Shown in pieces: positions 1 through 64,000 of a DNA stretch of 64,000 nucleotides. The stretch comes from Pseudobdellovibrionaceae bacterium. Its GTDB lineage: Bacteria > Bdellovibrionota > Bdellovibrionia > Bdellovibrionales > Bdellovibrionaceae. The notes under the pieces are model-generated. The model saw nothing but the letters and a program-made list of their open reading frames with translations, did not search any database and had not been told where the DNA came from. The position numbers and the translations under genes were made by a program. How positions within the stretch are numbered: position 1 is the stretch's first letter; each line of letters starts with the position of its first letter. The stretch covers positions 2,574,565 through 2,638,564 of the forward strand of contig JAHBUV010000001.1 in NCBI GenBank assembly GCA_019637915.1, read 5' to 3'.

Positions 1-497
1 GTCGGATTTTCGAGTCTCAGCCCGAGCGCGGGGACCTTGTTGTCTTCACTTATCCCCATCAGCCCGACGTGAACTACATCAAGCGCGTCATCGCTTTGCC
101 GGGCGATCGGGTGCAGATCCGGAACAATCGTCTGATTTTGAACGGCGAGCCCCTGCGCTACGAGCCTTTGGAGGGCGCGCCGGGGGAAAATCCCAATCCG
201 GGCTTCTTCGAAATGTTCCGGGAGTCCGGCGCGGGCGGGAAGCCTTGGCGGGTGATTCTCGAAAAAGGCGCGCAAGACCGGGATTTCGGCCCCTTGGTGG
301 TGCCCAGTGGCGAGATTTTCCTGCTCGGCGATAACCGCGACACCAGCGACGACTCCCGTTATTGGGGCACTGTCCCGGTGAGTCAAATCCAGGGAAAAGC
401 GGTGCTCATCTGGCTGTCGTTGGACTGGCAGAACAAGTGGGCGGACAACCGTTTTCCGCGGGTGCGTTGGCGCCGGGTTTTCTCCGCCGTTCATTGA
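1..497 (+). CDS. lepB: Signal peptidase I, 3' part
   Basis: The gene enters from the left edge; the reading frame is open from base 3, so the N-terminus with the membrane anchor and the catalytic serine lies outside the window. What remains carries the general-base lysine motif YIKRVIALPGD (about bases 75 to 107) and the C-terminal family signature GDNRDTSDDSRYWG (about bases 328 to 369). The enzyme cleaves Sec signal peptides at the periplasmic face of the inner membrane. The next gene, pyrB, starts 33 bases downstream on the same strand. Family assignment is firm; only the missing 5' end limits it. Confidence 0.95.
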   Translation, partial: RIFESQPERGDLVVFTYPHQPDVNYIKRVIALPGDRVQIRNNRLILNGEPLRYEPLEGAPGENPNPGFFEMFRESGAGGKPWRVILEKGAQDRDFGPLVVPSGEIFLLGDNRDTSDDSRYWGTVPVSQIQGKAVLIWLSLDWQNKWADNRFPRVRWRRVFSAVH

Positions 498-530
498 CAA
501 GGGATCGGCTGCTCTCCTATTGTTTTCGGG

Positions 531-1439
531 ATGTCCGCAGCCTCCCTCCTCGACCTGAAAAGTCTTTCAGCCGAAACGATTGCGCGCATTTTTTCTCTCG
601 CCGATCGCCTGTCCGGGGAAAAACCCGCGGACCGCGACCATTTCCCGAATCGGCGGGGGCTCTCAGCGGCCCTCGTTTTTTTTGAGCCCAGCACCCGCAC
701 CCGTTTGAGCTTCGAGACCGCCTGCCTGCGCGAAGGCCTGCGGCCGGTGATCCTCGACGGCGCGGCGGGCAGCAGCCTGGAAAAAGGCGAAAGCGCCGAG
801 GACACCTTGCTCAACATCGCCGCCATGAACCCGTCCGTCATGGTGGTGCGTTCCGGCGACGCCCTGGACATGGAGGCCATGAGCCGCGCGCTGCCGGGGT
901 TGCCGTGGCTGAACGCCGGTTGGGGCCGTCGTGGCCATCCGACGCAGGCTTTGCTGGACCTTTTCGCCCTGGTCCGCAAAGGCCTTGACCCCGCCTCTCA
1001 ACGTCTTTTGTTGATCGGCGACGTCCGCCACAGCCGCGTGGCCGCCTCCCACTTCGAGTTGGCCCGCGTCCTCGGCTACGAGGTCGCGCTGTGCGGCCCG
1101 GCCTCTTTCCTGCCGGAGCGGCCGACGGCGCGGGTGTTCGAAAGCCTGCGCGATGGCTTGCGGTGGGCGACGGCGGCCATGGCTTTGCGCGTGCAGCTCG
1201 AGCGGCATCCCGGGGCGACGGACCTGAAGGACTATCACGGCCGCTGGGGGCTGAACGCCGACTCGCTGAAGGCGCTCGCGCCGAAGGCCGTGATCATGCA
1301 TCCGGGACCGGTCAACTGGGGCGTCGAGATGTCGTCGGACGTGATGCGGGACCCGCGCTCGGTGATCCTCGAGCAGGTGGGCGGCGGCGTGTGGATCCGC
1401 CAGGCGCTGGTGCGCCGGGCTTTGGAGGGGAAAGTATGA
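531..1439 (+). CDS. pyrB: Aspartate carbamoyltransferase catalytic chain
   Basis: Catalyses carbamoyl phosphate plus aspartate to carbamoyl aspartate, the committed step of pyrimidine synthesis. The 302-residue length matches the family. FEPSTRTR at residues 51 to 58 is the carbamoyl-phosphate binding loop, HPTQALLD at 136 to 143 is the second conserved block, and HPGPVNWGVE near the C-terminus is the usual end motif. The stop overlaps the carA start (ATGA), so carbamoyl-phosphate synthesis and use are translationally coupled. No pyrI regulatory chain is seen. Confidence 0.96.
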   Translation: MSAASLLDLKSLSAETIARIFSLADRLSGEKPADRDHFPNRRGLSAALVFFEPSTRTRLSFETACLREGLRPVILDGAAGSSLEKGESAEDTLLNIAAMNPSVMVVRSGDALDMEAMSRALPGLPWLNAGWGRRGHPTQALLDLFALVRKGLDPASQRLLLIGDVRHSRVAASHFELARVLGYEVALCGPASFLPERPTARVFESLRDGLRWATAAMALRVQLERHPGATDLKDYHGRWGLNADSLKALAPKAVIMHPGPVNWGVEMSSDVMRDPRSVILEQVGGGVWIRQALVRRALEGKV

Positions 1440-2500
1440 ACGCATGGCTGGTCCTCGAAACAGGTGAAGTTTATTCGGGCCTGTGGCACTCCGGCAAGGA
1501 CCGGGCCGGCGAGGTGGTTTTCAACACCTCCCATTCCGGTTACGAGGAGATCGCCACGGATCCGTCCTACTTCGGCCAGATCGTCTGCCTGACGGCGCCG
1601 ATGATGGGGAATTACGGCGTCGACCAAAACGTCTGGGAATCGCGCCGTCTGTGGATCGAGGGCTTCATCTGCCTGCAGGTGCAGGACTCCGACCGCGACC
1701 GCTCCTGGATCAAGCGCCTCGACGAGGACGGCATCCCCCTGGTGAGCTGCCTCGACACCCGCGGCCTCGTGCTGCGCCTGCGTTCCGGAGGCACCCCCTG
1801 GGGCGCTCTGGTGCAGGCGGAAACGGAGGCCGAGGCCCGCGAAAAAGCCGCGCCTCTGATCGCCGCCAAGAAAACCATCGACAAGGACTGGGTGGCCGCC
1901 GTTTCCCGCCGCGAGGTGGAAGTGCGGCCGGGCCGCCGCGCCGACGGGCCGCGCCTGGCCGTTCTCGATTTCGGCTCGAAGGAGAACATCCTGCGTGAGC
2001 TCGAGAACCACGCCTCCGAACTGCGCCTTTATCCCAGCCGCGCCAGCGCCCGCGACATCCTGGCTTCGCAGCCGGACGGCATCATGCTGACCAACGGCCC
2101 CGGCGACCCCGCCGACGTGCGGGTGGCGACCGAGACGGTGCGCGAACTCATCGGCAAAAAACCCATCTTCGGCATCTGCATGGGGCACCAGATCCTCGGT
2201 CTCGCCCTGGGCGGCAAGACCTACAAGATGAAGTTCGGTCACCGCGGCAGCAATCACCCCATCAAGGACGATCTGCTCGGCCGCATCTACATGACCAGCC
2301 AGAATCACGGTTACGCCGTGGACCGCGCGACCTTGCCCGAGGACGTGCGGGTCACCCACGTCAATCTGAACGATCAAACAGTGGCGGGGATCTACAGCGA
2401 GAAGCGTCGCTGCCTCGGCATTCAATACCACCCCGAGTCCTGTCCAGGCCCGCATGACGCGCGCGACCTGTTCCGCTTTTTCACGGAGAAGATGACATGA
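1436..2500 (+). CDS. carA: Carbamoyl-phosphate synthase small subunit
   Basis: Glutamine amidotransferase subunit that supplies ammonia to CarB. I start it at the ATG at 1436, which overlaps the pyrB stop and gives the canonical N-terminus (MNAWLVLETGEVYSG); the frame is open much further upstream inside pyrB but that stretch is not CarA-like. The N-terminal CPSase_sm domain is followed by a class I glutaminase domain with nucleophile Cys248 in GICMGHQ and the catalytic His332/Glu334 pair in YHPES. At 354 residues it is slightly short for the family. It overlaps the following unknown gene by four bases. Confidence 0.96.
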   Translation: MNAWLVLETGEVYSGLWHSGKDRAGEVVFNTSHSGYEEIATDPSYFGQIVCLTAPMMGNYGVDQNVWESRRLWIEGFICLQVQDSDRDRSWIKRLDEDGIPLVSCLDTRGLVLRLRSGGTPWGALVQAETEAEAREKAAPLIAAKKTIDKDWVAAVSRREVEVRPGRRADGPRLAVLDFGSKENILRELENHASELRLYPSRASARDILASQPDGIMLTNGPGDPADVRVATETVRELIGKKPIFGICMGHQILGLALGGKTYKMKFGHRGSNHPIKDDLLGRIYMTSQNHGYAVDRATLPEDVRVTHVNLNDQTVAGIYSEKRRCLGIQYHPESCPGPHDARDLFRFFTEKMT

Positions 2501-3138
2501 ATCCTGCCGAACAGTTGATCGATAAAATCCTGCAGCACTTCGCCGGGCCGGCCTTCAAGAGCGAACTCGAGAAGGCCAAGAAAGAATTTTTCGGCAGCCA
2601 GAACCTGTTGGAAGAGCAAAACGCCCAGTTCGAGCTGCGCATGTCGCAATTCTTCGACTGGTACTTCTTCACGCGCGAGCTCAGCGGCTACGGCCGCACG
2701 CCTTTGGAGGTCTGCCAGTTCGAACGCGAGCTGCGCTTCACCCCGGAAGAGGAGCTGATGCTGGAAAACCTGAAAAAACACCGTCACTCGCTCTTCGAGT
2801 TCCGCAAGGTCAAAGGCGAGGACATGCACCTCAACGACCTGATCGCCAACGAGAAGATCGTCGTGCGCAAGTCCTCCTGGATCTACGGCTTCGACACCGA
2901 TGAGATTTTCGAGGCCCGCCTCATTCCCGGCGACGGCGGATGGTTCTTCACGCGCGGCTTTTGTTTCCACCCGGAAAGCGCCAAGAAATTCATCCTCGAC
3001 GAGATCAAGAAGCACCGCAAGGACCCCGACCTCGATCCCGACGAGCTGATGCTGCGCCTGGTGAAGATGCGTTCGAAGTGCGAGCAGTACAAACACGTCC
3101 GTCCCGAGATGATTTACTCGGAAGATTCCAAACTCTGA
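2497..3138 (+). CDS. Conserved-looking protein of unknown function between carA and carB
   Basis: A 213-residue soluble protein rich in charged and aromatic residues, with no signal peptide or membrane segment. It overlaps carA by ATGA and ends 10 bases before carB, so it must be co-translated with the two carbamoyl-phosphate synthase subunits. I do not recognise a domain. The middle holds a run of acidic and basic helices and a segment [21 protein letters not shown] (about 125 to 145) that looks like beta strands. Its wedge position suggests a role linked to CarAB or simply operon insertion; there is no sequence evidence for a function. Confidence 0.9.
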
Positions 3139-3148
3139 AGGAGAAGCC

Positions 3149-6339
<3,191 letters not shown>

Positions 6340-6343
<4 letters not shown>

Positions 6344-7080
6344 ACCTCGTCGAGGTGAGCGGTCTCGACAAGACGTTCAAGGGCGGTTTGTTCGAAAAAA
6401 GCCGCCAGGTCCTTTTCGACGTCCGTTTCGCTTTGCCGGCCGGGGAGACCTGCGGCTTCGTCGGCGGCAACGGCCAGGGGAAGACCACGACGATCAAATG
6501 CCTGTTCGGTTTCATCCGCCCGGACCGCGGCGAGATCCGTTTTTTCGGCCGGCCCCTCGGCCCGCGCGAAAAAAAACGCATCGGCTACATGCCCGAGCGC
6601 CCCTATCTCTACGAATTCCTCACGGGCCGCGAGTTCCTCCGGCTGCACTGGTCCCTCGTCGGCGCTTCGGGCGATTTCCCGGCGGCCTGCGAGTCCATCC
6701 TCCGCCGGGTCGATCTCAGTCACGCCGTCGACAAACGGCTGCGTTCCTATTCGAAGGGCATGCTCCAGCGCATCGGACTGGCCCAGGCGCTCATTCACTC
6801 GCCGGACCTGCTGATTCTCGATGAGCCGATGTCCGGCCTCGACCCCGACGGGCGCCTCCTGGTGAAGGAGATCCTGCGCGAGGAGAAGGCCCGGGGCGCG
6901 ACGATCTTTTTCAGCAGCCACCTGCTGCAGGACATGGACGAGCTGTGCACGCACCTGACCGTCATCGAGGCGGGAAGGATCCTTCACGACGGCGCGGTCG
7001 CGTCTTTCCGCAACGAGCACCCGGATCTGGAAAAGGCTTTCCGGGCCTGGCGCCTGAAACACCGCGGGGGTTTGCCGTGA
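6340..7080 (+). CDS. ABC transporter ATP-binding protein
   Basis: A 246-residue ABC ATPase with Walker [10 protein letters not shown] (residues 42 to 50), signature YSKGMLQ (137 to 143) and Walker B LLILDEP (157 to 163). The GTG start at 6340 overlaps the carB stop as GTGA. The signature loop lacks the canonical LSGGQ and reads YSKGM, typical of the ABC-2 exporter ATPases related to CcmA/NatA/NosF. It forms a two-gene exporter with the next gene; the substrate cannot be told from sequence. Its place between pyrimidine genes and type IV pilus genes carries no clear functional message. Confidence 0.92.
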
Positions 7081-7832
7081 AAGCCATTGTGACCCTGGCC
7101 CTCACGTCCTACCGCGAGATGATCCGCGAGCGCGTCGTGCTGGTGATCGCCGCGCTGGCGCTGTTCCTGGTTTTCCTGAGCCTCCTCCTCGGCCAATTCA
7201 CTTTCGACGAGAGCGAGCGCCTGCTCGCGGATCTCGGCTGGGCCGCGACGGAACTCGGCGCCGTCGCGGTGGCCCTTTTTTCCGGCTCTTTCCTGCTGGC
7301 GCGCGAACTGGACCGGCAGACCTGTCTGTTGATTCTTTCGAAACCCGTGTCGAGGACGCAGTTCCTCATCGGCAAATGGGCGGGCACTTTCCTGCTGCTC
7401 CTGAGCCTCGTCCTCGTCATGAGTCTCACCATGGCGGCCCTCCTCGGCCGCTTCTCGGCGCCCTTGTGGATCATCGCCGCGTCGATCCTGTGCAAATCCC
7501 TCATCCTTCTCTCGTGGGCTTTGTTCGCGTCGACCCTCGTGCGTCCCACTCTCGCGCTGCTGTCGGGGGTCTGCCTTTACCTGCTCGGTCATTGGCTCGG
7601 CGATCTCACCTACTTCGCGGAAAAATCCGCGGACCCGGCGGCGGTGGAGATCATGCGCGCCGCCCGCTGGCTGGTGCCCAACTTCGATCTTTTCAATTGG
7701 AAGGATCATTTTCACCTTGTGAACCCTCCGTCCTCCCGGGATATCATCGGCATGTGCCTGCAGGGCGCGGCGTGGGTCGTGATCTGGCTCGCGGCGGCCG
7801 GGGCCGTCTTCAGGAGAAAAGACCTTGTTTGA
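7077..7832 (+). CDS. ABC-2 type transporter permease
   Basis: A 251-residue integral membrane protein with about six hydrophobic segments, and the ABC-2 landmark RELDRQTCLLILSKPVSR-Q in the first cytoplasmic loop, resembling NosY-type permeases. GTG start at 7077 overlaps the ATPase stop (GTGA), showing coupled translation of a two-component exporter. Start further upstream is possible in frame but would sit wholly inside the ATPase gene. Substrate unknown. Confidence 0.9.
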   Translation: MKAIVTLALTSYREMIRERVVLVIAALALFLVFLSLLLGQFTFDESERLLADLGWAATELGAVAVALFSGSFLLARELDRQTCLLILSKPVSRTQFLIGKWAGTFLLLLSLVLVMSLTMAALLGRFSAPLWIIAASILCKSLILLSWALFASTLVRPTLALLSGVCLYLLGHWLGDLTYFAEKSADPAAVEIMRAARWLVPNFDLFNWKDHFHLVNPPSSRDIIGMCLQGAAWVVIWLAAAGAVFRRKDLV

Positions 7833-8619
7833 AATGGCCGATTCCCAGGAGCTTCTGTTCACGGCGTTCTTCTTCGTGTTCGGCGCTCTGTGGGGGAGCT
7901 TCGCCAACGTCGTCATTCACCGCATGCCCCTGGAAAAAAGCGTGGTGAAGCCGCGCAGCCACTGCGGCTCCTGCGGCAAAACGGTTCCCTGGCACGACAA
8001 CATCCCCATCGCCTCGTGGTTCCTGCTGCGCGGCCGCTGCCGCCATTGCGGCGCCTCTTTTTCCTTCCGTTACCCGGTGGTGGAATTCCTGACCGCCGTT
8101 TTGTTCGCGGCCTGTTTCGCCCTGGACGGCTGGAGCTGGATCTTGGTCGAGCACCTTGTTTTCGTCTGGGCTTTGGTCGCGTGTTCCTTCATCGATCTGG
8201 ACCACATGATCCTGCCCGACGAATTCACTTTGTCGGGCATCATCATCGGTTTGATCGGGGCCTTGCTGATCCCCGAGCGCTCTTTCTGGGACGCGCTTGG
8301 CGGCGTTCTCCTGGGCGGCGGTTTCCTGTGGTTCATGGCCTGGCTTTACTACTCTCTCACGGGCGTGGAGGGCATGGGCGGCGGCGATATCAAGCTGCTC
8401 GCGTGGATCGGCGCCGTGCTCGGCATGCGGGCGGTTCCTTACGTCATCGTGGTGTCGGCGGTTTTGGGGAGCGTGATCGGCCTCGCTCTGGCGTGGAAGC
8501 AGAAGCAAGGTTTGAAGACGGTGATCCCTTACGGGCCTTACCTCGCCCTCGCGGCGGTTTCCTACCTGTTCGGCGGCCAGACTTTGGCCCGGGAGTACTG
8601 GTCTTTTTTCCTCCCGTGA
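7825..8619 (+). CDS. pilD: Prepilin peptidase / N-methyltransferase
   Basis: Membrane aspartyl protease that cleaves and N-methylates type IV prepilins, fitting the pilMNOPQ genes that follow. The cytoplasmic zinc-binding cysteines are at residues 47, 50, 72 and 75 (CGSC and CRHC); catalytic aspartates lie in FIDLDHMILPD (122 to 132) and GMGGGDIK (183 to 190, the GxGD motif). I keep the TTG start at 7825 because AGGAG at 7812 is correctly spaced from it; an in-frame ATG at 7834 is the alternative. Overlaps the permease gene by eight bases. About 260 residues, normal length. Confidence 0.95.
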   Translation: MFEMADSQELLFTAFFFVFGALWGSFANVVIHRMPLEKSVVKPRSHCGSCGKTVPWHDNIPIASWFLLRGRCRHCGASFSFRYPVVEFLTAVLFAACFALDGWSWILVEHLVFVWALVACSFIDLDHMILPDEFTLSGIIIGLIGALLIPERSFWDALGGVLLGGGFLWFMAWLYYSLTGVEGMGGGDIKLLAWIGAVLGMRAVPYVIVVSAVLGSVIGLALAWKQKQGLKTVIPYGPYLALAAVSYLFGGQTLAREYWSFFLP

Positions 8620-8633
8620 GCGGGCCCCTTCAT

Positions 8634-8662
8634 TTGACTTGGCTCGGCGGCGATGAAATCAT
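8634..8662 (+). promoter_or_regulatory. Possible promoter of the pil operon
   Basis: TTGACT (8634 to 8639), 17-base spacer, AATCAT (8657 to 8662). The -35 is good, the -10 matches four of six. It lies in the only sizeable gap (142 bases) in an otherwise overlapping gene run and is followed by a short hairpin CTGGG/CCCAG (8673 to 8688). Confidence 0.35.
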
Positions 8663-8761
8663 CAATTCAGTGCTGGGTCTTTGCCCAGTCCGGGAAAATT
8701 TGGACAGGTCGCCCGGAAGGCGGCCTCAAGATGGACTTTGCAGCCAAGGATAGGCGACACA

Positions 8762-9814
8762 ATGTTCTTCAAGTCGAAGAAGGTCATAGGACTTGACATC
8801 GGATCGAGCAGCATCAAGCTCGCGGAGCTGGATGTCTCCAAATCCGGAGCGACGCTGCAGTCGTTTCGTCTCGCGCCCACGCCATTGAACGCCATCTCCT
8901 CCGGCGAACTCACCGATCCCGTCGCTCTCGGCGCCACCATCCGCGGCCTCTTCGACGAGCTCGGCAGCAAACGCAAGAACATCAGCACCGGGATGTGGGG
9001 CATGGCGGTCATCGTGAAAAAGATCACGATGCCGAAGATGGACGCCAAGCTCCTGGCGGAGCAGATCCGTTACGAAGCGGAGCAGTACATCCCCTTCGAC
9101 ATCAACAACGTCAGCCTCGCGCACCACGTCCTGACCACGTCGGCCTCGCCGGACACGCAGGATGTTTTGCTGGTGGCCGCCCAGAACGAGCTGGTGTCGC
9201 AGTACATGCGCACGGTGGAGCTGGCCGGTTTGACCTGCAAGGTCCTCGACGTCAACGGTTTCGCCCTGGCGAACTGCTTCGAGATGAACTACGGCCGCTT
9301 CCCGGGGCAGAACATCGGCCTCCTGTCCTTCGGGGCCTCGATCACGAATTTCGTCGTCATCAGCAACGGCGACGTGGTTTTCTCGCGCGACATTTCGGTG
9401 GGCGGCGCCAACCACACCAGCGAGATCAGCAAGGGCATGGGCGTGAGCCTGCAGGAGGCCGAAATGCTGAAACTCAGCGCCGTGGCCGGTCAGGAAGTCC
9501 CTGACGACGTGACGAACCTGATCACCATGACGAACGAGACCGTGGCCGAAGAGGTGCGCAACAGCCTGGATTTCCTCGGCGCCACCACCAACGGCATGAC
9601 CCTGCACCGTTGTTTGATCACGGGCGGGGCCTCGCCGACGCCGGGCCTGGCGGATTCCATCTCGCGCACGACCTCGCTGCGCCTGGAGACGCTCAATCCT
9701 TTGATGAAGGTCAAGGTGAACGCCAAAAAAATCCCGCCGGAATACCTCGATCAGATCATGCCCTTCTCGGCCATCGCCATCGGCCTCGGTTTGCGCCAGG
9801 CGGGTGACGCATGA
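8762..9814 (+). CDS. pilM: Type IV pilus assembly protein PilM
   Basis: Actin-like cytoplasmic ATPase fold protein that binds the N-terminus of PilN and links the inner-membrane alignment complex to the motor. The N-terminal phosphate-1 motif GLDIGSSSIKLAEL is near residue 9. The ATG at 8762 is preceded by AAGGA; 350 residues is the family length. The stop overlaps the pilN ATG. The frame is open 81 bases upstream, but that stretch is not PilM-like. Confidence 0.95.
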   Translation: MFFKSKKVIGLDIGSSSIKLAELDVSKSGATLQSFRLAPTPLNAISSGELTDPVALGATIRGLFDELGSKRKNISTGMWGMAVIVKKITMPKMDAKLLAEQIRYEAEQYIPFDINNVSLAHHVLTTSASPDTQDVLLVAAQNELVSQYMRTVELAGLTCKVLDVNGFALANCFEMNYGRFPGQNIGLLSFGASITNFVVISNGDVVFSRDISVGGANHTSEISKGMGVSLQEAEMLKLSAVAGQEVPDDVTNLITMTNETVAEEVRNSLDFLGATTNGMTLHRCLITGGASPTPGLADSISRTTSLRLETLNPLMKVKVNAKKIPPEYLDQIMPFSAIAIGLGLRQAGDA

Positions 9815-10416
9815 TCCGCATCAACCTCGTTCAATCGACGGCCGCCCCGTCGGCCGCCGCGGCCGGGATCACTTTCGACACGGATTCGGGCCTCACTCCC
9901 GGGGAGTTGCAGAAGCAGGGGATGATCCGCCTGCTTCTGCTGCTGGCGGCCCCTTTGGCGCTGTGGGCGTACGAGGGGACGCGCATCCCGGATCTCACCA
10001 GCCGTCGCAACGAGCAGAACAACCACCTCCAGGAGCTGCAGACTTACAACGTGCAGATGGAGAAATCCGTCCAGGAGATCAGGAAATTCAAAGAGGACGA
10101 GCAGAAGATCCAGACCCGCATCGCCTACCTCGACAAGATCTCGAAGGACCGTTTGCGTGACATCAAGATCCTCGACCTGATCCAGCAGGTGATCCCCGAG
10201 AAAGTCTGGCTGACGAAGCTCGATTCCGGCGCGGGCAAAGTGTCGATCGCGGGCATGGCCATGAGCGATTTCGACATCTCGGCCTTCATGGAGGCCCTGG
10301 CGAAAAGCGTGCATTTCATCGACGTGAAGCTGGTGAGCTCGGCGGAGGTGATCGTCGAGGGGCTCGGGGTGAAGACCTTCGAAGTCATCTGTTTGGTGGA
10401 AAGGCCGGGCGCATGA
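9811..10416 (+). CDS. pilN: Type IV pilus assembly protein PilN
   Basis: Bitopic inner-membrane protein of the PilM/N/O/P alignment complex. The cytoplasmic N-terminus starts MIRINLV, the conserved PilM-binding motif, followed by an unusually long Ala/Thr-rich linker, a membrane segment at about residues 38 to 53, a coiled coil (about 62 to 105) and a periplasmic ferredoxin-like domain. Overlaps pilM and pilO by four bases each (ATGA). Confidence 0.93.
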   Translation: MIRINLVQSTAAPSAAAAGITFDTDSGLTPGELQKQGMIRLLLLLAAPLALWAYEGTRIPDLTSRRNEQNNHLQELQTYNVQMEKSVQEIRKFKEDEQKIQTRIAYLDKISKDRLRDIKILDLIQQVIPEKVWLTKLDSGAGKVSIAGMAMSDFDISAFMEALAKSVHFIDVKLVSSAEVIVEGLGVKTFEVICLVERPGA

Positions 10417-11015
10417 ATCAGGTCTTCCAGAAACTCGTCAATTTCTCCGTCGCCCAGGTCGCCGCCTTCGGTTTGATCCTGGGTCTGGGGTACTACTTCT
10501 TCCTTTACAACGACGGCAGTGCCTTGGAAGCGCAGATCGCCAACCTGCAGGGCGAGATCAGCCGCGAGGAAGAGAAGAAAAAAGAGACCGACGCCACCCT
10601 TCAGGAGGAAGCCCGCATCAAGGACGCGGTGGGCAGCCTGAGCCAGCAGTACCAGGAGATCTCGCGACGCCTGCCGAACTCGCTGTCGTCCATCGAGTTG
10701 AACCGCCACATCGACAGCTTCGCCCGCAATTCCGGCGTCAGCATCAAGGCCCGCCAGCCCATGCCGAACGTCGCGATGGAAATCGTCGAAGAGGTGCCGG
10801 TGAAGATCACTCTCGAGGGCAATTACGGCGAGCTGGCGGAATTCGTCTATCAGGTGGCGCTGTCGGAGCGCGTGACCGCCATGCAGTCTTTCACGATCAA
10901 CAACATCGAAAGATCAGCCCGTCTGCGCCTGGAAGGCACGGTGATCGGTTACCAGCTGGCCCCGGAAAAACCGGCCGTGGTCGATCCCAACGCCCCGGCG
11001 GGAGGCACCCAATGA
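10413..11015 (+). CDS. pilO: Type IV pilus assembly protein PilO
   Basis: Partner of PilN in the periplasmic alignment complex. A single membrane segment near residues 14 to 31, a coiled coil at about 37 to 75 and a C-terminal periplasmic domain ending in FTINNIERSARLRLEGTVIGY. 200 residues, normal. Four-base overlaps with pilN upstream and pilP downstream. Confidence 0.93.
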   Translation: MNQVFQKLVNFSVAQVAAFGLILGLGYYFFLYNDGSALEAQIANLQGEISREEEKKKETDATLQEEARIKDAVGSLSQQYQEISRRLPNSLSSIELNRHIDSFARNSGVSIKARQPMPNVAMEIVEEVPVKITLEGNYGELAEFVYQVALSERVTAMQSFTINNIERSARLRLEGTVIGYQLAPEKPAVVDPNAPAGGTQ

Positions 11016-11623
11016 GGAGATGGCATTGGGTATCCGCCTACGTGGCGACATCAGCCCTGGGTTTGAGCATGGCCTATCTGATCAGCATGAGTCTGCTGGC
11101 GCCGGCGCATTCCCAGCAGGCTCCCTCGGACGGCAGCCTGCCCCCGGAGTTCATGAGCGAGACCGCCGCGCCGGCCGCCCCGGCTTCGCCGCCCGTCGCG
11201 GCTCCGGCCCCCGTTCCGGCGGCTCCCGCGAACGGCACCGCCGTGGCCCCGTCGTCGGGCACGGCCGTCGGCGCGGAACAGTACGTTTACGATCCGGCCG
11301 GCCGTCGCGATCCTTTCCGTCCTTACCGGATGGTGCGTTCGTCCGACGAGAAAAAAGCGGCGGGCGAGGTCGCGATCGAGCCTTTGCAGAAATACGATCT
11401 GGATCAGCTCACCCTGATCGGGATCCTGTGGGACGTTCGGCAGCCGCGGGCCCTGATCCGCGACAGCGACGGCAATTTCCACACCATCGTGAAAAGCACC
11501 AAGTTGGGCCGTTACAACGGATATGTCGCGGCCATCCGCGAAGGGGAGATCGTCGTCGTCGAAAGCATCGAGGACGAGGGCAAGCCTTTGCGGCGCACGA
11601 AAATCATGGAGTTTAAAAAGTGA
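11012..11623 (+). CDS. pilP: Type IV pilus assembly protein PilP
   Basis: Links the PilN/PilO complex to the secretin PilQ. The family hallmark RRDPFRPY is at residues 98 to 105, followed by the beta domain LTLIGILWD. Between residue 35 and 90 lies a low-complexity Ala/Pro linker. Unlike classical PilP lipoproteins, the N-terminal hydrophobic stretch (about 9 to 31) contains no lipobox cysteine, so it may be a membrane anchor or an ordinary signal peptide. Overlaps pilO by four bases. Confidence 0.92.
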   Translation: MRRWHWVSAYVATSALGLSMAYLISMSLLAPAHSQQAPSDGSLPPEFMSETAAPAAPASPPVAAPAPVPAAPANGTAVAPSSGTAVGAEQYVYDPAGRRDPFRPYRMVRSSDEKKAAGEVAIEPLQKYDLDQLTLIGILWDVRQPRALIRDSDGNFHTIVKSTKLGRYNGYVAAIREGEIVVVESIEDEGKPLRRTKIMEFKK

Positions 11624-11640
11624 GACCACGGAGGGAAGTC

Positions 11641-13968
11641 ATGAAAGAACTCATGCGTTGGGCGATGTTGGCGGGGTTGGCCCTCTCGCTCGCTTCCTGT
11701 GGCGGAATGTCGACCCGTTCCGACGACGACGATTTTGCCATTGAAGACAGCGGCTCGACGGATGCGGGCGTTGAAACGGCCGCGGAGTCCTCGGGACCCG
11801 TGGACGAATTCGCCGAATTCGAGGAACCCCCGGCCGCCAGCGAACCGACGGAGACGGCGCAGGCCGCCCCTCCGGCCGCGGCTCAGGAAGAGTCTTTGGA
11901 TGAGGAGCTGGCTCTCAACGACGAGGCGCCGGCGGAAGCCCAGGCGCAGGCGGCTCCCGCCGCGGGGGCGGAGGACGAACTCAGTCTGGACGAGGCTCCC
12001 GCGGACCAGGTCGCCGAAGCTCCGCAGGAAGAACCCTCCCTCGAGCTTCCCGAGGAGTCCCTCGACAATCAGTTGGCCATGCCGGAGCCCGCTCCGGAAG
12101 CCGCTCCCGAAGCGCCCGCCATGCCGGAACCGGCTCCGATCGCGCAAGAGCCGGCTCCCGAGCCGGAAATGGCCGCGTCGCCGGAGCCCGCGGCTCCCGC
12201 GGCGTCTTCCGGTCATCTCGCGTCCATCACGGGCATCAAGTACAAGGCCAACGACAACGGCGGCACCATCGTCATCGAGGCCAACGGCCCGATCACGCAC
12301 ACGGTGCGCACCAATCCCGAGCTTCGCCAGATGATCATCGAAGTGCCGGAAGTCATCCTGCCGAAGCGCCTGCAGCGCCCGCTGAACACCCGTGATATCC
12401 AGGGCAGCATCGGCGCCATCGACCCTTATCAGAACAGCGGTTCCAGCGTCGCCCGCTTCGTCGTGCAGCTGCGCGACGGCGCCAACGAACCCGCCGTCCA
12501 GCAGGAGGGCAACACCCTGCTCGTCGTGGCCAACATGCCCGCCGGCGGCGCCACGGCGGACGCCGGGGGCGCGGCGGAGGCGGAAGCGGACCCCGGGTCT
12601 CAAGGTGAGACGCAGGTCAACGTCGACCTGAACGACTCGAACATCCTGTCCAGCCAGTCGCTGGCGGAGTACCTGTCGGGCAACACCAAGTTCTACGGCA
12701 AAAAGATCTCCGTGGAGATGAACAACGCCGACATCCGCGAGGTCCTGCGCTTCATCATGGAGGAGAGCGGCGTCAACATGGTCATCTCCGAAGAGGTGAA
12801 AGGCAACGTCAGCGTCAAGCTCCGCCAGGTCCCCTGGGACCAGGCCCTGGTCGTCATCATGCGCGCCAAGCAGCTCGGATACACCCGCCAGGGCAACGTG
12901 CTGCGGATCGCGCCGATCGACGCCCTCCGCAAGGAAGAGGACGATGCCACGCGCATCGCCATGTCCAAGAAAGAGATCGAGCCTTTAAAGGTCCGCGTCT
13001 TTCCTGTATCCTATGCACGTGTGGCTGAGTTGGAAAAAAAGGTCTCTGGTTTCGTGACGGAAAAACGCGGCAAGGTGGTGGGCGACGAGCGCACCAACTC
13101 CCTCGTGGTGACGGACGTCGAGGACAACCTCCAGCGCATCGCCAAGCTCATCCAGAGTTTGGACATCCAGCCCCCGCAGGTCCTGATCGAGGGAAAAATC
13201 GTCGAAGCCGCCGAATCCTTCCAGCGCGCCGTCGGCATCAACTGGGGGTTGGATGGAACGGACATCAGAATGGGAGCTGGCAAATACGGCCCGGTGAATC
13301 TGCGCCCTTCTTTATCGATCAATCCCACCTTGCCTTCACCGGCCTCTGGTCGTTTTGGTTTGAACTTCGGCGTTTTGGACGGCCTCGGCAATCTCGACGC
13401 CACTTTGGCTCTGGAGGAGCGCAACGAGCGGGTGAAGGTTTTGTCCTCGCCGCGGGTGGTGACCTTGTCCAACGAACAGGCTGATATCAGTCAGACCAAC
13501 GAGGTGCCGGTCCGGACGGTGACGCCGCTCGGTCAAGGGACTTCCCAGGTCACGTACACTTTCAAACCTTTGACTTTGAGGCTGGAGGTCGTGCCCCAGA
13601 TCGCCGCGGACTCTTCCGTGATCATGAAGGTCAAGGTGAAGCGTGAATTCAAGGGCGCGGACACGCCGGACGGGGCCTTCTCCGTGAACGCCCGCGAGGC
13701 CAACACCCGCGTGCTGGTGCAGAACGGTCAGACCGCGGTCATCGGCGGGATCTATCAGAGTGACGCGACGGAAGGTGACACCGGGGTGCCGTGGTTCAAG
13801 GATATCCCGTTCGTGGGAGCCTTGTTTCGCACGCGCACCGTCAATCGTGAAAAAGCCGAGCTGCTGGTTTTCCTGACTCCCCGGATTCTGGCCACTGCCG
13901 AAAGCATCGGAAAGCAGCCGGACACGCTCTCCGCTCCTCCAGAAAGCCAAGAGGGGAGTTTTGAATGA
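11641..13968 (+). CDS. pilQ: Type IV pilus secretin PilQ, lipoprotein form
   Basis: Outer-membrane secretin pore for the pilus. I choose the ATG at 11641 because GGAGGG sits five bases upstream and the product starts with a lipoprotein signal (LASC, Cys20); a GTG at 11620, overlapping the pilP stop and with its own GGAG, is the alternative. Order: signal, Ala/Pro/Glu-rich acidic linker (about 30 to 190), AMIN domain (about 195 to 290), secretin N1-type domains (about 350 to 520), secretin core with VPWFKDIPFVGALFR near the C-terminus. 775 residues. The stop overlaps the next ATG. Confidence 0.94.
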   Translation: MKELMRWAMLAGLALSLASCGGMSTRSDDDDFAIEDSGSTDAGVETAAESSGPVDEFAEFEEPPAASEPTETAQAAPPAAAQEESLDEELALNDEAPAEAQAQAAPAAGAEDELSLDEAPADQVAEAPQEEPSLELPEESLDNQLAMPEPAPEAAPEAPAMPEPAPIAQEPAPEPEMAASPEPAAPAASSGHLASITGIKYKANDNGGTIVIEANGPITHTVRTNPELRQMIIEVPEVILPKRLQRPLNTRDIQGSIGAIDPYQNSGSSVARFVVQLRDGANEPAVQQEGNTLLVVANMPAGGATADAGGAAEAEADPGSQGETQVNVDLNDSNILSSQSLAEYLSGNTKFYGKKISVEMNNADIREVLRFIMEESGVNMVISEEVKGNVSVKLRQVPWDQALVVIMRAKQLGYTRQGNVLRIAPIDALRKEEDDATRIAMSKKEIEPLKVRVFPVSYARVAELEKKVSGFVTEKRGKVVGDERTNSLVVTDVEDNLQRIAKLIQSLDIQPPQVLIEGKIVEAAESFQRAVGINWGLDGTDIRMGAGKYGPVNLRPSLSINPTLPSPASGRFGLNFGVLDGLGNLDATLALEERNERVKVLSSPRVVTLSNEQADISQTNEVPVRTVTPLGQGTSQVTYTFKPLTLRLEVVPQIAADSSVIMKVKVKREFKGADTPDGAFSVNAREANTRVLVQNGQTAVIGGIYQSDATEGDTGVPWFKDIPFVGALFRTRTVNREKAELLVFLTPRILATAESIGKQPDTLSAPPESQEGSFE

Positions 13969-14558
13969 ATAAAATCTTCGGCGCCTTCGTGCTGGCCGCG
14001 TCTTTCTGTTTCATGAGTTGCTCGGGGGAGGAGACCCTTTCCGAAAAGGTTTCCGTTTCCGTGAAACCGGAATCACCGGTCGTGTATAATCATAAGATCT
14101 ACGTGAACGGTGAGCCGGTGGAAGGTCCCTGGTTTGAGTTTGATTTTTACGTGCAGAACAAGAGCGACAAAACTCTCGTGGTGACCAACCTTTTGATCAC
14201 GGTGAAGAGAGGTGGGGCGGCGGACCAGCAGGAAAGCGATGAAGCGTCGGTGAGTCCCTCGGAGTTCGATACTTCGGTCTCTTTGCCGAACGATGAGGTC
14301 CTGACTTGCAAGTACCATGACTTGGGCCAATACCCGCCGAATCAAGCAAGTCCGATGCGTCTTTACCTCGACAACGGGGTGAACAACTGCCCCTCGGGCT
14401 TTTTCCGGACCGTGATCGGTAACCTGACAAAGCCTCCCGCCGGCAGTCGGAATTATACTTACCGTGCCAAAATGCAAGCGATCGGCTATTTCGCGGATCC
14501 TAACACGGGAGAGCGTTTGGATCGTTTTCAGCAGGAAACGATCGTTTACACCAAATAA
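13965..14558 (+). CDS. Putative lipoprotein at the end of the pil operon
   Basis: 197 residues with a lipoprotein signal (FMSC, Cys19) and a beta-rich body; no recognised domain. The start overlaps the pilQ stop (ATGA), so it is made with PilQ. Position suggests a pilotin or another secretin-associated lipoprotein, but pilotins have no reliable sequence signature and I only infer this from context. Four further cysteines or so are absent from a clear pattern; two (near residues 107 and 132) could form a disulfide. Confidence 0.88.
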   Translation: MNKIFGAFVLAASFCFMSCSGEETLSEKVSVSVKPESPVVYNHKIYVNGEPVEGPWFEFDFYVQNKSDKTLVVTNLLITVKRGGAADQQESDEASVSPSEFDTSVSLPNDEVLTCKYHDLGQYPPNQASPMRLYLDNGVNNCPSGFFRTVIGNLTKPPAGSRNYTYRAKMQAIGYFADPNTGERLDRFQQETIVYTK

Positions 14559-14597
14559 TTCTGATGGCGCCGCCGGTGGGCGGTGGTATGAGACCCC

Positions 14598-15917
14598 ATG
14601 GATCTTTTCACCCATGCGGCTTCCCAGCGTCCGGGCTCCTCTCCTCTCTCCGAGCTCCTGCGCCCGAAAAAACTCGATGACATCGTCGGCCAGGAAAAAA
14701 CCGTGGGTCCGAATTCGCGTTTGGGCAAGCTGATCCGCGCGGGTCATATTCCGAGCCTGATTCTTTGGGGCCCTCCGGGCACGGGCAAAACGACCTTCGC
14801 CCTGGCTTTGGCCTCCCAGACCGGGGCGCAATTCATCAATCTCAACGCGGTCGATTCCGGCGCCAAGGCCCTGCGCGAGGCTTCCGAGGCGGGTCGTGAG
14901 CGCCGTCTGCTGCACGGCCAGCGCACCATCCTGTTCGTGGACGAGATTCATCGTTTCAACCGCGCCCAGCAGGACGTGCTTTTGCCGGCCATTGAAAAGG
15001 GCGACGTCATCCTGGTGGGGGCCACCACGGAAAACCCCAGCTATGAATTGAACCGCGCCCTGTTGAGCCGTTGCCGCGTGGTGGTTTTCGAGCGTCTCGG
15101 TCCGGCCGATCTCGAGCGTCTCTTCGCCCGCGCCACGGCCCATCTGGGCGTGGGCGAAGGGGAGTTCGTCACGCCCGCCGCCAAGGACTGGCTCATCGAG
15201 GCCGCCGACGGCGATGGCCGGCGTTTGCTCAATTCCCTGGAGGTCCTCTTCGCCTCCCGGGACGGCCGGGACACGCCCTTCGAGGTGGAGGAGCTGCGCG
15301 ATCTTCTGCAGGGCACGCCCATCGCCTACGACAAGAGCTCCGAAATGCACTACGACGTCATTTCGGCCTTCATCAAGAGCGTGCGGGGGAGCGACGCGGA
15401 CGCCGCGGTTTACTACCTGGCCCGCATGCTCGAAGGCGGCGAGGACCCGGTGTTCATCGCGCGCCGTTTGATCATTCTGGCTTCCGAGGACATCGGCAAC
15501 GCGGACCCCAGAGGTTTGTCCGTGGCGGTGGCCGGCCTGCAGGCGGTGGAGGCCATCGGCCTGCCCGAAGCCGCCATCAGTCTCGCCCAAGTGACCACTT
15601 ATCTCGCGAGCGCCCCGAAATCGAATCGCTCCTACATGGCCTTGCGGGAGGCGCAGGAACTCGTCCGCCGCACGGGCAGCGTCCCCGTGCCCCTTCCTTT
15701 GCGCTCCAGCAAAACGGACCTCTCGAAGAGCCTCGGTTACGGCGCCGGCTACGTGTATCCCCACAATCAGCCCCGCGCCTGGGCCCCGCAACGCTATTTG
15801 CCCGAAGAGATCCAGCTGGAGGCCCCCCTGTACGATCCCGCCAGCCGCGGTTTCGAAAAGACCATTCGCGACTACCTCGCCTGGGTCAAAGGCGAAAACC
15901 CGCCCCCCGAGCGCTGA
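14598..15917 (+). CDS. rarA: Replication-associated recombination protein A (AAA+ ATPase)
   Basis: RarA/MgsA/WRNIP1 family ATPase acting at stalled replication forks. Walker A GPPGTGKTT (about residues 59 to 67), Walker B FVDEIHR (about 113 to 119), sensor 1 GATTENPS (about 136 to 143), then the MgsA C-terminal tetramerisation region with the conserved HYDVISAFIKSVRGSD block and YPHN-P-AW near the end. 439 residues, full length. Independent gene, 39 bases after the lipoprotein gene. Confidence 0.96.
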   Translation: MDLFTHAASQRPGSSPLSELLRPKKLDDIVGQEKTVGPNSRLGKLIRAGHIPSLILWGPPGTGKTTFALALASQTGAQFINLNAVDSGAKALREASEAGRERRLLHGQRTILFVDEIHRFNRAQQDVLLPAIEKGDVILVGATTENPSYELNRALLSRCRVVVFERLGPADLERLFARATAHLGVGEGEFVTPAAKDWLIEAADGDGRRLLNSLEVLFASRDGRDTPFEVEELRDLLQGTPIAYDKSSEMHYDVISAFIKSVRGSDADAAVYYLARMLEGGEDPVFIARRLIILASEDIGNADPRGLSVAVAGLQAVEAIGLPEAAISLAQVTTYLASAPKSNRSYMALREAQELVRRTGSVPVPLPLRSSKTDLSKSLGYGAGYVYPHNQPRAWAPQRYLPEEIQLEAPLYDPASRGFEKTIRDYLAWVKGENPPPER

Positions 15918-16125
15918 TCCAAACCCCTCGACCCGGCCGAAAAAACCGAGTGGCCCCAAAAGCCGGCCCCGGCCCCTCTCAAGAGAACGCCCCACCGGCT
16001 CCCGCAAGTTCGCCCCCGGCGCTCAGCGCGAATCTCCGCCGCCCGCCCTCCAGCCCGGAGAGCGTTTCACAAATCAGGATTTCAAAACGGAATCAAAAGA
16101 ATCAAAACCTAAAGAATCGAACCAC

Positions 16126-16220
16126 AGGAAGCCAGAACCAGGAAGCCAGAACCAGGAAGCCAGAGCCAAGGAAGTCAGAACCAGGAAGTCAGAACCAGGA
16201 AGTCAGAACCAGGAAGTCAG
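16126..16220. repeat. Minisatellite, 14-nt unit, about 7 copies
   Basis: Tandem copies of AGGAAGYCAGAACC start at 16126, 16140, 16154 (15 nt, one A inserted), 16169, 16183, 16197 and 16211 (partial). The first three carry GCC, the last four GTC. It lies between the convergent rarA and cupin genes; the last copy contains the cupin stop codon. The 200 bases before it, from the rarA stop, hold A-rich imperfect repeats (16080 to 16120) and no gene. Confidence 0.93.
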
Positions 16221-16522
16221 ATCGCGCGATGAGCACAGAGGCAAACGCAAGGACGCTCGCCCTGGGCCCAGTAGGAGTACTTCGTGTTGCCGGGAATTTC
16301 CACGCGGTCTCCCGGGCGCAGCAGGAATTGCGTGCCGGAGATATTGAAGAGCAGCTCCCCTTCCGTGACGATCCGCACTTCGCAGAAAGGCTGACGGCGT
16401 TCGCCGGCTCTTTTCTGCGGTTCGCTCACTTCCTCGAAGGGCTCAAGGCCCTCGTCCTCGAGGATCATATGGATTTGCGACTTCGTCGGTGTCAGGGGGG
16501 CTTGCCAGCGTGTGATCAACAT
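16217..16522 (-). CDS. Small cupin-domain protein
   Basis: A 101-residue single-domain cupin. Motif 1 is degenerate (EVRIVTEGELLF), motif 2 is LLRPGDRVEIPGNTKYSYW. Such small cupins often bind a metal or small ligand, but only some of the usual metal-binding histidines are present here, so an enzymatic role is doubtful. Convergent with rarA; the gene ends inside the minisatellite, so repeat-number changes could alter its C-terminus. Ligand unknown. Confidence 0.82.
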   Translation of the reverse strand: MLITRWQAPLTPTKSQIHMILEDEGLEPFEEVSEPQKRAGERRQPFCEVRIVTEGELLFNISGTQFLLRPGDRVEIPGNTKYSYWAQGERPCVCLCAHRAI

Positions 16523-16723
16523 GGGCTCACTATCTCAAAACGAACCGCCCCCGCGCAAGGGACAGCGCAGGGAAGGGCCGGTGTGTCCTCTTGAGACGCC
16601 ACTTCAGGGAAAGCGTCGGATCTTTGAACACCCGGCGATGAGAAAATTGTGTCGGTGTGAAGGTCCCGTTAAGTCTGGATCGGGGGTGCCGATCAACTGC
16701 TTAGTGAGTATGGAAGGTGGATA

Positions 16724-17236
16724 TTGAGCAACTTCAAGTCGAAACACAACAATGCTGAGCTGGATTCCATCCTGAACTACGTGGACGCCTCGAAAGGTCT
16801 CGAGGGCCGGGTGACGGAGACGGGCAAAGTGCAGATTCGCCAAGACGTCGACCGCAAGGAATTCTCTTTCTACGCCTACGAAGTCGGTGAGGTTCTCCAG
16901 CGCGCCGACGCCGACGGAAAAGCCTTTCTCCAGCTGAATTTCAAAAACGGCACGAAGGTTCTCCTTACGGAAGCCCTCGTCGGATTCAAGCCCGTTGAGA
17001 CATTTGGTTTAGACATGAACCGCCTGCCGAAAGTAGTGACGACTCCCGATCTGCTTTCTGTTTACGAGGCCATCGAAGAGGCCCTCGGCTCCGACACTTC
17101 CGAGCACGAAGTGGAGATTTTAAAGAAAGTTTATCAATCGATCCTCCTGGGGGCCGAAAAAGTAGGCTTTGAGCTCACCTTTGAGCGCCGCTGGTCCAAT
17201 CGCCTGATGGCGTCAAAGATTCGCGCCAGCGCATAA
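16724..17236 (+). CDS. Unknown protein upstream of the rRNA operon
   Basis: 170 residues, soluble, no recognised domain. I accept the TTG start at 16724 because GGAAGGTGG lies 5 to 12 bases upstream and no ATG or GTG fits near it. The composition is balanced with a conserved-looking core (KEFSFYAYEVGEVLQRADADGKAFLQ split by loops) suggesting a small beta barrel followed by helices. It ends 117 bases before tRNA-Ala. Confidence 0.82.
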   Translation: MSNFKSKHNNAELDSILNYVDASKGLEGRVTETGKVQIRQDVDRKEFSFYAYEVGEVLQRADADGKAFLQLNFKNGTKVLLTEALVGFKPVETFGLDMNRLPKVVTTPDLLSVYEAIEEALGSDTSEHEVEILKKVYQSILLGAEKVGFELTFERRWSNRLMASKIRASA

Positions 17237-17290
17237 AGATAAGTCATTTCATATATTTGCAAATCCATTGAAAAAATCGCCAAAAGTCGG

Positions 17291-17311
17291 CGAAGATTTT
17301 AGAAATCTTCG
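17291..17311. promoter_or_regulatory. Perfect 9-bp hairpin overlapping a possible -35
   Basis: CGAAGATTT (17291 to 17299), loop TAG, AAATCTTCG (17303 to 17311). Not followed by a T run, so a weak terminator at best. TTGACG at 17312 to 17317 follows at once and may be a -35 for tRNA-Ala; the best -10 at 17 bases, GAAAAC, is poor. Confidence 0.45.
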
Positions 17312-17353
17312 TTGACGGCGAGCCTATTTTCGACGAAAACACGTCTCACTCAC

Positions 17354-17429
17354 GGGGGCATAGCTCAGTTGGAAGAGCGCCAGCTTTGCAAGCTGGATGT
17401 CGCAGGTTCGATCCCTGTTGCCTCCACCA
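17354..17429 (+). tRNA. tRNA-Ala (TGC)
   Basis: 76 nt including an encoded CCA end. Acceptor stem GGGGGCA pairs with TGCCTCC with one G-T pair; anticodon loop TTTGCAA gives anticodon TGC (alanine); T-loop GGTTCGATCC is standard. It lies about 270 bases upstream of the 16S gene rather than in the 16S-23S spacer. Confidence 0.97.
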
Positions 17430-17517
17430 GTTGCGGATTCAAATCCAAAATTGTGAGTGACGACGGTTTTTTTGGAAAGTTTCGTTGAAAAAAAAGACGA
17501 AAAAATCAAAAAAAGCT

Positions 17518-17546
17518 GTTGACGAGGAAAAACGGTTCGAATAGAA
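17518..17546 (+). promoter_or_regulatory. rRNA operon promoter with UP-like A tracts
   Basis: TTGACG (17518 to 17523), 17-base spacer, TAGAAC (17541 to 17546). The 40 bases upstream are dominated by A runs (GAAAAAAAA, GAAAAAATCAAAAAAAG), as expected for an UP element. Transcription would start about 150 bases before mature 16S. Confidence 0.75.
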
Positions 17547-17568
17547 CTGTGCCTCTCGAAAGCGAGAC

Positions 17569-17580
17569 CGCTCTTTGAAA
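17569..17580 (+). promoter_or_regulatory. boxA antitermination element, 16S leader
   Basis: GCTCTTTGAAAA resembles the NusB/S10 boxA consensus TGCTCTTTAACA and is repeated before 23S in the form TTCTTTGACAA. Confidence 0.7.
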
Positions 17581-17586
17581 ACTGAA

Positions 17587-19325
<1,739 letters not shown>

Positions 19326-19354
19326 TTTAGTTTTGAAAGAGTGAAGCGCCACAC

Positions 19355-19431
<77 letters not shown>

Positions 19432-19460
19432 AGTGAGCTGCCACTCGATTTTTTTGTTTT

Positions 19461-19475
19461 TGCGTTCTTTGACAA
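19461..19475 (+). promoter_or_regulatory. boxA element before 23S
   Basis: TGCGTTCTTTGACAA, followed by TTGAATAG as after the 16S leader boxA. Expected position for antitermination of the 23S half of the operon. Confidence 0.7.
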
Positions 19476-19482
19476 TTGAATA

Positions 19483-22515
<3,033 letters not shown>

Positions 22516-22522
22516 ATTCAAT

Positions 22523-22542
22523 TGAATGAGAACTAAAATTTA
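22523..22542 (+). repeat. 20-bp direct repeat, copy 1 (before 5S)
   Basis: TGAATGAGAACTAAAATTTA, identical to 22731 to 22750, 208 bases apart, bracketing 5S and the operon terminator. The first copy overlaps the perfect palindrome CATTCAATTGAATG (22515 to 22528). Confidence 0.9.
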
Positions 22543-22549
22543 TTGTTTT

Positions 22550-22668
22550 CGCTGGTGTTTACAGCAGCGGGGCTACACCTGATCCCATTCCGAACTCAGA
22601 AGTTAAGCCCGCTTGCGGCGATGGTATTGCACAGGCAACTGTGTGGGAGAGTAGCACGACGCCAGCAC
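22550..22668 (+). rRNA. rrf: 5S ribosomal RNA
   Basis: About 118 nt. Terminal helix GCTGG pairs with CCAGC; internal loop blocks CCCATTCCGAACTCAGAAGT and GGGAGAGTAG are typical. It follows 23S by about 100 bases. Confidence 0.96.
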
Positions 22669-22676
22669 TTTTTTGA

Positions 22677-22706
22677 CCCGACTTAGGAAACTAAGTCGGG
22701 TTTTTT
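22677..22706 (+). terminator. Rho-independent terminator of the rRNA operon
   Basis: CCCGACTTAG (22677 to 22686), loop GAAA, CTAAGTCGGG (22691 to 22700), then six T. Perfect 10-bp stem with a four-base loop. Confidence 0.97.
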
Positions 22707-22730
22707 CGTTTTGGAAGCATCGTTCTCGGC

Positions 22731-22750
22731 TGAATGAGAACTAAAATTTA
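22731..22750 (+). repeat. 20-bp direct repeat, copy 2 (after the terminator)
   Basis: Exact copy of 22523 to 22542. See the first copy. Confidence 0.9.
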
Positions 22751-22751
22751 G

Positions 22752-23219
22752 TTATTTTTCGGATTCTGTTTTTGTGGGGATGTTTTTTTCTGGGGCCTTC
22801 TCTGCGGAGAGATAAGGAACCAGAGAGTAAAAGCGGCCAAGCTCCCAGATTTTGTTTTTGCTTTTCAGGTCGGACAAACTCATTTGCAGAATGATGGACG
22901 GATTCTCTTCATCCGGCACATCGATCACATCAACATCCAACTGATACTGTCCTTGAGGATTTTTGGGGATTCGGATGTTGTTGATATTGAGGAGCTGCTT
23001 TTGCCGCTCATTTTCAAAAGAATAGTTCACGGAATGGATCGATCTCCATTCCTTTGGCAAAAGCCCCTGCTGGTCATTTTGCGAAAGGTCTTCCGAAATA
23101 AACCCGGCCAGACCCTGCGGTTCTTGCTGTGGGTGGGGGGACGAGCCTTCCTGTCCCAAGTACCAACTGATTCCAATGGCGCAGACAAGAAGGAAAAGTC
23201 CGAGGAGTTTTTCATTCAT
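22752..23219 (-). CDS. Unknown membrane-anchored protein
   Basis: 155 residues. The N-terminal hydrophobic segment (about 4 to 21, LLGLFLLVCAIGISWYLG) is a single anchor or an uncleaved signal; the remainder is hydrophilic, Gln/Pro-rich, and would be periplasmic. No recognised domain. Convergent with the rRNA operon; its stop lies two bases from the second copy of the 20-bp repeat. Divergent from the VWA lipoprotein gene. No clear Shine-Dalgarno box. Confidence 0.75.
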   Translation of the reverse strand: MNEKLLGLFLLVCAIGISWYLGQEGSSPHPQQEPQGLAGFISEDLSQNDQQGLLPKEWRSIHSVNYSFENERQKQLLNINNIRIPKNPQGQYQLDVDVIDVPDEENPSIILQMSLSDLKSKNKIWELGRFYSLVPYLSAEKAPEKNIPTKTESEK

Positions 23220-23457
23220 TTGCTTAGCTTAGGGACAGACTCCTTGGCAGGGGAGCGTTTTTTGCGGGGGTCCAGGTGGCCGCATTTTCTTGTAATCTAT
23301 TGAATAGACTTATTTTTTAAGACCGCCTACGGGTTTTGCCTAGAAGTTTGACGGTGATCATTGCCGCTTATTCTTTTGCTAGACCCTTAAATAGCCTTTT
23401 ATTTCGAATACTTAACATCATATTGGGTCTTGGCACCCTCCTTGGAACACCACGGGT

Positions 23458-24639
23458 ATGAGGTGGAAGATGAAACCGTGGTTGAAATGGGCGAGCGCCT
23501 TCATGTTGATGGCTGTGTATGTGGCCTGTTCACCGAAACAGTTCGCCAAAGACTCCAGCTTCAATGCCTGTCAAAACTCGGGCAAGAACTGCATCACTGA
23601 AGATGGTCGGGACTTTTTCGACTACTCGGAAACCATTGAAGGCGGAAAAGTGGATGTTCTCGTGGTCAGCGATAACTCCGCCTCCATGTCTTACGAACAA
23701 GCCAACCTGGCGAACCGCTTCAACGGTTTTATCAAGAGCATGGATGATCAGCGCCTGGATTACAAAATCGGCGTGATCACCACGGATATCAGCAACTCCC
23801 AAGCGGGTCGTTTGGTGGCTCCGGTGATCACGCAGCACAGCGGGGACCTCTTGCAAAAAGATGCGGCCTTTAAGGCGGCCGTGCAGCGTCCGGAAACAGC
23901 GGCTTGTGAGCAATTTATCACCTCACGAATCAATGCTTGCCGCTCCCAGGGCCGCTCAGACGCCAGCTGCATGAGCGATTCCAGTTACATTTCCGGTTAC
24001 AATCAGACCTGCCCCTCCGGGGATGAACGCGGAATTTACGCCGCTCGCCTGGCGGTGGAGCAAAATGCGGACTCTTTCGTGCGTCCCGAGGCGGATTTGG
24101 CCGTCATTATCCTGAGTGATGAGGACGTGCGCGGCGGACTTTATCGCACTCCTTCGACGGGGGAAAGATTCGCCCCCCAAAGAAGCGCTTACGCCTTGGC
24201 CGACGCCGATCGCGCCCAGAACTTCGTGAGCGCCGTCAATGCCAAGTACCCGGGCAAGGTGCTCGGCGTGCACACTTTCGTTGTTTACAGCGATTTGAAT
24301 TGCATCCAGCAACAGAACGCTCAAACCCTCGGCGTGGTCGATGGCAGCTACGGCATCGAGTACGAAGCCCTGCGCGCGGCGACGGGCGGCGTGGGCGCCA
24401 GCATCTGCCAACCGGATTATGCTCCGTGGTTGACGCGGATCTTCGACAACGTCAAAAGCCGCATTGTCGACAAAATGCTCCTGGCCTGCTCGGCTCCGGC
24501 GGATCTGACGGTGACTCTGACCAACAACAGCGACCCCTCCATCACCTGGACCGTGGTCGGAGCGGAAGTTCGCTTCAATAAAAAACTTCCTTCGGGAACC
24601 ACGGCAAGAGTGACTTACTCCTGCACGACGATCTGGTAA
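23458..24639 (+). CDS. VWA-domain lipoprotein
   Basis: A 393-residue protein with a lipoprotein signal (YVAC, Cys24) and a von Willebrand factor A fold: MIDAS DNSAS at residues 72 to 76, then a conserved DYKIGVITTD strand, and a later acidic DEDVRGG. Ten or more cysteines point to disulfides outside the cytoplasm. Likely a surface or periplasmic adhesion or scaffold protein; ligand unknown. ATG 23458 is used; an in-frame ATG at 23470 is equally possible. A GC-rich hairpin follows the stop (GGCCCG/CGGGCC, 24656 to 24671) without a T run. Confidence 0.87.
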   Translation: MRWKMKPWLKWASAFMLMAVYVACSPKQFAKDSSFNACQNSGKNCITEDGRDFFDYSETIEGGKVDVLVVSDNSASMSYEQANLANRFNGFIKSMDDQRLDYKIGVITTDISNSQAGRLVAPVITQHSGDLLQKDAAFKAAVQRPETAACEQFITSRINACRSQGRSDASCMSDSSYISGYNQTCPSGDERGIYAARLAVEQNADSFVRPEADLAVIILSDEDVRGGLYRTPSTGERFAPQRSAYALADADRAQNFVSAVNAKYPGKVLGVHTFVVYSDLNCIQQQNAQTLGVVDGSYGIEYEALRAATGGVGASICQPDYAPWLTRIFDNVKSRIVDKMLLACSAPADLTVTLTNNSDPSITWTVVGAEVRFNKKLPSGTTARVTYSCTTIW

Positions 24640-24818
24640 GCGGAGAGGATCCCAGGGCCCGGCCGCGGGCCGTGATGAGCCAGTCCCGCCGCCGTGATGA
24701 ATGCATGCGGACCATCCGCCGTAAGCCGGTCGCCCGACCTTTCCGGATATCGTCGCGACTCATTTTGCGACATGAAAATTCAATCAAGTCCGTCCTTTTC
24801 AGAGCCGAAAGGTCAGGC

Positions 24819-25535
24819 ATGGGAATGCTTGATCGTTACAAGAAAAAAGGCGGCTTTGTTCAACTTCTCACCCTTATCGAGACTTCCGGGAAGCAGAAAC
24901 AGGATCAATTCCTGTCCCTCATCGCCCAGGAAAACCCGGTTTGGGAAGAGACCATCCGCAAGAAGACCCTCACGCTTGAAAAAATCCTGACGTGGAATTC
25001 GACCTACCTGAGCGAGGTCTTGAGCCGCGTGCAACCCCTGACGCTGGCGACGGCCCTGAACGGCATGCCCAAGGACAAAGTCGACATCATCCTCGGCTGC
25101 CTGTCGATGACGGACAAACGCAAAATCCAGCAGGTGATCGATGAGTCGAAGCCGACCCCGGCGGAGATCAACACCTGCATCATGAAAATCATCACGGAGA
25201 CCCGCGGCTTCATCAGCGGCGGCATCCTCAAGATGGACAAGGTCGATCCCGAGCTGATGATCCCGGAAAACATCGAGGAGCAACTGAGCAACCAGTCCGT
25301 GACGCGCTCTTTGGGTGATCTCACGGCGAGCGTCAGCGCCGACCCGGATGAACCGAAATTGAATTTTGACGGGCCTCACGCGGCGGCCGACAAGACCGAC
25401 GTCAAGGCGGGTTCCAAAGAGGAAGTCGAATTCCTCAAGAAGAAAGTGAACACCTTGGTCTCCGAGAACAACTCCCTGAAGCAAGAATTGTCCGTGGTCC
25501 GGGGAAAATTGGATCAAATCCGCAAAATCGCCTGA
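24819..25535 (+). CDS. FliG-like protein with C-terminal coiled coil
   Basis: 238 residues from ATG 24819 (AAGG about seven bases upstream); the frame is open earlier but the upstream stretch is Arg-rich and unconvincing. The N-terminal 110 residues resemble one or two FliG-type helical modules (phrases LLTLIETSGKQKQDQFL and ATALNGMPKDKVDIIL), then a linker and a coiled coil at about 200 to 238. It is not a full flagellar switch FliG: the C-terminal stator-interacting domain is missing. Could be a FliG paralogue for another motor or scaffold. A similarity judged by eye only. Confidence 0.72.
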   Translation: MGMLDRYKKKGGFVQLLTLIETSGKQKQDQFLSLIAQENPVWEETIRKKTLTLEKILTWNSTYLSEVLSRVQPLTLATALNGMPKDKVDIILGCLSMTDKRKIQQVIDESKPTPAEINTCIMKIITETRGFISGGILKMDKVDPELMIPENIEEQLSNQSVTRSLGDLTASVSADPDEPKLNFDGPHAAADKTDVKAGSKEEVEFLKKKVNTLVSENNSLKQELSVVRGKLDQIRKIA

Positions 25536-25763
25536 TCTTTCAGTCATCGGGTTCGGATATGTCCGTGAAGGCTCACGGGCCCTAGGGGCCGGGAGTCACG
25601 ACGGAGTCCCCCGCCGCCGAAGCGACATGGCCACGCGCGGAGGCTGTGCGGCTCTGGCGCTCGGAAGATTCGCGGGCGGGGAGTCCGGCGCCCTTGTTGA
25701 AACTCCGGGGATGAGCTTGCTCCGGAATTGCGTTGAAACGCTGAAACTGATAAATCCTTTCCT

Positions 25764-26816
25764 GTGACAGGAAGAGGATTTTTTCATTTCATCTCCGTTC
25801 TTTTGGCGTCCCTGATTCTGGGGACGTCTTTACCCGTGCAGGCCGATGAGGGCTTTCCGCAGGAACTTCGTCAGCTCGGCGGCGCGGAAATGCCCATTGA
25901 AGAGGTCTTGGACGCCGAAACCTTGAGGGCCGCGGGTTTCAACGCCACGCCGGCGCCGGGACAAGTGCTGGCCATCCGCTCGAGCGACGAGCGCGCCGGG
26001 ATCATCGGTTTCGTCGAGGTGAAGTCCTCGCGCATCCGCCCTGACGGCAAGGTGGAAGCCACCGTGCGCGTTCTGCGCCTGTCGCGCCATTACCTTGTCC
26101 GTCCCCGCGACCATCTCATGCAGCTGGATCTGCGCACGTCTCAGCCGCTTTACAGCGGACACACGGAGCTTCTCGTGCGCGACCGCTGGGAGAACATCTC
26201 GACCCGTTACCGCGCGCTTTTCACCCAAGGTTTCTCCATCGGCGAGACCGCGCAGACCCTGGGCAGGAACGAGGTTTTCCTCAGCATCTATGGCTACCTC
26301 AGCTACGGTTTGCAAGATGGCCTGACGGTGGGGTCTCTGGTCCCGGGTCTGCTGCTCGACTCCCCCAACGGCAACATCAAATGGCGCGTCTACGAGGGCG
26401 TCGCGGACACCGTTTCGGTCAGTACCTCCCTCACCAAGATCCGCAACTCTTCCAGCACTGCCGTCAACTTGACCGTCTACTGGGATTCGATCACCTCGGA
26501 TAAAATGGTCTCCCACACCCTGGCGACTTTCGCCGTCGCCACCCTGGAAAACGTGGAGGACACGGTCGCGATCAAGACCGCCGGGACAAGCTCTTTGCAG
26601 ACGGGCTACGAGCTTCTGATGAGCAATTGGGACCGCGTGCTGTTCGGCCCCAGCTACAACTTCGAAACCAAGACGCTGGGCGGATACATCGCTTACATGC
26701 GCATATGGGACCGTTTCCATTTGAGCGGCTCACTTTCCACCGTCGATGTGCGTGAGCTCAAGTTGGATCCTAAAACCGGTTATGTCGCTCTGATCGAAGC
26801 CTATTGGCGCTTTTGA
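25764..26816 (+). CDS. Exported protein, possible outer-membrane protein
   Basis: 350 residues. Signal peptide of about 27 residues ending PVQADEG. The first half has a flagellar-assembly or SH3-like feel (GQVLAIRSSDERAGIIGFVEV), the second half is rich in alternating beta strands and ends in YWRF, the aromatic C-terminus typical of outer-membrane barrels. GTG 25764 has no good ribosome site; the strong AGGAAGAGGA lies just inside it (25769), so the true start may be a few codons later at a non-ATG codon. The 228 bases before it hold no gene. Confidence 0.75.
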   Translation: MTGRGFFHFISVLLASLILGTSLPVQADEGFPQELRQLGGAEMPIEEVLDAETLRAAGFNATPAPGQVLAIRSSDERAGIIGFVEVKSSRIRPDGKVEATVRVLRLSRHYLVRPRDHLMQLDLRTSQPLYSGHTELLVRDRWENISTRYRALFTQGFSIGETAQTLGRNEVFLSIYGYLSYGLQDGLTVGSLVPGLLLDSPNGNIKWRVYEGVADTVSVSTSLTKIRNSSSTAVNLTVYWDSITSDKMVSHTLATFAVATLENVEDTVAIKTAGTSSLQTGYELLMSNWDRVLFGPSYNFETKTLGGYIAYMRIWDRFHLSGSLSTVDVRELKLDPKTGYVALIEAYWRF

Positions 26817-26841
26817 TTGTTGTAATTACAGCAACAATCAA
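26813..26841. promoter_or_regulatory. Operator-like nested palindrome before pirin
   Basis: TTGATTGTTG (26813 to 26822) and CAACAATCAA (26832 to 26841) form a 10-bp dyad; its centre contains TGTAATTACA (26821 to 26830), itself a palindrome. AT-rich without a T run, so more like a repressor site than a terminator. Confidence 0.5.
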
Positions 26842-26902
26842 TTGCCGTTGTACCACCTTTTCAAACAATTGAAAGAACCCCATATTGGAGCAGGAGGTTC
26901 TT

Positions 26903-27607
26903 ATGATGAAAGTTCTGCGCTCCCAAGACCGAGGACACGCCAACCATGGATGGCTGGACTCTTATCACACCTTTTCCTTCGCTGATTATTTCGACCCGCA
27001 ACGCATGGGCTTCGGCTCCCTGCGCGTGATCAACGAGGACCGCATTGAGGGCGGGGCCGGTTTTCCCCTGCATCCCCACCGCGACATGGAAATCGTCACC
27101 TACATGGTGGAAGGCTCCCTGGCCCACCGGGATACCCTGGGAAATGAGGAGGCGATCGGGCCCGGTGAATTGCAACGCATGACCGCCGGGACCGGCATCC
27201 GCCATTCGGAGTTCAATGCCTCGAAAACCCAGCCGGCCCATCTGCTGCAAATCTGGATTCTTCCCGAGCGGGAGGATCTGGAGCCGGGTTACGAGCAAAA
27301 ATCTTTTGCCGAAGCCCTGGAAAAATCCTCGCTGGTGCTGGCGGCCTCGCGCGAGGGACGGGACGGCTCGCTGAAGATCCATCAGGATCTGGACCTGTGG
27401 ATGTCCCGCCCGAAAGCCGGTGAGCGCCAGGATTTTCCGCTGCGGCCCGGCCGGGCGGCCTGGGTGCAAGTCGTGCGCGGCCAAGTGAAAGTGGCCGATC
27501 AGGAATTGCGCGCGGGGGATGCCCTGGCCCTGGTGGGCGAGGAGAGGCTGTCGCTCTCCGCTCAGGAAAACGCGGAGATGCTCATCTTCGACCTGTCCGC
27601 GAAATAA
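26903..27607 (+). CDS. Pirin family protein
   Basis: Double-cupin pirin. The metal-binding motif FPLHPHRDMEIVTYMVEG and later FNASKTQPAHLLQIW match the family; E. coli YhhW, a quercetinase-like pirin, is the nearest known type. 234 residues from ATG 26903 with AGGAGG five bases upstream (ATG 26906 also fits). Monocistronic by context. Substrate cannot be stated. Confidence 0.93.
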   Translation: MMKVLRSQDRGHANHGWLDSYHTFSFADYFDPQRMGFGSLRVINEDRIEGGAGFPLHPHRDMEIVTYMVEGSLAHRDTLGNEEAIGPGELQRMTAGTGIRHSEFNASKTQPAHLLQIWILPEREDLEPGYEQKSFAEALEKSSLVLAASREGRDGSLKIHQDLDLWMSRPKAGERQDFPLRPGRAAWVQVVRGQVKVADQELRAGDALALVGEERLSLSAQENAEMLIFDLSAK

Positions 27608-27673
27608 AAATCATTGAAGATCTAAAGACTTGTTCCCCCTTCGAGCGGATTCTAAAGTGAGAAGGGGGTGCGA

Positions 27674-30160
27674 GTGAAAAAGAAGTCCGATCTCCACGGC
27701 GATCTCCGCCGCGATATCCACGCTCTTGGTGAAAAATTGGGTTTGCTGATCGCGCGCGCGGAGGGAACCGCCGTTTTTCGTGACGTGGAAAGAGTCCGTC
27801 GCGCCGCGAAGAACGACCGCCGCCACGGGCAGGACCGCCAGCTGCGCGCCGCGGTTTCGCGGCTGTCCTCCCCCTCTCTGACCGCCAAATCATTTTGTGA
27901 GTTCCTACGTTTGTCCAACACCGCGGAGGAAGCGCACCGCGTGCGCCTGCTGCGTGCCGGTCATGTCGCCTCGTCCGATCGTTTATCGGGCGTGATCCGT
28001 GACATGATTCAAAGTCACGGACGGAAACGGGTGCAGGAGGCTTTTCGCTGTCTGGAGATCGAACTCGTCCTGACCGCGCATCCCACGGAGACCATGCCTC
28101 CCCTCACCCGGCGGGCCTGCCAGGTGCTGGCGGACGCTCTTTTGTCGGGCCGCGAGCATGACATCGATCGGGCGCTGGAAACCCTTTGGGCCGCCGACGC
28201 GATCCGATCGCGCCGCCCGACACCCCTGGAAGAGGCGGCCAGCGGTTTCGCGATCGTCGAGAACTCCCTCTGGGAGGCGGTGCCCTCGATGGCCCGCCTG
28301 GCGGCCGCGGAAATGCGGCATGATTTCGGCTCGGACTGGACGCCGTTTCGCTTCTCCTCCTGGATGGGGGGCGATCGCGACGGCAATCCTTTCGTCACCG
28401 CGGCCATGACCAAGAAAGTTCTCCATGCCGGAAGAAGGCTGGCCAGCGAGCTTTTCCGCAAAGACCTGCAGGGCTTGCGGCGGGATCTGGAATTCCGCCG
28501 GGGGAGCGCGCGCTTCCGCCGCCGCTTCCGCCTGCATGGCGAGTTCCCTTTTCAGGAATTGATTGACCGCTGGATCGATGGATTGCGCCGCCATGAGCTG
28601 ACGGAGAAGACTTTCGCTCTCGAACTGCGGGCGCTGCACGAGGAGCTTTGCGATTGCGGGCTGCCCCACGTGGCGACGGGTCCCCTGAGCGATCTGCGGC
28701 GTCGGCTGAAAGCATTCGGCTTGCAGCTCCTGCGCTTGGACCTCCGGGACAGCTCCGAGATTCACCAGAAAGTCATGGAGTCCCTTCACCCCGCTTACCG
28801 CGACTTCAGCGAGGAGGAAAAAATCCGTTTCCTGCGGAAAAACCCCCGTCCTCGGGGAAAACGCGCGAAGCTTGGCGGCGTGGCCCGTGAGTTTTTCCGC
28901 CTGATGGAGGTGGTCCGGGAGGACCGCCACGGTTCCTTGAACTGCTACATCGTCTCCATGACGGAAAGCGTTTCGGATCTTCTGGAGGTGGCGTGGTTGC
29001 AAAAAGCCGCGGGGCTGGAAAAACCTCTCCCGGTTGTTCCCCTCTTTGAAACTCCCGAGGCCTTGGAGAAGGCTGAGGAGATCCTGCTTGGCTTTTGGCG
29101 CTTTCACCACGTGCCCGGGCGAACGCAGCAGGTGATGCTGGGCTATTCGGATTCCACGAAACGAGAGGGGCTTCTGGCCTCTTCCTGGCAATTGCACCGC
29201 GTGCAGGAGCGCCTGGCGCGGGCCGCCTCCCGTCAGGGGCACGAGGTTCATTTTTTCCACGGGCGTGGCGGCAGCATCGGACGCGGCGGCGGTCCGATCC
29301 GCACCGCTTTGCAGGCGTTGCCGCGAGGTACTTTATCCCGGCGGATCCGCATCACGGAGCAAGGAGAGTCCATCGAATCCAAATACGGCTGGTCCCCTTT
29401 GGCCCACCGGACGTTGGAGCTCTACCTCATGGGCGGATTGGAGGCCCAGTTCAAAGGCTCCCGGGAAACTCCGGCGCTGTGGCTGAAAACAATGGACCGC
29501 CTGGCGGAAGATTCACGTCAGGCCTTCCGCCAATTCGTGCGCGAAGAGGCGGACTTCCTGCGGTTTTTCCACGAGGTGACGCCGGTGGACTTTCTGGGCG
29601 CCCTGAAAATCGGCAGCCGGCCTTCGCGCCGGAAGAAGAAGGACGATCTCGAGTCGTTGCGCGCCATCCCCTGGATTTTTTCCTGGACGCAGAATCGCGC
29701 TCTCTTGGCCTCGTGGCTGGGCGTGGGGGAGGCCCTGCAGTCGGCCCTTGATCGCGGCCAGGGCCCTCTTCTCAAACGCATGTACCGTGACTGGCCTTAT
29801 TTCCAAGCCTTCATTCATCTGGTCGAAATGGTGACGGCCAAAGCGGACATGAAAACCTTCGCCCTCTATGAACGCGAACTCCTGGATGCGGACTTGGCCG
29901 AGTGGGGTCGTCATGTGCACCGCTCTTACCGAAAGACCTCCGCCATGCTGACTTGGGTGATGGGGACGAATCGTTTGTTGGCGCGTCATCCGGAATTGGC
30001 CCGCTCCATCGAGGTGAGAACCCGCTACGTGGACGTCCTCAACCGGTTGCAGGTGAAGTCTTTGGGGAAATTGCGTTCATCGCGGGCGGCGGCGGAATGG
30101 TCGAAGACCCTCGCCCTCACCATCAGCGGCATCGCCGCGGGAATGCGCAACACGGGATGA
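27674..30160 (+). CDS. ppc: Phosphoenolpyruvate carboxylase
   Basis: Carboxylates PEP to oxaloacetate, replenishing the TCA cycle. Catalytic LTAHPTE (His136), FHGRGGSIGRGGGP (about 528 to 541), GYSDSTKREG and the invariant C-terminal GMRNTG are present. 828 residues is short against the usual 880 to 960; deletions are spread between conserved blocks. I start at GTG 27674, correctly spaced from GAAGGGGG at 27661; GTG 27668 is too close to it. Confidence 0.96.
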   Translation: MKKKSDLHGDLRRDIHALGEKLGLLIARAEGTAVFRDVERVRRAAKNDRRHGQDRQLRAAVSRLSSPSLTAKSFCEFLRLSNTAEEAHRVRLLRAGHVASSDRLSGVIRDMIQSHGRKRVQEAFRCLEIELVLTAHPTETMPPLTRRACQVLADALLSGREHDIDRALETLWAADAIRSRRPTPLEEAASGFAIVENSLWEAVPSMARLAAAEMRHDFGSDWTPFRFSSWMGGDRDGNPFVTAAMTKKVLHAGRRLASELFRKDLQGLRRDLEFRRGSARFRRRFRLHGEFPFQELIDRWIDGLRRHELTEKTFALELRALHEELCDCGLPHVATGPLSDLRRRLKAFGLQLLRLDLRDSSEIHQKVMESLHPAYRDFSEEEKIRFLRKNPRPRGKRAKLGGVAREFFRLMEVVREDRHGSLNCYIVSMTESVSDLLEVAWLQKAAGLEKPLPVVPLFETPEALEKAEEILLGFWRFHHVPGRTQQVMLGYSDSTKREGLLASSWQLHRVQERLARAASRQGHEVHFFHGRGGSIGRGGGPIRTALQALPRGTLSRRIRITEQGESIESKYGWSPLAHRTLELYLMGGLEAQFKGSRETPALWLKTMDRLAEDSRQAFRQFVREEADFLRFFHEVTPVDFLGALKIGSRPSRRKKKDDLESLRAIPWIFSWTQNRALLASWLGVGEALQSALDRGQGPLLKRMYRDWPYFQAFIHLVEMVTAKADMKTFALYERELLDADLAEWGRHVHRSYRKTSAMLTWVMGTNRLLARHPELARSIEVRTRYVDVLNRLQVKSLGKLRSSRAAAEWSKTLALTISGIAAGMRNTG

Positions 30161-30162
30161 AA

Positions 30163-30192
30163 AAAGCGGATTTCCATTGGGAAATCCGCTTT
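30163..30192 (+). terminator. Hairpin after ppc
   Basis: AAAGCGGATTTCC (30163 to 30175), loop ATTG, GGAAATCCGCTTT (30180 to 30192): perfect 13-bp stem with A/T edges, usable in both directions between ppc and the convergent dps. Confidence 0.8.
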
Positions 30193-30230
30193 GAGCCGTT
30201 GAAAAATGGACCGGCTGAAAAAAAGGGACT

Positions 30231-30923
30231 TTAGTGAGCGCTTTGGGCGCTTTTTTCGCCGGTGCCCGCGCTGTCCGTGGTTTCGGTCAAAGGCGCTTTG
30301 GCCAGATGCTCGGCCAGGAACCAGACCTGCAATTCGTTGGTGCGCACCACATCGCTCACCATCAAATCATTGGTGCCGTCATCGCCGGCCTCATCGGCCG
30401 CCCGGGCGTATTGCCGCGCCTCTTTCAGGATCAGTTCGTGCGCGCTCAGCAGGCGGGAGATCTGCACCGGGACTTCCTCGCGGCCTTTCGGCACGCGTTC
30501 CACCTTGGTGGTCTCCGCCACGTCGTGGGCCATCGCGATGCTCACGCCGCCGAGGAGCTGGATGCGTTCCGCCAGCAGATCGACGATTTTGGATTGTTCA
30601 TCGTAGTGCTTATCGAAGAGCAGATGGAGCTGGTAAAACGTCGCGCCCGACACTTGCCAGTGATGCTTTTTGTACATGTCGCGCAAGGTGATGGTGTCCG
30701 CCAGGACCTGGTTCAGGGCGGCGATGCTTTGTTTGCAGACTTTGTCGCTGAGGCCCAGAGGCAGGCGGATGCGAGCGTCGAACTTCTGGATTTCGGGCGA
30801 GCGCTGGTTCACTTCCGGCTCCGCCAGCGCCTTGCGGCTGTTCGGTGAAGAGGGTTGAGCCTGGTTCAGGACGGCGCTGTTCTTCTGGTTTTTCTTCGCG
30901 GAGCGATTGGTTTCGGTTTTCAT
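30231..30923 (-). CDS. dps: Dps / ferritin-like DNA-protecting protein
   Basis: Iron-storing, DNA-protecting dodecamer. The ferroxidase block KKHHWQVSGATFYQLHLLFDKHY (split by me for length: HHWQVSG at 87 to 93, His100, Asp104) matches Dps. ATG at 30923 (minus strand) has AGGAGT upstream. 230 residues is long: about 55 extra hydrophilic, Lys/Ser/Pro-rich residues precede the core, a plausible DNA-binding tail, and the C-terminus also has a short extension. Convergent with ppc. Confidence 0.93.
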   Translation of the reverse strand: MKTETNRSAKKNQKNSAVLNQAQPSSPNSRKALAEPEVNQRSPEIQKFDARIRLPLGLSDKVCKQSIAALNQVLADTITLRDMYKKHHWQVSGATFYQLHLLFDKHYDEQSKIVDLLAERIQLLGGVSIAMAHDVAETTKVERVPKGREEVPVQISRLLSAHELILKEARQYARAADEAGDDGTNDLMVSDVVRTNELQVWFLAEHLAKAPLTETTDSAGTGEKSAQSAH

Positions 30924-31249
30924 TGTGACTCCTTTTTCAGCGCCTAAATTAAGGGGATTTCCAGAAAAGCCCAAGACGTGGAACGGAACTTTGAAATGAT
31001 CTTCAACTGACAAACGGGGGGAAGGGTCATGCTTGAAGTTTTCCGGAATAACGCGATTGCTCCTTTTCGCCGGGATCGAATTTGGCAGGCGCGCCAAGAC
31101 GTGAGCCGGTTGCCTGGGAAGAGGCGCGAAGCGCTGGATGAAGGTCCGGTTGGCCTTCGGTCGAGACCCTGGAACAGGGGATGACAGCGGTGGCGCTTCT
31201 CCCAATAATGAAAATTCTTAAGGTTGAACGACAAGGACGGGTGATCGGC

Positions 31250-31642
31250 ATGATGCCTCACGTGACGACTTTTTTCGGGGCCGTGCTGTGCCTGCAACTG
31301 CTCTCCTGCGCGGCGGCCCCGGTGAAATACTCGGACGGTTATCAGGAATCGAAAAATTCCGCCGGCGTCTACACGGTGAGATTCACCGGCAACGGACACA
31401 CGTCGCCGGAGGCCGTGGAAAAAGCGCTGGAGAGACGTTGCGCCGAACTCACTTTGCGCGAGGGCTACGATTGGTTCACTTTCTACACCAAATCCAGGAA
31501 CGACCACGTCGGGATGAGGCAGAAATCCGTTCCGTCATTTTACGGCGTGATTCACATGCACCGCGGTCCCGTGGGTGAGGACGGCTTCGACGCGAAGAAA
31601 ATCGTCGCGGAGCCCATGCCCGCCTGGATCGAATCCGACTGA
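31250..31642 (+). CDS. Small lipoprotein
   Basis: 130 residues from ATG 31250, with lipobox LLSC (Cys20). The body (SDGYQESKNSAGVYTVRFTGNG) resembles the CC0125/CC1285-type lipoproteins that carry a GYxE and an RC pair. In-frame GTG 31241 lies closer to AAGGACG and could also serve. Function unknown; outer-membrane or periplasmic location inferred from the lipobox. Confidence 0.82.
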   Translation: MMPHVTTFFGAVLCLQLLSCAAAPVKYSDGYQESKNSAGVYTVRFTGNGHTSPEAVEKALERRCAELTLREGYDWFTFYTKSRNDHVGMRQKSVPSFYGVIHMHRGPVGEDGFDAKKIVAEPMPAWIESD

Positions 31643-31693
31643 TTTCAATTCAAACAGCATCGATCTCTTTCATCATCATCAAGGAGGAAACAG

Positions 31694-32743
31694 ATGATCA
31701 AGAAGACAGCGTTAATGGTTTCGGCAATGGCTCTGGCCGGTTGCGCTTCCGGCGGGTCCGGCGGCGGCACCACGAGCGGTTCGACCATGTTCTCGTCCCC
31801 GGAAGTCATTTCGAAGGAAAGCTTTGAAAAGGACCCGAAGAAGTACTCGAAATCCTGGGTGTCCTACAAGGGTGGCGGCGTCGACTCTTTCAAAAAGGTC
31901 ACGATCCCGAGCTACACCCTGGAGGTGCGCACGGACATGCAAGGTCGCGGCTACAATAAAATGGCGGCTTTGCTCGTCAAAGGCGACGGCGCCAAAAGCG
32001 CCCTCTTCATGAACGTGAGTTTCCCCTGGGAACAGCATCAGGCCATGCTGCAGGAAGTGGCGACCATTTCTTACGGCCGTCTCAAGGAAAAATTCAAAAA
32101 AGCCGGCGCCGAAGTGGTTGAATGGTCAAGCGTGGTGAGCAGCAACGAGAAGGCGGCCGATTTCAATAAAGAGCGTCTGTCCATGACGCCGGTTGAAAAA
32201 GGCGAAAACATGGTGTCCCTGACGGCCAACGGTCAGGCTCGTTTGCTGCCGGGCATGTGGGTTTACGCGGCCAGCTCCCTGTCCCGCGACGCTGAAATCG
32301 CCCTGATCTTCCCGAACTTCGGATTGGGTTTCGGTTACTTCGATGGCGAGGACACGCCCCTCACGATCACGGAAGCCCACGGCATGGGGTCGATCAAGTT
32401 CACGCCCCAGGCTCAGGTGCTCACGGGTTCGGGCTTCGGTTATCAATCCAAGTGGCACACGGGCACGATGGCGTTGGACCGCACGGCCGTCAGCAACGAG
32501 CCGTTCGTGAAAAAACTCGTGAAGGGTGATGACACGCGCGAAGCCGCCAACCAGCGCGGTGAAGCCAAACGAGGTCTGACCATGGCCCTGCACGGCGCCC
32601 AAGCGCATGAAGTGGCTGTCAGCACGAATGCCAACCTGCAGTACCAACTGGAAATCGACCCGGTGAAATACAAAGCCATGCTGCTGTCCCAGCTGGACGC
32701 CGCGGAAGATCTGCTGGTCGAGCGCTATAAGAACGAATTCTGA
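31694..32743 (+). CDS. Large putative lipoprotein
   Basis: 349 residues, lipobox LAGC (Cys17) followed by a Gly/Ser-rich linker. AAGGAGGAAAC precedes the ATG. The body is mixed alpha/beta with no domain I can name; segments ALIFPNFGLGFGYFDGED and ALHGAQAHEVAVSTNANLQYQ stand out. Single gene with its own terminator. Confidence 0.86.
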   Translation: MIKKTALMVSAMALAGCASGGSGGGTTSGSTMFSSPEVISKESFEKDPKKYSKSWVSYKGGGVDSFKKVTIPSYTLEVRTDMQGRGYNKMAALLVKGDGAKSALFMNVSFPWEQHQAMLQEVATISYGRLKEKFKKAGAEVVEWSSVVSSNEKAADFNKERLSMTPVEKGENMVSLTANGQARLLPGMWVYAASSLSRDAEIALIFPNFGLGFGYFDGEDTPLTITEAHGMGSIKFTPQAQVLTGSGFGYQSKWHTGTMALDRTAVSNEPFVKKLVKGDDTREAANQRGEAKRGLTMALHGAQAHEVAVSTNANLQYQLEIDPVKYKAMLLSQLDAAEDLLVERYKNEF

Positions 32744-32773
32744 TCGCTTGAAACAGCCTTGCTGATTTCGGAA

Positions 32774-32800
32774 AACCCGCTCTCCGGAGCGGGTTTTTTT
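32774..32800 (+). terminator. Rho-independent terminator
   Basis: CCCGCTC (32776 to 32782), loop TCCG, GAGCGGG (32787 to 32793), then seven T. Ends the lipoprotein transcript. Confidence 0.95.
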
Positions 32801-32839
32801 ATGGGCGTTCGTCTCCATTTTTTCCCGCGGAAAGTCCTA

Positions 32840-32870
32840 TTGACTCTCCCGTGCTTGGAAGGTGGATGAT
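32840..32870 (+). promoter_or_regulatory. CueR-type promoter of the copper ATPase
   Basis: TTGACT (32840 to 32845), 19-base spacer carrying CTCTCCC and GGAAGG half-sites, GATGAT (32865 to 32870). The long spacer and dyad are the hallmark of MerR/CueR-activated promoters. Six bases separate the -10 from the ATG at 32877, so the message may be leaderless. Confidence 0.75.
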
Positions 32871-32876
32871 GGGGCC

Positions 32877-35243
32877 ATGAAACACGATCACGGACAGAGT
32901 CATGGCCATCATCACGCTGAAAAGGGCGATTCCAGCACCTCACTCGTCACCGATCCCGTGTGCGGGATGAGGATCGACCCCCGGACGGCCAAGGGCGGCC
33001 GGAGCCGTTTCGAGGGCCGGGACTATTCTTTCTGCAGTCCCCGTTGCAAAACGAAGTTTGAGAGCGATCCCCGCGCCTACCTCCATCGGGACGATTCAGC
33101 ACCGTTGTTGCCCGCGGCAGACGAGGCGCGCGTCTACACTTGCCCTATGCACCCGGAGATCCGGCGAAAAGGCCCGGGTCATTGCCCTCTTTGCGGCATG
33201 GCGCTAGAACCGGAAGAGGTGTCGGCGGAGGAGGGGGAGAATCCCGAGCTCGCGGACATGACGAGACGTCTGCGGGTCAGCGTGGCTTTGAGTCTCCCGC
33301 TTCTGATATTGGCCATGTCCGACCTGATTCCCGGGCAGCCGGTGCAGCACGCGATGCCGTGGTGGTTGTACGCGGGGATTCAGTTTTTGCTCGCGACCCC
33401 GGTGGTCTTGTGGGCGGGGTTGCCGTTTTTCGAGCGGGGTTGGGCCTCGCTGAAGACCCGTCATCTGAATATGTTCACCTTGATCGCGATCGGGACCGGT
33501 ATCGCCTATGTCGACAGCGTTTTCACGACGTTCTTCCCGCATTTTTTCCCGGAGGACATGCGCGCTCACGGGGGGATGGCGCCGCTTTACTACGAGGCGG
33601 CCGCGGTCATCACGACCCTGGTGCTGGTGGGGCAGGTGCTGGAGCTTCGCGCCCGCAGTCAGACGGGAAACGCCATCCGCGCCCTTTTAGGACTGGCGCC
33701 GAAGACCGCCCGCAGGATCGCGTCGGACGGTCATGAGGAGGACATTCCGATCGAGCACGTGCGGGTGGGCGATCGTCTGCGCGTGCGCCCGGGGGAGAAA
33801 ATTCCCGTCGACGGGCAGGTCGTGGAGGGGCGGAGCTCCGTGGACGAGAGCATGATTTCCGGCGAACCGATCGCGGTCGAAAAGAGCATTGGGAGCAAGG
33901 TGACGGGCGCCACGGTGAACGGCTCCGGCGGTTTGATCATGGAGGCCACGCGGGTCGGCAAGGACACTCTGCTGTCGCAGATCGTGAAAATGGTTTCCCA
34001 GGCCCAGAGAAGCCGCGCTCCGATCCAGAAGCTGGCGGATCTCGTGTCGTCGTACTTTGTTCCCGCCGTGGTGATGATCGCGATCGCGACGGCCATCGTC
34101 TGGGCGTTCTTCGGGCCACCGCCGGCGCTGACGTACGCGCTGGTCAATTCAGTCGCGGTTCTCATCATCGCCTGCCCCTGCGCTTTGGGGCTGGCGACCC
34201 CCATGTCGATCATGGTGGGGACGGGGAAGGGGGCCACTCACGGCGTGCTGATCAAAAACGCGGAGGCCCTGGATGCGCTGGAGAAGATCACGACGCTGGT
34301 CGTGGACAAGACCGGCACCTTGACGGTCGGCAAGCCGAAGCTCACGTCGGTCCAGGCGATCGGCGGATTCCCGGAGGCTCAGCTTCTGGCTTTCGCCGCC
34401 GCCCTGGAAAAATCCAGCGAGCATCCGCTGGCCGAAGCCATCGTCGCCGGAGCCCGGGAGAGGAGCCTGCAGATCCCGGGAGTGGAGGAATTCGAATCGC
34501 TGACCGGGCGGGGTCTCAAAGGAAAAGTGCAGGGCCATGAAGTCCTCATCGGCAACAGGAGGCTTCTGGAGGAGCGGGGGATCGATCCGTCCCAGCTTTC
34601 GATGATGGCTCAAGAGCTTCAACAAACGGGACATGGAGCGATGCTGGCGGCCATCGATGGAAAGCCCGCCGGCATCCTGGCGGTGAAGGATCCGATGAAG
34701 GACACGACCAGGGCGGCGATCGATTATTTCCACTCGAAGGGCGTGAAGGTCATCATGCTCACGGGGGACAACCGGCTGACGGCCCAGGCGGTCGCCCGCG
34801 AAGCCGGCATCGATCAATTCGAGGCCGAGGTGCTGCCGGAGCAAAAAAACCAGGTCATCCGGAACCTGCAAGCGAAGGGCGAGCTGGTCGCGATGGCCGG
34901 TGACGGCATCAACGACGCGCCGGCCCTGGCGCAAGCGAACGTCGGCCTGGCCATGGGCACCGGAACGGACGTCGCCATCGAGAGCGCGGGCGTGACCCTC
35001 GTGCAGGGCGACCTCATGGGCATCGTCAAAGCCCACCGCTTGAGCCAGGAGACGATGAAGAACATCCGGCAGAATCTCTTCTTCGCATTCATCTACAACA
35101 TGGCCGGAGTCCCGATCGCGGCCGGGGTGCTCTATCCCTTCTTCGGCGTTCTTCTGAATCCCATGTTCGCCAGCCTGGCAATGAGCCTGAGCTCGGTCTC
35201 GGTGATCGGGAACGCCCTGAGGTTGAGGCGAGTGAAGCTGTGA
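32877..35243 (+). CDS. Copper-translocating P1B-type ATPase with YHS and HMBD domains
   Basis: Exports copper across the inner membrane. Order: His-rich tail ([11 protein letters not shown]), YHS-like domain (DPVCGM, about 24 to 70, with CSPRC), heavy-metal-binding YTCPMHP...GHCPLCGM (about 86 to 110), transmembrane part with the CPC motif ([13 protein letters not shown]), phosphorylation site DKTGTLT, and [10 protein letters not shown]. No HMA domain, so CopB-like rather than CopA-like. 788 residues from ATG 32877; GTG 32862 also lies in frame but falls inside the spacer of the promoter. High GC, like the core genome. Confidence 0.93.
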
Positions 35244-35513
35244 AGGGCGCGGATGGCGAGGGTGGAATGAGTGGTTTGTTGAGTTGATTCCAAACTGGTC
35301 GGGGCAACTTCAGCTCAATAAAATCATGAGCTTAGCCGGTTATGGAAGGGAACGGCAGGGTTCCGAAAAATGGGTTGCGCAAGAGGGGCGCTACGAGCGC
35401 GAGGCTGATCCTCCAGGCAATTCGAGCTAAAATCCGGCACACTGAAAATACCCAGCGAGCTAACGACATTTGGTTTTGGACATTGAAAACACAAGGCAGT
35501 AAACCTGTTGAAA

Positions 35514-35912
35514 ATGAATTTGAAGTTTTTAGTCTTCATTATTTGTACAGTTTTGCTCATGAGCTGCGATGCTCATTTGCGGGTTCGAAAAGAACTTCCA
35601 ATTACAAATTCCTTTTCTGAGGGATGTCTTCAAGATGCAATTCACGACGAGCTACAGAATGGTCGAATCGAAGCACGCACTTCTAACGGTTTAAAATATT
35701 GGGCTGTTTCGTCAGACGTTTGTTCTTTTGATGTCGAGCTAGAGGATCATTTGAGCCAGAGCGGGCCTGCGAAGATACTCATTCTATCTAAGTCAGTCAT
35801 CACCGATGGATTCAATCGTACTGCTGGAAACAAAGAAATTTCTGCAAGCGAGAATTGTATTGAGAGGCTAAAGCCAGTGATTGAAGCAAAGTGTTCTTCT
35901 CTGGTCAGATGA
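35514..35912 (+). CDS. Small lipoprotein at the island border
   Basis: 132 residues from ATG 35514, lipobox LMSC (Cys18). TTG 35508 is an alternative start. Four cysteines in the body. No recognised domain. This is the first gene with clearly AT-rich codon use; the 270 bases before it, after the ATPase stop, hold no gene I can support. Confidence 0.72.
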   Translation: MNLKFLVFIICTVLLMSCDAHLRVRKELPITNSFSEGCLQDAIHDELQNGRIEARTSNGLKYWAVSSDVCSFDVELEDHLSQSGPAKILILSKSVITDGFNRTAGNKEISASENCIERLKPVIEAKCSSLVR

Positions 35913-36800
35913 CACTTGTTTGACCTGAGTTGCTCTCATTTTAAAGCGCCGAAAATCCGATCTGAATCATTTTTCCGATTCAGATCGGAGAACGGCTTTC
36001 ATATGTGGTTTTGATCACCACTGATTTCTGAAGCGCTTCTTTTTTTTGCCGTCTCGAGCTTCGCTGCGCTACTTCTGCCCATATAGGGACTTATCACTTA
36101 TGCGCAGGTTTATGGTTGGAGCTCTCACCCTCCAGGCGTGGCGTTCCGCTCGAGTCTTCTGGCCTTCGTTTCTCGAGTGGCCGTTCGATGAATATCCGTC
36201 TCCTCCTTAAAATTTACCGCTGAGCCCCGGCGAGTGTCGTCTCTCCTTCGGGCGAGTATCCGATGCTTTTATTTCACAGTCCACTCGCGCCAGTTACTCT
36301 GATCACAAAGGCGCAGTAAAGAGGTCTTGCCGTTTTGAGAAAAAGAAATTCGACATCGGGGACAACGCCCCTGGTATTTTATTGCCGAAATTAAATTGAG
36401 CTAAACTTCTGACCCGAAAATTTGTTTTAAAATCTGCGCTTGTGAAGCGCACTTCGTCTGATTAAAGGAATCACGAGCTCAGATGCATATGATTTTCATC
36501 GTTTCACAAGGCTCAAGAATTGAAGCGAATTTTCAGGAAGAGTCGCCCTGTCGTGAGGATTTTTATCCGTCAAATCATCTATAAAATCGAATAGTTAAAT
36601 ATGAAATTGCTCTTGAAGGCGGTCAGCAAACACTTCAAAATCAACCACTGACAGAAATTTTCACCGTAGCCTTACGGCTGCGAGCGGCGGGGAATTTCTT
36701 TTAACCAGCATCAATTTAAAATTTGAGATTTTCGGAGTCGATTGCAATTCGTTCTGGCTGACGAACCGCGAGCGAACAAAACTGGCGGTGTAAGGGGAGT
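35913..36800. other. Non-coding stretch with inverted repeats
   Basis: No gene with credible composition on either strand across 888 bases. It holds a 12-bp dyad at 35957 to 35988 and a compound hairpin near 36655 to 36697 (GAAATT/AATTTC outside CGTAGCC/GGCTGCG). The segment 36040 to 36300 is moderately GC-rich with short pyrimidine runs. It may be a degenerate remnant at the element edge. Confidence 0.5.
35957..35988. repeat. 12-bp inverted repeat
   Basis: CCGATCTGAATC (35957 to 35968), 8-base loop, GATTCAGATCGG (35977 to 35988), perfect. On the minus strand it is followed by ATTTTCGG. Confidence 0.85.
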
Positions 36801-37628
36801 CTATTTCGAAGGACCTCTGCGGATCGGCTCAAGCTTCAAGCCCATTGCCTCATAGCTCTTGACGACCAACCGCCGCAGTTCATGAATACCCTCTGAAATC
36901 ATTTTAGCACCCTCGCGCAACCCAGCCATCATTGCCTCGATTTCAGTCTCTCCAAGTTGTTCTACCATCTCTTTTGGAAGAACTACCTTTTCACACGAGT
37001 CTGAGATGCCGACCGAAAATGAGTGCAGGAGTTCTCTTAGCTGCTTCAACCCATTTTCAGTCGCAGTCTTCGGCGTAATAACAAGCGCAATATTAGAGAA
37101 AATCGGCACACCATAGCTAAATGTGAACCCAGTTTCACAACCAGCATCTTCAATAGGAAACGAGAAAAATCCCGTAGCGGGAAAACACAATACTCTTCCG
37201 TCCGGAACTTTGAAGAGCCTAAGGTCATGCGTTTCCATTCGAACTCTAACAATTTGATCCAAAAAATCTTCACCCTTTTTCAGAACTTCATCTAGGGCAG
37301 AAGTCGCATCCTTGGGATCATTGAGCTTTGCGTATCTTGGAGCTTGGAGCAGAAAATACAAATGCAAAGCCCTGAAGGTCTTCCAATACCCAATCTTTAG
37401 CGCATCCTGACCGCTCAGGAGATCTTTCTTAAATTTCGCGAGCGGCTGGTCAATTAGCTTATTGAGAAGCCCTTCAACCTCTTCGGTATTGATGTCTTCT
37501 TCCGCGAATAGCTTTTTTGAGTCACCTTCGCAAACTTTACCGATAGAATAATCGAAATATTTTAAACGCCGTTGTTCGTTAATTTCCCAGGGTTCAGTCA
37601 ATGATCGAATTACAAAATGGCAGTTCAT
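36801..37628 (-). CDS. DUF4238-like protein
   Basis: 275 residues, starting MNCHFVIRSLTEPWEI; GGAG lies eight bases before the ATG on the minus strand. The N-terminus, the acidic 40 to 60 segment with EEVEGLLNKLIDQPLAKF and the central FFSFPIEDAGCETGFTFSYGV resemble the DUF4238 family, whose N-terminal His is usual but whose function is unsettled; such genes are common in mobile islands and often sit near defence genes. By-eye assignment only. Isolated gene. Confidence 0.75.
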   Translation of the reverse strand: MNCHFVIRSLTEPWEINEQRRLKYFDYSIGKVCEGDSKKLFAEEDINTEEVEGLLNKLIDQPLAKFKKDLLSGQDALKIGYWKTFRALHLYFLLQAPRYAKLNDPKDATSALDEVLKKGEDFLDQIVRVRMETHDLRLFKVPDGRVLCFPATGFFSFPIEDAGCETGFTFSYGVPIFSNIALVITPKTATENGLKQLRELLHSFSVGISDSCEKVVLPKEMVEQLGETEIEAMMAGLREGAKMISEGIHELRRLVVKSYEAMGLKLEPIRRGPSK

Positions 37629-37863
37629 ATTTCGGACTCCAAATTTAGATCATTGCATCTGGACACTCGTATGCAATCTTGTCAAAGGACTCTTACACTG
37701 TGCTACGGTTTATCTGACGGAATTTTTTTAGAATGACTCCCTGTTGATCCATAAAAACCTCTCTTGTTCGTGAGTTAGAAAAGAAAATCCGAACGCTCGA
37801 CAAAATCCGCGCGAACTGACGGATTTCCGAACGAATGACAAAGTTGCTTGAGAGAAGCTTCCG

Positions 37864-37894
37864 TGGCAGGGAAATGGCAGGGAAATGGCAGGGA
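37864..37894. repeat. 11-bp tandem repeat, 2.8 copies
   Basis: TGGCAGGGAAA at 37864, 37875 and, truncated after TGGCAGGGA, at 37886. It lies in a gene-free stretch (37629 to 38005) just before recombinase remains; such short arrays can be integrase arm sites. Confidence 0.7.
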
Positions 37895-38128
37895 TCTTAG
37901 GGGACGTAGAGTGACATTCTCAAACGGTCGAAAATAGACTCTGAGTTATTTTAACTACTTAGAACTTCGGAACTTTTGCGATTCTGCTAACTATTCGAAG
38001 AATAAACTGGTCGCCCAACCCCGGCGACTGCTAGGTTAACCCAACCTCTAGACATTATTAAACTATTTCATCTCGGGCCACAAGGAATTTTTGAAAAAGC
38101 GGCTCCTTTATACAGATCCGGCAGCTCT

Positions 38129-38512
38129 TTGCGCGAGCTTGCAAGAGAGCTGCAAATCCCACAGACCACACTTCGCAAGACCCTGTTGGATGGCGGGATG
38201 GACCTGCGACCAAGCAACCGAGTCCGCAATTCTCTTCCTACCAATATTAAGCGCCCTCATATCGGTGTCTCACCGTATGGGTATTGCATCATCCGGGGTA
38301 GCTTGGTTGAGGTTCCCAAAGAGCAAGAAGTCATCCGGCTTGTCCTCAAGCTCCGGTCCGAAAACAAGACCCTTTCCGCCATTGCGGAACATCTAAATAA
38401 GCACCGAGTGAAGCCTCGCAACGCAAAGCGCTGGGATCACTCAACAGTCAACTCGATCATAAAACGTAACATCAAAAAGCAATCTAAGGAGGACCATTAT
38501 GATTCCAAATAA
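38129..38512 (+). CDS. Recombinase-domain fragment (serine recombinase C-terminal half)
   Basis: 127 residues with the Pfam Recombinase pattern of large serine recombinases: SPYGY-IIRG-LVEVPKEQEVIRLVLKLR--N-TLSAIAEHLN, then a DNA-binding tail. The catalytic resolvase domain is absent. The frame is open back to 38006 and its translation (GPQGIFEKAAPLYRSG) continues the helix-turn-helix region, but there is no ATG, GTG or TTG before 38129. So this is either 5'-truncated or starts at a rare codon. The 380 bases upstream of 38006 hold no gene. Confidence 0.6.
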   Translation: MRELARELQIPQTTLRKTLLDGGMDLRPSNRVRNSLPTNIKRPHIGVSPYGYCIIRGSLVEVPKEQEVIRLVLKLRSENKTLSAIAEHLNKHRVKPRNAKRWDHSTVNSIIKRNIKKQSKEDHYDSK

Positions 38513-38735
38513 ACTTATCCAAGCCGCAGTCGCCGCAGCTCTTGTTGCCGCCGCAACCGGACAGCTACCGAAGTTCATCCAGACCGTACGTGTAGCGCAG
38601 TATCAGCTTCTCAAGGACTCGCAAGCGTCTAAGTGGGGCAAACCCTTACTCCTACCAATCAAGAAATAGCGAGCATTTGCTCGACCATTAAAAGGTTTAG
38701 AGTCATTGCACACTTGGCAGTCATGTCTAGCATAA
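38499..38735 (+). CDS. Small ORF with strong ribosome site
   Basis: 78 codons from ATG 38499 with AAGGAGG seven bases upstream; it overlaps the recombinase-domain gene by 14 bases. The product begins MIPNKLIQAAVAAALVAAATGQ, a short hydrophobic Ala-rich helix, followed by a basic tail. No homology recognised. The last third overlaps the candidate crcB promoter, so only the first 50 codons are well supported. Confidence 0.45.
38706..38733 (+). promoter_or_regulatory. Possible crcB promoter
   Basis: TTGCAC (38706 to 38711), 16-base spacer, TAGCAT (38728 to 38733), about 12 to 15 bases before the riboswitch 5' end. Confidence 0.45.
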
Positions 38736-38747
38736 ACTATTCTAAAC

Positions 38748-38799
38748 ATAGGCAATGGAGTCTGCCTTGTAACCGCCAGAGTGGCTGATGACTCCTACT
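38748..38799 (+). promoter_or_regulatory. Fluoride riboswitch (crcB motif)
   Basis: Conserved blocks in order: TAGGCAATGGAGTCTGCC, AACCGCC, and GGCTGATGACTCCTAC, the diagnostic 3' part of the fluoride aptamer. It lies 32 bases before the crcB/fluC start, the usual arrangement, so fluoride would switch on the channel gene. No separate strong terminator hairpin is seen, which favours control of translation or a weak expression platform. Confidence 0.9.
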
Positions 38800-38831
38800 G
38801 AATTTCAGAATTCCTTTCAGTGGGAGGCCTC

Positions 38832-39197
38832 GTGCTTTTAAATATCCTTCTTGTGGGCGCTGGCGGTTTTATCGGGTCCGTGGCTCGCTATCTCATCTAT
38901 CTTTTCATGAAGCCCCAAAATTCCACATTTCCAGTGGGTACGTTGACAGTCAACGTCGTGGGCTGTTTTCTGATCGGACTATTAGCTGCCTATGCGGAAA
39001 GGAGTCTGCCTGCGCGTTCTTCACTGATGCTCTTTCTTTCTACTGGATTGCTAGGCGGCTTCACCACCTTTTCAGCTTTTGGACTTGAGACGGTCACCAT
39101 GATCCGAGACCGTCAGCTCACTTCGGCAATCACTTATGTATTCTTGAGTCTTCTCCTGGGATTGAGTGCCGTCTTTCTAGGAAAATTTCTTTCCTGA
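38832..39197 (+). CDS. crcB: Fluoride ion channel CrcB/FluC
   Basis: 121 residues, four hydrophobic segments, starting VLLNILLVGAGGFIGSVARY. The family signature GFTTFSAF is at about residues 73 to 80 and NVVGCFLIG carries the pore Asn. Dimers expel fluoride passively. GTG 38832 is chosen because GGGAGG is five bases upstream; GTG 38820 would leave no ribosome site. Controlled by the riboswitch above. Confidence 0.95.
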   Translation: MLLNILLVGAGGFIGSVARYLIYLFMKPQNSTFPVGTLTVNVVGCFLIGLLAAYAERSLPARSSLMLFLSTGLLGGFTTFSAFGLETVTMIRDRQLTSAITYVFLSLLLGLSAVFLGKFLS

Positions 39198-39245
39198 CTC
39201 CTGTTCTACGGAGGAAGAGTGCGAAAACTCTCGAAGACTTAAGTA

Positions 39246-39896
39246 CTAGCGCTCGAAACGACATTCGACAGGGATGAAATCGGCTCCAGGGCGATATTTG
39301 TAGAATCGGGCATTTTGAATTTGGTGGTGTTCGTTAGTGTCAAATATTAGCTTGGTGGCCAGCTCACTGTCACTCGAACTGTAAAAGAACGATCTGCCAT
39401 TTCGTTTTAGACCCAGGTCTCCAATGGAGTTGACGTATGCGGTTCCTTTATAAGATCCGTTCGCGTACTCGTAGCGAATTGTGCTGTACCTGTTTTTCCT
39501 GACTTCAACCTCAATATTTATTTTCGGACTTTTTCCGTAAGCGCCAGTACAGAAAACGGTATTTGCGGACGATGGTGGTACTTGTTGAACTTTACTGAGC
39601 CAAATAATCACGAGATCACCGTCATCATTCTGATCAGCAGAGAACTTCACTTGATCTCCAATTTGAATGCCCTGCAAAAGCTGTTCATCATCAACAAGAA
39701 ATGGCATCGTCATGCCGGGCATACCTAGGTTAGGAATAGCTTCGTGTTTAAGTGTGACCTGTTTATTGGCTACATCTATTCTTTTTACGATTCCATTCAC
39801 TACCGGGTATCCTGCCGGAGGCGCGCTTGATAATTCATTGGCAGAGGCCGAAAGGCCCAAGAAACTGAGTGTGATTGCTAAGACCAACTTTCTCAT
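39246..39896 (-). CDS. Periplasmic copper-binding protein with CusF-like domain
   Basis: 216 residues with a signal peptide (about 1 to 19). The CusF-type OB fold spans about 33 to 105: His51 and the Met pair of GMPGMTMPF (Met62, Met64) match the spacing of the CusF copper ligands, but the position of the CusF tryptophan is taken by Met59. The C-terminal 110 residues are unique, with two cysteines. GGGGGG lies upstream of the ATG. Last gene of the cueR-led operon; likely a periplasmic copper chaperone. Confidence 0.82.
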   Translation of the reverse strand: MRKLVLAITLSFLGLSASANELSSAPPAGYPVVNGIVKRIDVANKQVTLKHEAIPNLGMPGMTMPFLVDDEQLLQGIQIGDQVKFSADQNDDGDLVIIWLSKVQQVPPSSANTVFCTGAYGKSPKINIEVEVRKNRYSTIRYEYANGSYKGTAYVNSIGDLGLKRNGRSFFYSSSDSELATKLIFDTNEHHQIQNARFYKYRPGADFIPVECRFER

Positions 39897-39918
39897 GGAT
39901 TGTCCCCCCAACGTGAGT

Positions 39919-40332
39919 TTAATGACCACTATGATTTTCGTGAGAATCTTGAGATTTCGGCGAGCTATGTAGGCTCGAATCTTTCATGTATTTCTCAAAA
40001 TTTTTCTTGCTCTCAAAATACAAAACATTTCCAGCTGCGTTTGCGGCGATGACCGCAGTCGCTTTATCCACGGATTTTTTTGATACAGGATCGGTAGCTG
40101 TGCGAGCTTTTTTATCCTCAGTCAGTGTCTGCTTGCAGTTGTCACAGCAGCCATAATACGTCTTTCCGTCAACTTTGACGGGAATTTGTGGTCTGGCAAA
40201 ATGCGCTTCGGTGACCATACAAACTGTCTGATTGGGCACAATCTTCCAACTCATATCGTGGCCCTCATGAGCGGATTGAGCAAAACTAGTTGCTGAGATC
40301 ATGACCGAAAATAGAAGTGCTATCATTTTCAT
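39919..40332 (-). CDS. Exported TRASH/YHS-type metal-binding protein
   Basis: 137 residues with a signal peptide ending SFAQS and His-rich ends (HEGHD and HENHSGH). The core VDGKTYYGCCDNCKQ and DPVSKKSVDKA resembles TRASH/YHS domains that bind copper through cysteines. Five bases after the haem-binding gene and 22 before the CusF-like gene. Likely periplasmic copper sequestration. Confidence 0.8.
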   Translation of the reverse strand: MKMIALLFSVMISATSFAQSAHEGHDMSWKIVPNQTVCMVTEAHFARPQIPVKVDGKTYYGCCDNCKQTLTEDKKARTATDPVSKKSVDKATAVIAANAAGNVLYFESKKNFEKYMKDSSLHSSPKSQDSHENHSGH

Positions 40333-40337
40333 ACTTT

Positions 40338-40877
40338 TTACTTCTCCTCTTTTACATTGTTGATTTTCTCTATACTGGACTTAACCCAATTTTGAATTGC
40401 ATGTATCTCTTCAGTCTTAATCCTCGAAGACCAATGCAAAAGTTGGTATCTTAAAGGCGGCATTGTACCTTGTTGGATAGAATCTCGAATTGCGATCAAA
40501 TCCTGTTCAGGTGTGCCGTGCCCGCGAAAAGGAAAATTGTTCGACATATCAAGATGGTTTTTAGATTCTTTTATGTCGTAATCGATAAGTTTCTTAGCCC
40601 CAGGCAGGGAATAGTACCAAGGGTACTGCGTATCCGATCCATGGCAATTCATGCAGCTTCTTTGAAAAATTGGTTTGATCGTTTGAAGGTACTCGTTGTT
40701 AATCGCTTTGAGCGCAGGGATTTCATTTGTAGAGAGAGTGTTACTAACAATCTCCTTATCGATATGATCCTCTCCCTTGTGCGCATGAAGAATACCCGCA
40801 TAGGCGGAAAAGAAAGTCAGGGCTAAAATAGCCCAAACCTTCTTCTTATCTTTCGGATGTCGATCCAGAGAACCCAA
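40338..40877 (-). CDS. Haem-binding-domain cytochrome c-like protein
   Basis: 179 residues, one N-terminal membrane segment or signal, and a single CMNCHG haem c motif in the context IKPIFQRSCMNCHGSDTQYPWYY, characteristic of the Haem_bd family; His/Asp-rich NHLDMSNNFPF follows. Located between the multicopper oxidase and TRASH genes (24 and 5 bases). It could pass electrons to or from the oxidase; this is inference from the operon. Confidence 0.85.
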   Translation of the reverse strand: MGSLDRHPKDKKKVWAILALTFFSAYAGILHAHKGEDHIDKEIVSNTLSTNEIPALKAINNEYLQTIKPIFQRSCMNCHGSDTQYPWYYSLPGAKKLIDYDIKESKNHLDMSNNFPFRGHGTPEQDLIAIRDSIQQGTMPPLRYQLLHWSSRIKTEEIHAIQNWVKSSIEKINNVKEEK

Positions 40878-40901
40878 GCTTAACTCCCAATTCCTTACTT
40901 T

Positions 40902-43274
40902 TTAAAACTGTACCTGTAGTCCTGCGCCAAGACTTTTTTCGGTTAACATTAGACCTGCAGCCCAGTTCCAGGTTGGAGAGTACATAAGGCTGACCTCAAA
41001 TTCATCATCTCGTTCTCCGCCCCAATCAGGTCGGAAGCTAAACTCCGCATCTGTAAATACATGCTTAGTCCACTGAAAGCGCTTCTCGATATCGAACCGG
41101 AATTTTCCATCGTGGTTCACAGAAACCGCTGTCTCTATGAGCATCGGCAAAATGTAGCCGACCCCAACAGTCCCGAAACCCTCTTCATGATAGAGTGTCC
41201 CTCCACCGAAAACGTTCAGGAATCTTGAGAACCAGCGGCGATACACAAGATCACCTTCAGTTTCCCAATTTTTACCAAACTTGAAATTATCACCGTTAAT
41301 TTCGGCAGTCTCGATACGCAGATCCAGCTCATCCCAGGTTCTCATGAGCTTAAAGTTCGCCTGCGCGTGATTGCTTGCGGCCTCCAGCATCGAGTAGTTG
41401 TAGATGTGATCATGCAAATGTGGATCAAGCTGATCGTTCTTCGCCATTTCCGGAGTGAGCTTGAAATCGTTATAACGAACCACTCGGGCCATGCCAGTCT
41501 TCATGTGATAAAGGTTATGACAGTGAAGCATCCATTGCCCGGGTTCGTTGGCGTAGAACTCGATTGTTCTGGTTTGGTGAGGAGGGACGTCAACGGTGTG
41601 CTTCAGGGGAGAACGCTCTCCATTTTCATTGACCACTCGGAAGAAATGACCGTGCAGGTGCATCGGGTGGTGCATCATCGTGTCGTTCACCAAAGTAAAC
41701 CGAACAACTTCCCCTTTGTTGATGAGGAGAAGCCGATCTTCGTAAATTGCCTTGTTGTTGATATGCCAAATGTAGCGTTCCATATCTCCGCCGAGGACAA
41801 GCTTCATATCATGAACCTTGGCATCTTTCGGCAGTGTCGTAGGCTCAATTGATTTGAGATTGTCGACCGTAAGGGAATCAATCACAGACCCTGTCGGATT
41901 CACATTTCTGGTGGCCGCATTTTGTCTCAACATCGCGTCTGATTGATCTGACCAGTCCACGGTTAAATATTTCTGAGCCTGTTGATGTTCTGAATGTGCG
42001 GACTTGTTTTTCTCAGTTTTTTTCGCTGAACCATGCATAGATCCGTGTCCCGCATGAGAGTCATGACCTTGGTGCATGGAATGGTCTTCAGGGACTTCCT
42101 TTTTTGGTAAGCCATGCTTGGAATGATCCACGTCATGTCCGGTGTGTTTATTGGTTTCACCATGTCCGCTATGATCTTGTTTAGCGTCTGATGGTTGGTG
42201 CCCGGAATGGTCTCCGGCACCATGATTTTCGTGACTTCCGCCATGCGAACCGTGGTCCATGGTCGCATACATATCTGGCATTGATTTCGCGGGAGCGGGA
42301 ACTTTGTCACCCATGCCAATCCAAGCGGAAGCATATCCGGTTACGTCTTGAACTGTAGTTCTGAGCTCGTAGTTTTTATGCTCTGGAACTGTGAAGAGAA
42401 CGTCGTAAGTCTCCGCCATTCCCATCAAGATTTCTTTGGCTTGAACGGGCTCGATATCAACACCATCCGCCGCTATGACAGTCATCGGCAGACCTGAAAG
42501 AGAGACATAGAAATAACTTGAGGCTCCGGCATTGATAATGCGAATGCGGATTTTCTCCCCTGGATGAGCCGTGAGGAGCTGAGAGTCTCTTTTCCCGTTT
42601 ATAAGGAAAGCATCATAGCCCACGTCGGAAAGGTCCATTCCTCCCATCCGGGTCCATTCATTGTAGAGATGGTTTTTCAAGCCGCCCGACTGAATCGCGC
42701 CAAAATAAGAACGGATGGAGTCTTTCTTATAGAGGTAATAGTCTCCGTCTTTTCTTAGATTGCGAATAATCTTATCTGCATTTTCATCGGACCAGTCACT
42801 AATTACGACAACTGCATCTTTATCGTAAGCTATCGCTTTCTTCTTTGGGTGAATAATGAAAGCACCGTAAACGCCTTTTTGCTCTTGGACGGCTGTATGG
42901 GAATGGTACCAGTAGGTTCCATTTTGACGGATTTTAAACTTAAATAGTCTGGATGTTCCTGGATGAATGGGTGGAGTATTGACGTAAGCAACTCCGTCTT
43001 CTTCCGGCGGTAGTAAAATGCCGTGCCAGTGAATGGAAACTTCTTCATTCGGAATCTCATTTTTTACGAGAATTTCCGCATCATCTCCTTCGGTAAATTC
43101 AAGTGTTGGTGCGGGAATCCCACCGTTTACAGTCAGAGCGAAATCAACCGTTTTTTTGCCGCTCATGTTGATGGTTTCGTTTCTAACTACCAATTCATAT
43201 TTAACTGTTTTGGCGAATCCTTCGGCTGAGATTGCCATAATTGCGACTACGGGGAGGATCCAAAGTTTATTCAT
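40902..43274 (-). CDS. copA: Multicopper oxidase fused to a CopB-like outer-membrane domain
   Basis: 790 residues from the ATG at 43274 (AAGGA upstream) with a signal peptide (about 1 to 21). Cupredoxin copper ligands: HWHG (82 to 85), HSH (124 to 126), HPMHLHGH (536 to 543) and HCHNLYHM (584 to 591, type 1 Cys585). Residues 333 to 432 are a His/Met-rich linker. After the oxidase, about 625 to 790 resembles the C-terminal part of CopB/PcoB (MLEAASNH, FKLMRTWDELDLRIE, then amphipathic strands ending LQVQF). This PcoA-PcoB fusion in one chain is unusual. Likely oxidises Cu(I) at the outer membrane. Confidence 0.9.
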   Translation of the reverse strand: MNKLWILPVVAIMAISAEGFAKTVKYELVVRNETINMSGKKTVDFALTVNGGIPAPTLEFTEGDDAEILVKNEIPNEEVSIHWHGILLPPEEDGVAYVNTPPIHPGTSRLFKFKIRQNGTYWYHSHTAVQEQKGVYGAFIIHPKKKAIAYDKDAVVVISDWSDENADKIIRNLRKDGDYYLYKKDSIRSYFGAIQSGGLKNHLYNEWTRMGGMDLSDVGYDAFLINGKRDSQLLTAHPGEKIRIRIINAGASSYFYVSLSGLPMTVIAADGVDIEPVQAKEILMGMAETYDVLFTVPEHKNYELRTTVQDVTGYASAWIGMGDKVPAPAKSMPDMYATMDHGSHGGSHENHGAGDHSGHQPSDAKQDHSGHGETNKHTGHDVDHSKHGLPKKEVPEDHSMHQGHDSHAGHGSMHGSAKKTEKNKSAHSEHQQAQKYLTVDWSDQSDAMLRQNAATRNVNPTGSVIDSLTVDNLKSIEPTTLPKDAKVHDMKLVLGGDMERYIWHINNKAIYEDRLLLINKGEVVRFTLVNDTMMHHPMHLHGHFFRVVNENGERSPLKHTVDVPPHQTRTIEFYANEPGQWMLHCHNLYHMKTGMARVVRYNDFKLTPEMAKNDQLDPHLHDHIYNYSMLEAASNHAQANFKLMRTWDELDLRIETAEINGDNFKFGKNWETEGDLVYRRWFSRFLNVFGGGTLYHEEGFGTVGVGYILPMLIETAVSVNHDGKFRFDIEKRFQWTKHVFTDAEFSFRPDWGGERDDEFEVSLMYSPTWNWAAGLMLTEKSLGAGLQVQF

Positions 43275-43354
43275 AAGTATTCCTTTATAGGGCCGCCAGG
43301 GGCGATTTGTGACAAGCCATCTCAAAAATTCTGATTTTTGAGATCTTGTTTCCA

Positions 43355-43840
43355 TCAAAGTCTTTCAAGGATGGTTTTCATTTGTTCAATTTCATTGTGT
43401 TGAGCCTTGATAATATCAGCGCAGAGAGCCTTTAGTTCAGCATCCTCGATCTTGCCTTCCTGACACATCAAGATTGCGCCGGAATGGTGCGGAATCATCG
43501 AGCGAATAAACTGCTTGTCGCCGACGAGTGTTTGCTGACGAATAAAGACGAAAGAGAGCACAAAAATTAAAACAGAAGCCAAGGAGAGGGCCACATTAAG
43601 CTTCTTTTTCGGATACATCTCCTTCATAAGAATAATCATAATCACGACGGAGGGAGCAACCATCCAAAGCGTCATGTAGAGCGCATTGATGTTCATGAAT
43701 ATGCTACTAGCGGCATCGACCATCAAAAAGTTCATTCCGTACATAAATAGAAAATGCAGGAAAGTCATAAGAGCCAATCCTGTGTATGGATTCAGGCCGG
43801 AGTGCTGATGATTGTGCGAGCTATGGTCGTGGTGCTTCAT
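43355..43840 (-). CDS. DUF305 family membrane protein
   Basis: 161 residues: His-rich N-terminus (HHDHSSHNHQHSG), three hydrophobic segments (about 20 to 100), then a DUF305 core with DKQFIRSMIPHHSGAI and HNEIEQMK. GAGGA precedes the ATG. Common in copper-resistance clusters; the paired histidines likely bind metal. 22 bases after cueR. Confidence 0.88.
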   Translation of the reverse strand: MKHHDHSSHNHQHSGLNPYTGLALMTFLHFLFMYGMNFLMVDAASSIFMNINALYMTLWMVAPSVVIMIILMKEMYPKKKLNVALSLASVLIFVLSFVFIRQQTLVGDKQFIRSMIPHHSGAILMCQEGKIEDAELKALCADIIKAQHNEIEQMKTILERL

Positions 43841-43862
43841 GTGTTCCTCATTTCGTTAGTGC

Positions 43863-44279
43863 CTATTGTTTTTTCTGTTCCTTTTCTTCTGTCGATTGAG
43901 AGAGATCCTCTAAAATGGGACACGCTGGCCTATCATCTCCGTGACAGTGATTTGCGAGATTCAAGAGTGTTGAACGAATCGCCTGAAGGTCACTGATTTT
44001 CCTTTCAATGTTATCTAGATGAGTCAGAGTCATTTTCTTTACCTCTGAGCTAGCTCTCGTGCGATTCCGCCAGAGGTTCACGAGTTTTTTAATCTCCTTC
44101 ATGGAAAATCCCATGCTTCGCGAACGTCTCACGAAAGTTAGAATATGGACGTCCATCTCGGAATATTTCCGATAGCCCGAGTCAGAACGACTCGCTTTGG
44201 GAATGATTCCGATAGATTCGTAGTGACGAATCAGCTTTGCATTTATACCTGAGGCTTTCGCCGCTTCACCAATATTCAT
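43863..44279 (-). CDS. cueR: CueR-like MerR-family copper regulator
   Basis: 138 residues. N-terminal winged helix (MNIGEAAKASGINAKLIRHYE) and dimerisation helix; Cys112 and Cys120 with the CHGDDRPAC-PILEDL loop match the copper-binding cysteines of E. coli CueR in position. It heads a six-gene operon. No ribosome site precedes the ATG; the predicted transcript starts at or one base before it. It likely activates its own promoter and those of copZ, copA and probably the ATPase at 32877. Confidence 0.93.
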   Translation of the reverse strand: MNIGEAAKASGINAKLIRHYESIGIIPKASRSDSGYRKYSEMDVHILTFVRRSRSMGFSMKEIKKLVNLWRNRTRASSEVKKMTLTHLDNIERKISDLQAIRSTLLNLANHCHGDDRPACPILEDLSQSTEEKEQKKQ

Positions 44280-44286
44280 ATACGGC

Positions 44287-44317
44287 AGTCTAAACCTTCC
44301 AATATTTGGAAGGTCAA
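44287..44317 (-). promoter_or_regulatory. CueR-type promoter of cueR operon
   Basis: On the minus strand: TTGACC (44317 to 44312), 19-base spacer, TAGACT (44292 to 44287). The spacer holds the dyad ACCTTCCAA-TAT-TTGGAAGGT (44294 to 44314). Only seven bases lie between the -10 and the cueR ATG. Confidence 0.88.
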
Positions 44318-44415
44318 GAGGGTAAAGAATATTTTAGAACGGGACGTCAGAGAGGCCCCTCGATAAGCCAGGCCCAGCAGAGACATTATCTGTGAGCCCA
44401 CAAGCATTCCCATCA

Positions 44416-44625
44416 TTAGTTGACCTTCTTGGATGCCAGAACCGGATACCCCGTCTCCTCGATCAAAACCGCTATATCATTTTCATTTTTTGCGCTCTCA
44501 ACTTGAACCGTTTGTGATTTGACATCGACGACAACCTTTACTTTCGGATCAATCGTTTTCAGGGCCAGGGTGATTGAGTTCGCGCAGCTACCACAAGTCA
44601 TTCCAGATACTTTAAATTCGTACAT
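44416..44625 (-). CDS. copZ: CopZ-like copper chaperone (HMA domain)
   Basis: 69-residue single heavy-metal-associated domain with GMTCGSC at residues 8 to 14. The ATG at 44625 has AGGAGG six bases upstream. Delivers Cu(I) to the copA ATPase encoded divergently. It has its own CueR-type promoter. Confidence 0.93.
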   Translation of the reverse strand: MYEFKVSGMTCGSCANSITLALKTIDPKVKVVVDVKSQTVQVESAKNENDIAVLIEETGYPVLASKKVN

Positions 44626-44664
44626 GTGAGTCCTCCTTTGGACCAAGCTCTATTGCTTAATTTA

Positions 44665-44695
44665 AAGATGGAGCTTCCAGCTATTGGAGGGTCAA
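44665..44695 (-). promoter_or_regulatory. CueR-type promoter of copZ
   Basis: Minus strand TTGACC (44695 to 44690), 19-base spacer with CTCCA and TGGAAG half-sites, CATCTT (44670 to 44665). Confidence 0.75.
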
Positions 44696-44774
44696 GACCT
44701 CTGGATTAAAAAAATCATAAGGGTCTGTTATTCGACCCAAATGTTCCAAATTGGGAAAAAGTGAAAGCAAGCTA

Positions 44775-44805
44775 TTGACCTTCCAATTATTGGAAACATT
44801 AAGCT
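44775..44805 (+). promoter_or_regulatory. CueR-type promoter of copA
   Basis: TTGACC (44775 to 44780), 19-base spacer with TTCCAA-TTA-TTGGAA (44781 to 44795), TAAGCT (44800 to 44805). Confidence 0.85.
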
Positions 44806-44831
44806 GGTCTAGAAAGCAGAGGAAATACACC

Positions 44832-47339
44832 ATGCCAAATTTAATAGATGTAAATACGAACGGGACTAAGAACTCTAAATTTGAAATTCAAATTCCCATT
44901 CGTGGAATGACCTGCGCCTCCTGTGTTGGACGCATTGAAAAGGCTCTCCGCAAGGTGGAAGGTGTTGACGAGGTCACAGTGAGTCTTGCCACTGAATCCG
45001 CAAGAGTTCATATGTCCAACCCTTCACGGCTTACCTTTGTAATAGATGCTATTGAAAAAGCAGGCTATGAGGTCCCCATGGAAGAAGCAGAGCTTTCCAT
45101 AGAGGGAATGACTTGCGCCTCCTGCGTGGGACGAATTGAAAAATCACTTAATAAATTGCCGGGTATTAAACAAGCGTCCGTGAATCTTGCGACGGAACGC
45201 GCAAAAGTCTCGTTCGTACCGGGGTTGCTGACAATGAAAGACATCGTTGCCGCCGTGTCGCAAGCGGGATACCTAGCAAAACCTGTCGGACAAAATCAGG
45301 GAGCAAGCCTTGATAAGGAAAAGGCAGCTCAACTCAAGAGGGAACGAAATCATCTTTTGATTGCGGCTCTCTTAACTGCACCGTTGGTTCTGCCAATGCT
45401 CCTTCTTCCATTTGGAATTCACTGGATGCCTCCGGGTTGGATTCAGCTTTTGTTGGCCGCTCCGGTTCAGTTCTGGCTTGGAGCCCGTTTTTATAAGGCC
45501 GCCTGGAAAGCTGTAAAGGCTAAGTCCGGCAACATGGATCTGCTTGTAAGTCTTGGAACAAGTGCTGCTTTCATTCTGAGCCTGTATCAACTCTGGGTCT
45601 CAAGCGATGAACACGCAGGTCATACCGGACAAGGACATCTTTACTTTGAAAGTGCCGCGGTCATTATCACTTTGATTCTTCTTGGCAAGTATATGGAATC
45701 AAGAGCCAAGCAGCAGACCTCGGCGGCAATTAAGGCTTTGCAGGCTTTACGTCCCGAGAGTGCACGAGTAAAGCGCGATGGAAAAGAAGTAGAAATTTCG
45801 ATTGAAGACCTTGTCCTTGGGGATCTTGTCATCGTTCGTCCTGGGGAAAAAGTTCCGGTTGATGGACTTATTCGTGAGGGTTCTAGCCAAATTGATGAAT
45901 CACTTATTACGGGTGAAAGTCTTCCAGTAACAAAAACCAATGGCGACAAAGTTACGGGAGGTTCGGTTAATGCAGAGGGGCTTTTGGTAGTAGAAACCAC
46001 CGCCCTGGGAAGTGAAACGACGCTTGCGCGAATCATTCGACTTGTTGAATCAGCACAGGCTGGAAAAGCTCCGATTCAGCGTCTTGTCGATAAGGTAAGT
46101 GCCGTCTTTGTTCCTGTGGTCCTTCTGATTGCAGCGGCAACGATTGTGGCTTGGGGTCTTTATTCGGGTGACTGGGAAAAAGCTCTAATTTACGGGGTTG
46201 CGGTCCTTGTCATCGCTTGCCCTTGCGCCCTTGGGTTGGCGACTCCGACTTCTATCATGGTAGGAACTGGTCAGGCAGCCAAAGCTGGTATTCTTATCAA
46301 AGATGCCGAAGCACTTGAAGTGACTCATTCATTGACAACTATTGCGTTTGATAAAACGGGAACTCTAACTGAAGGTCGTCCGCAGATCTCAAAAGTGATT
46401 GGCAACAACCGAAGCTCTGACGATGTCATTCGTCTTGTAGCGAGTGTTCAGGCTGGCAGCGAACACCCGTTGGCGAAAGCTGTGATGGAGGAAGCTCGCA
46501 AGAGAGGTCTGAACTTCGAGGAAGCTTCCGAGATGAAAGCTCTTTCGGGACGCGGACTTGAAGCAAGAGTGAGTGGCCGTCTTATTTTTATTGGCACAAA
46601 ACTCTTAATGCAGGAAAGAGGCATCAGCATTCAAAAGTTTGAAGACGAAGCTTCAAAGCTTTCCGAGAACGGCAATACAGTTTCGTTTGTAGCCGAAGAT
46701 GGAGAAATTGAGGCGATTGGACTCTTGAGCTTTAGCGATAAGGTGAAACCGACGGCGAAAGAGACCATTCGAGAATTAAAACGCCTCGGTATTAAAACCG
46801 TTATGATTACAGGTGATAACCAAGGGGCTGCAAATAAAGTCGCGCGCGAGCTTGGAATTGATGAAGTCCGGGCAGAAGTTCTTCCGCAAGATAAATCCAG
46901 TATCATTTTGGATTTAAAGGCGAAAGGCGAAATCGTGGCGATGGTCGGAGATGGCATTAACGATGCTCCGGCTTTAGCGGCGGCTCATGTGGGAATTGCA
47001 ATGTCCACTGGAACTGATGTGGCTATGCACACGGCAGGGATTACCCTGATGCGCGGAAACCCGCTTTTGATTTCTGATGCGATTGAGATCTCGAAAAAAA
47101 CTTATAGAAAAATTCAGCAGAATCTCTTCTGGGCCTTTATCTATAACGTGATTGGAATTCCACTTGCAGCTTTGGGTCTTTTAAATCCGGTAATCGCTGG
47201 CGCTGCGATGGCATTCAGTAGCGTGAGTGTCGTCTCCAATTCCCTTCTTTTGAAGCGTTGGAAGCCGTCAAGTCGAGTGAACCTCGTCGCACCAGTGGAA
47301 GAGCAGGCTGCGGTTTGCCCTCTTCCAGAGAATGCTTAA
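44832..47339 (+). CDS. copA: Copper-exporting P1B-type ATPase with two HMA domains
   Basis: 835 residues from ATG 44832 (GAGGA upstream). Two HMA domains each with GMTCASC (about residues 25 and 98), then the ATPase: CPC in [34 protein letters not shown], and two cation-site residues in the final helices ([13 protein letters not shown]). Exports Cu(I) from the cytoplasm, fed by CopZ. It is the second copper ATPase in the window and differs in architecture from the one at 32877. Confidence 0.96.
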
Positions 47340-47536
47340 GGGGGGTGTCATGAAGGGAAAATTTAAGGTTCATGTTCGCTCGGTCCATCGGGACCTCGAA
47401 CTTGGGCTAATACAACAATTCTGGAAACGGCTCTTAGCGCGGGATTGAACTATCCTTTTTCTCAAAGATTGGCCGGAGTTTTCAGGGGAATGGCGGGGTA
47501 TATGTCGGGACCACCCTTAATGATAGAACATTAGCA

Positions 47537-47806
47537 TTGTTGGACATCAATGCCACATCATGCCCTAAGGGGAAGAAGCTGGTGGCAATGTTTGTCGCTC
47601 ATATTCCGCACGAGCCTCCGCCCACAGTTTTCGCGTCATATATGTTTTCAAATATGACTTCATTGGGATGGCTTGAGGGACTCAAGAGATGCAGAAATCC
47701 AGAGTGCCAACAGTTTTTCATCGGGCGACCAAATGTAAAGTGGTGCTCAAAATCTTGTGGCTCTCTTTATCGCGTTCGTCAAAAACGCAAAAGAGATAAG
47801 TCCTAG
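47537..47806 (+). CDS. CGNR zinc-finger fragment
   Basis: 89 residues with a C-terminal CGNR-type finger, RCRNPECQQFFIGRPNVKWCSKSCGSLYR broken as C-x4-C, then C-x3-C. TTG start without a ribosome site; the frame is open back to 47438 with no standard start codon. A 32-codon ORF in another frame (ATG 47350, after GGGGGGTGTC) ends at about 47448, just where this frame opens, so the gene may be a truncated or frameshifted remnant of a CGNR regulator. Confidence 0.5.
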   Translation: MLDINATSCPKGKKLVAMFVAHIPHEPPPTVFASYMFSNMTSLGWLEGLKRCRNPECQQFFIGRPNVKWCSKSCGSLYRVRQKRKRDKS

Positions 47807-47830
47807 CCAAGCTAGCTCCAAATCAAGCAT

Positions 47831-50800
47831 CTAACTACGTTCAGCCACTGGCCGTCGTGCCATGTAGCGCTCGAAAGTAAGATACACGCAGGGAAGAACG
47901 ATAAGGGTTAGCAGAGTCGAAGAAATGAGGCCACCGATGACGACAGAAGCAAGTGGTCTCTGCACTTCGGCGCCCACGCCTGTTGAAAGCATCATTGGTA
48001 CAAAACCAAATACCGCCACCAAAGCCGTCATCAGAACAGGTCGAATTCGTTGAGCGGTTCCTTGGCGGACCAGCTCAATTCCTCTTAAGCCATTCTCTCT
48101 TAAATCATTGAAGCAGTTAATGAGAACTACCCCGTTAAGAACCGATATCCCAGCTAAGGCGATAAATCCCACCCCAGCGGAAATACTAAACGGTAATCCA
48201 TTCAGCTTAAGTCCTAAGACGCCACCCACCAAAGCGAGCGGAACACCGATAAAAACAAGAAGAGTTTGCGGAATACTCCCGAAAGCCCAAAACACCATAG
48301 CGAGTACCAAAAGCAGTGCCAGCGGCGCAAAAATCATAAGACGAGATCTAGCTTCATTGAGATTTTTAAAATTTCCGCCCCATTCGAGGTAATAGCCAGG
48401 TGGAAGTTTAACTTCGGCATTCACTTTTTTCTGAGCGGCCAGCACGAAAGATTCGGTATCCACGCCGCGCGGATTGATCATGACGGCCACTCGGCGTTTC
48501 GACTCTTCACGATTGATCGTTCCGAGCGTCTCTTCAAACTGAATTTTTCCGGCTTCCCTTAGTGGAACCGAGGCTCTTTCTCCCGTTTCAACAGGCAGAG
48601 CCCGTAACACATCAAGATTGGATCGAAGGCTTTCATTAAGTCTCACCACGATTGGAAAGCGTCTCACGCCATCGAAAATATAGCCTGCCTCTTCTCCTCC
48701 AACGGCTATCGCCACGGTTTCAAGAACTTCTCTGGCTGGTATTCCAAGCGGTCTTAAGAACTCATAATTTGGAATTACTTTGAGCATTGGTGATGTGCCT
48801 TGAGCTTCACCCTCGACATCTCCCGCTCCGGGAACCAAGCGGATAGCTTTAGCAACCTGTTCTGACAACTCAGTAAGCGTCTCAAAATCTTCGCCAAAGA
48901 TTTTTACGGATACATCTGCGCGAGTGCCTTCAAGTAGTTCGTTAAAGCGCATTTGAATCGGCTGACTGATAAGCACGCGTTGTCCTGGAATTTCTTCTTC
49001 AAGTTGATCTGCAATTTTTTTCGTTACTTCTGCCCAAGTGCGGGGCTCGCCTTGCTGATTCGGCCACTCAGAACGCTCTTTAAACAATACGAACGTATCG
49101 GCAAGATTGACTCCCATCGGATCGGTAGCAACTTCTGCCGTCCCAATTCGGCTGAAAACAGCTTTCACCTGGGGAAACTCTGAGATTACTTTCTGCGATT
49201 TCTCTTGAAATCTGAGGGACTGATCCAAGGAAATGTTAACGGGTCTAACAAATTGAATCGTTCTTGAGGCTTCATCCATCTGGGGCAGGAATTCGCCACC
49301 TAGTCTTGCAAAAAGAACGGCCCCCACGAGAACGGAAGCGAGTCCAAAACCGATCGTTACTGACCTTCGCTTGATAGCAAAGTCTAAGATAGGTCGATAA
49401 AGCCTTTCCGCTTGCCGCATAAGGAAAGGATCACTTTCTTGCACTTTCCCTCGTAAAAACAAGCTCGCCAAGGCTGGGACAGTAGAAAATGAAAGTATCA
49501 GCGCACAAAAGACGGCAATCGCAAATGTCGCAGCCATCGGCTGAAACATTTTTCCTTCGATTCCGGTTAAAGCGAGAACAGGGAGGAAAACAACAACCAC
49601 AATCAGCTCGCCGAACCCTGCCGCAGTACGGATTTCAACCGCAGCCTCATAAACGGTTTTCTTAACTTCTTCTGCGGTCAAATTGCGGGAAAGCGACTTT
49701 GTGACATCATGGATTTTACGAACACAATGATCGAGGATAATGACTGCTCCATCAACAATGATTCCAAAGTCAAGGGCCCCAAGGCTCAGAAGATTTCCCG
49801 AAATTTTGAATTCCTTCATGAAAATAAAGGTCAGAAGTAGCGAGAGCGGAATAACAACAGCCGTAATCAGTGCCGCTCTCAAGTTGCCAAGAAGTAATAG
49901 CAAGATGATGATGACGAGACTCGCACCCATGAGCAAATTGTGTTCGATGGTGGAGAGAGTCTTATTGACGAGTTCTGAGCGGTCGTACAGAGGAGTAAGC
50001 ATCACGCCCTCTGGCAGACCTTTTTCAATTTCCTTTAAGCGTTCGGCAACGCGAGTCGAAACCTCACGGCTATTTTCCCCCATGAGCATTAAAACTGTAC
50101 CGAGAACGGCTTCTTGTGTACCTACGACTGCTGCTCCGGTGCGAAGCTCTGAGGCGAGACGAACATCAGCCACATCTTTAATCGTGATTGCGCGAAGGGT
50201 ATTCAGGGCGCGAAGCGGTGTTAGCTCGATATCTTCAATGCCTGAAAGGAGGCCACTTCCTTGGACAAGAAACTGCTCACTGGATTGCTGAACGTAGCCA
50301 CCGCCAACGTTCTGGTTGGTTTTTTCAAGCGCCTCAACAATTTCATGAAATCCAATGCCATATTCTCGAAGCTTTTCAATTTTAGGTTGGACGTGAAACT
50401 GCTTCTCGAATCCACCAATCGTATTGATTTCTGCCACACCCGGAACCCCAAGGAGTCTTGGCTTCACATACCACTCTTGAACACCTCGAAGTTCCATGAG
50501 CTGTTCGATTCGCTCACGACCGGATTTCACGTTTTTTGCTTCAATGGCGTAAAAGAAAACCTCTCCTAAGCCAGTAGAAATAGGACCGAGTTTTGGCTCA
50601 ACTTTCGGCGGAAGTTCCGAGCGCATGGAAAGAAGTCGCTCGGAGACCATTTGTCTTGCACGGTAGATATCTGTGTTATCGGCAAAAACGACGTTTACGA
50701 CGGAAAGGCCAAAGCGGCTGAGTGATCTTACCTGCGTAACGCCGGAAATGCCTCCCATTGAACGCTCGACGGGAAAAGTAACAGAGCGTTCAACTTCTTC

Positions 50801-50974
50801 AGCCGAGAGTCCGCCAGCTTCAGAAAAAACCTGCACCTGAACATTGGTAATATCAGGTACGGCATCAATCGAGAGATGGGTAAAGCTCCACCATCCAAAG
50901 CCAGCCAGTAAAGCTGTGAGGAAGAGAACTACACCACGGTTGTAGACGGAGAAGTGAATAATTCGATTTATCAT
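47831..50974 (-). CDS. czcA: Heavy-metal efflux RND pump (CzcA/CusA family)
   Basis: 1047-residue inner-membrane proton antiporter exporting metal cations through a tripartite channel. The signature DFGIIVDGAVIILD in TM4 matches the CzcA-type HME-RND group; VPDITNVQVQV near the N-terminus and EGKMFQPMA after TM6 are typical. Last gene of arsR-czcC-miniB-czcA; three bases after the adaptor gene. Likely Zn/Co/Cd or Cu; the exact metal cannot be fixed by eye. Confidence 0.95.
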   Translation of the reverse strand: MINRIIHFSVYNRGVVLFLTALLAGFGWWSFTHLSIDAVPDITNVQVQVFSEAGGLSAEEVERSVTFPVERSMGGISGVTQVRSLSRFGLSVVNVVFADNTDIYRARQMVSERLLSMRSELPPKVEPKLGPISTGLGEVFFYAIEAKNVKSGRERIEQLMELRGVQEWYVKPRLLGVPGVAEINTIGGFEKQFHVQPKIEKLREYGIGFHEIVEALEKTNQNVGGGYVQQSSEQFLVQGSGLLSGIEDIELTPLRALNTLRAITIKDVADVRLASELRTGAAVVGTQEAVLGTVLMLMGENSREVSTRVAERLKEIEKGLPEGVMLTPLYDRSELVNKTLSTIEHNLLMGASLVIIILLLLLGNLRAALITAVVIPLSLLLTFIFMKEFKISGNLLSLGALDFGIIVDGAVIILDHCVRKIHDVTKSLSRNLTAEEVKKTVYEAAVEIRTAAGFGELIVVVVFLPVLALTGIEGKMFQPMAATFAIAVFCALILSFSTVPALASLFLRGKVQESDPFLMRQAERLYRPILDFAIKRRSVTIGFGLASVLVGAVLFARLGGEFLPQMDEASRTIQFVRPVNISLDQSLRFQEKSQKVISEFPQVKAVFSRIGTAEVATDPMGVNLADTFVLFKERSEWPNQQGEPRTWAEVTKKIADQLEEEIPGQRVLISQPIQMRFNELLEGTRADVSVKIFGEDFETLTELSEQVAKAIRLVPGAGDVEGEAQGTSPMLKVIPNYEFLRPLGIPAREVLETVAIAVGGEEAGYIFDGVRRFPIVVRLNESLRSNLDVLRALPVETGERASVPLREAGKIQFEETLGTINREESKRRVAVMINPRGVDTESFVLAAQKKVNAEVKLPPGYYLEWGGNFKNLNEARSRLMIFAPLALLLVLAMVFWAFGSIPQTLLVFIGVPLALVGGVLGLKLNGLPFSISAGVGFIALAGISVLNGVVLINCFNDLRENGLRGIELVRQGTAQRIRPVLMTALVAVFGFVPMMLSTGVGAEVQRPLASVVIGGLISSTLLTLIVLPCVYLTFERYMARRPVAERS

Positions 50975-50977
50975 AAT

Positions 50978-51421
50978 TTAATCCGCACAGGCATCGGCCT
51001 CGGGGCCCCACACATCAAGATCAACAACTCGAAGAAGAGAAGAGTTTTCAATCACAATTTCATCACCCGCCTTAAGATCTTTGGAGGTAACGAAAGCAAT
51101 TCCGTTCTGAATTCGTGGCTCTACTTCAACCATTTTGAACCAGCCGTCGCGCTTGCGGTAAACAGCGAGGAAATCTTGGAACTTTACGAGTGCTGTTACT
51201 TGAATTCTAACAGCTCCATTTTCCGCAACTGGAGCAAATCGCAAATTCAGATTCTGGATTGCTTTTTCAGAAAGTCTGATTCCATTGGCCTCGATGGCTT
51301 CCAAGACGGCCTTTCCCGGGCCGATTCGACCTTTTGGTGCTTCGCCTTCCTCGGCGCAAACCACAACAGGAGAAGAGATTAGAACGATGGTCGAGAGGAG
51401 CACGGATAGATTTCGTTTCAT
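50978..51421 (-). CDS. Half-size RND adaptor-like protein
   Basis: 147 residues with a signal peptide ending CAEEG. The body (LSEKAIQNLNLRFAPV, ALVKFQDFLAVYRKRDGWF, VTSKDLKAGDEIVIENSSLLRV) resembles only the beta-barrel and membrane-proximal domains of CzcB/CusB adaptors. The alpha-hairpin and lipoyl domains are missing, yet the gene sits exactly where czcB is expected, overlapping czcC by four bases. No other adaptor gene is present. Confidence 0.78.
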   Translation of the reverse strand: MKRNLSVLLSTIVLISSPVVVCAEEGEAPKGRIGPGKAVLEAIEANGIRLSEKAIQNLNLRFAPVAENGAVRIQVTALVKFQDFLAVYRKRDGWFKMVEVEPRIQNGIAFVTSKDLKAGDEIVIENSSLLRVVDLDVWGPEADACAD

Positions 51422-52617
51422 AGAATTTCCTTTGGAAGGAGCCCCAGCGCAGATTCGTGCTGATAATATGCTTTTAATGCCTGAAGTTCAGTTTCATTGG
51501 TAGTTTCGAGAGATTCGAGGGATGAGCGATAAATTTCGACGAGTGCATTTGGTTGAATCAGTCCACGTGCAAACTGCTTCTCACTTTCTGACACAAGTTT
51601 ATTGAGACTCCCAGGTTTCGGCGCACTCTCAAGCGCTATGGTGGCTTTTTCATAAGTAACCTTAAGTGAGGCTAACGTGCTTCTTTCAAAGCGTTTCGCG
51701 GCGTTCAGATCGGCTTCCGCCTGTTGAGCCTTTGACTGTGCAAACGCGCGACCACCACCATTTAGGTTCCACAGTGGCAAGGTCATGCTGACCTTTAAAC
51801 CTAGACTGTTTTCCTGCGTTTCATTTAACTGTTTAAAGCTCGGACCAATGCGGAAATCAGGCCAGGCTTGACCTGAAGCCTGAGCCATATCCGCATGGGC
51901 CAGCGAAAGCTCGGCTTCTGCAGCACGCACGCTCATTGTGGCGTTCTCTGAAGGAACAGAAAGAGAAGGCCATTTCGACCTTCTTTGTTCGTTCATCCAG
52001 TTGATTGCAGATAGGGAACGACCAGAAGCAGATTCAATCAGCGAGAGCAACGAATCCCGTTCTGCCTCATTCAGTCCAATTTTTTGTACAATCGTAGACT
52101 CGAACAAACGGAACAGCCCAAGTGCTATGCGGTCTTCTGGAGTCATGGCCCGCTTCAACTGAAGCCGCTTGGTAATACTTGTCAGAGAGGCCCGCGCTTC
52201 ATTCAACAGAGTAAGCCCTTGGACAACCTGCCTCAGTCTAGTCAGACCTTCGGCCGCCTGATGAGCAATCTCGCCAGTTCTGATCGAATCCCGAACCAAC
52301 GCAGAATTAATTTCGGCCTGTGCTTGATCCTTTCGTGCTGAACGTCTTCCACCGATTTCAATTGGTTGAAGGAGTTCAATCTCTGTTTCCTTTTCGCCTG
52401 ACAAGAGAGACTTTGCCTCCAGTTCAGGATTTGGAATCTGACCTGCGGCTTTAAGTCTCGCGTCGGATTCAGCTCCTCTATATTTGAGTGATTGAAGAGA
52501 GGGATGTTTTTCGAGCAAGCACTGGTAAACGGCGTCAACCGTGGTCGGTTTTTCATCGCAAGCGAAAGCGAAACTGCTTACTCCCAAAAAGAGACATGCA
52601 TATATGGCTACCTTCAT
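51418..52617 (-). CDS. czcC: Outer-membrane efflux protein (CzcC/TolC family)
   Basis: 399 residues, signal peptide ending FACDE, and two repeats of the TolC-type helical pattern, with IELLQPIEIGGRRSARKDQAQAEI and LPLWNLNGGGRAFAQSKAQQAEA as the matched landmarks. Outer-membrane channel for CzcA. Overlaps arsR and the adaptor gene by ATGA. Confidence 0.92.
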   Translation of the reverse strand: MKVAIYACLFLGVSSFAFACDEKPTTVDAVYQCLLEKHPSLQSLKYRGAESDARLKAAGQIPNPELEAKSLLSGEKETEIELLQPIEIGGRRSARKDQAQAEINSALVRDSIRTGEIAHQAAEGLTRLRQVVQGLTLLNEARASLTSITKRLQLKRAMTPEDRIALGLFRLFESTIVQKIGLNEAERDSLLSLIESASGRSLSAINWMNEQRRSKWPSLSVPSENATMSVRAAEAELSLAHADMAQASGQAWPDFRIGPSFKQLNETQENSLGLKVSMTLPLWNLNGGGRAFAQSKAQQAEADLNAAKRFERSTLASLKVTYEKATIALESAPKPGSLNKLVSESEKQFARGLIQPNALVEIYRSSLESLETTNETELQALKAYYQHESALGLLPKEIL

Positions 52618-53027
52618 TGTTTGACGCCCTTCTTAGCTTCAACCTTGGAGGCACTTGCTCCATCTCTCACGCACCGAACGGTCGTTCGTTTTTTAATTTC
52701 GGAGCGAAAGCGTTTCACATCATTCTTGAAAACGTTCTCTGGATCTCCGAGCTTCGAGACGAGTTCATAGAAAGGTTCAACCGTGCGTTCATTTACCAAA
52801 CGGTGATAGACCCAGCGGCCTTCCTTAGTTGCACTAACAAGACCCGCTTGCCTGAGGATCTTAAGATGCCTCGAAACATTATATTCCGGTTCCTGAATGC
52901 TGTCGGAGAACTCGCAGAGGCAAACCTCTTCCTGGGGATGTGAAACCAGAAGACGAAGAATGCGCAATCGCGTTTTGTCGCAAAGCGCCTGAAGCAACTC
53001 GATAGAATCAACGTTTATTGAATACAT
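52614..53027 (-). CDS. arsR: ArsR-family metal-sensing repressor
   Basis: 137 residues from ATG 53027. Winged helix with EVCLCEF (Cys36, Cys38), the thiolate motif of arsenic/cadmium-type ArsR sensors, followed by EYNVSRHLKILRQAGLV. The C-terminal tail adds another Cys (VRCV). It heads the czc operon and overlaps czcC by four bases. Its ATG lies inside its own operator. Confidence 0.93.
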   Translation of the reverse strand: MYSINVDSIELLQALCDKTRLRILRLLVSHPQEEVCLCEFSDSIQEPEYNVSRHLKILRQAGLVSATKEGRWVYHRLVNERTVEPFYELVSKLGDPENVFKNDVKRFRSEIKKRTTVRCVRDGASASKVEAKKGVKQ

Positions 53028-53063
53028 ACTTGCACTATCATGCAAGTATGTTAGAAATGTCAA
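53024..53063 (-). promoter_or_regulatory. ArsR operator and leaderless promoter
   Basis: Dyad ACATACTTGCA (53024 to 53034), 6 bases, TGCAAGTATGT (53041 to 53051), perfect 11-bp arms. On the minus strand TTGACA (53063 to 53058), 18-base spacer, GATAGT (53039 to 53034), then six bases to the arsR ATG, without a ribosome site: a leaderless message repressed by an operator spanning -10 and start. Confidence 0.8.
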
Positions 53064-53108
53064 AAATAAATGGCGTCCAGTAAGCCTAATGAAAATGGAG
53101 TGAGAATT

Positions 53109-53360
53109 ATGATGAAGTTCACATTTGGAATCCTTGTTACCTCTGTTCTTTCTTTCTCAAGCTTTGCGCAGGAAGCGAAGAGCCAATGGAACCTTGTTGA
53201 ACACTGCAAAAAAGACTGCTCTAAGGCAAAAACCGACGAAGACGCTCATAAATGCGCCGAAAAGATCGGGAAGCTCAACAAGGAATTTAGAAAGAGCAAA
53301 TGTTGGGAGGAAAATGAGAAATACGAGGCAGCCAAGGAATCAAAAGAGAAAGCTCATTAA
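53109..53360 (+). CDS. Small exported cysteine-containing protein
   Basis: 83 residues from ATG 53109 (ATG 53112 also possible), GGAG eight bases upstream. Signal peptide ending FAQEA, then a Lys/Glu-rich helix pair with four cysteines spaced C-x3-C, C, C. Divergent from arsR, two bases before the CDF gene. Likely a periplasmic metal-binding or disulfide-linked helper. Confidence 0.83.
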   Translation: MMKFTFGILVTSVLSFSSFAQEAKSQWNLVEHCKKDCSKAKTDEDAHKCAEKIGKLNKEFRKSKCWEENEKYEAAKESKEKAH

Positions 53361-53362
53361 GA

Positions 53363-54217
53363 ATGTCTCTGGTCGTATCCACATTCAAAATTCCTAAGAT
53401 GGACTGTCCGTCCGAAGAAAAAATCGTTCGGATTGCTCTTGATAAGAGCAATAAGGTCAAGAGTCTTGCGTTCAATCTAGGTGAACGCAGCCTGACCGTT
53501 GTCCACGAGGGAGAGTCAGGCGAAATTCTGAAACTTCTTGAGCCTCTTAAATTCGGCGCTCGTATTGCTGAAAGCCGAGAGATCTCGGAGGCAGAGGAAG
53601 TTTTTGTTGATTCAAGCGAAGGGAATCTAAGTCAAAGCGCATCTGAGGCAACGGTCCTGAAGCAGCTTCTTGCGATCAATGGCTTCATGTTTTTTCTGGA
53701 ACTCTTTTGGGGTATTTACGCCGGGTCGACTGGCCTGATTGCAGATTCTTTGGATATGTTTGCAGATGCAGCGGTCTACGGCTTGAGTCTATTCGCCGTA
53801 GGAAAAGCGATTGAGCTTAAACGGAAAGCCGCTAGGACAAGTGGCTTTCTTCAAGTACTTCTGGCGCTGGGCGCATTAAGTGAAGTAATTCGGCGTCTAG
53901 TTTTCGGAAGCGAGCCGGAAGGCCTATTTATGGTTGGGATCGCAGCCCTCGCACTGGTTGCTAACGTGGTTTGTCTACTACTGCTTTCTCGTCATCGTGA
54001 AGGCGAAGTTCACATGAGAGCGAGTTGGATCTTTTCAACAAACGACGTGATAGCGAATGCTGGAGTCATTATTGCTGGCCTCTTTGTCCTGTGGACGAAA
54101 AGCAACTGGCCCGACTTGATTGCTGGATCAGTTATTACCATAGTCGTGCTGCGAGGAGGCTTAATGATTCTAAAGATTTCGGCAAAAGAAAAGCCTCTGA
54201 TCGCCGATCCGAGTTAA
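53363..54217 (+). CDS. Cation diffusion facilitator with N-terminal HMA-like part
   Basis: 284 residues. An N-terminal HMA-like domain with a single Cys (PKMDCPSEE) is followed by four to six transmembrane helices; GLIADSLDMFADAAVYG and STNDVIANAGVIIAG are the paired metal-site helices of CDF transporters. The usual C-terminal dimerisation domain is absent. Divergent from arsR and expected to share its operator. Confidence 0.87.
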   Translation: MSLVVSTFKIPKMDCPSEEKIVRIALDKSNKVKSLAFNLGERSLTVVHEGESGEILKLLEPLKFGARIAESREISEAEEVFVDSSEGNLSQSASEATVLKQLLAINGFMFFLELFWGIYAGSTGLIADSLDMFADAAVYGLSLFAVGKAIELKRKAARTSGFLQVLLALGALSEVIRRLVFGSEPEGLFMVGIAALALVANVVCLLLLSRHREGEVHMRASWIFSTNDVIANAGVIIAGLFVLWTKSNWPDLIAGSVITIVVLRGGLMILKISAKEKPLIADPS

Positions 54218-54427
54218 AATGCCATTAGCTTGAAGGAAAAGCGCACGAGACGTCGCAAAAACTCTGCGGCCGGAATGGGGCATGATTATCCCCGGTGTTG
54301 ACTATAAAAATCTAAACTCTCAAAGAGACAAAGTCGTGCCGCCCTTCTCACCCAAAAAAGAGAGCAACGATGCACCCTCGGGAGTTATTCCACCACGCAA
54401 ATGAAGGCCAATGAATTTTCGTAGGCC

Positions 54428-54443
54428 TTCCAAAAATCTGTAG
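54428..54443 (+). promoter_or_regulatory. Distal enhancer dyad, P1
   Basis: TTCCAA-AAAT-CTGTAG; 58 bases from the start of the proximal dyad. Confidence 0.55.
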
Positions 54444-54485
54444 CGCATTTAACTACACGAAACCTTAAGATTATTTCTATCGCTC

Positions 54486-54501
54486 CTCCAAGAATTTGTA
54501 G
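54486..54501 (+). promoter_or_regulatory. Proximal enhancer dyad, P1
   Basis: CTCCAA-GAAT-TTGTAG; ends 98 bases before the -24 element. Confidence 0.62.
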
Positions 54502-54598
54502 CGATGACGAAATGATTCGCTCATTCAAAAAATTGCCGCCGTCTGGTTCTACTTGTGAATTCAGGCACTTGAAGACGACTGCCATTGGATGAACCCAC

Positions 54599-54614
54599 TG
54601 GCCCATCTGTTGAA
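54599..54614 (+). promoter_or_regulatory. Sigma54 promoter P1
   Basis: TGGCCC-N5-TTGAA (-24 GG and -12 TTG with correct spacing). Shares CTGTTGA around -12 with P3 at 61780. Confidence 0.62.
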
Positions 54615-54677
54615 ATACACCCACCTCGAAAGTCGCTGATATGCAGTGACTCAAATAAAAAACCAATGAGGTGTGAA

Positions 54678-55726
54678 ATGAAAAAAGCGATTGTTACGTT
54701 CTTAATGTTCTTGTGCGTGAGCTTGGTGGCCTGTTCTGAAAAATCCAACGGGCAACCTAGGTTTGCGGGAAATGGAAGTCCTTCTTCATCTCCAAACAGT
54801 TTGCCAGAAGATGTGCCGGAAAATTTTGACTACAGCAAGTTGATGCACTCCGAACAAGGTACTTGCGGCGTGAAAGGTGGCGTCTATTTCAAGTATCTAC
54901 TGATAGAGGATATCATCGTCGGAAAATCGGAACGAGGAAAAGACGTCCTGGCCGAAGTACGTGTTGCTCTTTCCCCTGATCGCAAATTCGTTGCACACTA
55001 TGAGGAAAAAGAAGTCGAAGAGTACACGGCGACGGGCTACACCCACAAGCGCGATAAGAGCCGCTTCATTTCGGGCTACTGGTTTTTAGATGACCAGACA
55101 ATGGTTATCGGTGATCTCTTAAGGGTCAAAGCGAAAATGGTCGATAATCGCGTTAAAGCATCGGCTGTTTTCTTCGCGATGTTATCACTTCCCATGTAAA
55201 CGGCATGACGGCAAATGGCGTGATGGTTTGGTCCACTTCGCCCGGAACTAAATCGTACCGCGAAGTCTGCCCCACAGTGGAAAGCCAGCTTGGAAACTTC
55301 GCTGGGTTTGCCTCACAGATTGACTCGGAAAGTATTAAGATGAGTTCGCTTCAGTTGGTTCAGGGCCAGCAATTCAAAACGGGCTCTTTCTATGTCAATG
55401 ATATGCAGCTTTTTCTGCATAAAGGAGGTTCGTTCCATCTCCTTTTGAGCGGTGTTGATATGAATGATCCCACTCGCACGCTCAAGCATTACGTCGTCGA
55501 AGAAAGTTATTGGGAGCGCATTACCTCGAACAAGCTGACCTTCTACATTGGTTCCCTGCTGAAGAAGACCGACGGCGGAGCAAGGCTTTGTCTGACGAAG
55601 GATCTTTACTACATCACTCCAATGAATGAGGTGATCGACTTTCCAATCGAGGAAGAAAAATGCGTAGACCTTGAGTTTCGCGCAAGCAATTACTCGCTCG
55701 ATGATCTGACCGGAAACTATCGCTAA
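54678..55726 (+). pseudogene. Putative lipoprotein gene split by a frameshift
   Basis: Two ORFs, 54678 to 55199 (173 residues, lipobox LVAC, Cys19) and 55205 to 55726 (173 residues), look like one 350-residue protein. Adding one T to the TTTT run at 55168 to 55171 joins them smoothly: ...RVKASAVFL then RDVITSHVNGMTANGVMVW. The second part has no signal and no good ribosome site. Either a homopolymer sequencing error or a real one-base deletion. No domain recognised. Controlled by sigma54 promoter P1. Confidence 0.7.
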
Positions 55727-55736
55727 TATCTCCCGT

Positions 55737-55772
55737 GGGTCGCCAGCTTCTCCTTCTGGCGGCCCCTTTTTT
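55737..55772 (+). terminator. Rho-independent terminator
   Basis: GGGTCGCCAG (55737 to 55746), 9-base loop, CTGGCGGCCC (55756 to 55765, one G-T pair), C then six T. Confidence 0.85.
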
Positions 55773-55960
55773 CTGTTAAATTCCCATCACAATCTGCCCC
55801 TCTTCAGTGGCAAGAAGCTGGTGTCAAAACGCTCTCTAAGCCTTATTCATGTGTGAAAAAAATATATGCTTTTTCGAGATATTTGCAGACGCTCCAATTT
55901 TTTGGAGCTGGCAACTTTCCTCGTAGTTACCAATAGTTGAGGCGCATTCCAGTTCGTCTG

Positions 55961-55976
55961 CTACAGGAATCTGTAG
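55961..55976 (+). promoter_or_regulatory. Distal enhancer dyad, P2
   Basis: CTACAG-GAAT-CTGTAG, perfect dyad, flanked by G and C to give GCTACAG/CTGTAGC. Confidence 0.7.
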
Positions 55977-56058
55977 CTCGCTATTTTTCATCCACACACA
56001 GCTAAATGCTATAATTTTCAACACCTTGCAATCAACTGTTTGTATTTATCAAAACTGG

Positions 56059-56074
56059 CTACGGATCTCCGTAG
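56059..56074 (+). promoter_or_regulatory. Proximal enhancer dyad, P2
   Basis: CTACGG-ATCT-CCGTAG, perfect dyad, also flanked by G and C; ends 93 bases before the -24 element. Confidence 0.7.
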
Positions 56075-56166
56075 CGGAAGGCTTTGCAATTTCAGGAAGA
56101 TTTGCCTTAACCGTTTTAAACGGCATCCAGCGCTAAATAGAAGTTATATGGATCAGTAAACAGAAT

Positions 56167-56182
56167 TGGCTTCATACTTGCT
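56167..56182 (+). promoter_or_regulatory. Sigma54 promoter P2
   Basis: TGGCTT-N5-TTGCT, perfect -24 GG and -12 GC spacing, 40 bases before the regulator ATG. Confidence 0.78.
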
Positions 56183-56221
56183 AAAGACCTCCTTGACCGA
56201 ACAGTCGGATCAGGAGTTTCT

Positions 56222-57673
56222 ATGAAGCAAACCATTCTTGCCATTGATAACGATCATCTAGTTTTGACGTCCATCAAGATGCTGTTCGCTGACGCCGACA
56301 TCGAAGTTGAAACAGCCAGCTCAGGAGAACTAGGAATCGCTTTGTTTCGTGAGCAGCCGAACCGATTCTCAGTTGTGCTTCTCGATTTTGAAATGAAAAC
56401 TAAAGAAGGTCATGGAATGGATGGCGATGAGGTCGCCGTTGCGCTGAAGGCGATACAATCGGAGGTAAGGATTGTCATGGTCTCCGGCGTGGAAGACCAG
56501 GAAATCATCGACAAGTGCCTTAAGGCCGGCGCGGAAAAATTCCTTCGTAAAGGAAAAGATCCTTCGCCGCTCATTTCCCTCATAACTTCGATGCTGCCGA
56601 AGGGAGCCGAAGACGGCAAAGAGCGAAGCGACATCGAGCGAGAGCAAAAGATTCGCCACGTTTTGAAAATGGTTGGTCGATCCCGTGAGTTCTGTGAAGT
56701 CGCAGATTTTGTTGAGAAGATTGCTCCGTTTGACGAACCCGCTTTGATTCTTGGTGAGTCCGGTGTCGGAAAAGAAGGAATTGCAGGCGCTGTTCATGAA
56801 AATTCGCGTCGAAAAGGAAAACCATTCGTTGCGATCAACTGCGCGGCCTTCAGCAAGGAACTTCTTGAAAGCGAACTCTTCGGTCACGAGCGCGGAGCAT
56901 TTACCGGAGCTTTGAATAAGAAGATTGGTCTTTTTGAAGCTGCCGATGGAGGCACGATATTTCTGGATGAGATTGGCGATATGCCACTCGATTTGCAGGC
57001 AAAAATTTTACGGGCATTGCAGGAGAAGAAGATTCAGCCAGTCGGGGCATTGGCTCCGCGCAAGGTCGATTTCCGTGTCGTCGCGGCTACTCACAGGAAT
57101 TTGCGTGAGGCCGCGGAAAAAGGAACCTTTCGTCAAGACCTCTACTATAGATTGAAGTACCTCACTATTGAAGTCGTTCCGCTAAGAGAGCGTCCCGAGG
57201 ACATTGAGCCACTGGTTTTCCATTTCATCAATGAAATGGAAAAGAAACATGGGACCAGGAAGACCATTACCCATGGGGCTTTGAGAAAGCTAAAAAGCCA
57301 TTGTTGGACCGGGAATGTTCGTGAGCTTGAGGCTGTCGTGAAAAAAGCTTTCGTCATGTCCGATGGCCGGATCACGCCACAGGCGTTTATGGATGAAATT
57401 GCAGAAATTAGGAGCAACAACATTGAAGCAGTTCTCGCAAGTGGCGAAATCATAAAATACGACGAGTTCAGGAAAAGAGTTGAGGAGCAAGAACGAACGC
57501 TCCTTAAGCGTGCGATGGAACTTGCGAAAAACGTCAAGAGCGATGCAGCGGCGCTTTTGGGAATGAACCACAACACCATGAACTACCGCAGATCAGTATT
57601 GAAGATAGAAGAAGGAAAGACCCTCACGGGAAAAGCGGCTTCGCAAAGCAACTCTTTCCGCGAGTTAAAGTAA
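56222..57673 (+). CDS. NtrC-type sigma54 response regulator
   Basis: 483 residues. Receiver domain (about 1 to 125) with phosphorylation site Asp55, AAA+ domain with Walker A GESGVGKE (178 to 185), the sigma54-contacting GAFTGA loop (225 to 230) and Walker [10 protein letters not shown], then a C-terminal helix-turn-helix ([15 protein letters not shown]). CAGGAG precedes the ATG. Activates sigma54 promoters after phosphorylation, presumably by the kinase at 60268. It has a sigma54 promoter itself, so autoactivation is likely. Confidence 0.95.
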
Positions 57674-57696
57674 AACCAAACCCGAAGGGAGTAGAA

Positions 57697-57981
57697 ATGA
57701 AGATAAAGAACTTAATGGCGATGGCATTAGCCCTTGCTCTTTCCAAAACCGCTTTTGCCGAAGGCTCGGAATCGAAGTCCGTTCAGCACGGCGAATACTA
57801 TGCCTTTTCGCGTGAACTGGCCGAGAAGCTTTCACTCGACTACGACACTGTAATTCGGGTCGTCAAGCCGACGCCCGGTGAAAATATCGTTGTGAAAGTC
57901 GATGAGTTAGATCAGGTCGATATTTCGATTTTTGATAACACGCAGTTCGCCACGGCGAGAATGGATTTTGTTCGTCAATGA
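57697..57981 (+). CDS. Small exported protein, candidate peptide precursor
   Basis: 94 residues with a signal peptide (about 1 to 21, LALSKTAFAEG) and a mature part of about 72 residues rich in Asp, Val and Lys, without cysteine. AAGGGAG precedes the ATG. It overlaps the HExxH enzyme gene by four bases. In this position it could be the substrate of that enzyme or a partner of the binding protein; no sequence motif proves either. Confidence 0.8.
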   Translation: MKIKNLMAMALALALSKTAFAEGSESKSVQHGEYYAFSRELAEKLSLDYDTVIRVVKPTPGENIVVKVDELDQVDISIFDNTQFATARMDFVRQ

Positions 57982-58811
57982 GTTTGAAAGACAAATCTCT
58001 CATTCTTATCGAGCATGGCGAATGGATCTTTGATCTCATGGGCCCTCTTTTCCAAGAGGGCCTAATTAACAGACTTGGAGCATCGGCCAGAGACCTTCGG
58101 CTTCCGATGATGGAGCTTTCGCTTCACGCCTATGGGGTATCAAAGATGGAGCCTCATCCTTTGAAGCGGACAGGCCGTTTTCTCGGAGAGGCAATCTTCC
58201 AGGAAAGGGACTCAGAGACGCTTCAACGGCTAGCTGCTGGAGTCTATGCGAAAGCACGGCCTATCCCATTTTCTCAAGAACGCAAGTCGGTTATCGCGAT
58301 GGCAGAGAGATTTATCGCTAGCAAGTCAGTGGCAACCGGAGAGCTCGTTGAAAGGTGGATTTCAACATATCTTCTTTTAGGAGACGTTCATTTCCGCTCG
58401 GGTTCGAGCCCCCACGCGTTTGGGTGTATATTTCTAGGCGAAAAAATGGACAGCTTGGCATTTGAAAACCTAGCAGTCTCGATTGTTCACGAGATGGCTC
58501 ACCAAGAACTTTTCCTTTTCAATTTGATTGATCGTTTGGTGAACGCCGAGGCGGACTTCAATCTGGTCCATGCGCCATTTCAGGGAATCAAACGGCCTCC
58601 TATTGGACGGCTTCACTCGCTCTACGCCCTTTTCCGTATGGTTGAATTTGAAAAGCTGGCGGATCTTCCGCATGAGAGACATCAGCAGCTTTTGCTGGAC
58701 ACCATTCATTCATTTGAAGAGTTTGAACTCACGGATTTTGCAAAGCGGCTTCTGCGCTCTATTGAGCGAGGTCTGTCTTTGGACAAGGTCGTCAGGAGGG
58801 CTTATGCTTAG
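57978..58811 (+). CDS. HExxH-motif putative peptide-modifying enzyme
   Basis: 277 residues, cytoplasmic. HEMAH at 171 to 175 is followed by HAPFQGIKRPPIGRLHSLYALF broken at 198 to 219 with His213; this order (HExxH, a (S/A)P(W/F) and R-P-GxLH block, then an aromatic stretch) resembles the HExxH-domain proteins linked to ribosomal peptide modification, some of which are reported as 2-oxoglutarate-dependent beta-hydroxylases. Overlaps both neighbours (4 and 8 bases), so it is co-translated with the small protein and the binding protein. It could also be a metalloprotease. Confidence 0.75.
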   Translation: MSLKDKSLILIEHGEWIFDLMGPLFQEGLINRLGASARDLRLPMMELSLHAYGVSKMEPHPLKRTGRFLGEAIFQERDSETLQRLAAGVYAKARPIPFSQERKSVIAMAERFIASKSVATGELVERWISTYLLLGDVHFRSGSSPHAFGCIFLGEKMDSLAFENLAVSIVHEMAHQELFLFNLIDRLVNAEADFNLVHAPFQGIKRPPIGRLHSLYALFRMVEFEKLADLPHERHQQLLLDTIHSFEEFELTDFAKRLLRSIERGLSLDKVVRRAYA

Positions 58812-60255
58812 AATAAAGATTTTAATTTTCGCGCTAGGAGCCTTTATGAACCTACAAGATGCAAGCGCAGCCGTGCCGAAGCTCGGCTATGTACCGGGGT
58901 CTTTTCCGCGTGACGTAGTAAAAATCAATCAGTTCGCCGAGCACGTTCTTTTGGGGCAGATCCTTGAACCTTTAGTTGACGCGGATCGCTTTGGAAATAT
59001 GACCCGAGGGATCGCCGATCAATGGAAAGTTTCTCAAGACGGTAAGACCATCGTTTTCCACATTGAAAAAGGACAGACGTTCTCCAACGGCCAGCCCATT
59101 CGCGCTAGGGACGTTAAGTACAGCATCGACAGACACCTGAAAGAAGCTACGCAATCGAGCAACTTTTTGAAGTCGATCAAAGAAGTGAGGGAAACTGGAA
59201 CGCTCGAAATCACCCTGTCTCTTTCTGAAGCCAATGTCGCTATTTTGAAAGCTCTCTCGCGGGATCATTTAGGCATTGTGCCCGATGGATGGAAATTTGA
59301 TGCTGGGTCAAATGAACCTTATATTGGCTCTGGACCATATCGTCTGAAAAAAGAAGGTGGCACATGGTTCTTCCTTAAGAATGAACGGTACTCGAAGGCC
59401 AATCATATCTCTGTTCCGAAATGGGAGCTGGTTTACTTCAAAGATGATGATACTCAGAGTCTCGCGCCTGAGATTCCAGACTACGTTCCAATGGCAAGTC
59501 AGGCAGTTTTTGAAGAGCTGACGAAACTCTCTAAAGAGAAAAGCATCTCTCTTCAATCAAAGGAACAGACGAGTTTTGTACAGACTTCGCTGTGGTGGTA
59601 TCCGAATGGAGCCAACTACACATCCGAAGACAAGAAAAATCGTATCATGTCATTCCTCAATGAACTCGTTGAGGAGAAGGCGAAAGCTCATAAGTTGCAG
59701 TGAGCAACAGGTATCGTGCCTGTAGGGATTTCGGGCTATCTTCCCGAATCCGTGAGGTCCGAAAGGCCAAGTGGCAAAATTGAAAAGAAAATCCCAGTTT
59801 CTGTGGCAGTCATGGGTGCCTTCGATTTTATCTTCGATGGAGAAGACGTAAAAAAGCTTGCAGACACCTATGGCATTGAACTGAGTCACTTCAATTTTAC
59901 TCCTCTGGAACTTGCGTCGATTAAAGCAAAAAAACCTGATGTCGTGATGGCTGGCTGGGCTGGGGGCTTCAATGATCCCGAGGGATTCCTGCCTCTGCTG
60001 AATCAACTCCTTGGGGTCGATTTTGTGGATTATCTCGGTGATCTACGTTCAATTTATCTGCAAGCCCGAATAGAACAAGATTGGTCAAAGCGTAGCGATT
60101 TGTTCCGTTCCTTTAACAAGAAGATCGTCGAACAAAAAAGGATGGTCCCAGGTTGGAAAGTTCCCATGTACGCCGTCTCGCGTTCCGGTCTTACCGAGGA
60201 GAATATCGGTTTCCGTTATACTCCACGCTTAATTAACGTGAAGTACACCAAGTAA
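58804..60255 (+). pseudogene. Family-5 peptide-binding protein interrupted by in-frame TGA
   Basis: Signal peptide (about 1 to 22), then a family-5 solute-binding protein (OppA/DppA type): ILEPLVDADRFG, IADQWKVSQDGKTIVFHIEKGQTFSNGQPIRARDV and IGSGPYRLKK. After residue 299 a TGA (59701 to 59703) stops it; the same frame continues to 60255 (TGIVPVGISGYLPESV, then ...DFIFDGEDVKKLADTYGI) with the expected C-terminal half. Whole length 483 residues with readthrough. No transporter genes accompany it, so a sensing role is likelier than uptake. AGGAGGG precedes the ATG. Confidence 0.85.
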
Positions 60256-60267
60256 GGACAGGCTCCG

Positions 60268-61608
60268 GTGAACGCAATTCCCAAGAAGATCAGGTTCGGC
60301 CAGTTTTTCGGAATCGTTGTATTCCTCGTGGTCATCATTTTCTCGGGGCTGGCCACGGGCATCCAGATATATCGCGACTTCATGGAAGCCAAAGTCGCTC
60401 GTGAGGATTCTCAGGCTATTGTTTCTAAGCTTGCCGTGCAATCCCTTCGCGCTCCTCTGGTTCAAGGAAGCTTTATTGAAGCAAAAATGCGTGCCAGGAG
60501 CATTCAAGAAAGCACACAGGTCGCGTGCGTTGAAATCAGCGCCAAAGATGTGCCTGTCGCTGAGTGCGAGTTGGCGGCAGATAAAAAACAAAACCTTTAT
60601 GCCGTAACTGATGGCGTTTTCTACGATGAATTTCAAAAAGAAGAGGCCGCGAAAGTTACTCTCTACTTCGACAATTCCGACATTTACACATCTCTAAAAC
60701 AGAAGATCAGATTCGCTGCGGTCAGCAATTCGGCGCTTGCATTGTTTGTGCTTGGAATTTTGCTCTTTGCGAGCCGAATTATTAAGCGAGATCTAAATAC
60801 GATCATCGAAGAATGCGAAGGGAAAGCGCCAGAGGGCGCACCGATCTGGCTTGCTGAGTTCTCCTATCTCAAAAAGAAAATCAAAATGCACATGGATGCA
60901 GCTGAGGTTAATGCTGAAACCCGTGCATCTGGTGAATTGGCCCGACAAGTAAAACATGACATTCGGTCGCCTCTGGCAGCCCTTAACAACACTATCAAGT
61001 CTATGGCTCTACCAGCAGATAAGAAGTCCGTCATTCAGAGTGCAATCAGCCGGATCAATGACATTGCCGACGACCTTAATCGAACCAAAGTGAATTCAAT
61101 CACAGCTAGGTCGGAAAATTCCATTCAATCTCGACAAAGCCTTGGCGAAATATTGGCGTCAGTGATCGACGAAAAACGAATCCAGTACAAGGATTTGCCT
61201 GAAATTGCTTTTGAACTACACCTGGATTCAGAACCAGACGGCAGCGTTGCGATGGATTCCAAGGAACTAAAACGAATTCTGTCGAATGTTCTCAATAATT
61301 CTGTAGAAGCCATAGAAGACACAGGTCTTATCAAAGTTGACCTCGGCCGCAATCAAGATTTCGCGCGGATTTTTGTGGTCGATACCGGAAAAGGAATTCC
61401 CCCTGAAGTGATTCCATCTCTTGGTGGCAAGGGAAAGACGTTTGGTAAACAGCATGGAAGCGGTCTGGGGCTCTACCACGCGATTAGCACCATTGAAGGT
61501 GTTGGTGGGCGCTTCACGATTGATTCGGACGGTATAAGCGGAACCTGCGTTGAAATCCTGATTCCGCTTGCTTCCAATCAGGGCAAACCTGCTGCCGGAA
61601 TTCTGTAG
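60268..61608 (+). CDS. Membrane sensor histidine kinase
   Basis: 446 residues, GTG start with AAGGA upstream. TM1 about 12 to 33, a periplasmic domain about 35 to 148, TM2 about 149 to 170, then HisKA with phospho-acceptor His230 in VKHDIRSPLAAL, and HATPase_c with NVLNNSVEA, DTGKGIP and GSGLGLYH. It ends the operon and is expected to phosphorylate the NtrC-type regulator at 56222; the periplasmic domain could read the state of the binding protein. Confidence 0.93.
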   Translation: MNAIPKKIRFGQFFGIVVFLVVIIFSGLATGIQIYRDFMEAKVAREDSQAIVSKLAVQSLRAPLVQGSFIEAKMRARSIQESTQVACVEISAKDVPVAECELAADKKQNLYAVTDGVFYDEFQKEEAAKVTLYFDNSDIYTSLKQKIRFAAVSNSALALFVLGILLFASRIIKRDLNTIIEECEGKAPEGAPIWLAEFSYLKKKIKMHMDAAEVNAETRASGELARQVKHDIRSPLAALNNTIKSMALPADKKSVIQSAISRINDIADDLNRTKVNSITARSENSIQSRQSLGEILASVIDEKRIQYKDLPEIAFELHLDSEPDGSVAMDSKELKRILSNVLNNSVEAIEDTGLIKVDLGRNQDFARIFVVDTGKGIPPEVIPSLGGKGKTFGKQHGSGLGLYHAISTIEGVGGRFTIDSDGISGTCVEILIPLASNQGKPAAGIL

Positions 61609-61611
61609 CTC

Positions 61612-61627
61612 CTCTAAAAATTTGCAG
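61612..61627 (+). promoter_or_regulatory. Distal enhancer dyad, P3
   Basis: CTCTAA-AAAT-TTGCAG; 57 bases from the start of the proximal dyad. A second CTGTAGC half-site lies just upstream (61603 to 61609) and overlaps the kinase stop codon. Confidence 0.52.
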
Positions 61628-61668
61628 TCATGTATTATCTTGGGTTTTCGATATCTTATCGAGATCAC

Positions 61669-61684
61669 CTGCAATGAATTGCAG
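61669..61684 (+). promoter_or_regulatory. Proximal enhancer dyad, P3
   Basis: CTGCAA-TGAA-TTGCAG, perfect dyad (CTGCAAT-GA-ATTGCAG); ends 96 bases before the -24 element. Confidence 0.68.
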
Positions 61685-61779
61685 AAACCCTTCCGGTAAC
61701 TGGACGAGTGCGATTCGCTCGATCATAAAAATTCATTTTATCTCAACTACTTACAACAAGGTAGTCTGCATCCGTGATT

Positions 61780-61795
61780 CGGCACGCCTGTTGAT
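61780..61795 (+). promoter_or_regulatory. Sigma54 promoter P3
   Basis: CGGCACG-N4-TTGAT, close to the sigma54 consensus, 45 bases before the first small gene. Confidence 0.72.
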
Positions 61796-61840
61796 ATGGA
61801 TACTTTTGAAGGCTGATGAATAGCCTCGAAAGGAATCTAT

Positions 61841-62044
61841 ATGAAGAACATAAAGCAAATTCGAGAGACAATCCCTCGCAATGTGAAAGTAGCGGCATCA
61901 ATGCTGTGGCGAGCTTTGGTGGGCGGTCTACGGATGGTTTGTACCATCCTTTTTGTTCCTCCGCCGCAACAACAGCAAATCGAAGAGGAACGGATTCGTG
62001 TCCCTGAGCTCGCAAGGCATTCCCGAAAAATAGGAGGGGGATAA
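61841..62044 (+). CDS. Small membrane-associated protein, first gene after P3
   Basis: 67 residues, AAAGGA upstream. A single hydrophobic helix (about 21 to 40) preceded by a basic amphipathic segment and followed by a Gln/Pro/Glu-rich tail. Inner-membrane location likely. It is the first gene behind a sigma54 promoter and runs two bases before the next gene. No homology recognised. Confidence 0.68.
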   Translation: MKNIKQIRETIPRNVKVAASMLWRALVGGLRMVCTILFVPPPQQQQIEEERIRVPELARHSRKIGGG

Positions 62045-62045
62045 A

Positions 62046-62240
62046 ATGGAAAACAAGAAAATCGTAAATGCAATCCCTGACGGGATGCATACGAAGAAGA
62101 AACGCCTCTCTGATGCGCTCAATGTGCTGTCAGAGATGTTTGGAATCGAGTTTGGGAGCGTCACCATCAAATTCCACAATGGAAAATGGAGCCCGAAAAT
62201 CGAAATCGAAAAACGAATGGTAGAAGAGATCAAAGACTAG
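62046..62240 (+). CDS. Small soluble protein
   Basis: 64 residues with the strongest ribosome site in the neighbourhood (AGGAGGGGG, five bases upstream). Basic N-terminus, then an amphipathic helix and two strands (VTIKFHNGKW). Cytoplasmic. Unknown function; co-transcribed with the previous gene. Confidence 0.75.
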   Translation: MENKKIVNAIPDGMHTKKKRLSDALNVLSEMFGIEFGSVTIKFHNGKWSPKIEIEKRMVEEIKD

Positions 62241-62269
62241 AGAAAGTGCCCACCCTATAAAGGGCGGCT

Positions 62270-62353
62270 ATGAGCAGCCAAGGTATCGCCTACCATAACA
62301 ACGGCGGCGGAACCGTGAAGTTAGCCTCAACCAAATCAGAAAAAGGACTCTGA
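62270..62353 (+). CDS. Possible 27-codon peptide
   Basis: ATG 62270 with AAGGG upstream; product starts MSSQGIAYHNNGGGTVKLAS. Short, Gly/Asn/Lys-rich. It sits between the small soluble protein and the sigma-like gene. Ribosome site and position support it, nothing else. Confidence 0.3.
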   Translation: MSSQGIAYHNNGGGTVKLASTKSEKGL

Positions 62354-62381
62354 TCGGCTGAACTTCAGAAAGGAATCCAAA

Positions 62382-62954
62382 ATGGATTCGAGTCAAATGC
62401 CCGCTCAGGCTATTGAGCAAATGTTAGTCGTTCAAACCCAGGCTCCGTGGCTTCTGGAAAACGGAAAAATCACTCCTGAGCATTATCTGAGAGCGCTCAC
62501 TCCATACTGGGATTCTGAAACCTGGGAGAAATATCTCACATGGTTTGAGAATCAAACCGGACAGCGAGCCGAATCGCTTGTTCCTCCGCGAAGGTACACG
62601 GAGATTTGTGAATCCCAAGAAGAATCTATTTTCTCATTTGCACAAAGCAATGCCGAAGAAGATCTGCGTGTCTTGGTCGGTGAATACCTTCACACCCTCA
62701 CGGATCTTCAACGTCGTGTAGTCGAGATGATCTTTTGGGATGGCCGGAGTACCCGCACTGTCGCTCTTACACTGGGAATTCGCCATCAATCTGTTCATCG
62801 GCTCAAAATACGCGCTCTCAATAAAATCAAGGGTTTGCTCAGGGAGGGTGCCACTTCCCGTATTATGAGAGGGGAAATTTCCCCAAACCAGAAAGGGGGA
62901 ACCGATGAAACAGGACTTCTACTGGCACACCGTATGTTGCCGCAAGCCAGTTAG
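62382..62954 (+). CDS. Sigma70-region-4-like DNA-binding protein A
   Basis: 190 residues, AAAGGA before the ATG. The C-terminal half contains a sigma-70 region 4-type helix-turn-helix (LTDLQRRVVEMIFWDGRSTRTVALTLGI and HQSVHRLKIRALNKI). No region 2, so not a full sigma factor. Likely a regulator of the transfer genes. Its 3' end contains the GGGGAAATTTCCCC palindrome and overlaps a micro-ORF. Confidence 0.82.
   Translation: MDSSQMPAQAIEQMLVVQTQAPWLLENGKITPEHYLRALTPYWDSETWEKYLTWFENQTGQRAESLVPPRRYTEICESQEESIFSFAQSNAEEDLRVLVGEYLHTLTDLQRRVVEMIFWDGRSTRTVALTLGIRHQSVHRLKIRALNKIKGLLREGATSRIMRGEISPNQKGGTDETGLLLAHRMLPQAS
62871..62884. repeat. 14-bp palindrome near the end of the sigma-like gene
   Basis: GGGGAAATTTCCCC. 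Its right half TTCCCC can also pair with GGGGAA (62896 to 62901) in the ribosome site of the micro-ORF. Confidence 0.75.
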
Positions 62955-63036
62955 TGACGAACGATTCGCGACAGATGAGCAGCAGAGCCTAGAACATCGA
63001 GATCAAGGGACCACCCACTCGTGGGGGCCCCGATGA
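62905..63036 (+). CDS. 43-residue micro-ORF coupling two regulator genes
   Basis: ATG 62905 with AAGGGGGA upstream; begins MKQDFYWHTVCCRKPVSDE. Overlaps the first regulator gene by 50 bases and the second by ATGA (63033 to 63036). A translational coupling device or a small protein. Confidence 0.5.
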   Translation: MKQDFYWHTVCCRKPVSDERFATDEQQSLEHRDQGTTHSWGPR

Positions 63037-63314
63037 AAAGCACGATCTTGAAAAAGGCAGCCGAGCATCTTCCGATGCGAAATGAAGATCAAGAGAAAGA
63101 TCTCCGCATTCTCTATGAGATTATGCCGAGTTTAAGCGATGAAGGAATTCTAGCCATCTACTTCCGTTTTTGGGAGCGGCTACTGATCGAAGACATCGCA
63201 AGAATTCTCGGTCTTTCATGGGGCGAGACAGACCAACTAATTGAGAACTCCATCAAAGAACTCCGTAACGGATTTTTGAAAAACAAACTGAGCGAGCGGC
63301 TGGTAGCCGCTTAG
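63033..63314 (+). CDS. Sigma70-region-4-like DNA-binding protein B
   Basis: 93 residues from ATG 63033; GTG 63021 is an in-frame alternative. One helix-turn-helix unit resembling that of protein A (LSDEGILAIYFRFWERLLIEDIARILGLSW). A hairpin (CCCAC/GTGGG, 63005 to 63022) covers its ribosome site. Possibly a partner or antagonist of protein A. Confidence 0.72.
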   Translation: MKSTILKKAAEHLPMRNEDQEKDLRILYEIMPSLSDEGILAIYFRFWERLLIEDIARILGLSWGETDQLIENSIKELRNGFLKNKLSERLVAA

Positions 63315-63352
63315 TAACAAAAACACATTTTTAATAAAGAGAGGTTTTTCCT

Positions 63353-63793
63353 ATGGAAAAGCAAACGAACACTTTCGCCCAAAATGGCAGTGAATCGAAT
63401 CAGTATTTCCGCTTTCAGGTCTTTCAAGGCATCAAAGAACTGAACGGCAAGATCAAAAAAACCAAAAGCGTGGGCATGGCCTACCTCAAAGAGGGCCAGA
63501 ATATGTTCAGCCTCCGACTCTGGACATTCTCGTGGGAGAGATTCTTCCTTCTTCCACACAAGAGTGATCCCTCGAAGTATCTCGTAATGACTCGGGAGCC
63601 GAATAAGAGTCCCAAAGCTAAGAACAAATACTTCTGGAATATCGTTGGAAGTGGCGCCGTTGATTCTACTCAAGGAATTATCGAGTTGGACTTCGATCTA
63701 TTGAGCAAGCCCATCTACGTCAATATTCATCCAGAGCCTTCGGCGCACACGAGTGATCTTCCGGCACCAGAGGCTTTCGAGCAAGCGGCGTAG
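63353..63793 (+). CDS. Unknown protein preceding the pilin-like gene
   Basis: 146 residues, hydrophilic, aromatic-rich, with FRFQVFQGIKELNGKIK and YLKEGQNMFSLRLWTFSW suggesting a beta-rich fold. Mobile-element proteins of this size sit at the head of transfer operons; no domain is recognised. 70 bases before the TrbC-like gene. Confidence 0.78.
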   Translation: MEKQTNTFAQNGSESNQYFRFQVFQGIKELNGKIKKTKSVGMAYLKEGQNMFSLRLWTFSWERFFLLPHKSDPSKYLVMTREPNKSPKAKNKYFWNIVGSGAVDSTQGIIELDFDLLSKPIYVNIHPEPSAHTSDLPAPEAFEQAA

Positions 63794-63863
63794 ATTAAAT
63801 CCAAGAGAAAGTATTTTGCGCGTTCATTTGAGCCCTTTCTGAATTTTTTCAAAAGGAGCCAAA

Positions 63864-64000
63864 ATGAAACATCAGAAGCTTCTAGTCCTCGCTGGCCTCA
63901 TGGTCTTTTCGATGATGCTGGTTCCAGACCTCGCGCACGCCAGTCTGGAATCCAGCCTCATCGGGATCAAGTCGAAGTTGACAGGCGTAATCCTGCCACT
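63864..64000 (+). CDS. TrbC/VirB2-like conjugation pilin, 5' part
   Basis: The first 45 codons of a gene that leaves the window. AAGGAG precedes the ATG. A signal-like hydrophobic segment (LVLAGLMVFSMMLVPDLAHAS) is followed by a second hydrophobic start, the layout of VirB2/TrbC major pilins that open type IV secretion operons. Supports a conjugative element to the right. Confidence 0.62.
   Translation, partial: MKHQKLLVLAGLMVFSMMLVPDLAHASLESSLIGIKSKLTGVILP

Follow-up and report, generated by a model that had tools for sequence, protein, structure and literature searches.

In two-component quorum sensing of the LuxPQ/agr type, a periplasmic binding protein or a surface kinase detects the autoinducer, with feedback on its own genes. 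Peptide oxygenases of the HExxH family have been characterised only recently. In the pfl and pos RiPP clusters of Pseudomonas, the Gln residues of LGTAAIFDQQQQIQARMD and IGVAAIFDTQQQQARMD are hydroxylated by PflC and PosC, which also cleave the precursor ahead of an ARMD motif to give an amide (Ouyang et al., PMC12636437); the ARMD motif need not be C-terminal, its Ala is the critical residue, and the function of the pfl/pos products is stated to be unknown (PMC12636437). Another member of the family, PesO, has also been characterised; its target for hydroxylation is the Pro of PR(V/T)DN (PMC13060819).

The window, that is, the whole stretch of 64,000 nucleotides of a Pseudobdellovibrionaceae genome analysed here, contains an enzyme of this family within a set of five codirectional genes, in which a putative signal gene, an export route, a sensor and a regulator stand together, with a matching sigma-54 promoter before the operon. 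The features are as follows.

55960-55977, no strand: distal palindrome GCTACAGGAATCTGTAGC, a possible enhancer at which the response regulator would bind (palindrome search)
56058-56075, no strand: proximal palindrome GCTACGGATCTCCGTAGC, candidate enhancer site (palindrome search)
56167-56182, plus strand: sigma-54 type -24/-12 promoter TGGCTTCATACTTGCT, 55 bp ahead of the regulator gene, with which the operon starts (pattern scan)
56222-57673, plus strand: sigma-54 activating response regulator with REC, AAA and Fis-type HTH parts (Pfam PF00158 at 7.7e-68, PF00072, PF02954)
57697-57981, plus strand: small Sec-exported putative precursor protein, 94 aa (open reading frame, family alignment)
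57697-57759, plus strand: stretch that encodes residues 1-21, the predicted Sec signal peptide (sequence)
57916-57978, plus strand: core VDISIFDNTQFATARMDFVRQ, residues 74-94 (conservation, paralogue comparison)
57955-57966, plus strand: ARMD motif, residues 87-90, with A87 as the predicted oxidation and cleavage residue (PflA/PosA precedent, PMC12636437)
57978-58811, plus strand: enzyme of the aKG-HExxH peptide beta-hydroxylase family, 277 aa (TIGR04267 profile and AF2 fold)
58488-58502, plus strand: HEMAH metal-binding motif, residues 171-175 (sequence, homologue alignment)
58804-60255, plus strand: SBP_bac_5 (peptide-type) solute-binding protein (SBP), interrupted (PF00496 at 1.4e-27)
60268-61608, plus strand: sensor histidine kinase (PF02518 at 1.9e-15)
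62382-62954, plus strand: sigma-70 region 4 protein, encoded after the cassette and ahead of the T4SS genes (PF04545 at 2.2e-7)

The initial annotation of this DNA had noted that the small gene overlaps the enzyme gene by four bases, as is often the case for a precursor and its modifying enzyme, while allowing that the small protein may not be the substrate. The overlap is there (ATGA; open reading frames 57697-57981 and 57978-58811), and the precursor idea has been borne out to the extent that the enzyme is an oxygenase by profile and fold, and that the core of the small protein matches the PflA substrate. The pair is real, but the block placed between 57697 and 58811 was drawn too narrowly, since the SBP gene in turn overlaps the enzyme gene by 8 bases (ATGCTTAG at 58804-58811), so that the coupled block is larger; the operon and the adjoining conjugation locus had been missed. 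A chance overlap of open reading frames was considered and rejected: the arrangement is selected, because there is a second copy in the same genome and the same order recurs in relatives.

The enzyme scores 54.5 bits against TIGR04267 (IPR026337) in the profile search, where the curated cut-off is 40, and its paralogue from the second copy scores 59.1 bits. The AF2 model of the enzyme (pLDDT 91.4) superimposes on the HExxH domain of ChlB (8s5f) with Z 20.9 over 255 aligned residues at 3.3 A and matches SjiH with Z 19.6, while the next proteins, proteases among them, follow at Z of about 6. The HExxH motif, R206, P207, H213 and S143 are invariant in 23 diverse homologues. Because of the profile, the fold and these invariant residues, the protein is by family an oxygenase rather than a protease; the metal, the use of aKG and the products are assigned by homology. 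Two other identities were rejected, namely a fatty-acid isomerase, for which there was a Pfam hint at E 0.03, and a secreted zinc protease.

The putative precursor is encoded by an open reading frame with an ATG start and a Shine-Dalgarno-like GAAGGGAG, and it contains no Cys. By-eye inspection reveals a Sec-type signal that reads MKIKNLMAMALALALSKTAFA followed by E, with cleavage expected after AFA. The initial annotation had regarded such a signal as unusual for a peptide modified in the cytoplasm; the signal is indeed present, but it is hardly an obstacle, given that bufferin precursors with Sec signals are modified by an iron enzyme (PMC12452194). The protein ends with IFDNTQFATARMDFVRQ, which matches the core IFDQQQQIQARMD of the Pseudomonas precursor PflA. 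The stretch IFDNTQFATARMD thereby places IFD and ARMD, spaced as in PflA, beside an HExxH enzyme, and IFD-x6-ARMD is common to the window precursor, its paralogue and PflA. Conservation within the small-protein family is concentrated in the last 21 residues, which contain its three invariant internal columns, and the window core VDISIFDNTQFATARMDFVRQ is identical to the second-copy core VDISIFDSHQFAQARMDFVRQ in 18 of 21 residues. At the DNA level, the strict pattern IF(D/N)-x6-ARMD is matched three times in 359 Bdellovibrionota genomes, each time within one of these precursors, whereas a relaxed core pattern, with 19 matches in the same genomes, is not specific alone because just 5 of the 19 are precursors. 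Related Bdellovibrionota cores carry ARAD, ARID, ARVD, SRVD or, in L038, PRVD, which makes R-x-D with one residue before it look like a shared recognition signal. Against this reading of the motif count the precursors of L020, L021 and L022, which have LASD, LAAD or MAMD in place of ARxD.

The small protein has no family match in Pfam or NCBIfam. No NHLP leader family was found in NCBIfam or Pfam at E <=1, although the poor structure model (AF2 pLDDT 70, pTM 0.53) leaves room for remote similarity; this model has no match in the PDB, and a likeness to the Os1348/PosA leader was thus not seen with a model of such quality. A PDB sequence search with the precursor alignment returned chance matches only. 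There is no MNIO (PF05114) in the whole genome and, as an NHLP leader is not recognisable either, the chemistry here can be no more than a part of that of Pfl/Pos. On balance, the small protein is very likely the substrate of the enzyme, and oxidative cleavage at A87 is its probable fate. The +16 Da shifts that the initial annotation expected would then be incomplete as a description, since ARMD chemistry also predicts backbone cleavage with a C-terminal amide.

Enzyme homologues without a neighbouring small exported protein had been named in advance as evidence against the pairing. Such homologues do occur, yet many of them have an unsignalled peptide of 24-29 aa with a similar core, together with an MFS carrier, and the position of these peptides, directly before or overlapping the enzyme gene, supports the pairing. 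These mini-precursors (L036/L124, L123, L038, L139, L141, L142 and L148) are 24-29 aa long where the start is clear, those of L139 and L142 having uncertain starts. An MFS-type carrier is encoded in all seven mini-precursor cassettes with a kinase, either by a gene between the enzyme and the kinase genes or as a fusion to the N-terminus of the kinase, and in none of the Sec-precursor cassettes compared; in L036 and L123 the MFS call comes from 12 predicted TM segments and, in L036, an MFS-like GRFADRFG motif, not from Pfam. The association would have p ~3e-5 (6/6 versus 0/14) if the lineages were independent, a value that overstates it because the tree shows few transitions. In the tree, the Sec-fused form branches from within the mini forms, which suggests that its lineage gained the signal and leader and lost the carrier. 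The Sec-fused precursor, set against a leaderless precursor of 24-29 aa with an MFS carrier, amounts to a natural experiment in RiPP export.

The genes that accompany this pair are those of sensing. Two TM segments of the kinase (residues 14-32 and 149-167) flank about 116 aa that presumably form a periplasmic domain. Since the SBP gene was found without permease genes beside it, the SBP is more likely to be a sensor subunit than part of a transporter. In the window, an in-frame TGA interrupts the SBP gene at 59701-59703, and the frame resumes from a GTG at 59716; the gene is intact in L015, L016 and L019, and CGA stands at the TGA position in L016 and L019. The window copy of the SBP/sensor may be broken by this TGA, or the TGA may be an assembly error.

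The second copy of the whole arrangement in the same genome (L015, at G000:C1:1543313) encodes an enzyme with 42% identity. A relative of the enzyme is found in 92 of 369 genomes across the phylum, and the order of small protein and enzyme is retained in relatives, with small proteins at 18-58% identity. In 25 cassette groups, hand-chosen around the closer enzymes so that the counts are descriptive, the SBP is present in all 25, the kinase in 23 and the regulator in 11. Longer or remoter forms of the enzyme occur without a sensing neighbourhood (L153-L155, L143, L144, L067); those of L153-L155 (G232, G186, G144 and many others) are HExxH-family proteins of 400-500 aa without an adjoining SBP or kinase, present in many genomes from a single family of the phylum. 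Three loci (L128, L130, L039) have the enzyme and the SBP, and no recognisable precursor was found in them. In Bacteriovoracaceae, an HExxH gene is preceded by the gene of a two-core precursor of 70 aa, in which VDEVFGESRVNGVIIDI occurs twice (L037 6728-6940, the same as L126 6253-6465); this locus has no SBP or kinase and has ABC transporter genes nearby. In a second type of cassette (L063, L064, L066, L068, L069, L127, L129, L131, L132), a different Sec protein of about 145-170 aa takes the place of the precursor before the SBP, probably another substrate family; those of 155-163 aa (L063, L064, L069, L127, L129, L131, L132) share a C-terminal HSF/ASF motif that is suggestive and matches no known chemistry. 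One Bdellovibrionota-type cassette lies in an entry titled as a Streptomyces griseus MAG (L033, CALQIT020000123.1), with a match position as in G020:C123; the label looks wrong. Two genes upstream of the window cassette (54585-55726) are found in the same place in L016, L017 and L019, at 63-75% identity.

The two 18-bp palindromes of the window lie about 110 and 207 bp further upstream of the -24/-12 element. In the 3.3 Mb genome, exact matches to GCTACNGNNNNCNGTAGC are confined to these two sites, and a regulon search by patterns found three one-mismatch sites elsewhere. In relatives, CTAC-N8-GTAG recurs about 110 bp before the -24 element and, in L063, L064, L127 and L129, also at about 205-215 bp. 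With a promoter threshold of at least 9 of 11 matches, a sigma-54 site precedes the first gene by 33-73 bp in 15 of the 16 regulator-bearing cassettes scanned, several of which are close relatives of each other, the exception being L035; overall, 21 of 33 cassettes have a site within 80 bp, where 0.0075 per 80 bp would be expected. In L020 and L021 the regulator gene is last, and the site is found 56 bp before the precursor gene instead; in L035, L139 and L141 the regulator is present and no sigma-54 site reaches the threshold. A promoter and palindromes arranged in this way are, as judged from the DNA, what a self-activating sigma-54 operon looks like.

Past the downstream end of the window, the same strand carries genes of the TraC/VirB4, CagX, TrbI and TraG/TraD types and a large serine recombinase, which supply the T4SS, coupling protein and recombinase expected of an integrative conjugative element, the TraC, CagX, TrbI, TraG-D_C and Resolvase/Recombinase matches all falling within 25 kb downstream of the cassette. 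The only two TrbI (T4SS) loci of the genome are 10.2 and 11.1 kb from the two cassettes, one each, and TrbI was also found within about 17 kb of a cassette in G019, G051, G047, G140, G194, G104, G089, G177, G309 and G048. The link is not universal, since in some genomes (G010, G029, G183, G186 and G313) TrbI was not seen near the cassette. A relaxase stands beside the second copy (L162), and none was identified in the element of the window copy. Relatives of the sigma-70 region 4 protein occur near some other cassettes as well. A DUF2292-like small protein, with a weak match below cut-off, is encoded between the cassette and the T4SS genes (62046-62240), and similar small proteins are found near other cassettes. 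Further upstream in the window, inspection by eye of 31000-54200 revealed a copper-type P-ATPase, RND efflux and cation efflux genes, likely the usual kind of heavy-metal cargo of a conjugative element; tRNA-Ala and tRNA-Ile lie close together at 17354-19431, as in an rRNA operon.

From the gene families, the motif, the fold, the promoter with its palindromes, the synteny and the T4SS neighbourhood, we infer the individual biochemical steps, the SBP ligand and the output of the circuit. The five genes probably form an autoinducing module of modified-peptide signalling, with control of conjugation as its likeliest output, given that the T4SS genes follow shortly after the module and run in the same direction. 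The following sequence of events can be envisaged. The precursor would be made with its Sec signal and bound in the cytoplasm by the HExxH enzyme, which would beta-hydroxylate residues in the IFDNTQFAT stretch of the core and cut the backbone at A87 of ARMD, leaving T86 as a C-terminal amide; the predicted change in precursor mass is about -1004.5 Da, plus 16 Da per hydroxylation. The processed peptide would be exported by Sec, bound in the periplasm by the SBP_bac_5 protein and presented to the two-TM sensor kinase, which would phosphorylate the sigma-54 activator; the activator would then bind the two palindromes and drive the -24/-12 promoter of its own operon more strongly, closing a positive loop through which the density of carriers would control conjugation of the element. 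These steps are not equally secure: the substrate step is likely, the signalling role of the cassette is what we would favour from the company of genes it keeps, and control of conjugation by the module, more tentative still, has somewhat less than an even chance.

The main competitor, which we consider unlikely though by no means negligible, is that the module regulates a different trait in response to a peptide and is just carried along by conjugative elements as cargo. The cassettes with no T4SS nearby fit this reading, as does the lack of matching enhancer sites ahead of the T4SS genes, where, as in 61500-62700, neither a sigma-54 promoter nor a palindrome turned up; but simple carriage sits less easily with the pairing of both genomic TrbI loci with a cassette, with the recurrence of the pairing within about 17 kb in at least 10 further genomes, and with the sigma-70 region 4 protein on the same strand between the cassette and the T4SS genes. 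That recurrent T4SS link also speaks against the possibility, rather improbable in our view, that the pair makes an antibiotic-like RiPP instead of a signal, as in a bacteriocin-type cluster, with production turned on when the SBP, kinase and regulator detect prey, stress or the peptide itself. Autoinduction by the product is known for antibiotics. Moreover, loss of the PosA gene, Os1348, lowers the antibiotic activity of Pseudomonas sp. Os17 (PMC7726476). An antibiotic cluster would, however, be an odd description of a locus with no recognised immunity gene, with one modifying enzyme alone beside a full sensing set, and with palindromes unique to the operon.

The two other alternatives question the relationship between the small protein and the enzyme. 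The small protein might be a periplasmic regulator of the kinase or SBP, comparable to CpxP for CpxA, while the enzyme acts elsewhere, for instance on the SBP or the kinase; the Sec signal, the kinase alongside, the SBP as the most constant partner of the enzyme and the few enzymes without a visible small precursor would all be accommodated. This is nevertheless quite improbable, as the C-terminus carries the same motif as substrates on which HExxH enzymes are proven to act, the invariant columns fall in the core, and the 24-29-aa versions retain little beyond that core. Least probable of all is that the HExxH protein is a metalloprotease hydrolysing the precursor near ARMD: there is a weak structural resemblance to zincins, and PflC does hydrolyse a truncated leaderless substrate, but hydrolysis was not seen on the full-length substrate (PMC12636437), and the fold and profile of the window enzyme fit aKG oxygenases far better than proteases. 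Autoinducing signalling by a modified peptide, which we continue to prefer, would make the cassette a candidate peptide-pheromone system for Gram-negative bacteria and, if true, would be a new way for them to communicate with modified peptides; it also opens the question of how conjugative elements in relatives of predatory bacteria time their transfer.

Taken individually, the enzyme family, the ARMD chemistry and the Sec-signal RiPPs are already known, whereas in the openly licensed literature no description was found of such a cassette with an SBP-kinase-sigma-54 loop on conjugative elements. It can be suggested, as a tentative proposal, that the cassettes represent a new class of Gram-negative quorum sensing, in which HExxH-oxidised, amidated peptides, exported by Sec or MFS, act via an SBP and kinase on a sigma-54 loop that controls transfer of Bdellovibrionota elements. 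The closest relatives of the biosynthetic half are the pfl/pos clusters (PflA/PflC, PosA/PosC; PMC12636437), where an enzyme of the same family adjoins a small precursor and where PflA shares with the window precursor an IFD...ARMD core with the same 6-residue spacing; the window precursor differs in having a Sec signal instead of an NHLP leader and FVRQ after ARMD, and the cluster differs in that no MNIO-nitroreductase or GNAT was seen and a two-component/SBP circuit is attached. In the pes cluster of the nitrilobacillins (PesO; PMC13060819), a short precursor is likewise modified by the HExxH enzyme at the residue that precedes R-x-D, but the cassette described here has sensing genes instead of a nitrile synthetase and MNIO. 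The bufferins, which are Sec-signal MNIO RiPPs (PMC12452194), resemble it in the modification of a Sec-signal precursor by an iron enzyme; the window precursor, unlike theirs, has no Cys, and its enzyme belongs to another family, no MNIO being involved. The sensing genes here point to a modified-peptide signal as a role for the HExxH oxygenases and, being linked to the enzyme and to a promoter, make the function of the family testable. As to this sensing half, the pheromone-responsive conjugation of the Enterococcus plasmid pCF10 (PrgZ, cCF10; PMC7117660) similarly brings together a peptide signal, an OppA-like SBP and conjugation; the cassette differs in its Gram-negative setting, in the modified peptide, and in using an SBP, a sensor kinase and a sigma-54 activator where pCF10 relies on peptide import to a cytoplasmic regulator. 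Finally, the proposed circuit shares autoinducer sensing with feedback with two-component quorum sensing of the LuxPQ/agr type; unlike there, the proposed ligand is an oxidised ribosomal peptide, and the signal genes have no homology.
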